Assembly: GCF_018777385.1 (NCBI RefSeq) | Contig: NZ_JAFJYB010000007.1 | Span: 62,001 to 126,000 of the forward strand | DNA length: 64,000 nucleotides | Direction of reading: 5' to 3' | From: Candidatus Symbiopectobacterium endolongispinus | GTDB taxonomy: Bacteria > Pseudomonadota > Gammaproteobacteria > Enterobacterales > Enterobacteriaceae | In this document: in pieces, positions 1 through 64,000 of the stretch | Numbering within the stretch: position 1 is the stretch's first letter | Layout: every line of letters begins with the position of its first letter | Translations under genes and position numbers: made by a program | Notes under the pieces: model-generated | Told to the model about the DNA's origin: nothing | What the model saw: the letters and a program-made list of their open reading frames with translations, nothing else | Databases searched by the model: none

Positions 1-229
1 GCAGATGGTGTTGAATCCACTCACTGTAGCGTTGATGCCGCGTGTTATTGCTGATACCCACCGTGGGCACCAAAATAATCTCAAGATTCTCAGGCTCTTC
101 TCCCTGCCAGGACAACACATACACTCGCACACGGTGACCGTGCTTGACGCAGGCCTGAGCAATACTGAGGAAATCGCGCTGCAAACCGCCAAACGGGAAA
201 TATTTATACAAGCAGAAGGCAATATTCAT
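1..229 (-). CDS. waaG: LPS core glucosyltransferase I, 5' part only
   Basis: This is the first ~76 codons of a gene that continues past the window edge. The N-terminus reads MNIAFCLYKYFPFGGLQRDF, the start of WaaG, the GT4-family enzyme that adds the first outer-core glucose to heptose II of LPS at the inner face of the inner membrane. The GGLQRD stretch is the nucleotide-sugar glycine-rich N-terminal loop. The ATG follows the real waaQ stop by 10 bases, with AAGGA upstream, so waaQ and waaG are cotranscribed. Only the N-terminus is visible, so integrity of the gene cannot be judged. Confidence 0.85.
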   Translation of the reverse strand, partial: MNIAFCLYKYFPFGGLQRDFLSIAQACVKHGHRVRVYVLSWQGEEPENLEIILVPTVGISNNTRHQRYSEWIQHHL

Positions 230-239
230 GCAGAATTCC

Positions 240-1323
240 TTATCTTTCTGCGGTATTTAGCGAAGCACCCGTAGGGTCGGCCAGCAACTTTGCTGCGGCG
301 TGAATTACGTCTTGAGCAGGGATACATGACAGGTATTTTTATTCCTATCGAGATGCTCTCTCTCTCAGGCATGGCGGTGTAGTCTCCCGCCCACAGGACA
401 ATATGGTTATCTGACCAAGGTCTCCATTTGCCGTGATCCGTCGGCCCAAACAGGCAAACCGTTGGCGTTGCGGGCGCTGCTGCCATGTGCATTGGTGCAG
501 AGTCGACGCCGATATAGAGTACGGCGTTGTCGATCAATGCTGCCAGTTCAAGAAAATGCGTTTTACCGGCAAGCGACAGATTAGGTTTGTGTTCGCACAA
601 GGTGCTGATCTCATTCACCACCGCCAAGTCGTCGGCACCAGGGCCACAGGTAAGGACGACTTCTAACCCTTGCTGTTTCAGATGATCAATAACCTGCGCA
701 AATTTATCGTTATCCCAGCATTTAAAATACTGTCTGGCGGTTGGCTGGATGACCACATAAGGCGTTGCCGCTAATTCAGGCACGAGGGCAAAAACGCGGT
801 CAGTATCTTCCGGGCCATAGTACAGCGACAGCGGACGTGTCCTGTCTTCCTCTGGCACATCCAGAGGGGCAAGCAAAGAGAAGTTCTGCTCAACGATATG
901 TTGCCCCGTTGGTTCCAGACAACGTGTGAAACAGGCGCGCCATAGCGACTGTCTGGCTCCTCCGCGTTGAATGGAGAGGCTATAAGGGCAGTTCAACGAT
1001 TTAATCAGCAGCGCTATTGGCCACTGGTCGGCCAGATTCACAATCAGGTCATAGCGATTGCGTTTGAGGGTGTTGCGCATGGCGAGAAAATCACTGACTT
1101 TCTCCATTGCGCCAGCGGTTTTTCTTTTTAAACCGTATAACCGGTGGATATCGGGATGCTTGGAAAGGATAGGGATGGTGTCCTCGTAGAGCAGCACATC
1201 AATAGCAGCTTCTGGGTAACGCGCTTTTAGCGTGCTGATAAGCGGCGTCGTCAGCAGCATATCCCCATGAAAACGCAGCCTTACAATCAAGATCCGGTTA
1301 TAGGTAAGGGTTTTGAGGCTCAC
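240..1323 (-). pseudogene. waaQ: LPS heptosyltransferase III, frameshifted near the 3' end
   Basis: WaaQ adds the branch heptose III to heptose II of the LPS inner core (GT9 family). The body is recognisable: the N-terminal RILIVRLRFHGDMLLTTP strand-turn, and the C-terminal YIGVDSAPMHMAAA and CLFGPT motifs that bind ADP-heptose. I chose the GTG at 1323 because AAGGA lies six bases upstream; a longer reading frame to 1449 adds unrelated residues. At the T5 run 336-340 (A5 on the coding strand) the frame shifts. Removing one A restores the family ending (YLSCIPAQDVIHAA, then stop at 240-242). As written the last ~33 residues are replaced. The catalytic core is complete, so residual activity is possible. 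The gene lies between waaL and waaG. Confidence 0.8.
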
Positions 1324-1470
1324 TCGCTTTCCTTCAGTTAACGCATATAAACCAGAAAATTGCCACGCTACCGCCCCTGGCTTTTCAGCTACCAATGGGC
1401 TGCGCGCTATTATCCGGATTGTTCTCAGGCGTAACGTAAATAAATACACAGGCTCTACTATTTTATACCG

Positions 1471-2790
1471 CTATGGTACTAAAAGCTGTATGCCTCTCAC
1501 AGTGATAATTACGCTAGGTTGAGGGGGCGTCTGTGCTAGGGGGGGGCGGGTCCATTTTCCCGTCAGCGTCATGCCAAGGCAGAACGTGACCAGCCACGCC
1601 ATCAACATATCCCGCGCAAAGAGAATGACATCACTCAAGCCAAACATAAGTAAGGCAAATAACAGCGCAATGGAAAAGTGGCTGCGCAACACAAAAATCG
1701 AAAAATAAGAGAGCGCGACATAAAACAAAATAATCAGTAGCGCACCGGGCCAGCCTTTCAGTGAAAAAGCTTCAATGACATCGTTATGAAGATGCACGTT
1801 CAGGTAACCCAGCGCCCCCTTCATGGCTGGTGTCTGCTGTGCGAAGTCGGTGATATGTGCCGCGCGCTGTTCGGCGGATTGTCCGAACGGCGCAACAAGC
1901 TCTGCGTCCATGCCGGATTGAACCATGGCAAACCGTGCGCCTACGGAAGTTTGACTGTTGTTCTGGTTGTAGCTGCGCACGCCATTGATCAAATCACTGG
2001 TGCGTTTATGGATAGTCGTGGAACAGCGCAATGCAGAGCGTTAACGTTATGATGGAGCCCAGCAGCCCCTTAAGTAATTTACGTTTATTATGACGCACTT
2101 CTGATAACAGAATTATCGCACCAATCAGGGGATAAACAAAAATGGCCGCCCGTGTCTGTGTCAGGATGATGGCACTGGTTACCAGCAAGAAATGGAGTAA
2201 ATAGAGATAATATTTGTAGCGCACATTGAGCGTGAGTAATGCCTGCGCACTCAACGCTCCGATAAACGTCATAAAATAGGCCACACCGGTTGCCGGGCCA
2301 AAGACAGGCTTACACGGTGCATATCGTGAAAAACTGACTGAAATAGCGCATAAGCCAGCGTCATGATGCAGACTGCGAGGGCGCCAATTTGCAGGATGGG
2401 CTGGTTTTTATGTGGCAAGTGGCATGCGGCTAACAGAATAAATGCGCCGAGAATCGCCGCATGTCCGGCAGTGCGATAGGTGGAATAGACATCGGTAAAA
2501 AGTGTGTCGGGGTGATAGTAAAGTGAAAACCAGACAAGGTTGAGACAACCCGTCAGCAACAGAAGGGTGGGCAATATTAACAGGCGTTTGGCGACGAGAA
2601 CCTGTTCCACATGCGTAACCACATACAGAGCGGCAGACACGCCGGTCAAATAGAACAGCCATCCGGCGATGATGGTACTAAACGGCATGACGGCTAGGGT
2701 CAACATGCACCCTGGAAACAGCGTATTTGTGGTTAAAGAGGCGCTTACCGCGGGGTATTTTGCCCAGCTGTATCTTAAATAATTCAACAT
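1471..2790 (-). pseudogene. waaL: O-antigen ligase WaaL with two frameshifts
   Basis: The conceptual product is a ~430-residue polytopic inner-membrane protein with many hydrophobic segments and the periplasmic region ending [15 protein letters not shown], typical of WaaL/RfaL, which joins undecaprenyl-linked O-antigen to lipid A-core. Three reading frames carry the pieces. The first frame (from 2790) is left near 2300-2306, where one base is missing before [12 protein letters not shown]. The second ends at the TAA before 2006; the third resumes near 2010-2025 with [15 protein letters not shown]8 run at the 3' end (1542-1549) may also have altered the terminus. With two frameshifts in the membrane core the protein should be inactive. 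Smooth LPS would therefore not be expected. It lies downstream of waaC on the same strand. Confidence 0.8.
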
Positions 2791-2870
2791 ATCATTGGGT
2801 CACGTAGCAAGGGCTATCCCCGTTGTCCCGTCCATCCGGGATGGCATGAGTGTAGCCCCGGCGCAAGCCT

Positions 2871-3890
2871 TTACGGAAGCGCGCTTTGCACCGATGTGTG
2901 CAGGGAAGTCGCGTCGAGAGGCTGTAAGTCTACCAACTCTGACAGCTTTTGCCGGACCGCATCGGCAGAGATAGCGCTCATGTGATGATTTTCAGATTGT
3001 TCTACCACCTGATTGAGCCCATATCCACCAATAAGCCCAGGATCGGTAGGACCATAGAGTGTGATATTTGGGCGATCCAATGCCGCCGTCAGGTGACTCA
3101 GGCCAGTATCGACGGAAACAACCGCTTGTGCCCCCGCCAGTACGGCGGCCACCTGCTGCAAACTCAGGCGCGGTAACACGTCGACGTGTGGAAAGTCGGC
3201 TGCAAGGCGCTGCGCTCGCTGATGTTCATGCTCTGTGCCCCAGGGGAGTTTGATGCGCAATCCTGACGGTTGCAGGCTGGCGATCAGTGCGAGCCAGTGA
3301 GATTCGGGCCAATGTTTTTCATAACGGGTGGTGGCGTGTAGGAATACCAGATAGCGCCCGGCATCTTCCGACGGTGCTGCCAGAAAATGCTGGGCAATAC
3401 CGTAGTCCCCCCGCTCACTGGGCTTACGATAGCTCAGGCTGGCCGCGAAAAGCTCGCGAATGCGCTCGACGGCGTGCTGCTGCCGTGCAATACGGTGCCG
3501 GTAGTTATAGAAAATGCTGGCCAGCTGCTCACGCGCGCTGCTGCTGTCTAAACCGTGTTTTTTCCCGCGCGCGAGACGCGTGACCAACAGCGCACTTTTC
3601 AGCAGCCCCTGGGCGTCAATTACCGCATCGTACTGGCGCTCTCGCAGCTGTTGCTTAAATTGCGCGCGTTCACGCCGTATTTCTGCGCTGAACCAGCTTT
3701 TACGCCAGCGGCGGATGGCAACGGGGATTACGCGATCAACGGCGGAATGCCAAGTGGGGATTTGGGCAAACCCTTCTTCCTCCACCCAGTCAAATCGTAA
3801 ATTGGGGATGACGCGCATGGCATCCGTCAAAGCAGGCAGCGTGTGCAAGATATCGCCCATGGAAGAGGTTTTAACGATCAGCACCCGCAT
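2871..3890 (-). CDS. waaC: LPS heptosyltransferase I
   Basis: WaaC transfers the first L-glycero-D-manno-heptose to Kdo2-lipid A (GT9 family). The 339-residue product starts MRVLIVKTSSMGDILHTLPA, the canonical N-terminus. It contains the C-terminal nucleotide-sugar site AVVSVDTGLSHLTAAL and TLYGPTDPGLIGGYG. E. coli WaaC is slightly shorter (about 320 residues); the extra residues are at the C-terminus. Its ATG overlaps the waaF stop by one base (TAATG), so the two are translationally coupled. The frame is intact, in contrast to waaQ and waaL on either side of it in the same cluster. Loss of WaaC gives deep-rough LPS, which may explain why it is kept. Confidence 0.93.
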   Translation of the reverse strand: MRVLIVKTSSMGDILHTLPALTDAMRVIPNLRFDWVEEEGFAQIPTWHSAVDRVIPVAIRRWRKSWFSAEIRRERAQFKQQLRERQYDAVIDAQGLLKSALLVTRLARGKKHGLDSSSAREQLASIFYNYRHRIARQQHAVERIRELFAASLSYRKPSERGDYGIAQHFLAAPSEDAGRYLVFLHATTRYEKHWPESHWLALIASLQPSGLRIKLPWGTEHEHQRAQRLAADFPHVDVLPRLSLQQVAAVLAGAQAVVSVDTGLSHLTAALDRPNITLYGPTDPGLIGGYGLNQVVEQSENHHMSAISADAVRQKLSELVDLQPLDATSLHTSVQSALP

Positions 3891-4939
3891 TAGCGATGTT
3901 CCTTTGTCTGGATGTAAGGCGTCAAGGCTTCCAACACGCGCTCAGGATGAATATCAATCAGGCTTTGGTGATATCCCTGCTCGCCATCGCCTTTGCGCAC
4001 GCGATGATATCCAGTAATCAAGCGGATAACGCTGGCCTGATGTGACAGCGGCGGTGTGAAATCCGGACTGCTGGGGCCATAGAGTGCCACCAGAGGACGG
4101 TTTAACGCGGCTGCCACGTGCATTAATCCGGAGTCATTGCTGACCACGACGTGACAGGCGGCAATCAGCACCACGGCTTGATCCAGTGACGTTTTGCCTG
4201 CCAGATTGGCGCAAAAGGCACGCAGAGATTCTGGTAACGTATCGCGTATCGCTTCTCCCGCCTCGTTATCCTTGGCTGAGCCGAACAGTACAACGTGATG
4301 GCCGCGTTCGATCAGAGTTTGTGCCAGACTGGCATAGTGATGGTGTGGCCAGCGCTTGGCGGGGCCAAATTCAGCGCCGGGGCAGAAACCAATAAGTGAG
4401 CGCCCGCTAACTAAATCAAAGGTGGGGAGCACGGCGTCGATTTCTGCCTGTGCGACCTGTAGCTGCGGCCATAACAGCGGCTGTGGAAGATCTTCAGCTC
4501 GGTGAATCTGGTCGCGCGGATAGGCCAGGGCGACATAGCGCTGCACCATCAGGGGAAACGCGGCTTTGTCCAATACCCGCACATCGTTAAGCAAGCCATA
4601 ACGCATCTCTCCGCGCCAACCGGTGCGCTCTGGCACCTTGGCAAAGAAGGGCACCAGCGCGGATTTAAACGAGTTCGGTAGCACATAGGCGCGATCGTAA
4701 CCTTGCTCGCGCAACGACACCCCTAAACGCCGACGTTCACCCAACGCCAGCGCCCCGTGCCCGAGCGGCATCGCCATCGTCTGACGCACTTCCGGCATGC
4801 GGTCCAACAGCGGGCGGCACCAAGCCGGCGCCATGACATCAATCTGTGCATCCGGGTACTGTGCTTTGAGCGAACGATACAGACTGTGGGACATCATCAT
4901 GTCACCCACCCACGATGGGCCAATCACCAGGATTTTCAT
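3890..4939 (-). CDS. waaF: LPS heptosyltransferase II
   Basis: WaaF adds the second heptose of the LPS inner core. The 349-residue frame is intact and starts MKILVIGPSWVGDMMMSHSL. The second Rossmann domain has the GFCPGAEFGPAKRWP and VVSNDSGLMHVAAAL motifs of the GT9 family. It lies between hldD and waaC in the usual hldD-waaF-waaC order, overlapping waaC by one base. The 127-base gap to hldD holds a small direct repeat and palindrome (5024-5053). Confidence 0.94.
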   Translation of the reverse strand: MKILVIGPSWVGDMMMSHSLYRSLKAQYPDAQIDVMAPAWCRPLLDRMPEVRQTMAMPLGHGALALGERRRLGVSLREQGYDRAYVLPNSFKSALVPFFAKVPERTGWRGEMRYGLLNDVRVLDKAAFPLMVQRYVALAYPRDQIHRAEDLPQPLLWPQLQVAQAEIDAVLPTFDLVSGRSLIGFCPGAEFGPAKRWPHHHYASLAQTLIERGHHVVLFGSAKDNEAGEAIRDTLPESLRAFCANLAGKTSLDQAVVLIAACHVVVSNDSGLMHVAAALNRPLVALYGPSSPDFTPPLSHQASVIRLITGYHRVRKGDGEQGYHQSLIDIHPERVLEALTPYIQTKEHR

Positions 4940-5023
4940 AGCGTTTATCTTTTATGTTCTTTTGCTTGGCGGCCAGAAAAATGCCATCGAAGGATGCAAT
5001 CCTGTGCCTGCTGCTTACCGGGA

Positions 5024-5053
5024 ACGTGCGGCCATACATACGTGCGGCCGCAC
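5024..5053. repeat. 10-bp direct repeat overlapping a 12-bp palindrome
   Basis: ACGTGCGGCC occurs at 5024-5033 and again at 5040-5049, a 16-base period. The second copy lies within the perfect palindrome GTGCGGCCGCAC (5042-5053). It sits just downstream of the hldD stop inside the hldD-waaF gap and could form a short hairpin. No T-run follows, so I do not call it a terminator. Confidence 0.5.
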
Positions 5054-5066
5054 ATTGTTGTGGCGT

Positions 5067-5999
5067 TTACGCGGAGCGGTTCAGCCAGGTCAGGTAGTCG
5101 CTGACACCTTCAGCCACCGTTTTGAATGGCTTGCCGTAGCCTGCCGAGCGCAGTTTGGTCAAATCGGCTTGCGTGAAGGCCTGGTAACGGCCTTTCAGTT
5201 TTTCAGGGAAAGGAATGTATTCCACCTGGTCTTTCTGGTGGAAATCCAACACGGCATCGGCCACGGCCTGGAATGACTCGGCACGACCCGTTCCGCAGTT
5301 GAAAATACCGGAAACGCCGTGCTGCCAGAACCACAGGTTAACCGCAGCCACATCACCAACGTAAATGAAATCGCGTTGGAAATTTTCGCTGCCGGAGAAC
5401 AGTTTTGGATTTTCGCCCTGATTGATCTGGTTATTCAGATGAAACGCGACGCTCGCCATGCTGCCTTTGTGCCCTTCGCGCGGGCCGTAGACGTTGAAGT
5501 AGCGGAAGCCGCAAATCTGGGAATCTGCCTGCGGCAGAATATCGCGCACGTATTGGTCGAACAGGAATTTGGAATAGCCGTAAACGTTCAGCGGCTGTTC
5601 GTATTGACGTTCTTCAATAAAGTCGCTGGTGCGCCCACCGTACGTGGCTGCGGAAGAGGCGTACAGGAACGGGATGCTACGTTCCAGACAGTAGTGCAGC
5701 ACCTCTTTCGAGTACTGATAGTTATTGTCCATCATGTACTTGCCGTCCCACTCCGTGGTGGAAGAGCATGCACCTTCATGGAAGATGGCATCGATATCGC
5801 CCAGATCGTCGCCTGCAACGATACTGGCGATGAAGTCTTCCTTGTCCATGTAATCGGTAATGTCCAGATCGACCAGATTGACAAACTTGGTGCCGTCTTT
5901 CAGGTTATCCACCACCAAAATGTCTCGATAACCGATGTCATTCAATGATTTAACAATATTGCTGCCGATAAAGCCGGCTCCGCCTGTGACGATGATCAT
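5067..5999 (-). CDS. hldD: ADP-L-glycero-D-manno-heptose 6-epimerase
   Basis: HldD (RfaD) epimerises ADP-D-glycero- to ADP-L-glycero-D-manno-heptose, the donor for WaaC and WaaF. The 310-residue product equals the E. coli length. It starts [16 protein letters not shown], the Rossmann NADP site. It carries the extended-SDR YGYSKFLFD motif (YxxxK) and the [19 protein letters not shown] segment characteristic of HldD. I chose the ATG at 5999, with AAGGG upstream, over a 27-codon longer frame with no family match. It is the first gene of hldD-waaF-waaC and is divergent from kbl across 5999-6243. Intact. Confidence 0.96.
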
Positions 6000-6242
6000 G
6001 GGAGTAACCCTTGTAAATCTCGTGGGTGAAGCACCACGCCCCACACTATTTATGACTGCTATCATAACATTTCGTTGCACTACAGACAGTACACCATTTT
6101 GTGCTGCCGCAAGGTTTTACCGAGGCGGTGTTACGGCATGCCGTGACCCGCATGGCATTTTTCAGATTCTGTGGCGTTATCTGTCACCGTAATAAACAGG
6201 ATTGATTAAGCTGTGTACGGGCTTACACAAAGGAGTGACACC

Positions 6243-7439
6243 ATGCCTGCATCGTTTTATCAGCGTCTGTCCGCGCAACTAATGGCGGTGCGAACCGACG
6301 GCCTGTTTAAAGAAGAAAGGATTATCACCACGGCGCAACGTGCGGATATAGAGGTGGCCGACGGCGGCCCTTTGCTGAATTTCTGCGCCAACAACTATCT
6401 GGGGCTGGCAGACAACTCAACCCTGATTGCAGCAGCGAAAGCTGGGTTGGACAGCCACGGTTTTGGCATGGCGTCCGTGCGTTTTATTTGCGGCACGCAA
6501 GACATCCATAAAACGCTGGAGAATAAGCTGGCGGATTTTCTCGGCATGGAAGATGCCATCCTTTACTCCTCCTGTTTCGACGCTAACGGCGGCCTGTTCG
6601 AAACCCTGCTGGGTGACGACGATGCCATCATCTCCGATGCGCTGAATCACGCCTCGATCATTGATGGCGTCCGGTTGTGTAAAGCGCGTCGCTATCGCTA
6701 TGACAATAACGACATGCAGCAACTGGAAGCACAGTTGCAAAAGGCAAAAGCGGAAGGCGCTCGCACGCTGATGGTGGCGACCGACGGCGTCTTTTCAATG
6801 GATGGCGTGATCGCCAACCTGAAAGGCATTTGCGATGTGGCAGAGCGTTATGGTGCGCTGGTGATGGTGGATGACTCGCACGCGGTAGGGTTTGTCGGCA
6901 AGCAAGGGCGGGGTTCCCATGAATACTGCGATGTAATGGGACGCGTCGATATTCTGACCGGTGCGTTGGGCAAAGCGCTGGGCGGTGCGTCTGGTGGCTA
7001 TGTTGCTGCGCGTAAACCGGTGATTGATTGGCTACGCCAACGCTCCAGGCCTTACCTGTTTTCCAACTCGCTGGCCCCCGCGATTGTCACGGCTTCCATT
7101 GCCGTGTTGGATTTGCTGGCACAGGGGGATGCACTGCGTGAACAGTTGTGGAAAAACGCCGCGCTGTTCCGTCAGCGCATGACGGCTGCTGGATTTACGC
7201 TGGCGGGTGCCGATCACGCCATTATCCCGGTGATGTTGGGCGATGCACGGCTGGCGCAAGATTTTGCATTGGCCATGCAGCGTGAGGGAGTATACGTCAC
7301 CGGCTTCTTCTATCCCGTGGTACCGCAAGGGCAAGCGCGCATTCGCACGCAGATGTCGGCCGCGCACACCACGGAGCAGATAGAACGCGCCGTAGCCGCC
7401 TTTATTCGGGTTGGAAAACGCCTTGGTGTTGTCAGCTAA
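6243..7439 (+). CDS. kbl: 2-amino-3-ketobutyrate CoA ligase (glycine C-acetyltransferase)
   Basis: Kbl cleaves 2-amino-3-oxobutyrate with CoA to glycine and acetyl-CoA, the second step of threonine catabolism. The 398-residue product matches the E. coli length. Visible motifs are SFDANGG-type [14 protein letters not shown], the DDSHAVGF aspartate/histidine PLP contacts, and the Schiff-base lysine in [13 protein letters not shown]. The ATG at 6243 has AAAGGAG six bases upstream; an in-frame ATG at 6213 is less likely. tdh follows after 13 bases, so the two form the kbl-tdh operon. Confidence 0.95.
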
Positions 7440-7452
7440 CGGAGGGAAACGC

Positions 7453-8478
7453 ATGAAAGCACTCGCCAAACTGAAGTCGGAGCCCGGTATCTGGATGATG
7501 GATGCGCCGTTGCCGGAGGTGGGCCACAACGACATCATGATCAAGATCCGTAAAACGGCGATTTGCGGTACTTATGTACATATTTACAACTGGGATAGCT
7601 GGTCGCAAAGGACCATTCCCATTCCAATGATCGTGGGGCACGAATATGTGGGTGAAATCGTTGCCATTGGTCAGGAAGTCAGTGGCTTTCTGATCGTCGA
7701 TCGCGTGGCGGGAGAAGGGCATATCACCTGCGGTTTTTGCCGTAATTGCCGCGCGGGGAGGCGTCATCTTTGCCGTAACACCATCGGCGTTGGCGTGAAT
7801 CGTCCCGGTGCCTTTGCTGAATATCTGGTGATCCCGGCATTTAATGCGTTTCCTATTCCCGATGGAATCTCTGATGAGCTGGCCGCGATTTTCGATCCCT
7901 TTGGCAATGCCGTGCATACCGCGCTGTCGTTCGATATGGTCGGTGAAGATGTGCTGATTTCAGGCGCTGGTCCGATAGGCATTATGGCAGCAGCGGTGTG
8001 CCGCCATGTTGGGGCGCGCCATGTGGTGATCACCGACGTTAATGAATATCGACTGGAGCTTGTGCGCAAAATGGGCGTTACGCGAGCGGTGAATGTGGCG
8101 CAAGAGACGCTGGCGGATGTCATGTTGTCGTTGGGGGTGCGTGAAGGGTTTGATGTGGGTCTGGAAATGTCCGGCGCGCCAGCTGCGATGCACGCGTTGT
8201 TGCATGCCATGAACCACGGTGGGCGGGTGGCGCTGCTTGGCATTCCGCCGGAACCGATGATGGTTGATTGGAACGAAGTGATTTCCAAAGGACTGACGAT
8301 CAAAGGAATCTACGGGCGGGAGATGTTCGAAACCTGGTACAAAATGGCGTCATTAATCCAATCAGGCCTCGATTTAACGCCGATTATCACTCATCACTTC
8401 CCAATAGATGACTTTCAGCAGGGCTTTGATGTGATGCGCTCTGGGCAATCCGGCAAAGTGATTTTGCACTGGGATTAA
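7453..8478 (+). CDS. tdh: L-threonine 3-dehydrogenase, open frame with substitutions at conserved sites
   Basis: Tdh oxidises threonine to 2-amino-3-oxobutyrate for Kbl; it is a zinc medium-chain dehydrogenase. The 341-residue frame is open. It has Cys in ICGTYVH, GHEYVGE zinc ligands, the structural-zinc cysteines in [16 protein letters not shown], and the GAGPIGI nucleotide loop. I chose the ATG at 7453 because GGAGGG precedes it; a longer frame would overlap kbl. Odd points, comparing with E. coli Tdh from memory: the GTDVH motif next to the catalytic Cys reads GTYVH, the KIGDRV turn reads LIVDRV, and CGHC reads CGFC. These may mark relaxed selection although the frame is unbroken. Activity is uncertain. 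Confidence 0.9.
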
Positions 8479-8484
8479 CGGCAT

Positions 8485-8516
8485 CGTAGCGCGCCCCGAG
8501 GCCAGGACGCGCTACG
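8485..8516. terminator. Hairpin between convergent tdh and yibQ
   Basis: CGTAGCGCG (8485-8493) pairs perfectly with CGCGCTACG (8508-8516) around a 14-base loop. It lies in the 41-base gap between the tdh and yibQ stops. A short T-rich stretch follows on the plus strand (ATTTATTTAT), so it could end tdh transcription; the opposite side is less T-rich. Confidence 0.55.
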
Positions 8517-8519
8517 CAT

Positions 8520-9455
8520 TTATTTATCCCCTGATGTGACCCAGGTACGCCAGCGCTGCTCAATAAAATGAACGGGCGCACTGTCACGTAATCTTTCCCC
8601 GATCAGTTTAAAGAAGACGTCGTTACCCACCGGCGGTAGTGGCTGTTTAATAGTACACAGCTGCGGTTTGCGGAACGGTTTACGTGCTGGTTGCGCAGGA
8701 CGAGGTTCATAGGGCAGCGTCTGGTAGTGAACCGGCTCATTCAACAACTGGCTGGGGCGCACCAGAACGATATCGGTATCCAGCGTGGGCAACATCTGTT
8801 GCAGCACTTTGATAGTCGCGGGGTGCGGGTGACCGATGGCAATGGCCGAACCGGTACGGCGTGCCAGTTGCACCGCACGATTAAACTGGGTGCGGATATC
8901 CGCCTCATTCTGAGTATCGTCTAAAAAGACCTTACGCTTGATCACCTTGACGTGCGTGCCCGCCGCAGCCGGAATGGATTGGCTGCTGCCGATAGTCATG
9001 CTGTCGAGAAAGTAGAGCTGATAAGCGTTGAGGGCCTGCATCACCTTTTGCATACCTGGCAAGCTGGAGGTCATGGCGCTGCCCATATGGTTATTTAACC
9101 CGACCGCGTAAGGGACGTTATTTACCGCCTGACGGATAATGCGTTCGATCTCTTCACTACTCATCTCCGGGCGTAGTGTATCTTTCTCGAGAGGCTGTTT
9201 TCCCATCGGAGCCATCGGTAGGTGGATCAATATCTCGCGCCCTTGCTGGTGGGCTTTTACTGCCATGTCACGGGCATAGGGCGCGTTGGGCAACACCGCA
9301 ATGGAGATGGCGGTTGGCATCGCCAGTATCTGATTTTCGTTGTGGGGCCGATAACCGAAATCATCAATCACAATTGACAGCTTTCCCGCCATCGCCCATG
9401 AACAAAATGCCAATAACAAGGTGAAGAGAAGCGGACGGCGTACTTTTCGTAACAT
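8520..9455 (-). CDS. yibQ: Divergent polysaccharide deacetylase family protein
   Basis: YibQ belongs to the divergent polysaccharide deacetylase family (DUF610), exported proteins of unproven function. The 311-residue product has a signal peptide (positively charged MLRKVRR, hydrophobic stretch, AMA cleavage region near residue 23). The domain starts with KLSIVIDDFGY, followed by HLPMAPM, LNNHMGSAMT and FLDSMT motifs that correspond to the NodB-fold metal site. It lies 19 bases downstream of envC on the same strand, as in E. coli, and is intact although envC is broken. Confidence 0.9.
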   Translation of the reverse strand: MLRKVRRPLLFTLLLAFCSWAMAGKLSIVIDDFGYRPHNENQILAMPTAISIAVLPNAPYARDMAVKAHQQGREILIHLPMAPMGKQPLEKDTLRPEMSSEEIERIIRQAVNNVPYAVGLNNHMGSAMTSSLPGMQKVMQALNAYQLYFLDSMTIGSSQSIPAAAGTHVKVIKRKVFLDDTQNEADIRTQFNRAVQLARRTGSAIAIGHPHPATIKVLQQMLPTLDTDIVLVRPSQLLNEPVHYQTLPYEPRPAQPARKPFRKPQLCTIKQPLPPVGNDVFFKLIGERLRDSAPVHFIEQRWRTWVTSGDK

Positions 9456-9474
9456 CGGTAAAATGTTTTCCCTG

Positions 9475-10778
9475 TTATTTCCCTAACCAAGGTTGTGGGT
9501 CGACCGCCTGACCTTGACGGCGAATTTCAAAGTAGAGCACAGGCTGGCTTTGGCCACCGCTGGTGCCCACTAATGCGATCGGTTGTCCGGCTTTCACCTG
9601 TGCGCCGACCGACACCAGTGCGCCCTGGTTATAGCCATACAGGCTCATGTCTTCCTTGCCGTGCTGCAACACCACAACAAGTCCATACCCTTGCAGCCAA
9701 TCCGCCATCAGCACGGTGCCATAGGCAATGGCCTTGACATCGGCACCCTCTGGTGCCGCGATCACCAATCCCTTCCAGCGCAATTCGTCCTGCAAGGGTT
9801 CACCAAAACGTCGTTCAACACGCCCCCTCACTGGCCAGATAGCCTGACCGGCGGGTTGGCCCAACCCGCCGTGCGCGCCATAAGTGAACGCTCACTTTCC
9901 GATGGTTGGTAACGGCTGCCGCTGCGTTTGGCTTGTTCTTCATGTTCACGCACCTTGGCTGCCTCGCGCGCTTCGCGTTCGGCTCGCGCTTTGGCTTCGC
10001 GTTCAGCGCGGGCAATCTGGTCGCGCAGGCGTGCTTCATTCTGTCGTAATTCTGTCAGTTGCTGCTGATCTTTTTCCAGCGTGGATAGGGTTTGTTTACG
10101 TTCACCCCGCGCTTGCTCCAACGCCTTTTGCTGTGTTTGCTGCTCGGCAAGCAACGTTTTTTGCGTTGCTTGCTTCTGCTCTACCTGCCGTTTCTGTGCG
10201 GCGAGCTCGGTGCGGGTGTGTTGCAACTCAGCGATGTTTTGCTGGCGAGCTTCATTCAGGTAACCAAAGTAGGCCAAAATACGCTCGCTACGCTGGCTCT
10301 CTTCGCCGCTGAGGATCAGTTGCAAGCCGTTGTGTTGACCCTGACGAAAGGCGGCGTCTAATTGGCGTGCCAGCAGCGCTTCCTGCTGCTTTCTTTGGCT
10401 TTCGAGTTTGGTGATGGAGGTTGCCAGCGCTTTAAGCTATTCGCTAAGTGTGGCAAGCGTTCCCGTGGTGTCACGCAGTTGGCGACTGGCCCGGGCGATG
10501 GATTGTTCTTGCTGCTGTAACTGGCTGAGCAGCGCGCTGCGTTGCTGTTTCTGCTCTTGAACGCGTTTTTCCTTCTCCGCGATATCCTGTTGCAGCGTCT
10601 TGAGCTGTTGCTGATTATCGGCACCGAGCCCGAGCGTCGGCCACGCAAAAGCCCCAACGCAAACCGCGCTGATACATATCGCGAGCAGCGCATGCAGCGG
10701 TGATTTGCCTGTGCTTGAACCCTGAGCATGCACACTGCATGGTACTCGGGGCGAGACCACTGACGCTTTCTTATTCAT
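9475..10778 (-). pseudogene. envC: Murein hydrolase activator EnvC, stop codon plus frameshift
   Basis: EnvC is a periplasmic coiled-coil protein whose LytM domain activates AmiA and AmiB at the septum. The pieces match in order: N-terminal export region, Gln/Lys-rich coiled coil, and a LytM domain (RFGEPLQDELRWKGLV, LADWLQGYGLVVV, SLYGYNQGALVSVG, PVLYFEIRRQGQAVDPQPWLGK). A TAG at 10437-10439 sits where the family has Gln (SEQ), so a C-to-T change is likely. A one-base deletion near 9855-9866 separates the coiled coil from LytM (expected GLGQPAGQAIWPVRG). The LytM fragment starts without an export signal, so function should be lost. The gene normally upstream in E. coli (gpmI) is absent. Confidence 0.9.
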
Positions 10779-11110
10779 AAGATGGGATTATTTCACGATG
10801 GGCAGCCCCTGACCAGTCATCCTACCGCGCTTTTCTCTCTCCGATAATGAAAGAACATGTTGCAGAGGTGCGCATCTTGGGTAAGGTTTACACAGGATGA
10901 ACTGCATCAAGCATAGATAAAAAGGGTGCAATACACATAAAATGGCACAAACGTTAGCGGCGGTCGCTACGATTTTTCTGATTCATACCACAGATAGAGT
11001 TACAGTTTAGCGGCTTACTGGTTGTTACAGGCTGTAATTGCTGTACCGCATAGGTATACTCAGAAACCTTGATTTTTGTTGATTAACTGATTCGGGAGCT
11101 GTTACCCCCC
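10779..11110. other. Divergent envC/yibN intergenic region, no gene seen
   Basis: This 332-base stretch separates envC (minus) and yibN (plus). In E. coli K-12 gpmI lies here; I find no reading frame resembling it. TATACT at 11055-11060 is a possible -10 element for yibN, but I see no good -35 at proper spacing. Otherwise I see nothing. Confidence 0.5.
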
Positions 11111-11542
11111 ATGCAAGAGATTATGTCGTTCGTAAGCAGGCATCCGATTATGAGTATCGCCTGGGTTGCACTGTTGGTTGCCGTTATTGTCATGACCGTG
11201 AAAAGTAAGCTTCCCAATGTGAAAGAAATCGCGCGTGGCGAAGCCATTCAACTTATCAATAAAGAAGAAGCGGTTATCGTTGATTTGCGCAACCGTGATG
11301 ATTTCCGTCGTGGCCACATTGCCAACGCCATCAACCTGCTGCCTAACGACATTAAGAATGGCAGTCTGGGCGAGTTGGAGAAACACAAAGCGCGCCCTGT
11401 GATTGTCGTTTGCGTGAACGGTATCAGCTCGCGTGAATCAGCTGACAACTTGCTGAAAGCCGGTTTTGAACGCGTGTCTGTTCTGAAAGACGGCTTGTCC
11501 GGCTGGAGTGGTGAGAATCTTCCGCTGGTGCAGGGTAAATAA
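11111..11542 (+). CDS. yibN: Membrane-anchored rhodanese-like protein YibN
   Basis: The 143-residue product has one N-terminal membrane segment (residues ~14-30, [18 protein letters not shown]) and a cytoplasmic rhodanese domain. The domain has [14 protein letters not shown] and the active-site loop VVCVNGISS with Cys101. Rhodanese-family single-domain proteins transfer sulfane sulfur; the exact substrate of YibN is not settled. In E. coli yibN is followed by grxC and secB; here secB follows after 173 bases and grxC is missing. Confidence 0.9.
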
Positions 11543-11605
11543 GCGCGATGGCGCAAGCCGAATGTCTTTAAAGCATGCCGTAAAGGTATGGTAGGTTGTA
11601 ACTAG

Positions 11606-11622
11606 GCGCAGGTTCCCTGCGC
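11606..11622. other. Short hairpin between yibN and secB
   Basis: GCGCAGG (11606-11612) pairs with CCTGCGC (11616-11622) around TTC. It lies in the 173-base yibN-secB gap, where E. coli has grxC. No T-run follows directly. It may be a weak terminator or a processing site. No glutaredoxin sequence remains in the gap. Confidence 0.4.
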
Positions 11623-11715
11623 GCATCGTTCGATTTTAAATGCACACATTGGCGTCCGCTGCCACACGGTGAATGCGGCGCATTAAAAACGTTAACATTA
11701 AAGGTATTAGCCAAC

Positions 11716-12201
11716 ATGTCCGAACAAAACTCCGCCGAAATGACTTTTCAGATTCAACGTATTTACACCAAGGATGTCTCTTTTGAAGCGCCGAATGCTC
11801 CTCAGGTGTTTCAACAGGATTGGCAACCGAAAGTTAAACTGGATCTGGATACGGCGTCCAGCCAACTGGCGGAAGACATGTATGAAGTTGTGCTGCGCGT
11901 AACGGTAACCTCGACGCTGGGCGAAAATACTGCGTTCCTGTGTGAAGTTCAGCAAGCGGGTATTTTCACCGTTGGCGGTCTGGAAGGCACGCAACTTGCA
12001 CATTGCCTGGGCGCTTACTGCCCGAACATTCTGTTCCCGTATGCGCGTGAATGTGTGACCAGCATGGTGACACGCAGTACATTCCCGCAGTTGAATCTGG
12101 CGCCGGTGAACTTCGATGCGCTGTTCATGAACTATCTGCAACAGCAAACGGAAGGGCAGTCCGCAGAAGGTGAAAACGGCGCACCGCGCCTGGATGCCTG
12201 A
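11716..12201 (+). CDS. secB: Protein-export chaperone SecB
   Basis: SecB is the cytosolic tetrameric chaperone that keeps preproteins unfolded and hands them to SecA. The 161-residue product has the family core: [19 protein letters not shown], a [14 protein letters not shown] strand, [10 protein letters not shown] and [11 protein letters not shown]. The acidic, Gln-rich C-terminus ends APRLDA. Its TGA overlaps the gpsA ATG (ATGA), as in E. coli. Intact. Confidence 0.96.
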
Positions 12202-13213
12202 TGAGCACAGCTAATGCTTCCATGACAGTGGTCGGTGCCGGTTCATACGGCACCGCCCTGGCGATTACGCTGGCCCGCAATGGTCACTCCGTGGTGCTGT
12301 GGGGACACGATCCTGCGCACATACAGACATTGCAGGCCGCCCGGTGTAACCAGGCGTTCCTACCGGATGTGCCTTTCCCCGATACGCTGCACCTCGAGTC
12401 TGATTTAGCGCAGGCGCTGGCGGCGAGTCGCGATATTTTGGTGGTGGTGCCGAGCCATGTGTTTGGTGACGTGCTGCGTCAGCTAAAACCGCTGCTGCGT
12501 GCCGATGCACGCTTGGTGTGGGCGACAAAAGGGTTGGAGGCAGAAACCGGGCGCTTGTTGCAAGATGTGGCGCGGGAAGCATTAGGTGAAGAGATTCCTC
12601 TGGCGGTGATTTCTGGTCCGACGTTCGCGAAAGAACTCGCGGCGGGATTACCCACCGCTATCGCGCTGGCCGCGACAGACAAAACGTTTTCTGACGATCT
12701 GCAAACGCTGCTGCACTGTGGTAAGAGTTTTCGCGTCTACAGTAACCCCGATCTTATCGGCGTTCAGCTTGGCGGAAAAATGTGATTTCTATTGGCGCTG
12801 GCATGTCCGATGGCATTGGCTTTGGTGCCAATGCGCGCACGGCGCTCATCACGCGTGGACTGGCGGAAATGACGCGGCTTGGCGTGGCGCTTGGGGCCGA
12901 TCCCGCCACGTTTATGGGGATGGCTGGGCTGGGCGATCTGGTGCTGACCTGTACCGATAACCAATCTCGTAACCGCCGCTTTGGCATGATGCTGGGCCAG
13001 TGGCTGGATGTACAAAGCGCTCAGGATCAGATTGGTCAGGTGGTGGAAGGTTATCGCAATACCAAAGAGGTGCTGGCGTTGGCGCAGCGTCATGGGGTAG
13101 AAATGCCCATCAGTGAACAACTGTGGCAGGTTTTATACTGTGGCAAGGCCGCGCGCGAAGCGGCGCTTACCCTGCTTGGTAGAACGCGCAAAGACGAAAG
13201 CGAGCGCGAATAA
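12201..13213 (+). pseudogene. gpsA: Glycerol-3-phosphate dehydrogenase, 7-base deletion in the middle
   Basis: GpsA reduces dihydroxyacetone phosphate to sn-glycerol-3-phosphate, the backbone of phospholipids. The first half (Rossmann [38 protein letters not shown]) and second half ([33 protein letters not shown]) are both present but in different frames. Between GVQLGG and [10 protein letters not shown] the family has Gly-Gly-Ala-Val-Lys-Asn. Here GGCGG runs straight into AAAAATGTG, so about seven bases are missing at 12775-12778. The lesion falls beside the catalytic lysine. Loss creates a glycerol or glycerol-3-phosphate requirement in E. coli, so this lesion deserves confirmation. Reinitiation would not yield the Rossmann domain. 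Confidence 0.88.
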
Positions 13214-13390
13214 TACAACGTTATCCTTGAGGCCAATGGTGACGCTGGTCTTCTGGCGTTTTTTGGCTTTTATATCGTATATATCGTATGCTGGCGGCTA
13301 CGCGAGTCTTTGGCAAGCGTGCCGGGCGATAACAATAAATGTAACGTGTCAGCGCATCGCAATGAACGGTGCGGCAGGGGAGTGAAGGCA

Positions 13391-14212
13391 ATGTCGACTG
13401 ATGAATTGGAATTGGTGTGGGCAAATATCAAAGCAGAAGGCCGGTCGCTGGCTGATTGCGAGCCGATGTTGGCCAGCTTTTTTCATGCCACATTGCTGAA
13501 ACATGAAAACCTGGGCAGCGCATTGAGTTATATGCTGGCGAACAAGTTGGCAAATTCCATCATGCCGGCGATCGCCATTCGCGAAGTAGTGGAAGAGGCC
13601 TACCGTGCCGATCCGCAAATGATTCTGTCAGCCGCGTGCGACATTAGCGCGGTGTGTCAGCGTGACCCGGCGGTGAATAAATACTCCACGCCGCTGCTTT
13701 ACCTGAAAGGATTTCATGCGCTTCAGGCCTACCGTATTGGTCATTGGCTCTGGTATCAGGGGCGTAAAGAGCTGGCTATTTATTTTCAGAACCAGATTTC
13801 GGTGTCGTTTGGCGTCGATATTCACCCGGCTGCGACCATTGGTTGTGGGATCATGCTCGATCATGCCACCGGGATTGTTATTGGTGAGACGGCGGTGGTG
13901 GAAAATGACGTGTCTATCCTGCAATCTGTCACCTTGGGCGGGACCGGGAAAACTAGCGGCGATCGCCATCCCAAGATCCGCGAAGGGGTTATGATTGGCG
14001 CGGGTGCCAAAATTCTCGGTAATATTGAAGTTGGGCGCGGCGCAAAAATTGGCGCAGGTTCCGTGGTGTTGCAGCCAGTTCCGGCGCATACCACGGCGGC
14101 GGGCGTCCCGGCGCGCATTGTGGGGCGTCCGGAAAGCGACAAACCCGCAATGGACATGGATCAATACTTCAATGGGATCAATCGGGGATTTCAATACGGC
14201 GATGGGATTTGA
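13391..14212 (+). CDS. cysE: Serine O-acetyltransferase
   Basis: CysE acetylates serine with acetyl-CoA to O-acetylserine, the first step to cysteine, in the cytoplasm. The 273-residue product has the N-terminal helical domain (DCEPMLASFFHATLLKHENL) and C-terminal left-handed beta-helix hexapeptides. It has the catalytic DHATGIVIGETA and the GGTGKTSGDRHPKI loop, ending GDGI, whose terminal Ile docks into cysteine synthase. I chose the ATG at 13391, preceded by GGGGAG and AAGG, over an ATG at 13310. It is 177 bases from gpsA. Intact. Confidence 0.95.
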   Translation: MSTDELELVWANIKAEGRSLADCEPMLASFFHATLLKHENLGSALSYMLANKLANSIMPAIAIREVVEEAYRADPQMILSAACDISAVCQRDPAVNKYSTPLLYLKGFHALQAYRIGHWLWYQGRKELAIYFQNQISVSFGVDIHPAATIGCGIMLDHATGIVIGETAVVENDVSILQSVTLGGTGKTSGDRHPKIREGVMIGAGAKILGNIEVGRGAKIGAGSVVLQPVPAHTTAAGVPARIVGRPESDKPAMDMDQYFNGINRGFQYGDGI

Positions 14213-14290
14213 GTTCTTCTTACCGTAAGCTGTTTTTCAAATGATTTTCCCTACTTATATCGCATACTATCCGAATATTCAGCTGAGCTA

Positions 14291-14315
14291 AGATATTTTC
14301 TTATAAGAAATATCT
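14291..14315. other. AT-rich dyad downstream of cysE
   Basis: AGATATTT and AAATATCT flank the self-complementary CTTATAAG, giving a near-perfect 25-base dyad with one unpaired base. It lies in the 270-base cysE-pagP gap. It could be a weak terminator or a protein-binding site for the former pagP promoter; the sequence does not decide. The rest of the gap shows nothing clear. Confidence 0.4.
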
Positions 14316-14482
14316 CAAATATTGCCGCTTCACCGACAATTACACGCAATATAGCGTGTGAATCCGTCATAATACCGGTTTGGACAGGCTTTTACCCGTG
14401 GCCTGTTTTCCTAAACCAGACTTTCCCTGTCATCTGACGGTTCAGGTCTCGCAACAACATTGATGGTTTACGAGAAGCAAAG

Positions 14483-15076
14483 ATGTATCTGATGCGTGTG
14501 ATATTTACCCTTTTCTGTTCTCGCTTCCTTCCCTCGCTGCCCCAACGGATTCCGCCGTGGAAATGTCGAATGAGTCTGTGCAGAGCAATGGGCAGGGCAG
14601 TTGGTGGCAAAAAGCCAAATTTAATCTGTCAGAAACCTGGTAGAATTCGTCAAGTCAGGATCTCTATATCCCGGCTATCACCTGGCATAACCGCTGGACT
14701 TACGACAAAGAGAAAACCGACAAGTACAATGAACGTCCTTGGGGGCGCAGGCTATGGCGTGTCACGTCTGGATGCCGACGGCGATTGGCACGGTCTGTAC
14801 CTGATGGCGTTCAAGGATTCCTTCAACAAATGGGAGCCCATCGGCGGTTATGGCCTTGAGAAACGCTGGACGCCTACCACGAATCCGGATTTCCAATTGG
14901 GTGCGGGTTTCACCGCTGGCGTTACTATGCGGGACAACTGGCACTATATCCCGATTCCGGTGCTATTGCCGCTGGTCTCGGTGAACTATCAGCGCCTCTC
15001 TTTTCAGGCGACCTACATTCCTGGCACCTACAACAACGGCAACGTCTTTTTTGCCTGGCTGCGCTGGCAAATCTAA
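14483..15076 (+). pseudogene. pagP: Lipid A palmitoyltransferase PagP, three lesions
   Basis: PagP is an outer-membrane eight-stranded barrel that moves palmitate from phospholipid to lipid A, usually under PhoPQ control. The barrel is clear in pieces: [66 protein letters not shown] and [19 protein letters not shown]. Three lesions separate them. A frameshift near 14528-14535 lies in the signal peptide (expected [11 protein letters not shown]). A TAG at 14641-14643 follows SETW. A frameshift in the G5 run 14741-14745 follows ERPWG. The catalytic His in ITWHNRW region is retained, but no intact product is possible. Confidence 0.85.
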
Positions 15077-15172
15077 TCGTTGGTATATAAACCAAATGTA
15101 AACCGCATTGGTCGAGGATTATGCAGCCAATGCGGTACAATGGCCCATTATCATTTTTACTAGGGTGTCAGC

Positions 15173-16072
15173 GTGTTATTACTGGTCATTACCACCATTC
15201 TGTGGGCATTTTCATTCAGCCTGATTGGCGAATATCTGGCGTGGCAGGTCGATAGCTGGTTCTCTGCCATGTTTCGTTTAGTGCTGGCCGCTGTGGTTTT
15301 TCTGCCGTTCCTGCGTTGGCGTGGTTATTCAGCCAAAGTATTGGGATTGTATCTGCTGATCGGTGTGATCCAACTGGGCGTGATGTACCTGCTGCTGTTC
15401 CGTAGTTATCTCTATCTCGATGTTCCGACGCTGCTGCTGTTTTCAGTAATGACGCCGCTTTACGTCACGTTGATTTACGATGTAATCAGCGGGCGGCGCT
15501 TGCGCTGGGGCTATGCCTTTAGCGCGTTGCTGGCAGTATTGGGGGCCGTAGTCATCCATTATCATGGCGTCAGTGCGCATTTTTGGCATGGTTTTCTGCT
15601 GATTCAGGTTGCCAATATTTGCTTCGCCGCAGGGCAAGTAGGCTATAAACGCCTGATGGAGCTGCACCCGATGCCGCAGCACAGTGCGTTTTCCTGGTTT
15701 TATCTGGGGGCGGGATTGGTGACGCTGGTAGCGTGGGGACTGTTTGGCAACTTCACCAAACTACCCACCGCCCCGATACAGTGGGGCGTGTTGGTTTTCT
15801 TGGGGGCGATTGTCTCCGGCCTGGGCTATTTCATGTGGAACTACGGTGCCACCAAGGTGGATGCGGGCACGCTAAGTATCATGAACAACTTTCACGTCCC
15901 TGCCGGACTACTGGTTAACTTCCTCTTCTGGCAGAAGACGCCCGACTGGGGGAGTTTCTCGCTGGGGTCTCTAATTATCCTTGCGGCTTTGTTGGTACAC
16001 CTGCGCTGGGTCGTGCAGCATCCCGCACGAACGGCAGATGCGAACACGCGTGCTGGCGGGCAGAACGAATAA
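15173..16072 (+). CDS. yigM: EamA-family carboxylate/biotin transporter YigM (BioP)
   Basis: The 299-residue product is an inner-membrane protein with about ten hydrophobic segments in two EamA repeats. It resembles E. coli YigM, characterised as a biotin transporter, along its length ([66 protein letters not shown]). The start is the GTG at 15173. Its 3' end overlaps the convergent metR by 98 bases, the same arrangement as in E. coli (yigM-metR-metE). Intact. Confidence 0.9.
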
Positions 16073-16913
16073 AGGCTTCAAGTACCGGCTGGCGCTGCTC
16101 TCCATCGCGTACCGCAGCGTACAGTCGGCCCCACAATCCCTCACCCAGCGTTTTGGTCACCACCAACCCCTGACGCTCAAAACTTTCCACTACCCAGTGT
16201 GGCAGCGCGGCAATACCCATGCGTGCTGCCACCATCTGAATTAGCAATAGGGTGTTATCCACGCTCTTTAACGTTGGACTGATGCCTGCCGGTTGCAGGA
16301 AATGACGCCATATGTCCAAGCGCTGGCGCTGAACCGGATAGATCATCAGGATCTCATCGGCGAGATCCTCCGGTGAAATCGTCTCTTTGCTCGCTAATGC
16401 ATGGTCTGGTGCCAGCACCAGCCTCACTTCAAAATCAAACATAGGTGAATAGTGCAACCCACTGCGCGGCAAAATGTCCGATGTCATCACCAGATCCAAT
16501 TCCCCCTGTTGCATTGCCGGTTGGGGATCAAAGGTGACACCGGATTTGAAGTCCATGTTCACCTGCGGCCACTGGCTGTGGAAATGCCCCAGAGCGGGCG
16601 TCGGCCACTCAATACAGCTATGGCACTCAATCGCCAGACGCAGCGTGGTCTGATGCGGTTCGTTGCATGCCTGCAACGCCTGTTGAATCTGGGGCAACAC
16701 CTGATCGGCCAATTGCAGCAGGATTTCCCCCTGAGGAGTAAAGCACAGCGATTGGCTCTTACGTACAAACAGCCGAAAACCCAGACGCTGCTCCAGCTCA
16801 CTGAACTGGTGGGAAAGCGCCGATTGCGTCTGGTGAAGCTGCGCGGCAGCTGCTGCCAGTGAGCCTGTGCCGCGCAGTGCTTGCAGTGTCCGTAAGTGTT
16901 TCCGTTCGATCAT
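15975..16913 (-). CDS. metR: LysR-type methionine regulator MetR
   Basis: MetR activates metE and other methionine genes, with homocysteine as co-activator. The 312-residue product begins [20 protein letters not shown] and has the LysR helix-turn-helix [20 protein letters not shown]. The effector domain includes [25 protein letters not shown] and [19 protein letters not shown]. It is divergent from metE across 103 bases, its usual position. The regulator is intact although its main target metE is broken. The 3' end overlaps yigM. Confidence 0.95.
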
Positions 16914-16985
16914 GAGAGTCCTTCACAATGACAGTGAATAATTTGCGCTTGTGCATTATACAGTACCTGTTGATTATGGATGTGT

Positions 16986-17001
16986 AAACATCTGGACGGC
17001 T
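16986..17001. promoter_or_regulatory. Putative tandem MetJ boxes upstream of metE
   Basis: AAACATCT (16986-16993) and GGACGGCT (16994-17001) are adjacent 8-mers, each matching the MetJ box AGACGTCT at six of eight positions. MetJ binds tandem 8-bp boxes. They lie 15 bases upstream of the metE ATG, a typical operator position. A TTCA-N9-TGAA dyad further upstream (16922-16938) is of uncertain meaning for MetR. Confidence 0.5.
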
Positions 17002-17016
17002 AAATGAGGATTAACG

Positions 17017-19286
17017 ATGGCAATTTTAAATCGCACACTGGGTTTTCCGCGCGTCGGACTGCGCCGTGAACTGAAAAAAGCGCAAGAAGGCTATTGGGCA
17101 GGCAACCTTACTCAGGCTGAACTGCTGGAAGTGGGCAAATCGCTGCGGGCACGTCACTGGCAACAGCAGAAAGACGCTGGCGTTGACTTGCTGCCGGTGG
17201 GTGATTTTGCCTGGTATGATCATGTACTGACACCGCCAGCCTGCTGCTGGGTAACGTGCCTGCGTGCCACCAAAATGCCGATGGCAAGGTTGATATCGAC
17301 ACGCTGTTCCGCATTGGCCGTGGTCGTGCGCCGACGGGCGAACCGGCGGCCGCCGCAGAGATGACCAAATGGTTTAACACCAACTACCACTACATGGTGC
17401 CCGAGTTCACTCAGGGACAGCGTTTTGCCTTGACATAGACGCAACTGCTCGACGAAGTGGACGAAGCGTTGGCACTGGGCCACAAAGTCAAACCTGTGCT
17501 GCTGGGGCCAGTGACCTACCTGTGGTTGGGCAAAGTGAAGGGTGACGCATTCGATCGTCTCTCCCTGCTGAAAGACATTCTGCCGGTGTATCAACAGGTG
17601 CTGGCAGAGCTGGCTAAACGTGGTATCGAGTGGGTTCAGATTGATGAGCCTGCACTGGTGCTGGAACTGCCGCAAGAGTGGCTGGATGCCTTTAAACCGG
17701 CTTACGATGCGTTGCAGGGCTCGGTCAAACTGCTGTTGACCACCTATTTTGACAGCATCGGCCATAACCTGGATACTCTCCGTGCGCTGCCGGTACAAGG
17801 TCTGCATGTGGATCTGGTGCACGGTAAGGATGATGCCGCTGCGCTGCTGGCGCAACTGCCGGCTGATTGGCTGGTATCACTGGGTGTGATTAACGGTCGT
17901 AACGTGTGGCGTGCGGATCTCAGCACCTGGTTTGAACGCCTGCAACCGCTGGTCGGGCAGCGTCAACTGTGGATCGGTTCTCCCTGCTCTCTGCTGCACA
18001 GCCCGATCGATCTGAGCGTGGAAACGCGTTTGGATGACGAAGTTAAAAGCTGGTTCGCCTTCGCATTGCAGAAGTGTGCTGAACTGTCGCTGCTGACGGC
18101 GGCACTGAACAGTGGCGAGGGTGCTGCTCTGGTGGAATACAGCGCACCGATTCGTGCGCGCAGCACCTCAACGCATGTTAACAATGCGGCAGTGACTCAG
18201 CGTATGGCGGCGATTACCGCGCAGGATAGCCAGCGTCAACACGCCTATCCGGTACGTGCCGAGGCACAGCGCGCACGTTTTAATCTGCCCGACTGGCCGA
18301 CTACCACCATTGGTTCCTTCCCGCAAACCACAGAAATTCGTGGCCTGCGTCTGGACTTCAAGCAAGGCCGCCTTGATGGCAACAACTACCGTACCGGCAT
18401 CGCCGAACACATCAAACAGGCGATTGTCAAGCAGGAACGTCTGGGTCTGGACATATTGGTGCACGGTGAAGCAGAACGTAACGACATGGTCGAGTATTTT
18501 GGTGAACACCTGGATGGCTTTATCTTCACCCAGAACGGGTGGGTGCAGAGCTACGGTTCACGCTGCGTGAAACCGCCGGTGATCATTGGTGATATCAGCC
18601 GCCCGGAACCGATCACAGTCGAGTGGGCCAAGTATGCCCAATCCCTGACCGACAAGCCGGTAAAAGGTATGTTGACCGGGCCGGTGACCATCCTGTGCTG
18701 GTCGTTCCCGCGCGAAGATGTCAGCCGTGAAACCATCGCCAAGCAGATCGTGCTGGCACTGCGTGATGAAGTGGCGGATTTGGAAAGTGCAGGTATCGGT
18801 ATTATCCAGATTGATGAACCGGCACTGCGTGAAGGGCTGCCGCTGCACCGTTCTGACTGGCAGGCTTATCTGGCATGGGGCGTGGAAGCATTCCGTCTGA
18901 ATGCGGCCGTGGTACGGGATGACACCCAGATTCACACCCATATGTGTTACTGCGAGTTTAATGACATCATGGACTCCATTGCGGCATTGGATGCGGATGT
19001 GATCACCATTGAAACCTCGCGTTCCGACATGGGGCTGTTGGAGTTGTTCGAAGAGTTCGAGTACCCGAATGAAATTGGGCCGGGCGTGTACGATATCCAC
19101 TCACCGAACGTACCGAGCGTGGAATGGATTGAAGCGCTGTTGCGTAAAGTGGCGCAGCGTATTCCCGCCGAGCGCCTGTGGGTCAACCCGGACTGCGGCC
19201 TGAAAACGCGCGGTTGGCCGGAAACGCGTCAATCACTGGCTAACATGTTCGAAGCGGCACAGCGCTTACGCGCAAACGAAGTTTAA
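17017..19286 (+). pseudogene. metE: Cobalamin-independent methionine synthase, frameshift plus stop
   Basis: MetE methylates homocysteine from 5-methyltetrahydropteroyltri-glutamate. The full ~755-codon gene is present: N-terminal [20 protein letters not shown], and C-terminal zinc/homocysteine site residues in [21 protein letters not shown] and [15 protein letters not shown]. Two lesions lie early. Near 17226-17233 an ACAC in place of AC shifts the frame by two (expected [14 protein letters not shown]). A TAG at 17436-17438 replaces the Trp of the family [13 protein letters not shown]. From 17439 onward the frame is open to the stop, so decay looks recent. MetH, if present elsewhere, would have to supply methionine. 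Confidence 0.92.
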
Positions 19287-19304
19287 CCTCACAAGGTTGG
19301 TATC

Positions 19305-19336
19305 AAACGCAGGGCGTTTCTCCCTGCGTTTTTTTT
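19305..19336 (+). terminator. Rho-independent terminator after metE
   Basis: AAACGCAGGG (19305-19314) pairs with CCCTGCGTTT (19322-19331) around CGTTTCT, followed by a T-run to 19336. It lies immediately after the metE stop and just before the convergent ysgA stop. Confidence 0.85.
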
Positions 19337-19338
19337 GC

Positions 19339-20166
19339 TTATTTCACACCATACTGCGCAAACCACGCCAGCATACGCTGCCAGCCATCCTGAGCGGACG
19401 CTTGATGATAGCTGGGGCGATAATCTGCATGGAAAGTGTGTCCTGCCTTGGGATACACTACAATCTCCGCCGTGGCGTTGGCGGAGCGTAGCGCCTGTCG
19501 CATCAGCTCGACCTGATCGAGCGGGATACTGCCATATTCTGCGCCGTACAAACCGAGCACGGGCGCACTGAGATCGGCGGCGATATCCACCGGGTGTTTC
19601 GGCGTAGTCAGGGTTTTGTTACCGGAAAATTTACCGTACCAGGCAACGGCGGCTTTCAACTGCGGATTGTGCGCCGCATACAGCCAACTGATTCGCCCAC
19701 CCCAACAGAAGCCGGTAATCCCTATTTTGTTAGCATCGCCGCCTTGCCGCACGGCCCAGTTGGCCGTGCGATCGAGATCCAATAGCACCTGTGCATCCGG
19801 CACCTTACTGACCAGTACGCTCAGCAACGTCGGAATATCATCATACTGATGTGGATCGCCCTGACGGAAATACAGTTCTGGCGCGATGGCAATATAACCC
19901 TGTTTCGCCAGCCGACGGCAAACATCCTGAATATGCTGATGCACCCCAAAAATTTCCTGCACCACCAGAATGATGGGATAAGGCCCATCACCTGATGCCT
20001 GTTTGGCGAGGTAAGCGGGAAGCTGCTCACCTTGGGACGGAATGGTGGTCTCACCCGCGATAATCCCTTGGCTGTCGGTGAGGATAGTTGACTCGGTATG
20101 GGGCGTAACGGCACGGGTTATCGCCCGATCGGTTTGTCGGAGTTCCAGCGGTTCGGCCACTTTCAT
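19339..20166 (-). CDS. ysgA: Dienelactone hydrolase family protein
   Basis: This is an alpha/beta hydrolase of the dienelactone hydrolase family, E. coli YsgA (also called DlhH), which sits between metE and udp there too. The 275-residue product has the nucleophile elbow GFCWGGR with a Cys, an Asp-bearing GLYGAEYGSIPLDQ region, and the His motif GHTFHADYRPSYH, giving a Cys-Asp-His triad. I chose the ATG at 20166 because AGGAG precedes it; a start at 20238 lacks one. The natural substrate is unknown. Intact. Confidence 0.88.
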   Translation of the reverse strand: MKVAEPLELRQTDRAITRAVTPHTESTILTDSQGIIAGETTIPSQGEQLPAYLAKQASGDGPYPIILVVQEIFGVHQHIQDVCRRLAKQGYIAIAPELYFRQGDPHQYDDIPTLLSVLVSKVPDAQVLLDLDRTANWAVRQGGDANKIGITGFCWGGRISWLYAAHNPQLKAAVAWYGKFSGNKTLTTPKHPVDIAADLSAPVLGLYGAEYGSIPLDQVELMRQALRSANATAEIVVYPKAGHTFHADYRPSYHQASAQDGWQRMLAWFAQYGVK

Positions 20167-20339
20167 GGTGGTTGTTCTCCTCTTGAGCATAAAAGGGATT
20201 ATTGGTGTGACAGCGCGCAATTTATAAGTGTATACCACTGTATTGGTTTCTTTTGGTAGTGAGATATATCACTGCTGTTAGGGTACTGATGCGCTAGGAT
20301 AATAAACGGTACTATCTTGCCCATAATGAGGAGACGAGT

Positions 20340-21107
20340 ATGTCTGAATCTGATGTGTTCCACCTGGGGTTAACCAAACAGGGGCTGCAAGGGGCGACGT
20401 TAGCCATTGTGCCCGGCGATCCGGCGCGGGTTGAAAAAATCGCGCGCGAGATGGATAACCCTGTGTTTCTGGCCGCGCACCGTGAATTTACCACTTGGCG
20501 TGCTACGCTTGCAGGGCAACCGGTGGTTATCTGCTCTACGGGTATTGGCGGCCCCTCGACCTCCATTGCGGTGGAAGAACTGGCGCAATTATGCGTCAGA
20601 ACCTTTCTGCGCGTGGGCACCACAGGGGCGATCCAGCCTGATATGAATGTGGGGGATGTGTTGGTGACGACGGCGGCTGTGCGTTTGGACGGTGCCAGCC
20701 TGCACTTTGCACCGCTGGAGTATCCGGCTGTGGCCGATTTTGCGTGCACTGCCGCGCTGGTTGATGCTGCGAAGGCCTCAGGTTTCCCGCTGCACATTGG
20801 CGTAACCGCCTCTTCGGATACGTTTTATCCGGGGCAAGAGCGCTACGATACCTACTCTGGGCGCGTCGTGCGACGTTTTCAAGGCTCAATGCAAGAGTGG
20901 CAAAGCATGGGCGTGTTGAATTATGAAATGGAGTCGGCCACGCTGCTCACCATGTGTTCCAGTCAGGGGTTGCGGGCGGGCATGGTCGCAGGCGTCATCG
21001 TCAACCGCAACCAGCAGGAAACACCGGATGTTGCGACGATGAAGCTGGCGGAAACCGCTGCCGTTACGGTGGTGCTGGATGCAGCACGCCGGTTATTGAG
21101 TGCCTGA
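20340..21107 (+). CDS. udp: Uridine phosphorylase
   Basis: Udp phosphorolyses uridine to uracil and ribose-1-phosphate, in the cytoplasm. The 255-residue product has family motifs [15 protein letters not shown], the phosphate-binding [28 protein letters not shown] and the ribose-binding [15 protein letters not shown] precedes the ATG. It is divergent from ysgA, as in E. coli, and is followed after 29 bases by a phosphatase gene. Intact. Confidence 0.95.
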
Positions 21108-21136
21108 GTTTTCCGCTACGTATTGCAAGGAGTTGT

Positions 21137-21922
21137 ATGACAACATCAGCACCACGCCATCCCTCTTTGGTTGCGTTAGAGGGCGGCATCAATTTCCGTG
21201 ATTTAGGTGGATTGTATACCGCAGATGGGCAACGTATTCGCCCGCGCAAACTGTTCCGTGCAGGCTCGTTGGATCAACTGAGTGCCGCGGACTGTGAGCA
21301 CCTGGCCGGTGTTCCCGTGTCGCACGTGGTTGACTATCGTGACCCGGATGAAGTGACGGCCAAGCCTGATATTCTATGGGAAGGCGCGCATTATCACACG
21401 TGCCCCGCCAACCCGATTCGCCACGAGGTCACGGCCAGTCTGGAGTCGTTGGGTTCAGATCAGTTCTCTGCGTTTGACTCACAGGCCTTTATGCTGGAAC
21501 TCTATCGGCGTTTGCCTTTCAACAATCCCGCCTATCGTCAACTGGTTGCCCTGTTGCAGAGACCAGAAGAAGGGGCACTGGTGCAGCACTGTGCTGTCGG
21601 CAAAGATCGTACCGGCATCGGCTCCGCTCTGGTGTTGTTTGCGCTCGGGGTGGATGAAAAGACGGTGATGGAAGATTATCTGGTTACGGACATCACCCTT
21701 GCGCCTTTTCGCGAGCAACTGCTGACATCGCTGGCCGATACGCTGAATGAGAAAGCGCTGTCGCAATTCTCCTTTGTGCTCTCGGTTCAGGAAGCCTTTC
21801 TGGCGACCGCACTGCGAACTATCAAAGAACGCTATGGTTCTATAAACCGTTGGCTGGCGACGGACTATGGGCTGGATGATGACGCGCGCTACCAATTGCA
21901 GCGTAAGTATCTGGCTGACTAA
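21137..21922 (+). CDS. Tyrosine-protein phosphatase (PTP-like)
   Basis: The 261-residue product has the Cys-based phosphatase signature HCAVGKDRTG (HCX5R) near residue 150, with an upstream general-acid region VDYRDPDEV and an N-terminal GGINFRDLGG typical of the family that removes phosphate from tyrosine or phosphoinositides. There is no signal peptide. The ATG at 21137 is preceded by AAGGAG; a longer frame begins inside udp and is rejected. It follows udp by 29 bases, so the two may be cotranscribed. The physiological substrate is unknown. Intact. Confidence 0.85.
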   Translation: MTTSAPRHPSLVALEGGINFRDLGGLYTADGQRIRPRKLFRAGSLDQLSAADCEHLAGVPVSHVVDYRDPDEVTAKPDILWEGAHYHTCPANPIRHEVTASLESLGSDQFSAFDSQAFMLELYRRLPFNNPAYRQLVALLQRPEEGALVQHCAVGKDRTGIGSALVLFALGVDEKTVMEDYLVTDITLAPFREQLLTSLADTLNEKALSQFSFVLSVQEAFLATALRTIKERYGSINRWLATDYGLDDDARYQLQRKYLAD

Positions 21923-21939
21923 GTAAAGCAAGGCGATAT

Positions 21940-21960
21940 CCCGCCTCAATGTGAGGCGGG
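21940..21960. terminator. Hairpin between phosphatase and convergent ppc
   Basis: CCCGCCTCA (21940-21948) pairs with TGAGGCGGG (21952-21960), a nine-base stem with a three-base loop. It lies in the 56-base gap between two convergent genes. No T-run follows on either strand, so it is only a probable shared terminator. Confidence 0.55.
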
Positions 21961-21978
21961 AACAGAGCGGTGTTGCGG

Positions 21979-24630
21979 TTAGCCCGTGTTGCGCATACCC
22001 GCTGCCACGACGGCAATGGTCACCATCAGCGCCAGTTCCGCCTCTAGGCTGGGTTTTCCTGCTCACGCGAACGGTGTAACAGCTCGGCTTGCAGCACGTT
22101 TAACGGGTCGGTATAGACGTTACGCAGCGCGATAGATTCAACAATCCACGGCAAATCTGCCATCAGATGGTCATCGTTGGAAATCCGCAGCACCACGTTG
22201 ATATCTGCCGCCAACTGGTCGCGCAACTCTTTGCCCAAAGGCCACAGTTTTTCGTCGACCAGACGCTGATCGTAGTATTCCGCCAGCCACAGGTCCGCTT
22301 TGGCGAACACCATTTCCAGCATCCCGATACGCGTGGAGAAGAACGGCCAGTCGCGGCACATGGTTTCCAGCGCTTTCTGCTGACCATTTTCCACGATTTT
22401 TTGCAACGCCGCGCCCGCGCCCAACCAGGCTGGTAGCATCAGGCGGTTTTGCGTCCAGGCAAAAATCCACGGAATGGCGCGCAGGCTTTCTACACCACCG
22501 TTAGGACGGCGTTTGGCCGGACGTGAGCCGAGCGGCAGTTTACCCAGTTCCAGTTCCGGCGTTGCGGCGCGGAAGTAAGGCACAAAGTCGTGATTTTCAC
22601 GCACATAACCGCGATACATATCGCAAGACACGCGAGAAAGCTCATCCATGATGTCGTGCCATTCCGGTTTCGGCTCTGGCGGCGGCAGCAGGTTAGCCTC
22701 AATGATAGCACCGGTATAGAGCGACAAATTGCTGATGGTCACTTCCGGTAAACCGAACTTGAAGCGGATCATTTCTCCCTGTTCGGTGACGCGCAGGCCG
22801 CCTTTCAGGCTGCCCGGCGGTTGTGACAGCAGGGCGGCGTGAGCCGGTGCGCCACCGCGACCGATGGAGCCGCCGCGTCCGTGGAACAGCGTAAGCGCAA
22901 TGCCTGCTTTCTCGCAGGTTTTGATCAGTGCGTCCTGCGCGCGGTATTGCGCCCAGGAAGCCGCCATCAAGCCCGCATCTTTGGCGGAGTCGGAATAGCC
23001 GATCATCACCATCTGCTTGCCCTGGATAAAGCCGCGATACCAGTCGATACCCAGCAGTTGCTTCATCACATCGTCGGCGTTGTTCAGGTCATCCAGCGTT
23101 TCAAACAGCGGGGCGACTGGCAAGGCGAAGGGACAACCCGCTTCTTTTAACAGCAGGTGCACGGCCAGCACGTCGGATGGTGTGCGCGCCATGGAGATCA
23201 CGTAAGCGGCGATAGAGCCCTGCGGCGCTTCGGCGATCACCTGGCAGGTATCCAGCACTTCTTTGGTTTCTGCGCTCGGTTCCCACTGACGGGGCAACAA
23301 CGGACGTTTGGAACTTAATTCTCGAATCAGGAACGCCTGCTTGTCGGATTCAGACCAGCTTTCGTAGTCGCCCAGCCCAAGGTAGCGGGTGATTTCCGCC
23401 AGTGCTTCCGTATGACGCGTACTTTCCTGACGAGCATCGATACGTACCAACGGCACGCCGAAACAGCGCACGCGGCGCAGGGTATCGAGCAGTTGGCCGT
23501 CGGCGATAATGCCCATGCCACAGGCATGTAGCGATTGGTAACACGCGTGCAGCGGTTCCCACAGCTGTTCGTTGTGTTCCAGCAGATCGTGCGGACGCGG
23601 CGTGCGCTCGCCCTTCAGGCTGCCCTCAAGGTAAGTCAGGGTCGCGTTAAGCTGCGCACACAGGGATTTCATAATAACGCGATAGGGTTCCTGAACCTAT
23701 TCCCCTTCTGCGATACCGGTGCGCTCACGCAGCTCCGGTGTGCATTCCGACATGGAAAGCTCGGACACCAGTACCTGAATATCACGCAAAAACAGGTCTG
23801 CGGCTTTCCAACGGCTCAGCAGCAGGACGTGACGGGTAATTTTGGCGGTCACGTTTGGGTTGCCATCGCGGTCGCCACCCATCCAAGAGGTAAAGCGTAC
23901 GGGGACAGAATCCACCGGCAGGCGGAAACCAAAGGATTTTTCCAACTGCTCATCCAGCTCGCGCAGGAAGGCTGGCACCCCTTCCCACAGGCTGTTTTCC
24001 ACCACGGCAAAGCCCCATTTGGCTTCGTCTACGGGGGGGGGTTGGGCGGATCTTACGGATCTCATCCGTATGCCACGACTGGGCGATCAACTGACGCAGA
24101 CGGCGCATGATCTGGTTGCGCTCATAGTCTGCCAGATCGTTGTGATCGAACTGTTTTAGGCAGGTGTTTACCTCAACCAGCTTATGAATCAGCGTGCGAC
24201 GGGTAATTTCTGTAGGGTGTGCGGTCAGCACCAGTTCAATGGAGAGCATCTCCACCGCGTCACGAATATCGCGTTCGCTTAAGTGTGCCTGCGCTTTCAG
24301 ACGATCGAACCCCTGAGATAAAATTTCCGGGTTGCTGGCCGCTTCGCCGCGTGGCGAAATTGAGTGATATTGCTCTGCTGTGTTGGTCAGATTAAGGAAC
24401 TGGCTGAAGGCGCGCGCGACTGGGAGCAACTCCTCATTGGAGAGATTTTGCAGCGTGTTCAACAGCTCCTGACGGTGCTTTTCATTGCCTGCGCGGGGCG
24501 ATTTTGACAGCTTACGGATCGTCTCGACCTTATCAAGAATACTCTCTCCTAATGCATCCTTGATGGTGTCACCAAGAAGTTTACCCAGCATGCTCACATT
24601 ACTTCGCATCGCGGAATATTGTTCGTTCAT
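21979..24630 (-). pseudogene. ppc: Phosphoenolpyruvate carboxylase, three lesions
   Basis: Ppc carboxylates PEP to oxaloacetate, the main anaplerotic reaction on sugars. The complete ~883-codon gene is traceable: [14 protein letters not shown] near the N-terminus, [17 protein letters not shown], the active-site [14 protein letters not shown] loop, and the C-terminal AAGMRNTG. Lesions: a C9 run (24033-24041) breaks the frame before [16 protein letters not shown]; a TAG at 23697-23699 sits before VQEPYR, probably from CAG; and a frameshift near 22044-22056 separates HRSREQE from [14 protein letters not shown]. All catalytic segments are otherwise well conserved, so inactivation is recent. It lies next to argE on the same strand, as in E. 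coli. Confidence 0.93.
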
Positions 24631-24865
24631 ATTTACCCTGACCCATCTCTATTTTTTGTAAGTTTGTTTCATTGAAAGACGCAAAACGCTACCTTCATCT
24701 AGCCACGCCCGGCGGGATTCGTCAATTGACGATTGGTTGTTTTATCACCCTGCCAGTTTTACCCCCCTATTGTTGTACCTGCTTTCGTGTGGGATTGGCA
24801 ATTGGTGAAATTTAATTACATCCGTGTGCAGATTAGGGGCGCTTATTAAGCCCCTCCTTTCACGT

Positions 24866-26015
24866 TTACCGGCAGAAATGTTGCACCATCTGGGTGATCA
24901 ACTTATGCGTTGGGGCGATAAATGCGGTGTCGATATATTCATCCGGCTGGTGGGCTTGTTCGATCGAACCGGGGCCGAGCACCAGCGTCGGGCACAGCGT
25001 CTGGATAAACGGCGCTTCGGTGCAGTAGTTCACCACATCCGTGGGCACGCCCAGCAATTTCTCAATCACGCCTACCAAGGCGTGATCCACTGGGCATTCA
25101 TAGCAGGGGATCGGCGGATGCAGCTCGCTGACGCTCACGCGTCCCGGCCAACGCTCGCTCACTGGCGCCAGCGCTTCCGTCACCAGACCGTTTAAATCGT
25201 TCAGCGTTAATCCTGGAAGTGGGCGGATATCCATATGCAGTTCACAGCAGGTACAGATGCGGTTAGCCGCATCGCCACCGTGAATATGGCCGAAATTCAT
25301 GGTTGGATAGGGGATATGGAACGCCGCGTTGTGATAACGGGTTTGCAGCGTATTGCGCAACACCATCAAGTGGGAGATGGCATCGTGCATCAGTTCGATA
25401 GCGTTTACGCCGCGCGAAGGATCGCTTGAATGGCCGGATTGCCCTTGAATCCGCACTGCATTTGACATATGGCCTTTGTGGGCGCGAATCGGTTTCAACG
25501 ATGTTGGTTCGCCAATGATGGCGCAGTCCGGGCGTATCTGCGTAGATTCAGAGAAATATTTGGCGCCCGCCATGGTGGTCTCTTCATCGGCGGTGGCCAG
25601 CACGTAAATCGGTTTGGTCAGCGTTGCCGGATCGATGTCGCGCAGCGCATCCAGAATAAAGGCGGAAGAAGCCTTTCATATCCGCAGTGCCCAGCCCGTA
25701 AAGCTTGTTATCGTGTTCTGTCAGGGTAAAGGGATCGCGCGTCCAGCGGCCATCATCAAACGGCACCGTATCGATATGCCCAGCCAGCAGCAAGCCACCC
25801 TGGCCTTGGCCGATGCGCGCCAGCAGATTGAATTTATGCCGCGTACCGGGCACTGGCTGTACCTTAACGTGAAAGCCCAAATCGGCAAACCATCCGGCGA
25901 GCAGATTGATTAATGCTTCATTGCTCTGATCTAGCGCCTGATCGGTAGCGCTGATGGAAGGCGTCGCGATCAACGCCCGATACAGCTCAATAAATGGGGG
26001 TAAATTCATCTTCAC
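24866..26015 (-). pseudogene. argE: N-acetylornithine deacetylase, one-base insertion
   Basis: ArgE removes the acetyl group from N-acetylornithine to give ornithine. The gene has the full 383-residue family length. Metal and catalytic residues are visible in [44 protein letters not shown] and [13 protein letters not shown]. After DMKGFF the sequence TTCTTCCGCC has one extra C near 25662-25666; removing it gives the expected [20 protein letters not shown]. The dimetal site is split between the two frames, so no active product is expected. It is divergent from argCBH across the ArgR boxes. Confidence 0.92.
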
Positions 26016-26039
26016 TGTTGACAGCCTTATGTTAGGATA

Positions 26040-26079
26040 GTATCAATATTCATGCGTTTATTTTGAATAAAAATACAAT
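26040..26079. promoter_or_regulatory. Two ArgR boxes in the argE/argC divergent region
   Basis: TATCAATATTCATG (26041-26054) followed by TTTGAATAAAAATACAAT (about 26062-26079) closely follows the known E. coli argE-argCBH operator sequence. ArgR hexamers bind two adjacent 18-bp boxes here to repress both directions. The control site therefore survives although argE is broken. Confidence 0.8.
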
Positions 26080-26256
26080 AACGCGTAGCGAAAGGAAACT
26101 GTTTCTAACCCTTGGATGAGACATTACCTGATAGTCTACACTTGCACCGGTCGAATACCGTTAGCGGGTTTGGCGTTTTGTAGATACCCTGTTTTAACGA
26201 CATTGTTTTTAACGATGCACTGTTTACATTATTTTAGTGGAAGGTATGCAGATCCC

Positions 26257-27261
26257 ATGCTGAATACGTTGATTGTTGGCGCAAGCGGTTATACTGGCGC
26301 TGAACTTGCACTCTATCTGAATCGTCACCCTCAGATGAACCTTACCGCACTTGCGGTATCCGCGCAGAGCGTTGATGCGGGCAAACGCATTTCTGATCTG
26401 CACCCTCAACTGAAAGGCATCATCGATTTGCCGGTACAGGCGCTGACGGATGCCGCCGAAGCCGCCAAAGGCATCGATGTGGTGTTTCTGGCGACCGACC
26501 ACAAAGTGAGTCACGATCTTGCGCCGGTGTTTCTGGCCGCAGGCTACGTGGTGTTCGATCTCTCCGGTGCGTTTCGCGTGCAGGATGCTGAATTTTATCG
26601 CCGCTACTACGGTTTCGAGCATCAACACGCTGACTGGCTGGCGCAGGCGGTGTATGGCCTGGCCGAGTTTCAGGCGGAGCGCGTCAAGCAAGCGCAGCTG
26701 ATTGCCGTCCCCGGTTGTTACCCGACGGCGTCACAGCTGGCACTGAAACCGCTGGTGGATGCGCAACTGCTCAACACCGACCAGTGGCCGGTTATCAATG
26801 CGGTCAGCGGTGTGAGCGGAGCCGGACGTAAAGCGTCGCTCACCAGCAGCTTCTGCGAGGTGAGCTTGCAACCTTATGGCGTGTTCAATCACCGTCATCA
26901 ACCCGAAATTGCGACCCACCTGGGCATTCCGGTTATCTTCACGCCGCATCTGGGGAATTTCGCGCGCGGGATTCTGGCGACCATTACCTGTCGCCTGAAG
27001 CCGGGGGTCAGCGCGCAGGATGTGGCGGAAGCTTACCACAATGCCTATCACGACAAACCGCTGGTGCGCCTCTACGATAAAGGGGTTCCGGCGCTAAAAT
27101 CGGTTGTTGGCTTGCCGTTTTGTGATATCGGTTTCTCCGTACAGGATGGGCACCTGATTGTGGTCGCCACGGGAGACAACCTGCTTAAAGGCGCGGCGGC
27201 GCAAGCTGTACAGTGCCTGAATATTCGTTTTGGTTTCCCTGAAACCCAATCTTTGCTCTGA
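26257..27261 (+). CDS. argC: N-acetyl-gamma-glutamyl-phosphate reductase
   Basis: ArgC reduces N-acetylglutamyl phosphate to the semialdehyde in arginine synthesis. The 334-residue product equals E. coli. It has the NADPH loop [10 protein letters not shown], the catalytic Cys154 in [10 protein letters not shown], and the FNHRHQPEI substrate site with its His. I chose the ATG at 26257; a frame from 26116 adds an unrelated leader that overlaps the operator region. It heads argC-argB-argH. Intact. Confidence 0.95.
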
Positions 27262-27284
27262 CATAATCCTGAGGCACGAAAGCG

Positions 27285-28061
27285 ATGAATCCGTTAATTA
27301 TCAAACTGAGCGGTGTGTTACTAGACAGCGAAGAAGCGCTGGAGCGTCTGTTTACGGCGCTGGTTGCCTATCGTGAGCAATACCAGCGACCGCTGGTCAT
27401 TGTGCACGGCGGTGGCTGCCTGGTGGATGACCTGATGAAAAAACTGGCGCTACCCGTAGTGAAGAAAAATGGGCTGCGCGTGACACCAGCGGATCAGATC
27501 GACATCATCACCGGTGCGCTGGCTGGTTCGGCCAATAAAACGCTGCTGGCTTGGGCGAAGAAACACGCCATCAACGCGGTGGGTTTGTGTCTGGCGGATG
27601 GCGGCATGACCACGGTAACGCAGTTGGATGAATCCTTGGGTTACGTTGGTAAAGCACAGGCGGGTTCTGCCGATCTGCTCAATGCGCTGCTGAGCGCCGG
27701 GTATCTGCCAATCGTCAGTTCTATCGGAATTACCGAACAAGGCGATTTGATGAACGTTAACGCCGATCAGGCCGCAACCGCGCTCGCGGAGACGCTGGGT
27801 GCCGATTTAATCCTGTTGTCGGACGTGATGAGCGGTATCCTCGATGGTAAGGGGCAACGTATTGCGGAAATGACCGCGCAGAAAGCAGAGCAGTTGATTG
27901 CGCAGGGGATTATTACCGATGGCATGATCGTTAAAGTCAACGCGGCGCTGGATGCGGCTCGCGCGCTGGGTCGCCCGGTAGATATCGCCAGTTGGCGTCA
28001 TGCCGATCAACTGCCCGCGCTGTTTAACGGCACGCCGATTGGCACGCGGATTCTGGCGTAA
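27285..28061 (+). CDS. argB: Acetylglutamate kinase
   Basis: ArgB phosphorylates N-acetylglutamate, the second step of arginine synthesis. The 258-residue product matches the E. coli length and the amino-acid kinase fold: N-terminal IIKLSGVLL, the HGGGCLVD glycine loop, [20 protein letters not shown] and the C-terminal [10 protein letters not shown] lysine motif. It starts 23 bases after argC. Intact. Confidence 0.95.
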
Positions 28062-28082
28062 ATCTGTTAATCTGTAAGGCAT

Positions 28083-28132
28083 TTCCGTTGGCTGAAAGGC
28101 AACGGAAGCGAGCATGCGGGTCCGCCCGCATG
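28083..28132. other. Two tandem hairpins between argB and argH
   Basis: TTCCGTTG (28083-28090) pairs with CAACGGAA (28100-28107) around a nine-base loop. Five bases on, CATGCGGG (28113-28120) pairs with CCCGCATG (28125-28132) around TCCG. Both stems are perfect. They fill most of the 109-base argB-argH gap. There is no T-run. They may stabilise or process the argCBH transcript, or be an intergenic repeat; argH expression could differ from argCB. Confidence 0.6.
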
Positions 28133-28170
28133 GTTACAAGACATTGAAGCACATTTTGGGAGTATCGGTT

Positions 28171-29541
28171 ATGGCGTTGTGGGGCGGTCGTTTCAGTCAG
28201 GCGGCAGATCAGCGGTTCAAACAATTTAATGACTCGCTGCGGTTTGATTACCGTCTGGCGGAGCAAGATATAGTCGGCTCCATCGGCTGGTCAAAAGCGC
28301 TGGTGGCGGCCAATGTTCTCAGCGAACAGGAACAGCAGCAGTTAGAGCAGGCGCTGAATGCGCTGCTGGCCGAGGTGCAAGCTGATCCGGAACAGATTCT
28401 GCAAAGCGACGCCGAAGACATTCATAGCTGGGTAGAGCAGAAACTGATCGACAAAATGGGCGATTTGGGTAAAAAACTCCACACTGGCCGCAGCCGTAAC
28501 GATCAGGTCGCCACCGATCTTAAACTTTGGTGTAAAGCGCAAATCAGCGAACTGCAACTGGCCGTGCGCCAACTGCGTTCCGCGTTGGTGGCTACGGCTG
28601 AGGCGAATCAGGATGCGGTGATGCCGGGTTACACCCATTTGCAGCGCGCTCAACCGGTGACCTTTGCCCATTGGTGTCTGGCTTACCATGAAATGCTGGC
28701 ACGCGATGAAAGCCGCCTGGAAGATACGTTAAAACGCCTTGATGTCAGCCCATTGGGCTGCGGCGCGTTGGCCGGGACGGCCTATCCTATCGATCGTGAG
28801 CAACTGGCAGGCTGGCTGGGTTTTGCGTCTGCCACGCGTAACAGTCTGGACACGGTGTCAGACCGCGATCACGTGCTGGAACTGCTCTCTAATGCCTCGA
28901 TCGGCATGGTGCACCTGTCACGCTTTGCCGAAGATCTGATCTTCTTCAACAGCGGTGAATCCGGGTTTGTTGAACTGTCCGATCGTGTGACCTCCGGTTC
29001 ATCCCTGATGCCGCAAAAGAAAAACCCGGATGCGCTGGAGCTGATCCGCGGTAAATCGGGTCGAGTGCAAGGCGTGCTGACCGGAATGATGATGACGCTC
29101 AAAGGCTTGCCGCTGGCGTACAACAAGGACATGCAGGAAGACAAAGAAGGGCTGTTCGACGCGCTCGATACTTGGCATGACTGTCTGATGATGGCGGCAC
29201 TGGTGTTGGAAGGCATTCAGGTCCGTCGTCCGCGCTGCCAGGAAGCGGCGCAGCAGGGTTACGCCAATGCGACCGAACTGGCAGACTATCTGGTGGCAAA
29301 AGGCGTTCCGTTCCGCGAAGCGCACCACATTGTCGGTGAGGCCGTGGTGGAAGCAATTCGGCAGGGTAAGCCGCTGGAAGCATTGCCGCTGGCGGATTTG
29401 CAGAAATTCAGTGCCACCATTAGCGATAACGTGTATCCCATCCTGTCGCTGCAATCCTGTTTGGAAAAACGCGCGGCCAAAGGCGGTGTGTCACCACAGC
29501 AGGTAGCACAGGCGATTGCCGATGCCAAAGGGCGTCTGTAA
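28171..29541 (+). CDS. argH: Argininosuccinate lyase
   Basis: ArgH splits argininosuccinate into arginine and fumarate. The 456-residue product has the fumarase/aspartase superfamily features: [18 protein letters not shown], the [13 protein letters not shown] histidine region, and the flexible signature loop [15 protein letters not shown]. The ATG at 28171 ([10 protein letters not shown]) is the family start; a frame from 28114 would run through the second hairpin. Intact, so the last step survives even though argE is broken. Confidence 0.95.
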
Positions 29542-29568
29542 CGCTGATAGCGCTCTGTCACCTGTATC

Positions 29569-29593
29569 AGGGCCGGATTTCCGGCTCTTTTTT
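29569..29593 (+). terminator. Rho-independent terminator after argH
   Basis: AGGGCCGG (29569-29576) pairs with CCGGCTCT (29581-29588, one G-U) around ATTT, followed directly by a T-run. It ends the argCBH operon. Confidence 0.85.
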
Positions 29594-29756
29594 ATTCAGC
29601 CAATAACCATAAGTCATAACGCAAGACGCCCCACATTTTAACAATTTCACCGCCGACAACGATGTCGCTTTACGTTGGCCTGCGCTATTCTTTCTGGACA
29701 TACATACAGCATCATTTTACCTTGACGGACAGTGGCGATAACGAAAGGAATGCGAC

Positions 29757-31235
29757 GTGGATATCACCCTCTTTTACGGTGTAGGCGGCGGGGCGGTCGG
29801 AGTGCTGGTGGGATGGCTGGTTGCCAGCCTGCGTTACCAGCAACGCCGCGCCCAGCAAGAAACGGAACAACGTATACAAGAACAAGCGTTACAGCAGGCG
29901 CAAAGCGCGGTACGTTAGCTTCAGCTTGCGCGTGATAAGGACGAACAGCGCCTGCGTCAGGATGATATGGAACTGCGTTTGATGCACGGTAAACTCACCG
30001 CCCATCAGGAAAAGCTGCTGATCATGGCCCGGTTGCAAAATGAGTGCAACCAGCTCAACCAGGAATTGCGCGCGCTGCGCGAAGCAAACGGTGCGCAGGA
30101 AGCGGAACTGCGTGAAGTCACCATCCGTCTGGAAGAGACGCGCCTCGCTGCTGAGGAAAAACAGCGCTTGTTAATCAACAGTGAGCAACGCCTGACGACA
30201 CAGTTTGAAAATCTGGCTAACCGGATTTTTGAGCACAGCGGTCGCCGGGTGGATGAACAAAATCAACAGAGCCTTGATAAACTGCTTACGCCACTGCGGG
30301 AACAACTGGACGGTTTTCGTCGTCAGGTCCAGGAGGGGTTCGGCAGTGAAGCGCGTGAGCGCCACACGCTGGCGCATGAAATTCGCCAGTTGCAGCAACT
30401 CAATGTGCAAATGGCGCGAGAAGCGGTCAACCTGACGAAAGCCCTGAAAGGCGATAATAAAACCCAGGGGAACTGGGGCAAAGTGGTGCTGGGACGCGTG
30501 CTTGAGGCTTCGGGCCTGCGTGAAGGCCATGAATACCAAACGCAGGTCAGTATCCAGACGGGCGCAAACGGACGCATGCAGTCGGATGTGATCGTTCGTC
30601 TCCCACAGGGCAAAGATGTGGTGATTGATGCCAAGATGTCGCTGGTGGCCTATGAGCGCTACTTTAACAGCGAGGACGACGGGGAACGCGCCAGCGCACT
30701 CAACGAGCATATCGCCTCCGTGCGCGGGCATATCCGCCTGCTGAGCAATAAGGACTATCAACAATTGCCGGGGCTGCGCTCGTTGGACTATGTGCTGATG
30801 TTTATCCCCGTCGAGCCTGCTTTTCTGGTTGCTATCGACCGCCATCCTGAATTGATCAGCGAAGCCCTGCAACACAACATCATGCTGGTAAGCCCTACCA
30901 CGCTGCTCGTCGCGTTACGTACCATCACCAATCTGTGGCGTTATGAACAGCAAAGCCGCAATGCGCAGCAGATCGCCGATCGTGCCTCTCGGCTGTACGA
31001 TAAACTGCGTCTCTTTGTGGAAGGCATGGCGGTGTTGGGGCAAGGTCTGGATAAATCACAGGTTAGCTATCGGCAGGCTATGAACAAACTGGCTTCCGGG
31101 CGCGGTAATCTGATAGCCCAGGTAGAAGGTTTCCGTTCCCTTGGTGTTGAGGTTAAGCGTACCATAAACCCCAACGTGGCAGAGCAAGCGGTGCTATCTG
31201 CTGAGGCTAACGACGAGACCGGGTGGCTGTCTTAG
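29757..31235 (+). pseudogene. rmuC: DNA recombination protein RmuC with an early stop codon
   Basis: RmuC limits certain inversions at short inverted repeats; it has an N-terminal membrane anchor, a coiled coil and a PD-(D/E)XK-like domain. The start is the GTG at 29757 with AAGGA upstream, giving the anchor GVGGGAVGVLVGWLVASLRY. A TAG at 29916-29918 (codon 54) interrupts the coiled coil, probably from CAG. The rest is open: EQFENLANRIFEHS-like segment, VIDAKMSLVAYERYF nuclease core and MLVSPTTLLVALRT. An ATG at 29967 could restart a 422-residue protein lacking the anchor, so partial function cannot be excluded. It is the only lesion seen. Confidence 0.88.
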
Positions 31236-31582
31236 CAGCCTGAAGCAATGCAAACTGACATCCCGACCAGCGGAGAACAACCTGCCAGTGCAGACGTGGG
31301 AATATCGAACCAGCTGTGATGCGTTGCGTATGTTCACGTTTTACAACTTTATTCAGTGCATCAGAGCTATGGGTTTTTAAGCCTGGCCTGTTACACTCCC
31401 CCCATTAAGGGGTAGTTCCAAAATTTGATGTTCCTCTTCGATTGTTGATGCGAAACGCACACAGACACGCCAAGCTCGTGTTGCGCATAACGCTCGACAG
31501 CGCAATGTGAGCGGTGAGTCTAGCCGAGAGTGCGCAAAGGGGATTGACCACAATTCTGATTTGGAAAAGTAGGGCGAAGAAC
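31236..31582. other. rmuC-ubiE intergenic region, no gene seen
   Basis: These 347 bases lie upstream of ubiE. Reading frames in it are short and lack family matches or good ribosome sites. TTACAC near 31391-31396 could serve as a -10 element for ubiE-ubiJ-ubiB, but without a convincing -35. I see no hairpin or repeat of note. Confidence 0.4.
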
Positions 31583-32338
31583 ATGACGAACGATCCGGAG
31601 AAAACCACTCATTTTGGTTTTCGTACTGTCGATAAAAACGATAAAGAGGCCATGGTAGCGGGCGTATTTCACTCCGTAGCGGGAAAATATGACCTGATGA
31701 ACGATTTGATGTCCTTCGGGATTCATCGTGCCTGGAAACGATTTACCATTGAGTGCAGCGGCGTCCGGCGCGACCAGCGCGTGCTGGATCTGGCGGGCGG
31801 AACGGGGGATTTGACGGCTAAATTCTCACTTCTGGTCGGCGAAGCGGGGGAAGTGGTGCTGGCCGATATCAATGCTTCCATGCTGAAAGTGGGACGCGAA
31901 AAGCTCCGCAATCTGGGGATTATTGATAACGTCAGCTATGTGCAGGCCAATGCGGAGGCGCAGCCCTTCCCGGATGACTACTTTGACTGCATCACCATTT
32001 CTTTCGGTTTACGCAACGTGACGGATAAAGACAAAGCGCTGCGCTCCATGTTCCGCGTCCTGAAGCCCGGCGGCCGTTTGCTGGTGCTGGAGTTTTCCAA
32101 ACCGATGTTGAAACCGCTCAGCAAAGTCTACGATTTCTACTCATTCCATGTTTTGCCGCGTATTGGCGATATGGTGACCAAAGATGCGGGCAGCTACCGT
32201 TATTTGGCGGAATCGATACGTATGCATCCGGATCAGGAAACGCTGAAGGGCATGATGGTGGATGCGGGCTTTGACAGTGTAAACTACTTCAACCTCACGG
32301 GAGGCATTGTCGCGTTACACCGTGGGTTCAAATTTTAA
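31583..32338 (+). CDS. ubiE: Ubiquinone/menaquinone C-methyltransferase UbiE
   Basis: UbiE uses SAM to C-methylate the benzoquinol and demethylmenaquinol rings in quinone synthesis. The 251-residue product equals E. coli. It has the SAM loop [15 protein letters not shown], the [19 protein letters not shown] motif and the C-terminal [14 protein letters not shown]. The ATG at 31583 ([13 protein letters not shown]) is the family start; an earlier frame start at 31514 is rejected. It heads ubiE-ubiJ-ubiB. Intact. Confidence 0.96.
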
Positions 32339-32362
32339 GTTGTTTTATAGTGGGAAACGCTG

Positions 32363-32971
32363 ATGCTGATAACGTCTGTGCTGACTGCCGCGCTGGAAAC
32401 GGCGTTAAATAGCCTGCTTTTTCGCGAACGTAGCTTGAAAGCGGCGCGCCAGCGACTACAGGGAAAAACGCTCAAAATTGTGTTAGCAGAACTGCCAATG
32501 CCGCTGGTATTGGTCTTTGGTGAGCACCGCGTTGATGTGGTAAGCCAGTGGGCTGATACGGCGGATTGTCAGTTAGAAACCCGGATACCCGCATTGCTAA
32601 CATTGCGCGATCGCCAGCAGCTTTCATCGCTGATGCGTCGTGGTGAACTGGTCATTGAAGGGGATATGCAGGTTGTCCAACACCTTGTCAATCTATTGGA
32701 TTTGGCGGAGTGCGACCCCGCAGAGTGGCTTGCGCCTTACACGGGCGACGTTGTTGCGCAAAGCATTGGTCAGACAGTACAAGGCGCGTTTCGCGGTGCG
32801 GCCCGTTTGTTTGATCGCCAGCGGCGTTATTTGGCAGAAACCGTAACGGAAGAGTGGCGGCTTGCGCCTGGGCGTTTAGAAGCGGCCTGGTGGTATGATG
32901 AAGTGGCCGCGTTAAGCGATGATGTCGATACGCTGGCGGCACGACTGGCGAAGCTGGAGTCTGCCGCATGA
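32363..32971 (+). CDS. ubiJ: Ubiquinone biosynthesis accessory factor UbiJ (SCP2 domain)
   Basis: UbiJ is a soluble lipid-binding scaffold of the Ubi metabolon with an SCP2 domain. The 202-residue product begins [20 protein letters not shown] and has the SCP2-like strand region [20 protein letters not shown], ending in a helical tail. It sits between ubiE (24 bases) and ubiB (ATGA overlap), the conserved operon order. Confidence 0.92.
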
Positions 32972-34611
32972 CGCCAAGTGAATTGCTGCGCCTTTACCAC
33001 ATTATTCGCGTCATGTTGAGCTATGGGCTCGATGAACTGATCCCGCATTTGCGCATCACCTTACCGTTGCGTATCTGGCGCAAATTCCTGTTCTGGATGC
33101 CAAACCTCCATAAGGACAAACCGCTTGGTGAACGTTTGCGTTTGGCGTTGCAGGAATTGGGCCCGGTGTGGATCAAGTTCGGTCAGATGATGTCTACTCG
33201 ACGCGATCTTTTTCCACCGGAGATTGCCGATCAGCTCGCTATCCTTCAGGATCGCGTCGATCCTTTTGACGGTAAACTGGCCCGTGAGCAGATCGAACTT
33301 TCGATGGGAGGCATTCTACTCGAAAGCTGGTTTGATGATTTTGAAATAGTGCCACTGGCCTCTGCGTCTATCGCACAGGTACATACTGCGCGGCTCAAAA
33401 CAAACGGCCAGGAAGTGGTTATCAAGGTCATTCGTCCTGATATCCTCCCTGTCATTAAGGCTGATATGCGGCTGATGAACCGTTTGGCGGGCTGGTTGCC
33501 GATGCTGTTACCGGATGGACGACGTTTGCGCCCGCGAGAAGTAGTGCATGAGTACGAAAAAACCCTGCTTGACGAATTAAACCTGCTGCGTGAAGCGGCA
33601 AATGCCATTCAATTGCGCCGTAACTTTGATGGCAGCCCGATGCTGTATATTCCGGAAATCTATTCGGATTATTGCAGTGAAAACATGCTGGTCATGGAGC
33701 GTATCTACGGTATTCCGGTCTCAGACGTTGAGGCGCTGAAAGCCAACGGCACCAATATGCCGCTGCTGGCGGAGCGCGGCGTGCAGGTGTTCTTTACTCA
33801 GGTGTTCCGCGACAGCTTCTTCCACGCCGATATGCATCCGGGAAATATTTTTATCAGCTATGAACACCCTGAAAACCCGCAATATATCGGTATTGATTGT
33901 GGCATCGTTGGGTCATTGAACAAAGAAGATAAGCGCTATCTGGCAGAAAACTTCATTGCCTTTTTCAATCGCGATTATCGTCGCGTTGCTGAACTGCATG
34001 TAGATTCCGGCTGGGTGCTTGCCGATACTAATGTTGAAGAGTTTGAATTTGCGATTCGCACCGTGTGCGAACCCATTTTTGAAAAGCCGTTGGCAGAGAT
34101 CTCCTTTGGGCATGTGTTATTAAACTTGTTCAATACGGCGCGCCGCTTCAACATGGAAGTGCAGCCACAGTTGGTCTTGTTGCAAAAGACGTTGCTCTAC
34201 GTTGAAGGTGTAGGCCGCCAGCTTTACCCGCAGTTGGATTTATGGAAAACAGCCAAGCCTTTTCTGGAGTCGTGGCTGAAAGATCAGATGGGGGTTGCTG
34301 CACTGATTCGCGGATTGAAAGAAAAGGCCCCCTTCTGGGCGGAAAAACTGCCGGAAATTCCCGAGTTGATTTACGATGGTTTGCGGCAGCATCGGCTGCT
34401 GCGCCACAGTGTTACACAACTGACAGATGAACTGCGCATGCAGCGAGTGCGTCAAAGCCAGTCGCATTATTTACTTGGCGTTGGCGCGACGTTGCTGCTG
34501 GCTGGGTTACTCATGTTGGTGGGGCGTCAGGATCTCCCGGAAGTGATTTCGGCGGGGTTAATGGCCGCTGGTGTTGTGAGCTGGGTCATTGGTTGGCGTC
34601 GTACACGTTGA
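32968..34611 (+). CDS. ubiB: Ubiquinone biosynthesis atypical kinase/ATPase UbiB
   Basis: UbiB is the ADCK/COQ8-family protein that supports ubiquinone synthesis at the membrane through ATPase activity. The 547-residue product has the KxGQ motif (KFGQ, Lys70), the Ala-rich loop ASASIAQVH, the kinase core [10 protein letters not shown] and GIDCGIVG, and two C-terminal membrane helices ([19 protein letters not shown] and the segment that follows). The start overlaps the ubiJ stop. Intact. Confidence 0.95.
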
Positions 34612-34619
34612 AGCAGATC

Positions 34620-34650
34620 ATGACAGGCGCTATTAATAGCCGTATATAAT
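34620..34650 (+). promoter_or_regulatory. Putative tatA promoter
   Basis: ATGACA (34620-34625) matches the -35 consensus at five of six positions. It is followed after 17 bases by TATATA (34643-34648), overlapping TATAAT (34645-34650). It lies just after the ubiB stop and ~200 bases upstream of tatA. The long leader contains an imperfect hairpin (about 34671-34695) but no recognised riboswitch. Confidence 0.45.
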
Positions 34651-34851
34651 AGTTACGGCTTTGACCTTATATGCCTTTCCGCCGCAGGAAAAAGGCGTTG
34701 CAGGAAACGCAAACCGAGCGCATCCTCTGGGCATGCATTCTCTAGGTAAGAATAACGCGCGGTGACTCGTTTTTGGACAAAATGCACACACGAACGTTTG
34801 CGGCGTGAAAGATGATAGATAACTCCCCTTTGTAGAAAAGAGGTAATTGGT

Positions 34852-35133
34852 ATGGGTGGTATTAGTATTTGGAACTTGTTGATCATTGTGGTGATCGTGG
34901 TTCTGCTGTTTGGTACTAACAAGCTGAGAACGCTAGGCTCCGATTTGGGTGCATCGATTAAAGGCTTTAAAAAAGCCATCAGCGATGACCAACCTTCGTC
35001 CGCTGACAGCGCATCTGCAAACCAGAATGAAAAAACACAGCAGGATGCCGATTTCGCGACGAAGTCCATCACGGAACAACAGGCTGACGTAAAATCAGAA
35101 GAAACGAAGAGCCATCACAAAGAGCAGGTATAA
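34852..35133 (+). CDS. tatA: Twin-arginine translocase subunit TatA
   Basis: TatA forms the polymeric pore component of the Tat system that exports folded proteins. The 93-residue product has a short N-terminal membrane helix ([16 protein letters not shown]), the hinge and amphipathic helix ([20 protein letters not shown]), and an acidic, hydrophilic tail. AGAGG precedes the ATG. tatB follows after three bases. Intact. Confidence 0.95.
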
Positions 35134-35136
35134 TCG

Positions 35137-35766
35137 GTGTTTGATATCGGATTTGGTGAGCTGATGCTCGTAATGGTGATCGGCCTGGTAGCACTCGGGC
35201 CTGAACGCCTGCCCGTTGCGGTTAAAACGATTGCTGGTTGGGTCAGAACGCTGCGCTCGCTGGCGTCTACGGTGCAAAATGAGCTGACCCAAGAGTTGAA
35301 GTTGCAAGAGTTGCAGGACAGTTTGAAGAAGGTGGAGCAGGCTAGCCTGAAAAACCTTTCTCCAGAGTTGAAAGCCTCTATGGACGAACTCAAAGAAGCG
35401 GCGGATGCGATGCGACGCGGTTATGCGAAACCCGGTGACAGCGCCACTGCGCAGTTGGGTGAGGTGCCGCATAAGCCGTTGGCGGATGCTGAGGCAGCAC
35501 ATGATGGTGTTATCAACGCCGAGCAGGCGTCGTCGCCAGCAGCGTTACCGTCTGTAGACCAACCCGCCGCTGCGCCATCCTCATCCCTTATCGATGTGGC
35601 ACCGCCTGCGGCAGTCAATAGCTCACCAGAAGCGCCTTCTGCAACGGCTGTGCCTGACAATACGCCAGCTGTCGCTGCCGTGGCACCGACCGATGATGTA
35701 CCCAATAAGCGCGCAGCGCCTGCCCCGGCTGTCGCGCCTTCCCAACCCTCTGCTGATGAACGCTAG
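35137..35766 (+). CDS. tatB: Twin-arginine translocase subunit TatB
   Basis: TatB with TatC forms the signal-peptide receptor complex. The 209-residue product starts at a GTG ([20 protein letters not shown]) and has the [13 protein letters not shown] motif with the conserved Glu after the membrane helix. An amphipathic and coiled helix follows, then a long Ala/Pro-rich tail (from about residue 125) that is longer than in E. coli and poorly constrained. Four-base spacing to tatA and tatC indicates one operon. Intact. Confidence 0.94.
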
Positions 35767-35769
35767 TCT

Positions 35770-36489
35770 ATGGCCGTTGAAGATACACAACCGTTAATCA
35801 GTCACCTGATTGAGCTTCGCAAGCGCCTGTTAAACAGCATTATTTGTGTGCTGGGCGTATTTGTCGTGCTGGTTTTTTTTGCTAACGACATCTATCAGAT
35901 TGTCTCGGCACCGCTTATTGAACAACTGCCTGCCGGGGCCAGTATGATTGCCACCGACGTGGCCTCCCCGTTCTTTACGCCGATTAAACTCACGATGATC
36001 GTGTCGGTGTTTGTCGCTGCACCGTTGGTGTTGTATCAAGTCTGGGCGTTTATCGCTCCGGCGCTGTACAAACATGAACGTCGCCTGATGATGCCGTTGC
36101 TGTTCTCCAGCAGCCTGCTGTTCTATGCGGGTATGGCATTTGCCTACTTTGTCGTGTTCCCACTGGCGTTTGGCTTTTTTGCCAAGACAGCGCCGCAGGG
36201 TGTGCAAATCGCCACTGATATCAATAACTACCTCGATTTCGTGATGGCGCTGTTTATGGCGTTTGGCGTCTCTTTCCAGGTACCTATTGCTATTGTGCTG
36301 CTGTGCTGGAGCGGTGTGACCAACACGGAAGATTTGAAGAAGAAGCGGTCTTATGTGCTGGTTGGCGCTTTCGTTGTTGGTATGCTGCTGACGCCGCCGG
36401 ACGTGTTCTCACAGACGTTGTTAGCTATTCCGATGTACTTGTTGTTTGAAGTCGGCCTGTTCTGCTCACGTTTTTACGTGGGGAAATGA
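35770..36489 (+). CDS. tatC: Twin-arginine translocase subunit TatC, tail shortened by a stop
   Basis: TatC is the six-helix core of the Tat receptor. The 239-residue frame includes all membrane segments and the conserved [12 protein letters not shown]-terminus, FFTPIKL and the proline motif [11 protein letters not shown]-type ([17 protein letters not shown]). It ends FYVGK at TGA 36487-36489. The same frame continues after this stop with an acidic, Glu-rich 20-residue tail like that of other TatC proteins, to a TGA at 36550-36552. The stop probably arose from CGA or GGA. The cytoplasmic tail is variable in the family, so TatC is likely still functional. tatD, which follows in E. coli, is absent. 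Confidence 0.9.
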
Positions 36490-36565
36490 CGCCGTCAGTA
36501 TGAGGCGGAAGAGCGCGAGGCAGAAGAAAGCAACGAAGGTCCATCGTCCTGAATCCTGTTGTTAT

Positions 36566-36586
36566 CCCTGCTACGGCGGGGTTTTT
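36566..36586 (+). terminator. Rho-independent terminator after tatC
   Basis: CCCTGC (36566-36571) pairs with GCGGGG (36576-36581, one G-U) around TACG, followed by five T. It ends the tatABC operon 14 bases after the ancestral tatC stop. Confidence 0.75.
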
Positions 36587-37003
36587 GCGTTCAGAACGCC
36601 GCTTTGGTGCATAAATCTAAAGGGGGATTTTGGCGTGTGCAGTGAACGTTTCGTGCGCATTAACCCACGTGGTTATTTGCACCGTACAGCGCACGCGCCC
36701 GACACGGGACTCTCAATCGCCGTTCACCTTGTGGCCTCGTATTCCCCAGCGCTTCGGCAGATGTTTGCACGCAAGAGCTTGTATCTAAATGCATGGCTGC
36801 CTGAGTGCTTATCTATCTCTTAGCTCAACGGGATAAAAATTAACCTTGAGTCGGGGCTTGGGGTCCGTTAACCTTTGCTGCAATGAACTTCTCGTCTCAC
36901 CTGAGCACACACGGAAAATGAATAAACACGACTGATGAATTCGGATCCTTGCTAACGCGAATGCGTTATCTGGAATGGCTATTGATTTCATTCAGGAGTG
37001 CTT
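36587..37003. other. Intergenic region after tatABC, no gene seen
   Basis: About 417 bases separate the tat terminator from the ABC-F gene. E. coli has tatD here; nothing like it remains. One open frame (36446-36823) starts inside tatC and has no family features, so I do not call it. A small dyad TAACGC-GAAT-GCGTTA (36954-36969) and an AGGAG site for the next gene are all I see. This is a likely rearrangement junction. Confidence 0.45.
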
Positions 37004-38438
37004 ATGGCTCATTGTGCTCAATCCCCTTCTTTTCTTTTACATCAGGTCACCTGCCAATTTGCGACAGGCTTGACGCTTTTTGGTCCGCTGACGCTGTCGC
37101 TTGAACCCTCATTGTGCGGCCTGGTCGGGCTTAACGGCTGCGGAAAAACATCGCTGCTGCGGCTGCTGGCAGGGCACGACACCCCCCGCTTTCGGTCATA
37201 TTGAACGCGTGGGTTCTCTGGCATATGTTGCTCAGCAACATAGGGTTTTATCAACCACAACGCTGGCTGAACTGAGCGGCGGTGGACGCGTGCGGGCACT
37301 GCTGTGCGCGGCGTTTATGACTGATGCTGACTATTTACTGCTTGATGAACCGACGAACCACCTCGATAGACAGGCGAGAACGTAGTTTTACGACAAGCTT
37401 TCCCAGCGACGTGGCGGTGCATTGGTGGCAACGCACGATCGTGAACTACTGGCGATGATGTCGCGCATTTTGGAACTGACCCTGACGGGTCTGCGCAACT
37501 ATGGCGGCAATTATGATGACTATCAGCGGCAGCGCCAGGCTGCTCAGGCGGCATTGGAACATGCCACTACCGAGCGTCGGCGCACCCGAATGCGTTTGCA
37601 AAAAGAGCATGATGCCAGCCAGCGGCGCTCGGCACAGACCTTACGCACGGTAGATTCACTGAATATCGCCTCATTTGAGCGGGTGCAATACAAAGCGGCG
37701 GCAAAAGCGCGTTTAGGCACACTGCGTAAGCAGCACCGTGAGCAAAATGGTGTGCTTAATGCTGCTGTCTGTGAGATGCGAGGAAGGGTCGAGGAAGATA
37801 GCCCGATATTATTTACGCTGCCAGGTAGCCATGTCGCACCCAATAAACCGGTGTTAGTGCTCGACGATCTCGTATTGCCCCACATCGCGAATGCGCCTTT
37901 CAACTGGAGGATGGATGGCCCGATGCGGGTAGCGCTGCGCGGGCCAAACGGCTGCGGCAAATCGACCATGCTTAAGGTGATTATGGGAGATGGAACGCCG
38001 GTATCGGGTGACTGTTGTGTTTCAGTCACCACGGCTTATCTTGATCAGCATTTGTCGCGTTTGGATCTCTCGTTGTCGGTACTGGCACATCTTAATACCG
38101 ACGATACGCCTCTAGAGGAGGGGGTCTTGCGTACCCGGTTGGCGCAACTGCAACTGGATGCGAATAAAGTGGGTCTACCTCTGGCAGCATTAAGCGGCGG
38201 TGAGCGTTTGAAGGCGGCTTTGGCTTGTGTGCTGTGGCGTTGCGATGCCGCACAATTGTTGTTGGATGAACCCACCAACCATCTCGATCTTACGTCAACG
38301 CAGGCGATTGAGGCGGCGTTATCCACGTTTCCGGGGGCAATGATTGTAGTATCGCACGATGAAGCCTTTCTTTCTGGTTTGAGGCTTACGCACAGCCTCG
38401 AATGGCGGGAAACGGGGCGGCAGTGTCAACATGAGTAG
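37004..38438 (+). pseudogene. ABC-F family ATPase, deleted, frameshifted and with a stop
   Basis: The remnant encodes two ABC ATPase domains in tandem without membrane segments, the ABC-F arrangement of ribosome-associated ATPases. Domain 1 has Walker A GLNGCGKTS and Walker B LLLDEPTNHLD; domain 2 has GPNGCGKST, signature LSGGERLK and LLLDEPTNHLD. Three defects are visible. The frame shifts at the C6 run after AGHDT (about 37181-37186). Roughly 50 residues between the Q-loop (VAQQH) and the signature of domain 1 are missing, leaving TTLAELSGGGR with a damaged signature. A TAG at 37383-37385 interrupts QART-FYDK. AGGAG precedes the ATG at 37004. The exact family member is not identified. Confidence 0.8.
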
Positions 38439-38598
38439 CGAAGGCGCTGGTTTGAAAATGGCGGATGTCTAACTGTGATGATTCAAATTTATTGATGTTC
38501 TTCATCACGCGCTGGTGACTTTCTCCTGGCGAAAAAGGGCGTAGAGTAATCCTATCGAGTGCACTGGCACATCAATATGGCTCACTAAGGATACTTCT

Positions 38599-39384
38599 AT
38601 GAACACTTCCCGGATGCCCGCACTGTTTCTCGGCCATGGTAGCCCGATGAACGTGTTGGAAGAGAATGAATATACGCGCGCATGGCGTCAGTTAGGCGAA
38701 ACCCTGCCGCGTCCTAAAGGCATTATCGCGGTCTCGGCTCACTGGTATACCCGAGGTACGGCGGTAACGGCAATGGAAAAACCGCGTACCATCCACGATT
38801 TCGGCGGCTTCCCGCAGGCGCTGTTTGATACTCAGTATCCGGCACCGGGATCGCCTGAATTGGCAGAGCGCATTCAACAGGCATTGGCACCGCTGCCAGT
38901 GATTGCTGACCACGAGCAGTGGGGGTTTGACCACGGCTCTTGGGGCGTGTTGATCAAGATGTACCCGGATGCGGATATTCCCGTGGTGCAACTGAGCGTG
39001 GACGGTACGCAATCGGCAGAGTATCACTACCAGTTGGGCACCAAACTGGCAGCGCTGCGTGACGAAGGCTATATGATTGTCGCCAGCGGTAACGTGGTGC
39101 ATAACTTGCGTATGGTGAAATGGGATGGCGATGCCACGCCTCATGACTGGGCGGTTTCCTTCGATCAGTTTGTCAAAGACAATCTGAACTATCAGGGAGA
39201 TAACCATCCGTTGGTGGACTTTATGCAACATAAAGGGGCGGCGTTGTCGAACCCGACGCCCGACCACTTTTTACCGCTGCTCTATGTGCTGGGCAGTTGG
39301 GATGGCAAAGAGCCCATCACGGTGCCCGTCGATGGTATTGTGATGGGAGCCTTGAGTATGCTGTCGGTACAAGTGGGCGGTTAA
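38599..39384 (+). CDS. ygiD: 4,5-DOPA dioxygenase extradiol family protein
   Basis: YgiD belongs to the extradiol ring-cleavage dioxygenase III family (LigB fold); E. coli YgiD opens L-DOPA in vitro. The 261-residue product has the metal-binding histidine motifs GHGSPMN, VSAHWYTRG, GFDHGSWGVL and NVVHNLR. AAGGA precedes the ATG. In E. coli it lies near tolC-ygiBC, as here. The physiological substrate is unknown. Intact. Confidence 0.93.
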   Translation: MNTSRMPALFLGHGSPMNVLEENEYTRAWRQLGETLPRPKGIIAVSAHWYTRGTAVTAMEKPRTIHDFGGFPQALFDTQYPAPGSPELAERIQQALAPLPVIADHEQWGFDHGSWGVLIKMYPDADIPVVQLSVDGTQSAEYHYQLGTKLAALRDEGYMIVASGNVVHNLRMVKWDGDATPHDWAVSFDQFVKDNLNYQGDNHPLVDFMQHKGAALSNPTPDHFLPLLYVLGSWDGKEPITVPVDGIVMGALSMLSVQVGG

Positions 39385-39393
39385 GTTTGAATA

Positions 39394-39966
39394 TCAAGCC
39401 CGTGCACAGCACGGGCTTGTCTTATTCGTGGTGGCATTAGCCGTTTTTAAGTGAATTAAAATATCCTGCGCTGTTTTTTTGTGGTTCTCGGACGCTTTGG
39501 CATTATTCAGTAGGCGGTTTGCCCAAAATGCCGATGCTTTAACATCCTTCTTCAACACTTTGCCATCGGCGAGCAGGCTTGCCAGCGCCGTTTGCGCGAT
39601 AGGTAAATTGGCATTGGCCGCTTTGGTCAGGTACGCCTGCCCCTGCTGTGGATCGTGTGGAATTCTTTTCGAGGTAAAGTAGGTTTTGCCTACGGCAAAC
39701 TGCGAGGGCACATGGCCACCATCCGCAGCGCGTTTCAGCCACACAAACCCTTCTTTCCAGGCGCTGTTCGAACCGCTGGTGGTCAGGTTATACGCCAGGC
39801 GGTTCTACGCTTCAAGATCGCCCTGTTCTGCACGTTTTACCAGATCGGTATCTTCATCGTAGATGGCTTTAACATCGGCAGGCAGAGAGGCGGTGCTGGC
39901 GGCGTGGGCGGTAAACAAGGTGCTAACGGCGCAAAGCAGCAGCGCAGACAGAAGTCGCTTTTTCAT
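39394..39966 (-). pseudogene. Exported Sel1-repeat protein with an internal stop
   Basis: The conceptual 190-residue protein has a signal peptide (MKKRLLSALLLCAVSTLFTAHA) and Sel1-like helical repeats (for example WLKRAADGGHVPSQFAVGKTYF and AYLTKAANANLPIAQTALASLL). Such repeats mediate protein contacts; no specific function is recognised. A TAG at 39805-39807 (codon 54, before NRLAYNL) probably came from CAG. The downstream part could restart at 39744 but would lack the export signal. The frame end overlaps the terminator hairpin. Confidence 0.75.
39396..39418. terminator. Terminator hairpin between ygiD and the Sel1 gene
   Basis: AAGCCCGTGC (39396-39405) pairs perfectly with GCACGGGCTT (39409-39418) around ACA, followed by GTCTT. 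It lies between convergent genes and overlaps the final codons of the Sel1-repeat frame. Confidence 0.7.
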
Positions 39967-40150
39967 AAAAGTCCTTTTTCCATGAGGTAAATAACGCTAT
40001 TGAATATCGGCGAAGAGAGCGTTTTCTTTAATCTTTTCAGTAATTAATTCAATTACATCATGATATTAGGATTATGCCACTAAATAATTACCTCAATCCG
40101 GTGATTGAGGCTGCTGACAAACTTATCTAAAACCGCCACTTTCCGCCCAA

Positions 40151-40240
40151 TTCCCTCATTCCCGCGCAGGCGGGAATCTCTGGCAGGTAAAACGCGTTTC
40201 TTCTCACAGAGATCCCCGGCTTTCGCCGAGGATGACGATG
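40151..40240. repeat. REP-like intergenic repeat with two hairpins
   Basis: ATTCCCGC-GCAG-GCGGGAAT (40158-40177) is a perfect eight-base stem. CCCCGGC-TTTC-GCCGAGG (40214-40231) follows with one mismatch, then GATGACGATGGGA. The CATTCCCGC...GCGGGAAT and AGATCCCCGG...GATGACG pattern resembles mobile REP-like intergenic repeats of many proteobacteria. It occupies the otherwise gene-free 305-base gap 39967-40271. Confidence 0.65.
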
Positions 40241-40271
40241 GGAATAAAGCGGCTTTTCCTGGCAGTAAGAA

Positions 40272-41435
40272 TCAGTCCAGAATGATATGCGGGTAAAAGC
40301 GTGACAGATCCTGAGTGATCAGTTCGCGATCTTCGCGCAGACCAATGCCGCACGGCTGATCGTTGACCAGCCAACTGCCGATCACCGTATGGCTGTCACC
40401 AAAGGTTGGCAGTGGGTGATACTGCTGAACGATCTTGCCTTCTTCGCCGTAAGGACCGTCAACGGAGGCGATCTGCTGCCCATTTTTCACGATCTGAATG
40501 TTGGCACCTTCACGTGAAAACAGCGGTTTAACCACGTAGCTGTCGAGTGGCGGGTGATCGTCATCAGCAAAGAAGTAGGCGGGCAGCAGGTTGGGATGAT
40601 TGGGGAACATTTCCCACAGCATCGGCAGCAACGCCTTGTTAGAGATGATGCTTTTCCAGGCCGGTTCCAGCCAGCGCACTCCTGCATCTTCCAGCTTGGT
40701 GGAAAATATTTCGCGCAGCATGAATTCCCACGAGTAGAGCTTGAACAGGTTGCCGATCACCTGGTTTTGCATATCGGTGAATTGGCCTTTTTCACCCAGC
40801 CCAATCTCTTCCATGTAGAGAAATTCCGTGGGCACGCCCGCTTCCAGCGCGCAATCCTGAAGGTACTGCACTGTACCGCGATCTTCTTCGGTATCCTGAC
40901 AGCAGGCCATATGCAGTAGACCGAAGCCGTGATTGAGGCGCAGTTCTTCAAAGCGGGCGATCAGCGCTTCCTGAATGCTGTTGTACTGATCGGCATCCTG
41001 TGCCAGCTTACCGGCTTCTTTCTGATCTTCCAGCCATAACCATTGAAAAAAGGCCGCTTCATACAGCGATGTCGGCGTATCGGCATTGTTTTCCAGCAGC
41101 TTGGCCTGGCCTTTTCCGTCATAGGCCAGATCGAGGCGCGAGTAAAGTGAGGACTGCTGGCTGCGCCATGAGCTTCTGACAAATTCCCATGTGTGCTTGG
41201 GAATGCAGAATTTGGTCAGCAATGCATCGCTGCCGACCACCTTTTCGACTACTTGCAGACACATCTGGTGCAGTTCTGCAGTTGCCGCTTCCAACTCTTC
41301 AATCTGCGCCAACGTGAACTGGTAGTAAGCATTTTCACACCAGTAGGGCTCACCGTACATGGTGTGAAAGTTGAAACCAAACTCTGTCGCCTTTTCACGC
41401 CAATCCGGGCGTTCGGCAATATCAACGCGCTTCAT
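40272..41435 (-). CDS. ygiC: Glutathionylspermidine synthase-like ATP-grasp protein YgiC
   Basis: The 387-residue product belongs to the glutathionylspermidine synthase preATP-grasp family (C-terminal synthetase domain). Visible segments are [20 protein letters not shown] (substrate region), [10 protein letters not shown], the ATP-site [14 protein letters not shown] and [19 protein letters not shown]. The true product is unknown. It lies 11 bases after ygiB, matching E. coli ygiBC. Intact. Confidence 0.9.
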
Positions 41436-41446
41436 GCTTATGTCCC

Positions 41447-42115
41447 TTAGCCACCCATACTGCGAGAAGATGAGCTGGAACCGGTGCTGGCGCTGCTACG
41501 TTGCATACTGGTCTGCTTGGCAACGCTTTCGCCAAAACCACCACGGGTGATGGTGTTAGTGGTCGCGGGTTTAGGAGCCAGTGCTGTTTTGGGGACGGTA
41601 ACGGTACGACCTGAGGTGGCAGCGCCGTAGCTTTTACCGCTGGCGTCAACGAACTGACCGTTGGCTGGGCTTGCCGGAGAGCGGGAAGAGAACAGCGGCT
41701 GCTGGGCAAAGCCCGCGCCCCCACTCATCATGCGGCCCATCATGTAACCAGCCATCAGCGGCATCCAGGAACTGCTGGTTTGTGTTGGCTGAGCGGCGGT
41801 GCCTGCCTGAGCCGGTACTGGTATACATTGCGCTTCGCCAAATTCTGCGACGCAGTCTTCTTTTCTGGCGTATTTCGGTGCGGTTTTTTCGGCTTCTTTC
41901 AGCGCGTTGTTGTACGCCGTGGTGCACTGTGCGCTCATGGACGGGTTCGTCGCCGAGCAGTCATCCGCATTTTGATACATCGACACGGTTTCGTCGGTCT
42001 GTTCGCAACCGGCCAGAATAAACGCAGCACTGATCGCAAGCGCAATCGGTGCCAGACGATAGGAGCGCCACCCTTTTCGGAAAGCGTCCTTCTGTATATT
42101 TTCTGTACGTTTCAT
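41447..42115 (-). CDS. ygiB: DUF1190 lipoprotein YgiB
   Basis: The 222-residue product has an N-terminal export signal with a lipobox (FILAGCEQ, Cys near residue 37). It then has a cysteine-containing region ([32 protein letters not shown]) typical of DUF1190, and a Ser/Gly-rich, low-complexity C-terminus ending SRSMGG. Function is not established; in E. coli it is co-regulated with tolC. Here a strong terminator-like hairpin separates it from tolC. Intact. Confidence 0.88.
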
Positions 42116-42282
42116 GTGGTTATCCCAGAGGGTAAGGCGTCAATGCCAAAGGTGTGCCAAGTCTGCATTAGCATAGGGGATGGCTGGCTGAATTTAAAGC
42201 ATTATGCCTGTCAGAACGCCTAATCTTTACGTTGCTATACATTTTATTGCGTGCTTGGACGGCGTGGAATCAATTCAAGGCA

Positions 42283-42319
42283 AACAAAAAGGAGATACGC
42301 TGCGTATCTCCTTTTTGTT
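42283..42319 (-). terminator. Strong terminator after tolC
   Basis: AACAAAAAGGAGATACG (42283-42299) pairs perfectly with CGTATCTCCTTTTTGTT (42303-42319) around CTG. On the minus strand the stem ends in a T-run. A 17-base stem this symmetrical would act in both directions. It lies between tolC and ygiB. Confidence 0.85.
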
Positions 42320-42346
42320 ATCAACCGTCAGAACCGTGCGATCTGA

Positions 42347-43726
42347 TTAGCCGCGCGGCGCTCTCGGCTCCGGTGCTCTGCTGTCAGTAAAGACTGGTGA
42401 CGTGGAAACGTCCTGACCTAACGCGCCGTTCAGCGCCTGCAAGTCGTTTTCATTCAAGGCGCCCAACGCTGATTTAATGTTCAACTGGTTGATCAGGTAG
42501 TCATAACGCGCGTTAGAAAGCTGCTGCTTGGCGTTATATAACGTGGTGGTGGCATCCAACACGTCAACGATGGTACGCGTACCCACCTGATAGCCCGCTT
42601 CCATCGCATCCAAAGAGCTTTGCGCAGATACTTCGGCCTGTTTGTAAGCGTTGATGCTGCTGATTGAGGCAGAAATATTGTTAAACGAGGAGCGCACGGT
42701 CTGCACGACGGAGCGATGTGCGCTTTCCAGCAGTTCGCTGGCGCTGACAAAGCTGTGCTGCGCCTGTTTCACGCGTGAGCTTGTGGCACCACCGCTGTAG
42801 AGCGGCACGGTTAATGACAGGCAGATTTTGTTTTGGCCTGCATCGACCTCCGACGCTGTCTTATTTGCACCAGAATTGCGCATATTGCTGACGCCGGAGG
42901 AAGCCGTCAGATCCAACGTTGGCATATGACCGGTTTCCGCTGAGCGAATCTGCTCACGCGCCAGATCCTGGCTGAGTCGCGCGGACAACAGGCTCAGGTT
43001 ATGGCTTTCCGCATCTTTCAGTAAGGTGGCGATCGCTCCCGGTTTCTCGGTGGAGAAACGGGTGATGTTCAGCCCTGCAAGTCGCTGGTATAAGTTGCCG
43101 CTGACCTGACGCAGATTTTCCAGCGCGTTATCCAGCGTGTTGCGTGCGGACACTTCGTTGGCCAATACGCTGTCGTATTGGGCACGGGCGTTCTGTACGT
43201 CGGTGATGGAGACCAATCCAACATTAAAACGCTGGGTGGTTTGATCGAGCTGGCGGTAAATCGCCTGTTTCTGGGCGTTAACGTAGGAGAGCGCATCAAT
43301 GGCGCGCAGCACGTTGAAATAGGCGGTAGCGGTTGTGAGGATCAGCGACTGTTGGGCCGTCTGGTAGGTCACATCTTGAATGCCAGCCTGCTTTTCTTGC
43401 AGCGTCATGGCGCGCCATTTGGACATATCAAACAGGGTCTGGGTCAACTGCAAGGAACCGCTGGTAGCATTACTGTTGACGCCGTCCTGCGCACCGCGAA
43501 AGTTTTTGGTGTAACCGTAGTCAGCACCGAGCCCGAGTTGTGGCAACAGGGGGCTGCGAGCCTCGTTGATTTTCTCGAAAGCGGCATCACGGGTGGCAGC
43601 CGAGCTGCGCAAATCCGGGTTGATGGTTTTAGCTTGTTGATAGACCTGTAACAAATTTTCCGCGTGACCCACGGCGCTAAAGCCGCTCAGGCTCAGACCA
43701 ATAAGAAGAGGGAGCAATTTCTTCAT
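42347..43726 (-). CDS. tolC: Outer-membrane efflux channel TolC
   Basis: TolC is the trimeric outer-membrane and periplasmic tunnel for AcrAB-type pumps and type I secretion. The 459-residue product starts MKKLLPLLIGLSLSGFSAVG, a signal peptide cleaved after GHA. It has the two pseudo-repeated alpha-barrel halves with SLQLTQTLFDMSKW, YFNVLRAIDALSY and YQVGTRTIVDVLDATTTLYN. I chose the ATG at 43726 because AAGGA is six bases upstream; an ATG at 43732 touches the AAGGA. The C-terminus is shorter than in E. coli. It is divergent from nudF. Intact. Confidence 0.94.
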   Translation of the reverse strand: MKKLLPLLIGLSLSGFSAVGHAENLLQVYQQAKTINPDLRSSAATRDAAFEKINEARSPLLPQLGLGADYGYTKNFRGAQDGVNSNATSGSLQLTQTLFDMSKWRAMTLQEKQAGIQDVTYQTAQQSLILTTATAYFNVLRAIDALSYVNAQKQAIYRQLDQTTQRFNVGLVSITDVQNARAQYDSVLANEVSARNTLDNALENLRQVSGNLYQRLAGLNITRFSTEKPGAIATLLKDAESHNLSLLSARLSQDLAREQIRSAETGHMPTLDLTASSGVSNMRNSGANKTASEVDAGQNKICLSLTVPLYSGGATSSRVKQAQHSFVSASELLESAHRSVVQTVRSSFNNISASISSINAYKQAEVSAQSSLDAMEAGYQVGTRTIVDVLDATTTLYNAKQQLSNARYDYLINQLNIKSALGALNENDLQALNGALGQDVSTSPVFTDSRAPEPRAPRG

Positions 43727-43846
43727 GTGCATTCCTTGTTGTGCAGCTAAGGCAACGATGTAGCGGAGATAGCGCTGTCAAAAAACGAACCCGGCAGATT
43801 CTATCAGAATGTGCCAATAGGATAAGTTGGCTGAACGTGCCATCTT

Positions 43847-43871
43847 CCCCCTGACCGACCCCATTAGGGGG
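43847..43871. other. Hairpin in the tolC/nudF divergent region
   Basis: CCCCCTGA (43847-43854) pairs with TTAGGGGG (43864-43871, one G-U) around a nine-base loop. It lies ~120 bases upstream of tolC in a 287-base divergent gap. In either leader it could affect transcription or translation; no T-run follows on the tolC strand. Confidence 0.4.
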
Positions 43872-44013
43872 TTTAATTTGCTCTCAGACCCTAACGTTTG
43901 GTCAAATAGGTGTTCTATTAATCCAATTTATCACAAAGCATCGCAAGTATGATGTCCATCATGATACATGAGACACATCCCCGTACCTGCTGTTGCTCGC
44001 AAGGAGTTGAGGT

Positions 44014-44646
44014 ATGGCTGTGTCTGCGTCCCATCCGGCGACTTTCCATAAAGACGATGTAGAAATTATTGCACGAGAGTCGCTGTACGAGGGTTTTTTT
44101 TCGCTTGAGCGCTACCGTTTTCGTCATCGGTTGTTTAACGGTGAGATGAGCGGTGAAGTCAGCCGGGAAATTCTGGAGCGTGGTCATGCGGTTGTGCTGC
44201 TGCCATACGATCCGGTTCGGGACGAAGTGGTGTTGATTGAACAGATCCGCATTGCCGCTTATGACACCAGTCCGACCCCGTGGCTGTTTGAACTTGTGGC
44301 CGGCATGATTGAGCCAGGTGAATCTCTGGAAGCGGTAGCGCGACGCGAAGCGCAGGAAGAAGCCGGTCTCAACGTTGGGCGCTGTAAACCGATTATCAGC
44401 TATTTGGCGAGCCCGGGTGGCACCAGTGAGCGTCTGGCGGTGATGGTGGGCGAAGTCGATGCCCGTGCCGCACAGGGCATTCACGGTCTGGCCGAAGAGA
44501 ATGAAGACATTCGGGTGCATGTCGTCAGCCGCGAACAGAGCTACGCCTGGGTAGAAAGTGGAGTTATTGATAACGCGGCGTCTGTAATTGCGCTGCAATG
44601 GTTGGCGTTGCACCATACGCAATTGAGAAAGGCGTGGACGGAGTAA
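44014..44646 (+). CDS. nudF: ADP-ribose pyrophosphatase
   Basis: NudF hydrolyses ADP-ribose to AMP and ribose-5-phosphate. The 210-residue product contains a complete Nudix box, from GMIEPGES through the REAQEEAGL metal ligands (about residues 97-119). The family loop LFELVAG precedes it. AAGGAG precedes the ATG. It starts nudF-yqiB-cpdA-yqiA-parE, the same order as E. coli. Intact. Confidence 0.94.
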
Positions 44647-44650
44647 ACTG

Positions 44651-45103
44651 ATGAAACGCTACACCCCGGATTTTCCGGCCATGATGCGGCTGTGTGAAAT
44701 GAATTTCGCACAATTACGCCGTTTATTGCCGCGAAAGGATGAAGTCGGAGAAAGTGCGGTTTATCATGTAAATAGTGCAAGCTATCGCTTAACGATAGTG
44801 GAATCCACGCGTTATACCTCATTGGTTGAAATCCAGCAGATTGCGCCCGCCGTCAGCTACTGGAGCCTACCAACGTTAAGCGTGCGACTCTACCACGACG
44901 CGTTGGTTGCGGAAGTGTGTGCCAGTCAGCAGATCTACCGTTTTAAAGCACGTTATGATTACCCGAATAAAAAATTGCATCAACGTGATGAAAAGCATCA
45001 AATTAATCAGTTTCTTGCTGATTGGCTAAGGTACTGCCTGGCGCATGGTTTTGCATCGGCACCGCGAAATGCCGATTCCAGTCTGTTAGACAGATTTCAG
45101 TAA
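44651..45103 (+). CDS. yqiB: DUF1249 family protein YqiB
   Basis: The 150-residue product belongs to the small DUF1249 family, slightly longer than E. coli YqiB at the C-terminus. Recognisable segments are [25 protein letters not shown]-type [26 protein letters not shown] and [16 protein letters not shown]. The function is unknown. It is four bases after nudF and 16 before cpdA, so it is an operon member. Intact. Confidence 0.9.
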
Positions 45104-45119
45104 CCAAGGATACTATTTT

Positions 45120-45947
45120 TTGGAAAGTCTGCTGAAAGTTCCTGTGGCGAGTGGGGCCAGAATCAGGATTTTACAAATAACCGATACCCACTTGTTTGCC
45201 GGCGAGCACGAGACACTGCTCGGCGTGAACACATACCGTAGTTACCATGCCGTGCTGTCTGCCATTCAGGCGCAGGGGCAGGATGTTGACCTTATTGTGG
45301 CAACGGGAGATCTTGCTCAGGATCATTCGCAGGAGGCCTATCATCACTTCACACGCGGCATTGCGCAGCTATCTGCACCTTGCGTATGGCTGCCGGGAAA
45401 CCATGATTTCCAGCCTGCGATGGTGGATGTGCTGGCGCAGGCTGGCATTGCGCCTTCCAAGCACGTGCTGTTGGGTGATGCTTGGCAGATTGTTTTATTA
45501 GACAGCCAGGTGTTTGGCGTACCCCACGGCGAATTGAGTGAATATCAACTCGAGTGGCTGGAGTGCAGCCTGTTGCGTTTTCCAGAGCGTCATACGCTGT
45601 TGCTGTTACATCATCATCCGCTGGCTTCAGGCTGTACCTGGCTCGATCAGCACAGCCTACGTAACTCGCACCATCTGGATGCGGTGCTGGCGCGTTATCC
45701 GCAGGTGAAAAATGTGCTGTGCGGGCATATTCACCAGGAGCTGGATCTTGACTGGAACGGGCGCAGGCTGATGGCGACGCCTTCCACCTGTGTGCAGTTC
45801 AAACCACACTGCACTAACTTTACCATTGACGATGTCGGGCCCGGCTGGCGTTATTTGGATCTGTTATCGGACGGTTCGCTGGAGACGCGCGTTTACCGCC
45901 TGAGCGGTAGCGAGTTTTTGCCTGATATGGATTCGGACGGCTATTAA
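45120..45947 (+). CDS. cpdA: 3',5'-cyclic AMP phosphodiesterase CpdA
   Basis: CpdA lowers cAMP by hydrolysis to AMP and so tempers CRP control. The 275-residue product starts at a TTG (LESLLKVPV) with AAGGA 10 bases upstream; no nearby ATG fits the family N-terminus. The class III phosphodiesterase metal motifs are all visible: DTHL, GDLAQD, GNHD, LHHHP and GHIHQE. It overlaps yqiA by one base (TAATG). Intact. Confidence 0.93.
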   Translation: MESLLKVPVASGARIRILQITDTHLFAGEHETLLGVNTYRSYHAVLSAIQAQGQDVDLIVATGDLAQDHSQEAYHHFTRGIAQLSAPCVWLPGNHDFQPAMVDVLAQAGIAPSKHVLLGDAWQIVLLDSQVFGVPHGELSEYQLEWLECSLLRFPERHTLLLLHHHPLASGCTWLDQHSLRNSHHLDAVLARYPQVKNVLCGHIHQELDLDWNGRRLMATPSTCVQFKPHCTNFTIDDVGPGWRYLDLLSDGSLETRVYRLSGSEFLPDMDSDGY

Positions 45948-46529
45948 TGCCTACGCTACTCTACCTCCATGGTTTCAACAGTACGCCTAAATCGGCCAAA
46001 GCGACGGCGCTGGCTGCATGACTGGCGCAGCACCATCCCCAGATAGAGATGCTGGTGCCGCAGCTGCCGCCCTATCCGGCGGAGGCGGCCGATCTGTTGG
46101 AATCGTTGGTGATGGAGCGGGTGGGGCATCCCATCGGCCTGGTGGGGTCATCGCTGGGCGGCTATTATGCCACCTGGCTGTCGCAATGTTTTACCTTGCC
46201 CGCCGTGGTCGTCAATCCGGCGGTAAAACCCTTCGAACTGTTGCTGGAACATCTCGGCGAATATCGTAACTCCTATACAGGTGAAGAATATGTGCTAGAG
46301 TCTCGGCATATTTACGACCTGAAAGTGATGCAGATTGAATCACTCGATGCGCCGGATTTACTGTGGTGTTTGCTCCAGACAGGGGGATGAAGTGCTGGAT
46401 TATCGGCAGGCTGTGGCGTATTACACGGCGTGTCGCCAGACGGTGGAATCGGGTGGGAACCACAGTTTTGTTGGGTTTGAACAGTATTTTGACCCCATTG
46501 TGCGTTTCCTTGGATTGAGCGACGATTGA
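45947..46529 (+). pseudogene. yqiA: Esterase YqiA, stop codon plus frameshift
   Basis: YqiA is a ~190-residue alpha/beta hydrolase active on CoA esters in E. coli. The N-terminus (LLYLHGFNSTPKSAKA), nucleophile elbow [14 protein letters not shown] and C-terminal His motif [13 protein letters not shown] are all present. A TGA at 46019-46021 sits where E. coli has Trp (TGG to TGA), and the G5 run 46382-46386 has one base too many (expected [13 protein letters not shown]). The catalytic Ser and His are in different frames. It lies between cpdA and parE. Confidence 0.9.
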
Positions 46530-46628
46530 CCAGTTCTGTACTGCACTGCCCTTACTGACACGTACAGCGACAATGCGTGGTCCGCGGGCAGTGCATCCTC
46601 TCAGCGCCATTCCGTTTTACACATTTAA

Positions 46629-48542
<1,914 letters not shown>

Positions 48543-48547
48543 TGCTG

Positions 48548-49078
48548 CTATCGCGCAATCTTGTATAAACAGAACCGCCCCAGCGCGTGACCCGCCGGTA
48601 TTTTGGGATAATTAAAATCTTCACCGGTGTTGGTCATGCCTGCCTTTATCATCACACGCTGTGAAGCCATATGTTGCAGCGGGGTATAGGCGTAGACCTC
48701 TGGTGACTCAAGTTGCTCAAAGGCATAACGGATCACGCGTTTTGCCCCTTCCGTGGCATAGCCGTTTCCCCAGTGCCGCGCCTGTAAGCGCCAGCCCGCT
48801 TCGATAAGCGGCGCATGAGGAATTCCGCTCTCTTCCTTCTGCTTATGCAAACCAATAAAGCCGATAAATTCGCCGCTTGATTTCAATTCCACGGCCCAGA
48901 AGCCCCATCCTTTGTTGGCAATATGTTTTGTGAAACGGCCTATCTGTGCATCGCTTTCTTCGCGCGACATCAGCTCAGGGAAATAGCGCATCACTTCCGG
49001 GTCGGCATTCAATTGTGCATAAATAGGGTAATCTTCATCTCGCCATTGGCGCAGAATCAATCTTTCCGTCTCGATCAT
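48548..49078 (-). CDS. GNAT-family N-acetyltransferase (RimJ/RimL-like)
   Basis: The 176-residue product begins METERLILRQW-like (MIETERLILRQWRDEDYPIY), the RimJ/RimL subgroup N-terminus. The acetyl-CoA site is GNGYATEGAKRVIRYAF, and the later segment reads MASQRVMIKAGM. AAGGAG precedes the ATG. Substrate is unknown. It converges on parE with five bases between the stops. Intact. Confidence 0.85.
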   Translation of the reverse strand: MIETERLILRQWRDEDYPIYAQLNADPEVMRYFPELMSREESDAQIGRFTKHIANKGWGFWAVELKSSGEFIGFIGLHKQKEESGIPHAPLIEAGWRLQARHWGNGYATEGAKRVIRYAFEQLESPEVYAYTPLQHMASQRVMIKAGMTNTGEDFNYPKIPAGHALGRFCLYKIAR

Positions 49079-49182
49079 GGCGATTTTTCTCCTTATTCAC
49101 GCGAAAGGCTAACAAATCAATGTGAAAGACGCTGACAGGCTTCATGGCTTCACAGTAGAGTAAATAAGCCCCTTAATCCTTG

Positions 49183-50258
49183 ATGACTGTGTATGATTAT
49201 GGAAAAAAAGCACAAAAAAATCCGGTTGACGCAGAAAAGCTCGATGGCGGTTCGCGCCGTGTACGGCTGGAAGATATCGCAGCGCTCTGTGGTACTTCGT
49301 TAAGCACGGTGTCTCGTGCGCTGAGCGGTGAAAAATGGGTGAGCCAGGCGCTGCGCGCACAAATATTGGAAGTGGCGCGTGCGGTGCGCTACAGCCCCGC
49401 CGTGGAAATGGGGGGCTCCCGTATCGTGCTGGCTGTCTCTCCGGTGGCGATGCTGGACTACCACCGTTATCAATTCAGTTGGTATGTCCTGCAAGGGCTG
49501 AAAGAGCGCGCCAAAGTGCTGGGACTGGATCTGGTGACCCATCCGCTTTCCGACAAAGGCACGCAGGCGCTGACCGATCTGCTTAATCAGGATGATATTG
49601 GTGGGATGCTAGCACTCACCGTCGACGATCCGGCGATTTTAGACGTTGTGGTAAACCTGAAAAACCTGCGGTGCTGGTGAACAGCGAAGATTCTCTGATG
49701 CGACTCTCCAGCGTGATGCCGTGTAACCGCTCGGCAACCCGGATGGCGGCTGACTATCTGGTGTCGCACGGGCATCGCGATATCCTGTTTTTGACCCATC
49801 CCGGACGGCGAACTATTGAACAACGGCATGAGGGCTGGCAGGAGTCGATGCGTTATTTTCAACTGCCCTGCTCCGAGCAGCAGGTGATCAGCGTGACGGA
49901 TTGGCTTCCCGAACTGGCTGAGCAGGCGGTGGTATCGTGGTTTCGAGAAAAAAAACGTACCTATACGGCGATACTATGTGCCAATGACTCATTGGCGTTA
50001 GGGGCCATTAGTGGGTTACAGCGCTTAGGTCTGGATGTGCCGGGGGATATCTCGGTGGTTGGTATGAACGACTTGCCGCAGGCCGAGTTTGCGTCGCCGC
50101 CGCTGACCACTGTGCATTTGCCGGTGCAGGAAATCGGCGTTATTGCGCTGGAGTTGTTGCAGGACATCATTGTTGGCAACGTGACGATTCCGCGGCGTAT
50201 AGAACTGGCGTGCGCCATGGTCGAGCGTCAGTCCGTGGCGGCGTTAAACGCATCATGA
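49183..50258 (+). pseudogene. LacI-family transcriptional regulator, one-base deletion
   Basis: The gene encodes an N-terminal LacI helix-turn-helix after an unusual ~25-residue leader (RLEDIAALCGTSLSTVSRALSG) and a periplasmic-binding-like effector domain (VLVNSEDSL, AILCANDSLALGAISGLQRLG, DISVVGMNDLPQAEFASPPLTT). Near 49667-49671 CTGCGGTG replaces the expected CTGCCGGTG, so the second half is out of frame. ATG 49183 or TTG 49180 may be the start. It converges on the MFS gene of the sugar-acid locus, of which it is probably the repressor. The truncated product would keep only the DNA-binding part and half the effector domain. Confidence 0.82.
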
Positions 50259-50279
50259 GGGCGAATGCCCTCATGATGC
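50250..50279. terminator. Long hairpin between LacI-type gene and MFS gene
   Basis: GCATCATGAGGGC (50250-50262) pairs perfectly with GCCCTCATGATGC (50267-50279) around GAAT, a 13-base stem. It includes the LacI-gene stop codon and lies between convergent genes. There is no T-run, so it may act as a transcript-end stabiliser as much as a terminator. Confidence 0.65.
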
Positions 50280-50300
50280 GGTGCAGCGCTTGTTACGCAG

Positions 50301-51620
50301 TTATTTGAATTTCGCCCGCTCCATAGTGGGGATCAGCAGCAGGTACATCACGCCCCAGGCGACCAGATAGGCCACGGAGCTGATAGCGAACAGCGCCCAA
50401 TAATTGCCTGATGCTTCGAGTACGGCACCGATCACCGTGGAGAAGATCACGCTGCCGATCATGCCAAAGGTGCTACCGATGCCGACGACTGAACCCACCG
50501 CCGCTTTGGGGAACAAATCGGATACCGATGTCAGCAGGTTTGCTGACCAGCCTTAGTGCGCAGCAACAGCCAACCCGACGAGGGCAACGGCCAGCCACAA
50601 GCTTTCGACCTGCGTCGCGGCAAAAATAGGAATGACCGCACAGGCGCAAATCAGCATGGTGGTTTTGCGCGCTTTCGCGGCACTGAATCCCATACTCATC
50701 AGCTTGCCGGGCAACCAGCCTGCGCCCAGACTGCCGCCAATAGCAAACAGATAGATCATGATCAACGGCACACCCAATCCAGCCATATTGATATCACGGG
50801 TTTCGTTCAGCCATTTTGGCAGCCAGAACAGGAAGAACCACCAGATGGGATCGGTCAGCATCTTGCCCAATGCAAAGGCCCATAGTTGACGGTAGCGCAG
50901 TAGGTGAGTCCATTTGATGGATTCCACGCTGACATGCTCTTCTTTGTCCTGACGGATCCAGGCCAGTTCCTCGGCAGAGGCTTTATCTTGCGGTTTGCCA
51001 AACAGGAAAAACCACGGGATAAGCCAGACAAAACCTACCGCCCCAAGAATCAGAAACGCCCCGTGCCAGCCGTAATGAATGGCGATAAACGGAATCAAGG
51101 CAGGGGAGACAACGACGCCAAGGTTAACGGCGACGCCCAGAATCCCTGTAGCCAGCGTGCGCTCTTTCTTGGGGTGCCAGTCGGCGATGACTTTCATCGC
51201 AGCCGGGAAGTTGGCCGATTCCCCCAATCCAAGAATGACGCGCACAATGGCAAACCCGACCACGGTGCCGACCGCGGCGTGCAACATAGCGGCGGCGCTC
51301 CAGACAACCATCGCCACGGCGTAGCTGATTTTGGTGCCGAGCTTGTCAATGATACGGCCGCAAATCAGCGTGCCCGCGCCGTAGGCAATGGTGAAGGCGT
51401 TTACCAGCCAGCTGTACTCCATTTGCGTCCAGCCGATATCTTTTTGCAGCATCGGCGCCAGCAACCCGAGCAGTTGGCGGTCCATGTAGTTCACCGTGGT
51501 GGCGAACACCAGCATCGAGCAGATAGTCCAGCGATAGCGGCCTTTGGGGGGCGCGCTGGCGGTGGTTTGGCTGTCGCCGTGAGGGACAGCAGCTTCTTTT
51601 TGGCTAACTTGAGTGTCCAT
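50301..51620 (-). pseudogene. MFS anion:cation symporter (exuronate-type), internal stop
   Basis: The conceptual 439-residue protein has twelve hydrophobic segments and the anion:cation symporter family N-terminus RWTICSMLVFATTVNYMDRQ, close to ExuT-like uronate carriers. A TAA at 50553-50555 follows VGLAVAAH, in a position where the family has Gln (AHQGWSANLL), so CAA to TAA is likely. The last 84 codons (about three helices) are cut off, and the product should be inactive. It is the distal gene of the minus-strand sugar-acid operon, 76 bases after the large protein. Substrate is inferred from family and neighbours. Confidence 0.82.
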
Positions 51621-51696
51621 AGTGATTCTCCAGCTCAGGCCAGCGGCCTGAGTGGTTGATGGTTAGGGTAGAGTGGTGTTGCGTGATGAAAAAAGG

Positions 51697-54170
51697 CTAA
51701 AGCGTCAGTTCGCAGTGCGTACCGGCCACGCTCCAGGCATCGGGGTCAAGGGTGCGGCCTTGCGCCTCCACGCGGCCATCCGGTAGAAAGCGCACTTCAC
51801 CGTAGACCGGATCGAGGACGCGCAGGGTGCCATCGGCCTCGTGTTGCACGGTAAGTTCGGCGAAAGTCTGCGTAAAGCTGTCCAGCGACTGAATGTCTGC
51901 GGCATCATTCAGGCGCACCAGCCAGGTGGTTGTTTTGCCGTGCTGTTGTACTTCACAGTGGCGCGTCGGGCCTGTTTCCACAATGTGGAAGGGTTGAGAG
52001 CCGAACAACAGCGCCATGCCTGCGCCGCTTTGCAACGCGATGCGCTCAGGGCTGATACGCACATCGTTAAAGATGTGCTGCGGTAGCCAGGCGTGGGTAA
52101 ACGTCGGTTGCCCTTCGTGGGGAGTGGAGGTCAGTACCGCTAGCCCACGATACTGCTGGACGCGCGGCAGCGTACCGCAACCGCCCCAGTAGGAGGGTCT
52201 GCCGAATCCGCCGTGTATAGTTTCACCGGGATGGTTGATCCACACCTGCGCTTCGGGAATATCACCAATCCGCAGATGCAACGGCGTCTCCTGATATCCC
52301 CATTCGCCCCAGCGATAACTGGCAATGGAACCCATTGCCACATGGCGGGTTTTGTAGTGGTACAGTTTGGCAATGCGGTTAGCCCCTTGGGCAAAGCACC
52401 ACTCTTGCGCCGTCGGTTTCTGTCACACCGCAACCTCAACCAGTGCCGGATCGAGGGTCAAGCAGTGGTCACGCAGCAGTAGCGCCAACTGCGGCAAGGC
52501 GTGGAAGCGGCAGCCGTAGTTGCCTTTGCCCCACATCAGGCGCGAAATTGCGGCCAGTTCCAATGAGCGTCCGGCGCGCAGCGTGTGTTCGTAAGAGCGC
52601 CACTGGGAGGCGGTCAGCATGCCCTGATGACAGGAGCGGGCGATTTGCTCAATCAACCGTTGGATAGCGCGGCCGCTGCGTGCGGCAATATCCGCGTCGG
52701 GAGAAAGCGCAGCCAACGCGGTCAACCCTTTCAAATCCACTGGGAAATAGGGGGCAGAGTTCCACTCGGCCATCTCACAGGATTCAAAATGAGTGAGCCA
52801 ATTGAGCACCCGCTGCTTGCCGGCGGCAGCCTGCTGGCTCCCGCTGCGGTTGGCTCGCACGAACGTGGCCTGTGGGAAAAAGCTGCCCGACAGATAGGCG
52901 GCAGTGTGAAACAGCAGCGCATGGTTTTCCGAGAAGTACCACTGTACGTCGTTGCCCGGTTCATCCATCCAGTAGCGGAAATGCAGAATGGCGGCATCGA
53001 TTTTTTCCTGGGTGGCCGGTGCGATGGCATCACCCCAGGCGATGCGGCACCACAGCAACGGCACCAGCGTGAAATCGGCACAGTCATGACAATCCAGCAC
53101 CGAAGGCAATACACCCTCCAGCATGGCGTGGGTTTCCTCATCGGCCATGCCGCAGGCCAGTCTGGCTAACGCTTTAACACTGCCGTACTCCCCTTGCGTG
53201 GCGACTGTGTACAGCGCTTCGGCAATACGCGCTGCTAAGGTCTCTGGCACAATCTGCTGCGCGGTGGCATGACAAATCTCGACACCAAGGGTGCGGCTTA
53301 TCGATAACTCTTCGCTGGAGAGCGTAATCACGAAGTTGCGGAAATCCGCTGGGAGCTGCGCCGTATTGGCAATACGCACTATCTGTTGGCCCGGACGCAA
53401 TTCGGTTTCCAACTCAATAGGGCTATCCAGCGAAATAAAATCGCCCAGTACGCGGCAGGCGATGGTTAGCGGCCGGGTCGCAGGCGCGGGGAAGCAGAGG
53501 TTGATATCCCCATGGTTGTAGGCGGAGTATTCGAAGGACACCCCTTCCAACAGCGCTTCCATTTCCGCCACGCACGATGCGCAAACCGGTGAGACCATCG
53601 TCATATTTACCGGTATGCCCGCCACGTAATCGAGTTGGAAGAAAAAGCGAATATCCCGCTCTGCCAGATCGTTAAATCAGATCCGAACATCGTTTAGCCC
53701 CGATGTTAAAGAAACGGAGACCTCAATGGTGTTTTCCAGATTGCGCAGGCGACATCTTCGCCATTCACCTGCACGATGCCGCCGCCGCAGGTGGTGAAAC
53801 GCAGAGTCACCTCACCGTCGGTTTCGGTTTCCAACCAGGTTTGCGCCCAGGCACCGATGCGGGTGGGGCGGAACCAGAAACCAGAAAGGTCTACGTGGTC
53901 AGAACCAAACGGGAACCACCATCGCGTCAGTTCGAACGCGCCGAACGGCTGTGGTTTCTTCTCCAGATAGCGTTGCTGGAAGTCTACCCGGCAAGGGTAG
54001 GTATGCGGGATGAAGTTTTTCTTTTTACTCAGGAAGAAAAACGGGTCCATGTCACCCTGCATAGGGACATCGGGTACGTCATAACGCTGGCTGACAATAT
54101 CGGAATAGTGCCAGTAACGAATCGCGTCACCCTGTTGCAAAGCGCGGCGATAAATAGTGTCAGTGTTCAT
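51697..54170 (-). pseudogene. Large unrecognised protein of the sugar-acid locus, at least three lesions
   Basis: I do not recognise the family. The conceptual ~825-residue protein has no obvious signal peptide. The N-terminal third looks like a beta-sandwich region (TWLETETDGEVTLRFTTCGG, then IVQVNGED). The middle is alpha-helical (WYFSENHALLFHTAAYLSG, FVRANRSGSQQAAAGKQRVL), suggesting a toroid as in polysaccharide lyases or heparinase II/III-like enzymes. The C-terminal part is again beta-rich. Lesions: frameshift near 53748-53755; TGA 53677-53679, where TGG is likely (RIWFNDL); TGA 52423-52425 after VEVAV. It sits between GH105 and the transporter, so a role in cleaving uronate-containing oligosaccharide is inferred. 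Confidence 0.6.
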
Positions 54171-54198
54171 TGATTATTCCCCGGATCACAATGCGTTG

Positions 54199-54345
54199 TA
54201 TACCCGTCATACTTCAAGTTGCAGGTGTGTTGACTGCGTTCACTCACCCCAGTCACTTACCGGAGTAAGCTCCTGGGGATTCGTTCGCTTGCGCTGTTCA
54301 AAACGTTAACGTTTTGTCCTGCTACTCGAATTAGTTAGGGTGTAG
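54199..54345. repeat. Enterobacterial palindromic intergenic repeat with an extra 16-bp palindrome
   Basis: The left end TACCCGTCATACTTCAAGTT and the right end (54319-54345) are imperfect inverted repeats. The core CCCCAG (54247-54252), CTTAC (54256-54260), GTAAG (54265-54269) and CTGGGG (54273-54278) forms a stem. This pattern is a common interspersed repeat in Yersinia, Serratia and Pectobacteriaceae. Near the right end the perfect palindrome AAAACGTTAACGTTTT (54301-54316) is present, which I do not recall from the usual element. It lies between GH105 and the large protein in the operon. Confidence 0.7.
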
Positions 54346-54351
54346 ATCATT

Positions 54352-55411
54352 TATTCCGCAATACGGATGCCTTCACTCAAACACAATATGGCAAGCGACT
54401 GCCCGTAGGCGGTGGGTTGCAGCGGAATCTCTTTATAAAAATCAAGCGTGCGCCCCATGCGAGTACCGTACGAGACATTCTGTACCGTGCCTTGCGCATC
54501 GATATTCTGGCGTACTGCCTGTAACGTTTTTTTCCCGCCGCCAGCCAGCGTTCATCACCCAAGCCCAGGCGTGCGCTTTTCAGTAAGCCGTAGCCGAAGT
54601 CGGCGGTAGCGGAAATCTCTTCGTAACTATCAGGGTGGTCCAACAGGGTATGCCAGGCACCGCTTTCGGCTTGCAGATCGGTCAGGGTGTTCACCTGTGC
54701 GTTGAGGCACCCCAACAGATAGAGACGCACACCGTTGTCGATAGGGGCAATCTCTAGTAGGTCGAGGATACCGACGGTGATCCACGCGTTGCCACGTGCC
54801 CAGCGGGCTTGCGCAAAACTCCAGCCGTGATACCACAGGCCGGTTTTCGGGTCGTTGAGGTAGCGTGCATGCAGCAAGAACTGACGTACCGCTTCGTAGA
54901 CCAGTTCCTGGCGGCCTGACACCGTACCGTAATGCGCAAGGAACAGCACCACCATAAACAGCGTGTCGTCCCATATCTCCATCTGGTTCACGCCGTCAGA
55001 CACCACATGCTGGAATCCTTGTTCCGGCGTGCGTGGCAGTTTGGTCATCACATCATTCGCCCAACTGTCCAGCACACGCGCGTAATCATCATTACGGGTA
55101 TGTTGCCACAGCAGCGATAGCGGCAGCATTGGCGCGGTGGTATTAACGTTGAGCGGCGGTAAACCCTGTGCGATCTGCCTGTCAAACCAGGTGATAAGGG
55201 TGGCAAGCAGATCGTCTCGACGGGTGAATTCCCACAGGCAGAACAGCCCGTACAGGCTCACGCCCTGTGGCCATTCCCAACTGTTGAAAGAGATATAATC
55301 CCCCGGCGTACCATCCAGGTTGGGCTCATGAAAACGGCCTTCATCTTTCAGACCGAGAGTGCCTGTTATCAGGGCATCTAACTGTGCGTTCAGTGTGGTG
55401 TTGCTGCTCAT
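54352..55411 (-). pseudogene. GH105 unsaturated uronyl hydrolase, 3' frameshift
   Basis: The protein resembles GH105/GH88-type hydrolases (YteR, RhiN), which remove the unsaturated uronic acid left by polysaccharide lyases. It has the DGTPGDYISFNSWEWPQGVS segment and the catalytic-Asp region NQMEIWDDTLFMVVLF, with the aromatic WYHGWSFAQARWARGNAW toroid strip. I chose the ATG at 55411 (MSSNTTLNAQ) with AAGGG upstream. In the T7 run 54527-54533 (A7 on the coding strand) one base is missing; with A8 the frame continues as NVSYGTRMGRTLDFYKEIPL to a TAA at 54352-54354. About the last 55 residues are replaced. The catalytic region is upstream, so reduced activity cannot be excluded. Confidence 0.8.
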
Positions 55412-55462
55412 TGCGTCGGTTTTCCCTTGGTAAAAGAGTGCGTCTTGCAAATGGTGTAGCAT

Positions 55463-55482
55463 TTGCGCAAAACAATGCGCAA
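55463..55482. promoter_or_regulatory. Candidate operator between GH105 and LysR genes
   Basis: The palindrome TTGCGCAA (55463-55470) is followed by GCGCAA (55477-55482), so two TTGCGC-type half sites face each other over a short spacer. It is in the divergent promoter region of the GH105 operon and the LysR gene, a plausible binding site for the LacI- or LysR-type regulator. No direct evidence. Confidence 0.3.
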
Positions 55483-55579
55483 TACGAAAATTTTTTGCGT
55501 TAATGTTTTGTGATTTTGATTAACTTTTTGGCTGGGGACGTGCCGACCAGGGTTTTTTTATTTATTAAAATAACCGGTT

Positions 55580-56518
55580 ATGATGACGTTATCTGAGGCA
55601 GAGAAACGGCAGCGAGAAGCGATGAAAGTCACGCTGGAAGAGTTGCAAGCGTTTGTAGTAGTTATCGACAGCGGGTCGATTACGGCAGCGGCAGAGCAGT
55701 TGGGGCAGACCGCCTCCGGTATCAGCCGTGCGCTGCGTCGGCTGGAAACCAAGCTGGATACCACGCTGTTGCACCGCACCACACGCCGTATGGCATTATC
55801 ACAGGAAGGCGAGCTGTTTTTGGCGCAGGCGCGTGAAGTGATCGCGTTGGTCGAACTGGCGGAAGAGTCGATGGCTATCGGGCGTGAGCAGCCTTGCGGC
55901 ACGTTGCGTGTTAATGTGCGTTCCCGTTTATGCAACATGCTATTGTACCCCCCTATCCCTGAATTTCGCCGCATTTACCCGCATATTCAGCTACAACTGA
56001 ATACCGATGACGTCTTTATTGATTTATTGGAGCAGCATACTGACATTGCGATCCGCATTGGCACCCTGCGGGATTCCAGTATCCATGCCCGTTTGCTGGG
56101 CAGCACGCGCGCGCGGATCTTGGCCAGCCCCGATTATTTGCAACTCCACGGCGTGCCGCAGACCGTAGAAGCGTTGGATAATCACGTATTATTCGGTTTC
56201 ACCCATGTGGATGCGCTCAATGTCTGGCCGGTACGTAAAGCCAACGGTGAGTTGTACCGCATCAAACCGGCGCTGGTGGCCTCGAGCGGTGAAACGCTGC
56301 GCCAACTGGCGCTGCGCGGGGAGGGGATCGTCCGCTTGTCTGATTTTATGACACAGGACGATCAGAAAAGCGGACGATTAGTGCCGGTGTTGGCGCAACA
56401 GACGATTGAAACGCGCATGCCGGTGAACGCGGTTTACTACCGCAACACCAAGCTGACGGCGCGTATCAGCTGTTTTCTCTATTTTCTCAGCGAGAAGATG
56501 GCGCGCCAGTTACTTTAG
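55580..56518 (+). CDS. LysR-family transcriptional regulator
   Basis: The product has an N-terminal LysR helix-turn-helix (ITAAAEQLGQTASGISRALR, then RRLETKLDTTLLHR) and a substrate-binding-like effector domain (GTLRVNVRSRLCNMLLYP, IAIRIGTLRDSSIHARLLG, RGEGIVRLSDFM), about 298-312 residues. Starts at 55580 and 55622 are both possible; neither has a strong ribosome site, and the family N-terminus favours 55622. It is divergent from the GH105 operon and convergent with mdaB; either may be its target. It is the only unbroken gene of this region. Confidence 0.85.
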   Translation: MMTLSEAEKRQREAMKVTLEELQAFVVVIDSGSITAAAEQLGQTASGISRALRRLETKLDTTLLHRTTRRMALSQEGELFLAQAREVIALVELAEESMAIGREQPCGTLRVNVRSRLCNMLLYPPIPEFRRIYPHIQLQLNTDDVFIDLLEQHTDIAIRIGTLRDSSIHARLLGSTRARILASPDYLQLHGVPQTVEALDNHVLFGFTHVDALNVWPVRKANGELYRIKPALVASSGETLRQLALRGEGIVRLSDFMTQDDQKSGRLVPVLAQQTIETRMPVNAVYYRNTKLTARISCFLYFLSEKMARQLL

Positions 56519-56525
56519 GTGGTGT

Positions 56526-57097
56526 TCAGGCGAATACGCGGGTCAAATGTTCGCGGTATTCAGCCAGATAGCGATCCACCTCTGGTTGCTTGATCACATC
56601 ATTGCAGATAAAAGTCGGCAGCGGCGACAGGCCAATAAACTGGTTGGCTTTGTGGAACGGCAGGTAAACGCCATCAACACCGACACCGTGAAAGAACTGG
56701 TCGGGATTGGTAAAGGCTTCCAACGGCGCGTTCCAGGTCAGGGACAGCATATAATTCCGCCCTTGCAGCAGACCGCCGGAGCCGTATTTTTGCTGGCGTC
56801 TGAGCGGGTGCGGCCATCGCTGGCATACAGCGAGCCGTGACCGTGAGTAAACACTTCATCGACGTATTTCTTCAGGATCCACGGCACGTCCATCCACCAT
56901 CCCGGCATGACGGTTTCTGCCCACAAAAAGCGCTGTACCTCTTCGTCCAGATTGTAGCCCTGATCGACGTTGGCCACCTGTACGCTATGGCCCTGTTCGC
57001 TGAGCAAGGTGGCGGCAAAATCCGCGAACGTGTTGTTCAATTGGCCATTGGAGTGACCAAAGGATTTGCTGGCGTTGATCAGCAGAATGTTTTGCAT
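56526..57097 (-). pseudogene. mdaB: NADPH:quinone reductase MdaB, deletion plus frameshift
   Basis: MdaB is a flavodoxin-fold FAD quinone reductase that limits oxidative stress. The pieces match well: NILLINASKSFGHSNGQLN, MPGWWMDVPWILKKYVDEVF, HGHGSLYASDGRTR, then MLSLTWNAPLEAF and DQFFHGVGVDGVYLPFHKAN. In the T5 run 56787-56791 one base is missing (expected SKKYGSGGLLQGR). In addition about three residues (Ile-Trp-Gln in E. coli) are missing before MPGWW near 56909-56912, an in-frame loss at the flavin site. In E. coli mdaB also lies between parE and parC. Confidence 0.85.
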
Positions 57098-57245
57098 GGT
57101 GACGATGATCCTGATTGCTTAATGAAAGTAAGGCAGTGTAGTGCGCAGGCTTAGGATGAAAAACGGGGGGTAATGGCACAACACTATTGACTGGTAGTCA
57201 ATAAATCAGGGGTTTTATGCGCCGATGGTCGGGCAACCAATAAGT

Positions 57246-57283
57246 AAAAAAGGCAGGGAAACCAATGTATCGGCTTTCTTGCC
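57246..57283 (-). terminator. Terminator after the TonB receptor gene
   Basis: On the minus strand GGCAAGAAAGCC (57272-57283) pairs imperfectly with GGTTTCCCTGCC (57252-57263), followed by a six-T run (57246-57251). Two G-U pairs and one mismatch weaken it. It is ~53 bases beyond the receptor stop. The rest of 57098-57335 shows no gene. Confidence 0.5.
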
Positions 57284-57335
57284 CTGGCGAGGACGCGTTT
57301 TGCGTTTACTTCACTTCACGCAATAAATGCGCTGA

Positions 57336-59721
57336 TTAGAAAGCGACACTCATGCCCAATTGGAAGGTGCGTCCCGGAGCAATGGACAACTGTTGATCGT
57401 AATAGTGTGCGTTATTGGGATCGGTATTGGTCGGTACCTCAATGTTGCGGCTGTTCTGGTAATCCCAATATTTACGGTCGGTCAGGTTGTAGATACCGCC
57501 GTTGACGCGCACGTTTTTGGTAATGCGATAGTATGCGGTCAAATCCACCAAACCATAGCCCGGCACGCGCATAAAGGTGACGTTGTCTGTGCCCAGTACG
57601 TTGCCGTCACCGATGCGTTTACGGCCAGCGGCGTAATCAGCGGTCTTCCCTTTGGTAAAGGTGGTGATCAGCGCACCGCCATAGGTGTTGCTCGGATCGT
57701 CATAAGCCAGTCCAACCACGGCTTTTTGTGGCGTGACGGTATCGAGATTGACGTAGCGGTCACCGGAGGCGCTGGATTTTGCGGCACCCCTGGGTATAGC
57801 CGTAAGCCAGACGGGCGCTAAACCCTTTGGCCTGTTCAAACCAGGTGCCCAGTTCGAAACGTGCACTCAGCTCGCCACCGTAGATATAGGCTTTATCGCG
57901 GTTTTCGGTGAGATAGAGGGTACTGATGGTGTTTGGCAGATTGGCAAACAGATCGGGGTTTGACCCGCGACGATAGTAACCGTTGGCGATAAAGTTTTTA
58001 TAATCGTTATAGAACGCGGCAGCGCTGATCGTTACCCCGTCTACAATACGGCCCTTCAGCCCTAGCTCATAGTTATCGCTGGTTTCGGTTTTCAGATTAG
58101 GATCGCCGATGGTGGCATAAGGGCTGGAGCCGCCGAAGTAACCCAGTGCCCATGAACCATAAAGCTGCCCGGCATTGGGGAACTGCGCACCGCGTTTGTA
58201 CTGTACATAGGCCAGCAGATCGGGTTTCAGATTGTACTGGAAGGCCAGTGCAGGCAGGATCTGTCCATCGGCGTTGGTGCCGTACATTTTGGCGGTGTCA
58301 CTGGCCGTGACGTTACCGTTGGTGTTGGTAAACAGGTTATAGGTGTTTTCCGGCTTAGCGTGCTGCCAGGCGAAACGCACTGCAGGGATAATGGAAAAAT
58401 CACGACCCGCCAAGTCCCAGGTCATCTTATCCTGCACAAAAGCACCAGCATTGATGATCTTGCTGTCGGCTTGATGGCGACCCAGGTTTACTGAGCCAGC
58501 CAGTATATTTTTGGCGACCAGTGGGTGTTCAGACTCTGATTGGCGCAGGTTAACCCCGTAACTGAAGCGGGGGTTGCGCCATTCTTTGGTCGCTTTGCTT
58601 TCGAGCCCAACGGTGTTGGTATCGTAGCCGCTCCATACCTGAGACGGTAGTGCGGCATTGCTGATGGTGTAATCGTGGGCTTCGGTTTTGCTAAAGAACA
58701 GTTTGCTGTTAAGGCTGTCAAACAGCAGACCGTCAGTTGGCGTATACAGATCGGCAACGCTCACGCCCCAACGGCGCGTTTTGCTGTCCTGGAATGAGGT
58801 GCTGCCATCGCGGGTGGAACTGCCAGAGGCACCCACATTCCAGGTGGGAAAGTTGCTGTGGTTAAACTTCTCTTAATAGTCCACGGTGCCGGTTAGCTGG
58901 CGCAGGTCAGTCGCCTGCCAGATGTTGGAGACCAGTACAGCGTTGGAGTGCCAGTTGGCCGGATTGCTGTCGATGGTGGCATCACGGTGGTTTTCGGTTT
59001 CATTACCGTCGCGGCGGCTGTAGACCACCACGCCGCGCAGGGTGTCGTCACCGCCAGCGGCGGTAATCCCGTTGTGGAAACTGCGATCGGCGGAGTCATA
59101 TCCGGCCTGATAGCCAAAATAGCTGTGTTTATCGCCGCTAAGGAAGTTGTCCGGCGATTTAGGCATAAATGAAGCAGAGCCGCCTAACGCGTTATTGCTG
59201 TTATACACGTCGGTAGCACCGGAGGCGATATCTACTGAGCCGTACAGGTAGGGATCGAGGTAATCACCGCGGCCAATGCCGGTGCTGCCTGCCTGAACGC
59301 GACCGCTCGGCGTGGAAGTACCGCGCTCGGTCCCTGCGGGAAGCTCAACGCCGTCGATATCGATAGAGACGCGGTTGTTTTCCAGCCCGCGAATGTTGTA
59401 GCCGCTGTAGCCACCGCGGTCGTAGCTGCTTTTGCCTGCGGTAGCCCCGGCGCTGACGCCCGGTGCGCTCACCAGTGGCTGATAGCGCATGATATTGCCG
59501 AAGGTATTACCACCTTCTTTCAAGAGGTCGTTGGCTGTCAGGGTGGTTTTCGTGCCTGCTTCTCGCTCAATGCGGGGAGAAAGTACCGTCATGGTGTCCT
59601 GGGACTCTTTCTGGGCAGTATCCGATTTGCCCTGCGCGCTTTGCGCCGCATTGGCACCAAATGCCAAGCCGGACAGGACGCCGGTCAGCAAAATGTTATT
59701 CATATTCTTATGATTTAACAT
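57336..59721 (-). pseudogene. TonB-dependent receptor (haem/transferrin-type), stop plus frameshift
   Basis: The conceptual ~794-residue protein has a signal peptide (ILLTGVLSGLAFGANA), a TonB-box-like DTMTVLSP, a plug domain (NIRGLENNRVSIDIDGVELP, GGSASFMPKSPDNFL) and a 22-strand-type barrel ending APGRTFQLGMSVAF with the terminal Phe. It resembles haemoglobin/transferrin-type receptors; the ligand is not certain. A TAA at 58873-58875 (TVDY-stop-EKFNHSNF) probably came from CAA, and the C4 run 57787-57790 carries an extra base (expected YTQGAAKSSASG). Fur boxes upstream indicate former iron control. No tonB, hemin-transport or siderophore genes adjoin it. Confidence 0.85.
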
Positions 59722-59808
59722 GATAGAGCTCTTGGGTTCGCGATGGTTTGGGTTCGTAAAAATGGCGGTGCCGATATTGTCATCGGTGCGGTAGTATGCT
59801 GTTCATAG

Positions 59809-59850
59809 CTAAATAATAATCATTAGCAGATAGCAAATATAATCATTATC
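59809..59850. promoter_or_regulatory. Two Fur boxes upstream of the TonB receptor
   Basis: The 19-mers at 59809-59827 (CTAAATAATAATCATTAGC) and 59832-59850 (ending ATAATCATTATC) each match the Fur consensus GATAATGATAATCATTATC at 14 of 19 positions. They lie about 90-130 bases upstream of the receptor ATG. The surrounding 59722-60058 gap holds no other gene. Confidence 0.7.
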
Positions 59851-60058
59851 ACCACGATTGCGGCATTAAGATTTCTTAATGAAGGAACTCAACGGCGATT
59901 GATGAAGTGTTAAGGGAGGAAGACACCTGAGGTTTGTGACAGTGGCTGGCAAGATGCTGTACTATCTGCGCATACATTACCGCGCGCGTTGCGGGAATTA
60001 AGCCTTTTTAGATGACCTGTTTTAGCATGATCATTGAGTCACCGCGTAAGGATTGTCG

Positions 60059-62317
60059 ATGAGTGAGATAACTCATGACGGCGCAGAACGTCTTGCGCTG
60101 CATACGTTTACAGAAAATGCGTACCTGAACTACTCCATGTACGTCATCATGGACAGGGCGCTGCCTTTTATTGGTGACGGCCTTAAGCCGGTGCAACGCC
60201 GCATCGTGTATGCGATGTCGGAACTGGGATTGAGCGCCAGCGCCAAGTTTAAAAAATCCGCCCGTACCGTGGGGGACGTGCTCGGGAAATACCATCCGCA
60301 CGGTGACAGCGCCTGCTATGAAGCAATGGTGCTGATGGCGCAGCCTTTCTCTTACCGCTATCCGCTGGTGGACGGCCAAGGGAACTGGGGGGCTCCGGAC
60401 GATCCGAAATCCTTTGCGGCGATGCGTTATACCGAATCGCGCCTTTCCAAATACGCCGAAGTGCTGCTGGGCGAGTTGGGGCAAGGCACCGTCGAGTACC
60501 AGCCCAACTTTGACGGCACCTTGCAGGAGCCGAAAATGTTGCCTGCGCGTTTGCCCAACATTTTACTTAACGGCACCACTGGCATCGCGGTCGGGATGGC
60601 GACGGATATCCCACCGCATAACGTGCGTGAAGTGGCGGCTGCCGCCGTTGCGCTGCTGGAAAAACCGGAATCATCGCTCGACGATCTGTTGCAGTTCGTT
60701 CAGGGGCCGGATTTCCCTACTGAAGCTGAAATCATCACGCCGCGTGATGAGCTGCGGCGCGTCTATGAGCAGGGGCGTGGTTCCGTGCGGATGCGTGCTC
60801 TGTGGAAGAAAGAAGACGGCGAAGTGGTGATCACCGCGTTGCCGCATCAGGTCTCGGGGGCGAAAGTGTTAGAGCAGATCGCCAGCCAAATGCGGGCGAA
60901 AAAGCTGCCGATGATCGATGATTTACGCGATGAATCGGATCATGAAAATCCGACGCGTCTAGTGCTGGTGCCGCGATCTAACTGGATCGACCTCGATCAG
61001 GTAATGAATCACCTGTTTGCCACCACCGATCTGGAAAAAAGCTACCGCATCAACATGAACATGATCGGTCTGGATAACCGTCCCGCTGTGAAAGGGCTGG
61101 TGGAGATCCTGAGCGAATGGCTGGTGTTCCGCCGTGATACGGTGCGCCGCCGCCTGAACTACCGTCTGGAAAAAGTGCTCAAGCGTTTGCACATTCTGGA
61201 AGGTTTGTTGATTGCGTTCCTGAACATTGATGACGTTATCCATATCATCCGCACCGAGGATGAGTCCAAAGCGGAACTGATGCGCCGCTATGGCCTGAGT
61301 GATACCCAGGCTGAAGCCATTCTGGAATTAAAATTGCGGCATTTGGCGCGCCTGGAAGAGATGAAAATCCGTGGCGAGCAACACGATTTGGAAAAAGAGC
61401 GCGATCAGCTTCAGGCGCTGCTGGCATCAGAACGCAAGCTTAACAATCTGCTGAAAAAAGAGATTCAGTCGGATGCTGAATTGTATGGCGACGATCGCCG
61501 TTCGCCGCTGCATGAGCGTGCGGAAGCCAAGGCCATGAGTGAGCACGATTTCGTACCGTCTGAACCGGTCACAATCGTATTGTCAGAAATGGGCTGGGTG
61601 CGTAGCGCGAAAGGGAATGATATAGATCCTTCCGGGTTGAGCTTTAAAGCGGGCGATAGCTTCCGCGCCGCCGCGCGCGGCAAGAGTAACCAGCCGGTGG
61701 TGTTTATCGACTCAACGGGACGTAGCTATGCGCTCGATCCGATCACGTTTCCGTCGGCGCGCGGTCAGGGTGAACCGCTGACGGGCAAACTGACGCCGCC
61801 GCCGGGTGCCAGTATTGAGCATGTGCTGATGGCCGCGGATGAACAACGCCTGTTGATGGCATCCGATGCTGGCTACGGGTTTGTTTGTACGTTCAAAGAT
61901 CTGGTGGCGCGCAACCGTGCCGGTAAGGCTATGATCACGCTGCCGGACAACGCCAAAGCGCTGGCACCGATCGTGATAGAGCGCGAAGACGACCTGCTGA
62001 TGGCGGTCACTGCCGCGGGTCGCGTGTTGGTGTTCCCGGTGTCCGATCTGCCCCAGTTGTCGAAAGGCAAAGGCAACAAGATCATCTCCATCTCCTCGGC
62101 GGACTTCGCGGAAGGCAAGGATCGCTTGGCTCTCCTGTTGGTGGTGTGGCCGCAAGCGACGGTGAAACTGTATTCCGGTAAGCGCAAAATTGTGGTGCGT
62201 GCAAGCGAACATCACGGTGAGCGGGGCCGTAAAGGCACCTTGCTGCGTGGGATGCAAGACATTGACCGCATTGAGGTTGATGCGCCTCCAGCGCCAAAGG
62301 ATGACAGCGAGGAGTAA
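60059..62317 (+). CDS. parC: DNA topoisomerase IV subunit A
   Basis: ParC is the DNA-cleaving subunit of topoisomerase IV. The 752-residue product starts [20 protein letters not shown]. Its breakage-reunion core includes [20 protein letters not shown] and the active-site Tyr in [17 protein letters not shown] coiled-coil segment ([20 protein letters not shown]) precedes the C-terminal DNA-wrapping blades. The quinolone region (Ser in GDSACYE) is wild type. I chose the ATG at 60059 with AAGGA; a TTG two codons earlier is unnecessary. plsC follows. Intact. Confidence 0.97.
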
Positions 62318-62322
62318 TGCGT

Positions 62323-62354
62323 TGCCTGATATCACCCGATGGCGGTATCAGGCA
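62323..62354 (+). terminator. Hairpin after parC
   Basis: TGCCTGATA (62323-62331) pairs perfectly with TATCAGGCA (62346-62354) around a 14-base loop, followed by a pyrimidine-rich TCTCCCCCTTTGTT. It is a likely parC terminator or attenuator before plsC. Confidence 0.55.
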
Positions 62355-62465
62355 TCTCCCCCTTTGTTACCTGGCCGATGGCGCGGGTACCACGGCAAAG
62401 GATTACCCGTTTGTTTTATGCCGAAGTCGCTATACTAGCGGCGGCGGTTGGCTTATGAGGTCGTT

Positions 62466-63203
62466 ATGTTATTCATTATCCGTTTTGTGGTAGTGGTGAT
62501 TTTTTCCATTCTGATTTGCCTGTTCGGTACAATTTATTGCCTGTTTAGCCCGAAGAATCCGCGCCACGTGGCGACCTTTGGCCATGCGTTTGGGCGGCTC
62601 TCTACCCTGTTTGGTCTAAAAGTAGAAGTCAGAGTGCCTGAGGATGCGGGAAACTATGGCAACTGCATTTACATTGCCAACCATCAGAACAACTACGATA
62701 TGGTGACGGCGGCAAATGCGGTGCAGCCTGGCACGGTTACGGTCGGTAAAAAAAGCCTGGTGTGGATCCCGTTCTTTGGTCCGCTCTACTGGCTGGCAGG
62801 TAACTTGCTGATTGACAGAAAAAACCGCGCCAAGGCGCACGGCACTATTGTGCAAGTCGTTCAACACATCAAAGAGCACAATATTTCTGTCTGGATGTTT
62901 CCAGAAGGCACGCGCAGCCGTGGTCGTGGGCTAATGCCGTTCAAGACCGGAGTGTTCCATGCCGCGATTAGTGCAGGCGTACCGATTGTGCCGATTTGTG
63001 TGACCGATACGCACAATAAAGTCAAACTGAACCGGTGGAATAACGGTCATGTTATCGTTGAAATGCTGCCACCGATTGATGCCTCTGCATACGGTAAAGA
63101 GCAGGTGCAAGAGCTGGCCGCGCATTGTCATGATGTGATGGCAGCGCGTTTGGTTGAACTGAATGCTGAAGTGGCTGAGCGGGAGAAAGCGGCGAAGCGT
63201 TAA
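62466..63203 (+). CDS. plsC: 1-acyl-sn-glycerol-3-phosphate acyltransferase
   Basis: PlsC acylates lysophosphatidate to phosphatidate at the inner membrane. The 245-residue product has an N-terminal membrane helix (FIIRFVVVVIFSILICLFG), the acyltransferase motifs NHQNNYDM (NHX4D), FPEGTRSRG and VPIVPICV. The ATG at 62466 has GAGG upstream; a longer frame from 62448 is rejected. The gene is intact even though gpsA, which makes the glycerol-3-phosphate feeding this pathway, is broken. It lies 63 bases before ftsP, as in E. coli. Confidence 0.95.
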   Translation: MLFIIRFVVVVIFSILICLFGTIYCLFSPKNPRHVATFGHAFGRLSTLFGLKVEVRVPEDAGNYGNCIYIANHQNNYDMVTAANAVQPGTVTVGKKSLVWIPFFGPLYWLAGNLLIDRKNRAKAHGTIVQVVQHIKEHNISVWMFPEGTRSRGRGLMPFKTGVFHAAISAGVPIVPICVTDTHNKVKLNRWNNGHVIVEMLPPIDASAYGKEQVQELAAHCHDVMAARLVELNAEVAEREKAAKR

Positions 63204-63266
63204 TGTTTTTTACGCCCTCTGCGTTGGCGGGCGTACACGGTTGGTTAGCAAGATTACGGAGTTTTT

Positions 63267-64000
63267 ATGTCACTTAGCCGCCGTCAGTTTATTCAGGCAT
63301 CGGGGCTTATGGTGTGTGCAAGCGGACTACCTGCGACGGCGCAGGCAAAGGGTAAGCAAAATGCGCTACCCATCCCGCCGCTGTTGGAGTCTCGCCGCGG
63401 GCAGCCGCTTTTTTTGACCATGCAACGCGCGCACTGGGCGTTTTCCGGTGACCGTAAAACCTCGGTGTGGGGCGTTAACGGACGCTACCTCGGCCCGACG
63501 GTAAAAGTGTTCAGCGGCGATGATGTCAAACTGATCTACGGCAACCGCCTGAATGAGCCGGTCTCCATGACCGTCAGCGGCTTGTAGGTGCCAGGCCAGT
63601 TGATGGGCGGCGCTGGGCGAATGATCTCTCCGGGGACCGACTGGGCTCCCGTGCTGCCGATTCGGCAGGCAGCGGCTACCTGCTGGTATCACGCCAATAC
63701 GCCAAATCGTATAGCACCGCACGTTTATCAGGGACTGGCCGGACTCTGGCTGGCAGAAGACAGCACCAGCAAGAGCCTGCCTATTCCGAATCACTACGGC
63801 GTGGATGATTTTCCTCTGATTATTCAGGATAAACGCCTGGATAACTTTGGCGTTCCGGTCTACAACCCGCCCAGCAGCGGAGGCTTCGTCGGTGATACGT
63901 TGCTGGTAAACGGTGTGCAAGAACCGTTTGTCGAAGTCTCACGCGGTTGGGTGCGCCTGCGTTTGCTGAATGCGTCGAATGCGCGCCGTTACGTGATGCG
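63267..64000 (+). pseudogene. ftsP: Division protein FtsP (SufI), internal stop; 3' end outside window
   Basis: FtsP is a Tat-exported, copper-free multicopper-oxidase-fold protein that protects the divisome under stress. The Tat signal is SLSRRQFIQASGL, followed by the cupredoxin start PLFLTMQRAHWAFSG and VWGVNGRYLGPTV. A TAG at 63585-63587 (codon 107) sits between MTVSGL and VPGQLMGG; E. coli has Gln there, so CAG to TAG. The frame stays open to the window edge with good matches (IPNHYGVDDFPLIIQDKRLD, GDTLLVNGVQ). One lesion seen so far. The rest of the gene is not visible. Confidence 0.9.

Follow-up and report, generated by a model that had tools for sequence, protein, structure and literature searches.

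Is gpsA truly broken in Candidatus Symbiopectobacterium endolongispinus, and if so, from where would the cell draw the glycerol-3-phosphate (G3P) on which its phospholipids are built? The gene lies in what we call the window, the whole stretch of 64,000 nucleotides analysed here (contig NZ_JAFJYB010000007.1, positions 62,001 to 126,000). An initial annotation of this DNA had proposed that a seven-base loss breaks the gpsA frame and removes an Ala-Val pair next to a lysine. Our comparison with four genomes of the same genus, G001, G002, G003 and G004 (96, 95, 95 and 88% identical to the window, respectively), bears out both proposals, and it allows the consequences drawn from them to be weighed against the rest of the genome.

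The lesion in gpsA

In each of the four related genomes gpsA is a single frame of 339 amino acids, spanning 1,020 bases, whereas the corresponding stretch of the window has 1,013 bases and falls into two frames. The alignment places the difference after position 12775 of the window, where seven bases are missing that all four relatives possess. The locus is laid out below; the names secB and cysE, like metE, ppc, argE, envC, pagP, rmuC and argH further on, were recognised by eye.

11716 to 12201, plus strand: secB, the upstream neighbour of gpsA, whole (open reading frame list; name by eye)
12201 to 12785, plus strand: first gpsA fragment, on the side of the NAD-binding domain, a 194-residue ORF with a premature TGA at 12783-12785
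12775 to 12776, plus strand: site of the seven-base loss, from the alignment to G001-G004
12782 to 12785, plus strand: GTGA, in which the stop of the first fragment overlaps a possible start of the second (from the sequence)
12782 to 13213, plus strand: second gpsA fragment, a 143-residue ORF that opens at GTG, is in the native frame and closes with the native stop at 13213
13391 to 14212, plus strand: cysE, the downstream neighbour, whole in the window (frame check against G003; name by eye)

The first fragment ends in ...GVQLGGKM, followed by the TGA. At this point 17 aligned relatives carry an invariant Ala193, Val194, Lys195 and Asn196, the lysine of which is presumably the catalytic one. 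In the window Ala193-Val194 are gone and the Ala-Val-Lys-Asn motif is interrupted, so that no single chain contains it. More broadly, the pattern G[VI]QLGGA[VI]KN is present in 108 of 109 relative loci, the one without a match (L031) coming from a genome of another family, and a continuous match of 300 residues is absent at only 3 of 110 gpsA loci, namely that of the window (L002), L015 and L111. The profile NF000939 (PRK00094, NAD(P)H-dependent glycerol-3-phosphate dehydrogenase; 339 positions) covers the first fragment with positions 2-193 at 350.1 bits and the second with positions 198-337 at 275.2 bits; neither fragment reaches its curated cut-off of 473 bits, the score that would assign a single protein to GpsA. 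The frame break in the window's gpsA is thus confirmed. With 194 and 143 of 339 residues kept in several ORFs, and with orthologues whole in G001-G004, the gene has the structure expected of a young pseudogene of the near-complete kind, defined in the methods of a study of this symbiont as one that keeps more than 65% of the gene, is split into several ORFs and has intact orthologues in relatives (PMC13345370). A scan for promoters and terminators gave nothing above shuffled sequence, and a comparison with E. coli, in which gpsA is common, yielded nothing further. The predicted structure of a relative's whole GpsA was not used because its confidence is low (mean pLDDT 58, below 50 at residues 173-271).

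Gene decay around gpsA and the age of the break

The genome that contains the window comprises 4,492,448 bp in 10 contigs. For Symbiopectobacterium endolongispinus, the main text of the same study gives a genome of 4.492 Mb in which 2,559 genes are intact and 2,679 are pseudogenes; it describes both this bacterium and Sodalis endolongispinus (3.7 Mb) as endosymbionts living inside Tremblaya in the mealybug Pseudococcus longispinus (PMC13345370). Both this size and a very high pseudogene load are matched in our data. Over the first 36.5 kb, in which the window is collinear with G001, G003 and G004, a gene-by-gene frame check of 28 reference ORFs found 8 of them broken in the window and 7 in G001. 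These 28 ORFs are whole in G003 and G004 by construction, ORFs that the window carries only in part or at an edge were left out of the tally, and two of the 28 appear to be antisense shadows of secB and argH. Among the eight broken in the window are gpsA, metE, ppc, argE, envC, pagP and rmuC. As gpsA is thus one of eight broken among 28 nearby ORFs, its loss belongs to the known mass gene decay of this symbiont, the picture of which it leaves unchanged. The suggestion in the initial annotation of an unusual metabolic tie to a host is correspondingly weakened, since the genome fits that of a published endosymbiont with more pseudogenes than intact genes. The frame check was preferred because the window does not stand out by bare indel counts. 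Of its 15 private indels, 12 have a length that is not a multiple of three, as do 6 of the 8 private to G001 and 4 of the 6 private to G003 (36,360 bases, coding and non-coding; G002 left out); since G004, the farthest removed of the four relatives, has 17 of 20, such counts are not decisive as a sign of decay.

Several further disruptions were observed in the window. The genes metE (17014-19286), ppc (21979-24630) and argE (24866-26015) are frame-broken relative to G003 and G004. In G001, too, the frames of metE and ppc are disrupted, to judge from the indel lists by changes other than those in the window. The frame-broken envC (9475-10778) is whole in G001, G003 and G004. Collinearity with G001, G003 and G004 ends near position 36585, where either the order has been rearranged or a long stretch has been gained or lost. 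Three ORFs beyond it cover their best NCBIfam profiles only in part and are likely gene remnants: 37422-38438 (ABC-F protein), 40272-41435 (glutathionylspermidine synthetase/amidase) and 57760-58836 (TonB-dependent heme receptor). In the genome search, a D-galactonate-type MFS transporter at about 50400-51542 on the minus strand also has an in-frame stop.

On the branch leading to the window, gpsA has accumulated 7 silent and 2 amino-acid changes (5 and 2 in a stricter count, of which 3 silent and no amino-acid changes fall in the first fragment). Both replacements, Ala199Ser and Gly270Trp, affect invariant columns beyond the lesion, which weighs little since 93 of the 143 columns of the second-fragment region are invariant. 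The scarcity of amino-acid relative to silent changes, i.e. a low dN/dS, suggests that the gpsA break is young, and from the sequence it looks recent. Genes classed as intact, rmuC counted among them, show 228 silent and 98 amino-acid changes (dN/dS 0.135), and broken genes 67 and 30 (dN/dS 0.143), with no clear rise over the intact ones. Because the two classes have similar dN/dS, the breaks would be young relative to the split from G001; their near-equality fits very young breaks, and also some assembly error.

Could the break then stem from assembly or base calling, the true gene being readable, either complete or shortened in frame by a few bases beside an A run? The seven-base loss adjoins a run of five A, and the absence of a clear relaxation of selection in the broken genes would agree with such an artefact, as would the finding that 5 of the 13 frameshift sites inspected, that of gpsA included, touch runs of at least five. 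The earlier argument that a loss of seven bases is no homopolymer error holds to the extent that its size exceeds a plain run error; its position next to the A run, however, means that a run-length miscall may have added to that size. Against an artefact, the remaining 8 of the 13 sites lie in runs of at most three identical bases, and several are changes of two or seven bases. Moreover, the published study of what we infer to be the same genome presents RNA, ribosome and proteome data alongside its 2,679 pseudogenes, and its text describes pseudogene products as rare in the proteome (PMC13345370). We consider an artefact at gpsA quite improbable. Least probable of all is a working enzyme made of the two fragments, be it a two-piece GpsA whose second part is started anew at the GTG overlapping the TGA that ends the first, or a product of recoding at the A run. 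While the GTGA overlap invites this idea, and while the fragments jointly keep the whole protein except for a few residues, the first of them without an amino-acid change, the GTG at 12782 is no more than the codon for the native Val in the V-K-N-V stretch of the relatives. The invariant Ala-Val would be missing from such an enzyme, Asn196 is lost from its first fragment, and the second carries Ala199Ser and Gly270Trp, subject to the caveat on invariant columns given above. In addition, all 42 pseudogene proteins detected in the symbiont belong to the truncated class according to the same text (PMC13345370).

Routes to glycerol-3-phosphate in the genome

Could another gene stand in for gpsA? 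In whole-genome profile searches, PF07479, the C-terminal domain of GpsA, has a single match, which is the gpsA of the window, and PF01210, the N-terminal domain, matches gpsA and one further locus at a marginal 23.2 bits (cut-off 23.1; E 1.4e-4) over positions 2-112 only. Thus, no second gpsA was found by these searches, nor any other DHAP reductase of the GpsA family. The acyltransferases are preserved: plsB and plsY are whole, above their cut-offs and without internal stops, and plsC, said by the initial annotation to be intact, is indeed full length.

62448 to 63203, plus strand: plsC, full length, NF011593 positions 1-244 of 245 at 444.1 bits (cut-off 501), TIGR00530 at 157.3 bits (cut-off 102.95)

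It lies below the equivalog cut-off of NF011593 and above that of TIGR00530.

Equally preserved is the route from glycerol, on which the cell had been predicted to depend. The genes glpF (279 residues) and glpK (502 residues) are full-length neighbours on contig C4, both above their cut-offs (glpK with 755.1 bits) and without internal stops, and amino-acid changes of the pair on the window branch are few, at 27 silent to 6 amino-acid, and 5 silent to 1. A second gene of the MIP family is split. With a whole glycerol channel and a whole glycerol kinase, growth on glycerol-derived G3P is feasible, although with so many genes broken the integrity of the glpF-glpK pair may be chance.

The uptake of G3P itself, from the host or a partner, has less in its favour. 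The genes ugpA, ugpE and ugpC are whole and above their cut-offs, as is an ORF of the UgpQ type, so that the transporter could serve if a change in the tail of UgpB were tolerated. But ugpB, whole in G002, G003 and G004, is frameshifted near codon 403 of 438, and for this reason the supply of host G3P via Ugp, as envisaged in the initial annotation, is doubtful; we regard it as unlikely. The other transporter considered there, GlpT, gave ten weak matches in the genome, none of which reached the cut-off. In six stretches totalling 76 kb, E. coli GlpT has one partial match with 33% identity, and GlpA, GlpB, GlpC and GlpQ have none at E 1e-8.

Taken together, the single gpsA of this insect endosymbiont, a host-restricted bacterium whose pseudogenes number in the thousands, has probably lost its function through a recent mutation, and G3P is probably supplied by way of glycerol. 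DHAP would no longer be reduced to G3P; instead, glycerol would enter by GlpF and be phosphorylated by GlpK to furnish the phospholipid backbone. Selection on gpsA may have been relaxed because the host cell supplies glycerol, the source of which could be the host, Tremblaya or Sodalis. Judging from its gene content, the cell is most likely a G3P auxotroph fed by glycerol via GlpF and GlpK, and a dependence on a supply of glycerol or G3P is plausible. The passages on E. coli in a study of gpsA describe a mutant of this gene as a G3P auxotroph, and according to a section heading of the same paper Borrelia gpsA mutants grow like wild type in vitro (PMC8929704), so that the loss of gpsA may come at little cost in a rich medium. 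Only tentatively, and with clearly less confidence, do we go a step further and propose that the membrane synthesis of a bacterium with a 4.5-Mb genome might depend on glycerol or G3P from partners in the same cell nest, perhaps from the co-resident Sodalis. If true, nested symbionts would here be seen at the very beginning of a dependence of one on another for a lipid precursor.

Relatives and known systems

A related decaying genome presents the reverse state. In G001 (87% complete, 120 contigs), gpsA is whole, glpK is split into ORFs of 316 and 174 residues (L166, 1501-3009), and ugpB is split as well. In G002 (one contig of 4,942,431 bp), G003 and G004, gpsA, glpF, glpK, ugpB, ugpA, ugpE and ugpC are all whole, and the same seven genes are whole in the co-resident Sodalis endolongispinus (L098; genome G224, 3.7 Mb). 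As only two decaying genomes are concerned, the either-or pattern of gpsA and glpK loss may be chance.

How does the lesion compare with described cases? It resembles the pseudogenes of 'Ca. Symbiopectobacterium endolongispinus' that the authors of the genome-wide study place in their youngest class, small frame-breaking indels in nearly whole genes; gpsA has no occurrence in the main text of that study (PMC13345370). Throughout the literature searched we found no statement on the gpsA of Symbiopectobacterium, which may nevertheless be in print in the genome paper or in supplements. The genome paper of the symbiont is reportedly Garber 2021. As the window's bacterium probably does, the E. coli gpsA mutant BB20-14 lacks GpsA and takes its G3P from outside (PMC8929704), but BB20-14 is a laboratory mutant, whereas the lesion in the window is natural. 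Genes of phospholipid synthesis have also been lost from Buchnera and other reduced symbionts among the Enterobacteriaceae, for which supply by the host has been put forward (PMC11481867, PMC12356351). Those symbionts, however, have highly reduced genomes and have lost most of the pathway, while the window's genome has 4.5 Mb and keeps plsB, plsY and plsC whole. Thus, the kind of event and the decay of this genome are already known, as is the loss of phospholipid genes in reduced symbionts. What is mildly surprising, to a modest degree, is the early loss, from a genome of 4.5 Mb, of a gene that PMC11481867 lists as ancestrally essential in the Enterobacteriaceae. A freshly broken gpsA in a genome of this size, in which the acyltransferases tested and the route from glycerol are whole, offers a testable case of how a dependence on supplied glycerol begins.

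Across the family, the C-terminal domain of GpsA is present in 158 of 198 genomes and absent from 40, where presence of the domain does not equal a whole gene, since the window's own genome counts as present. The 20 genomes listed among the 40 without the domain all measure 0.2 to 1.0 Mb, and some family genomes of 0.5 Mb, e.g. G009, keep it.
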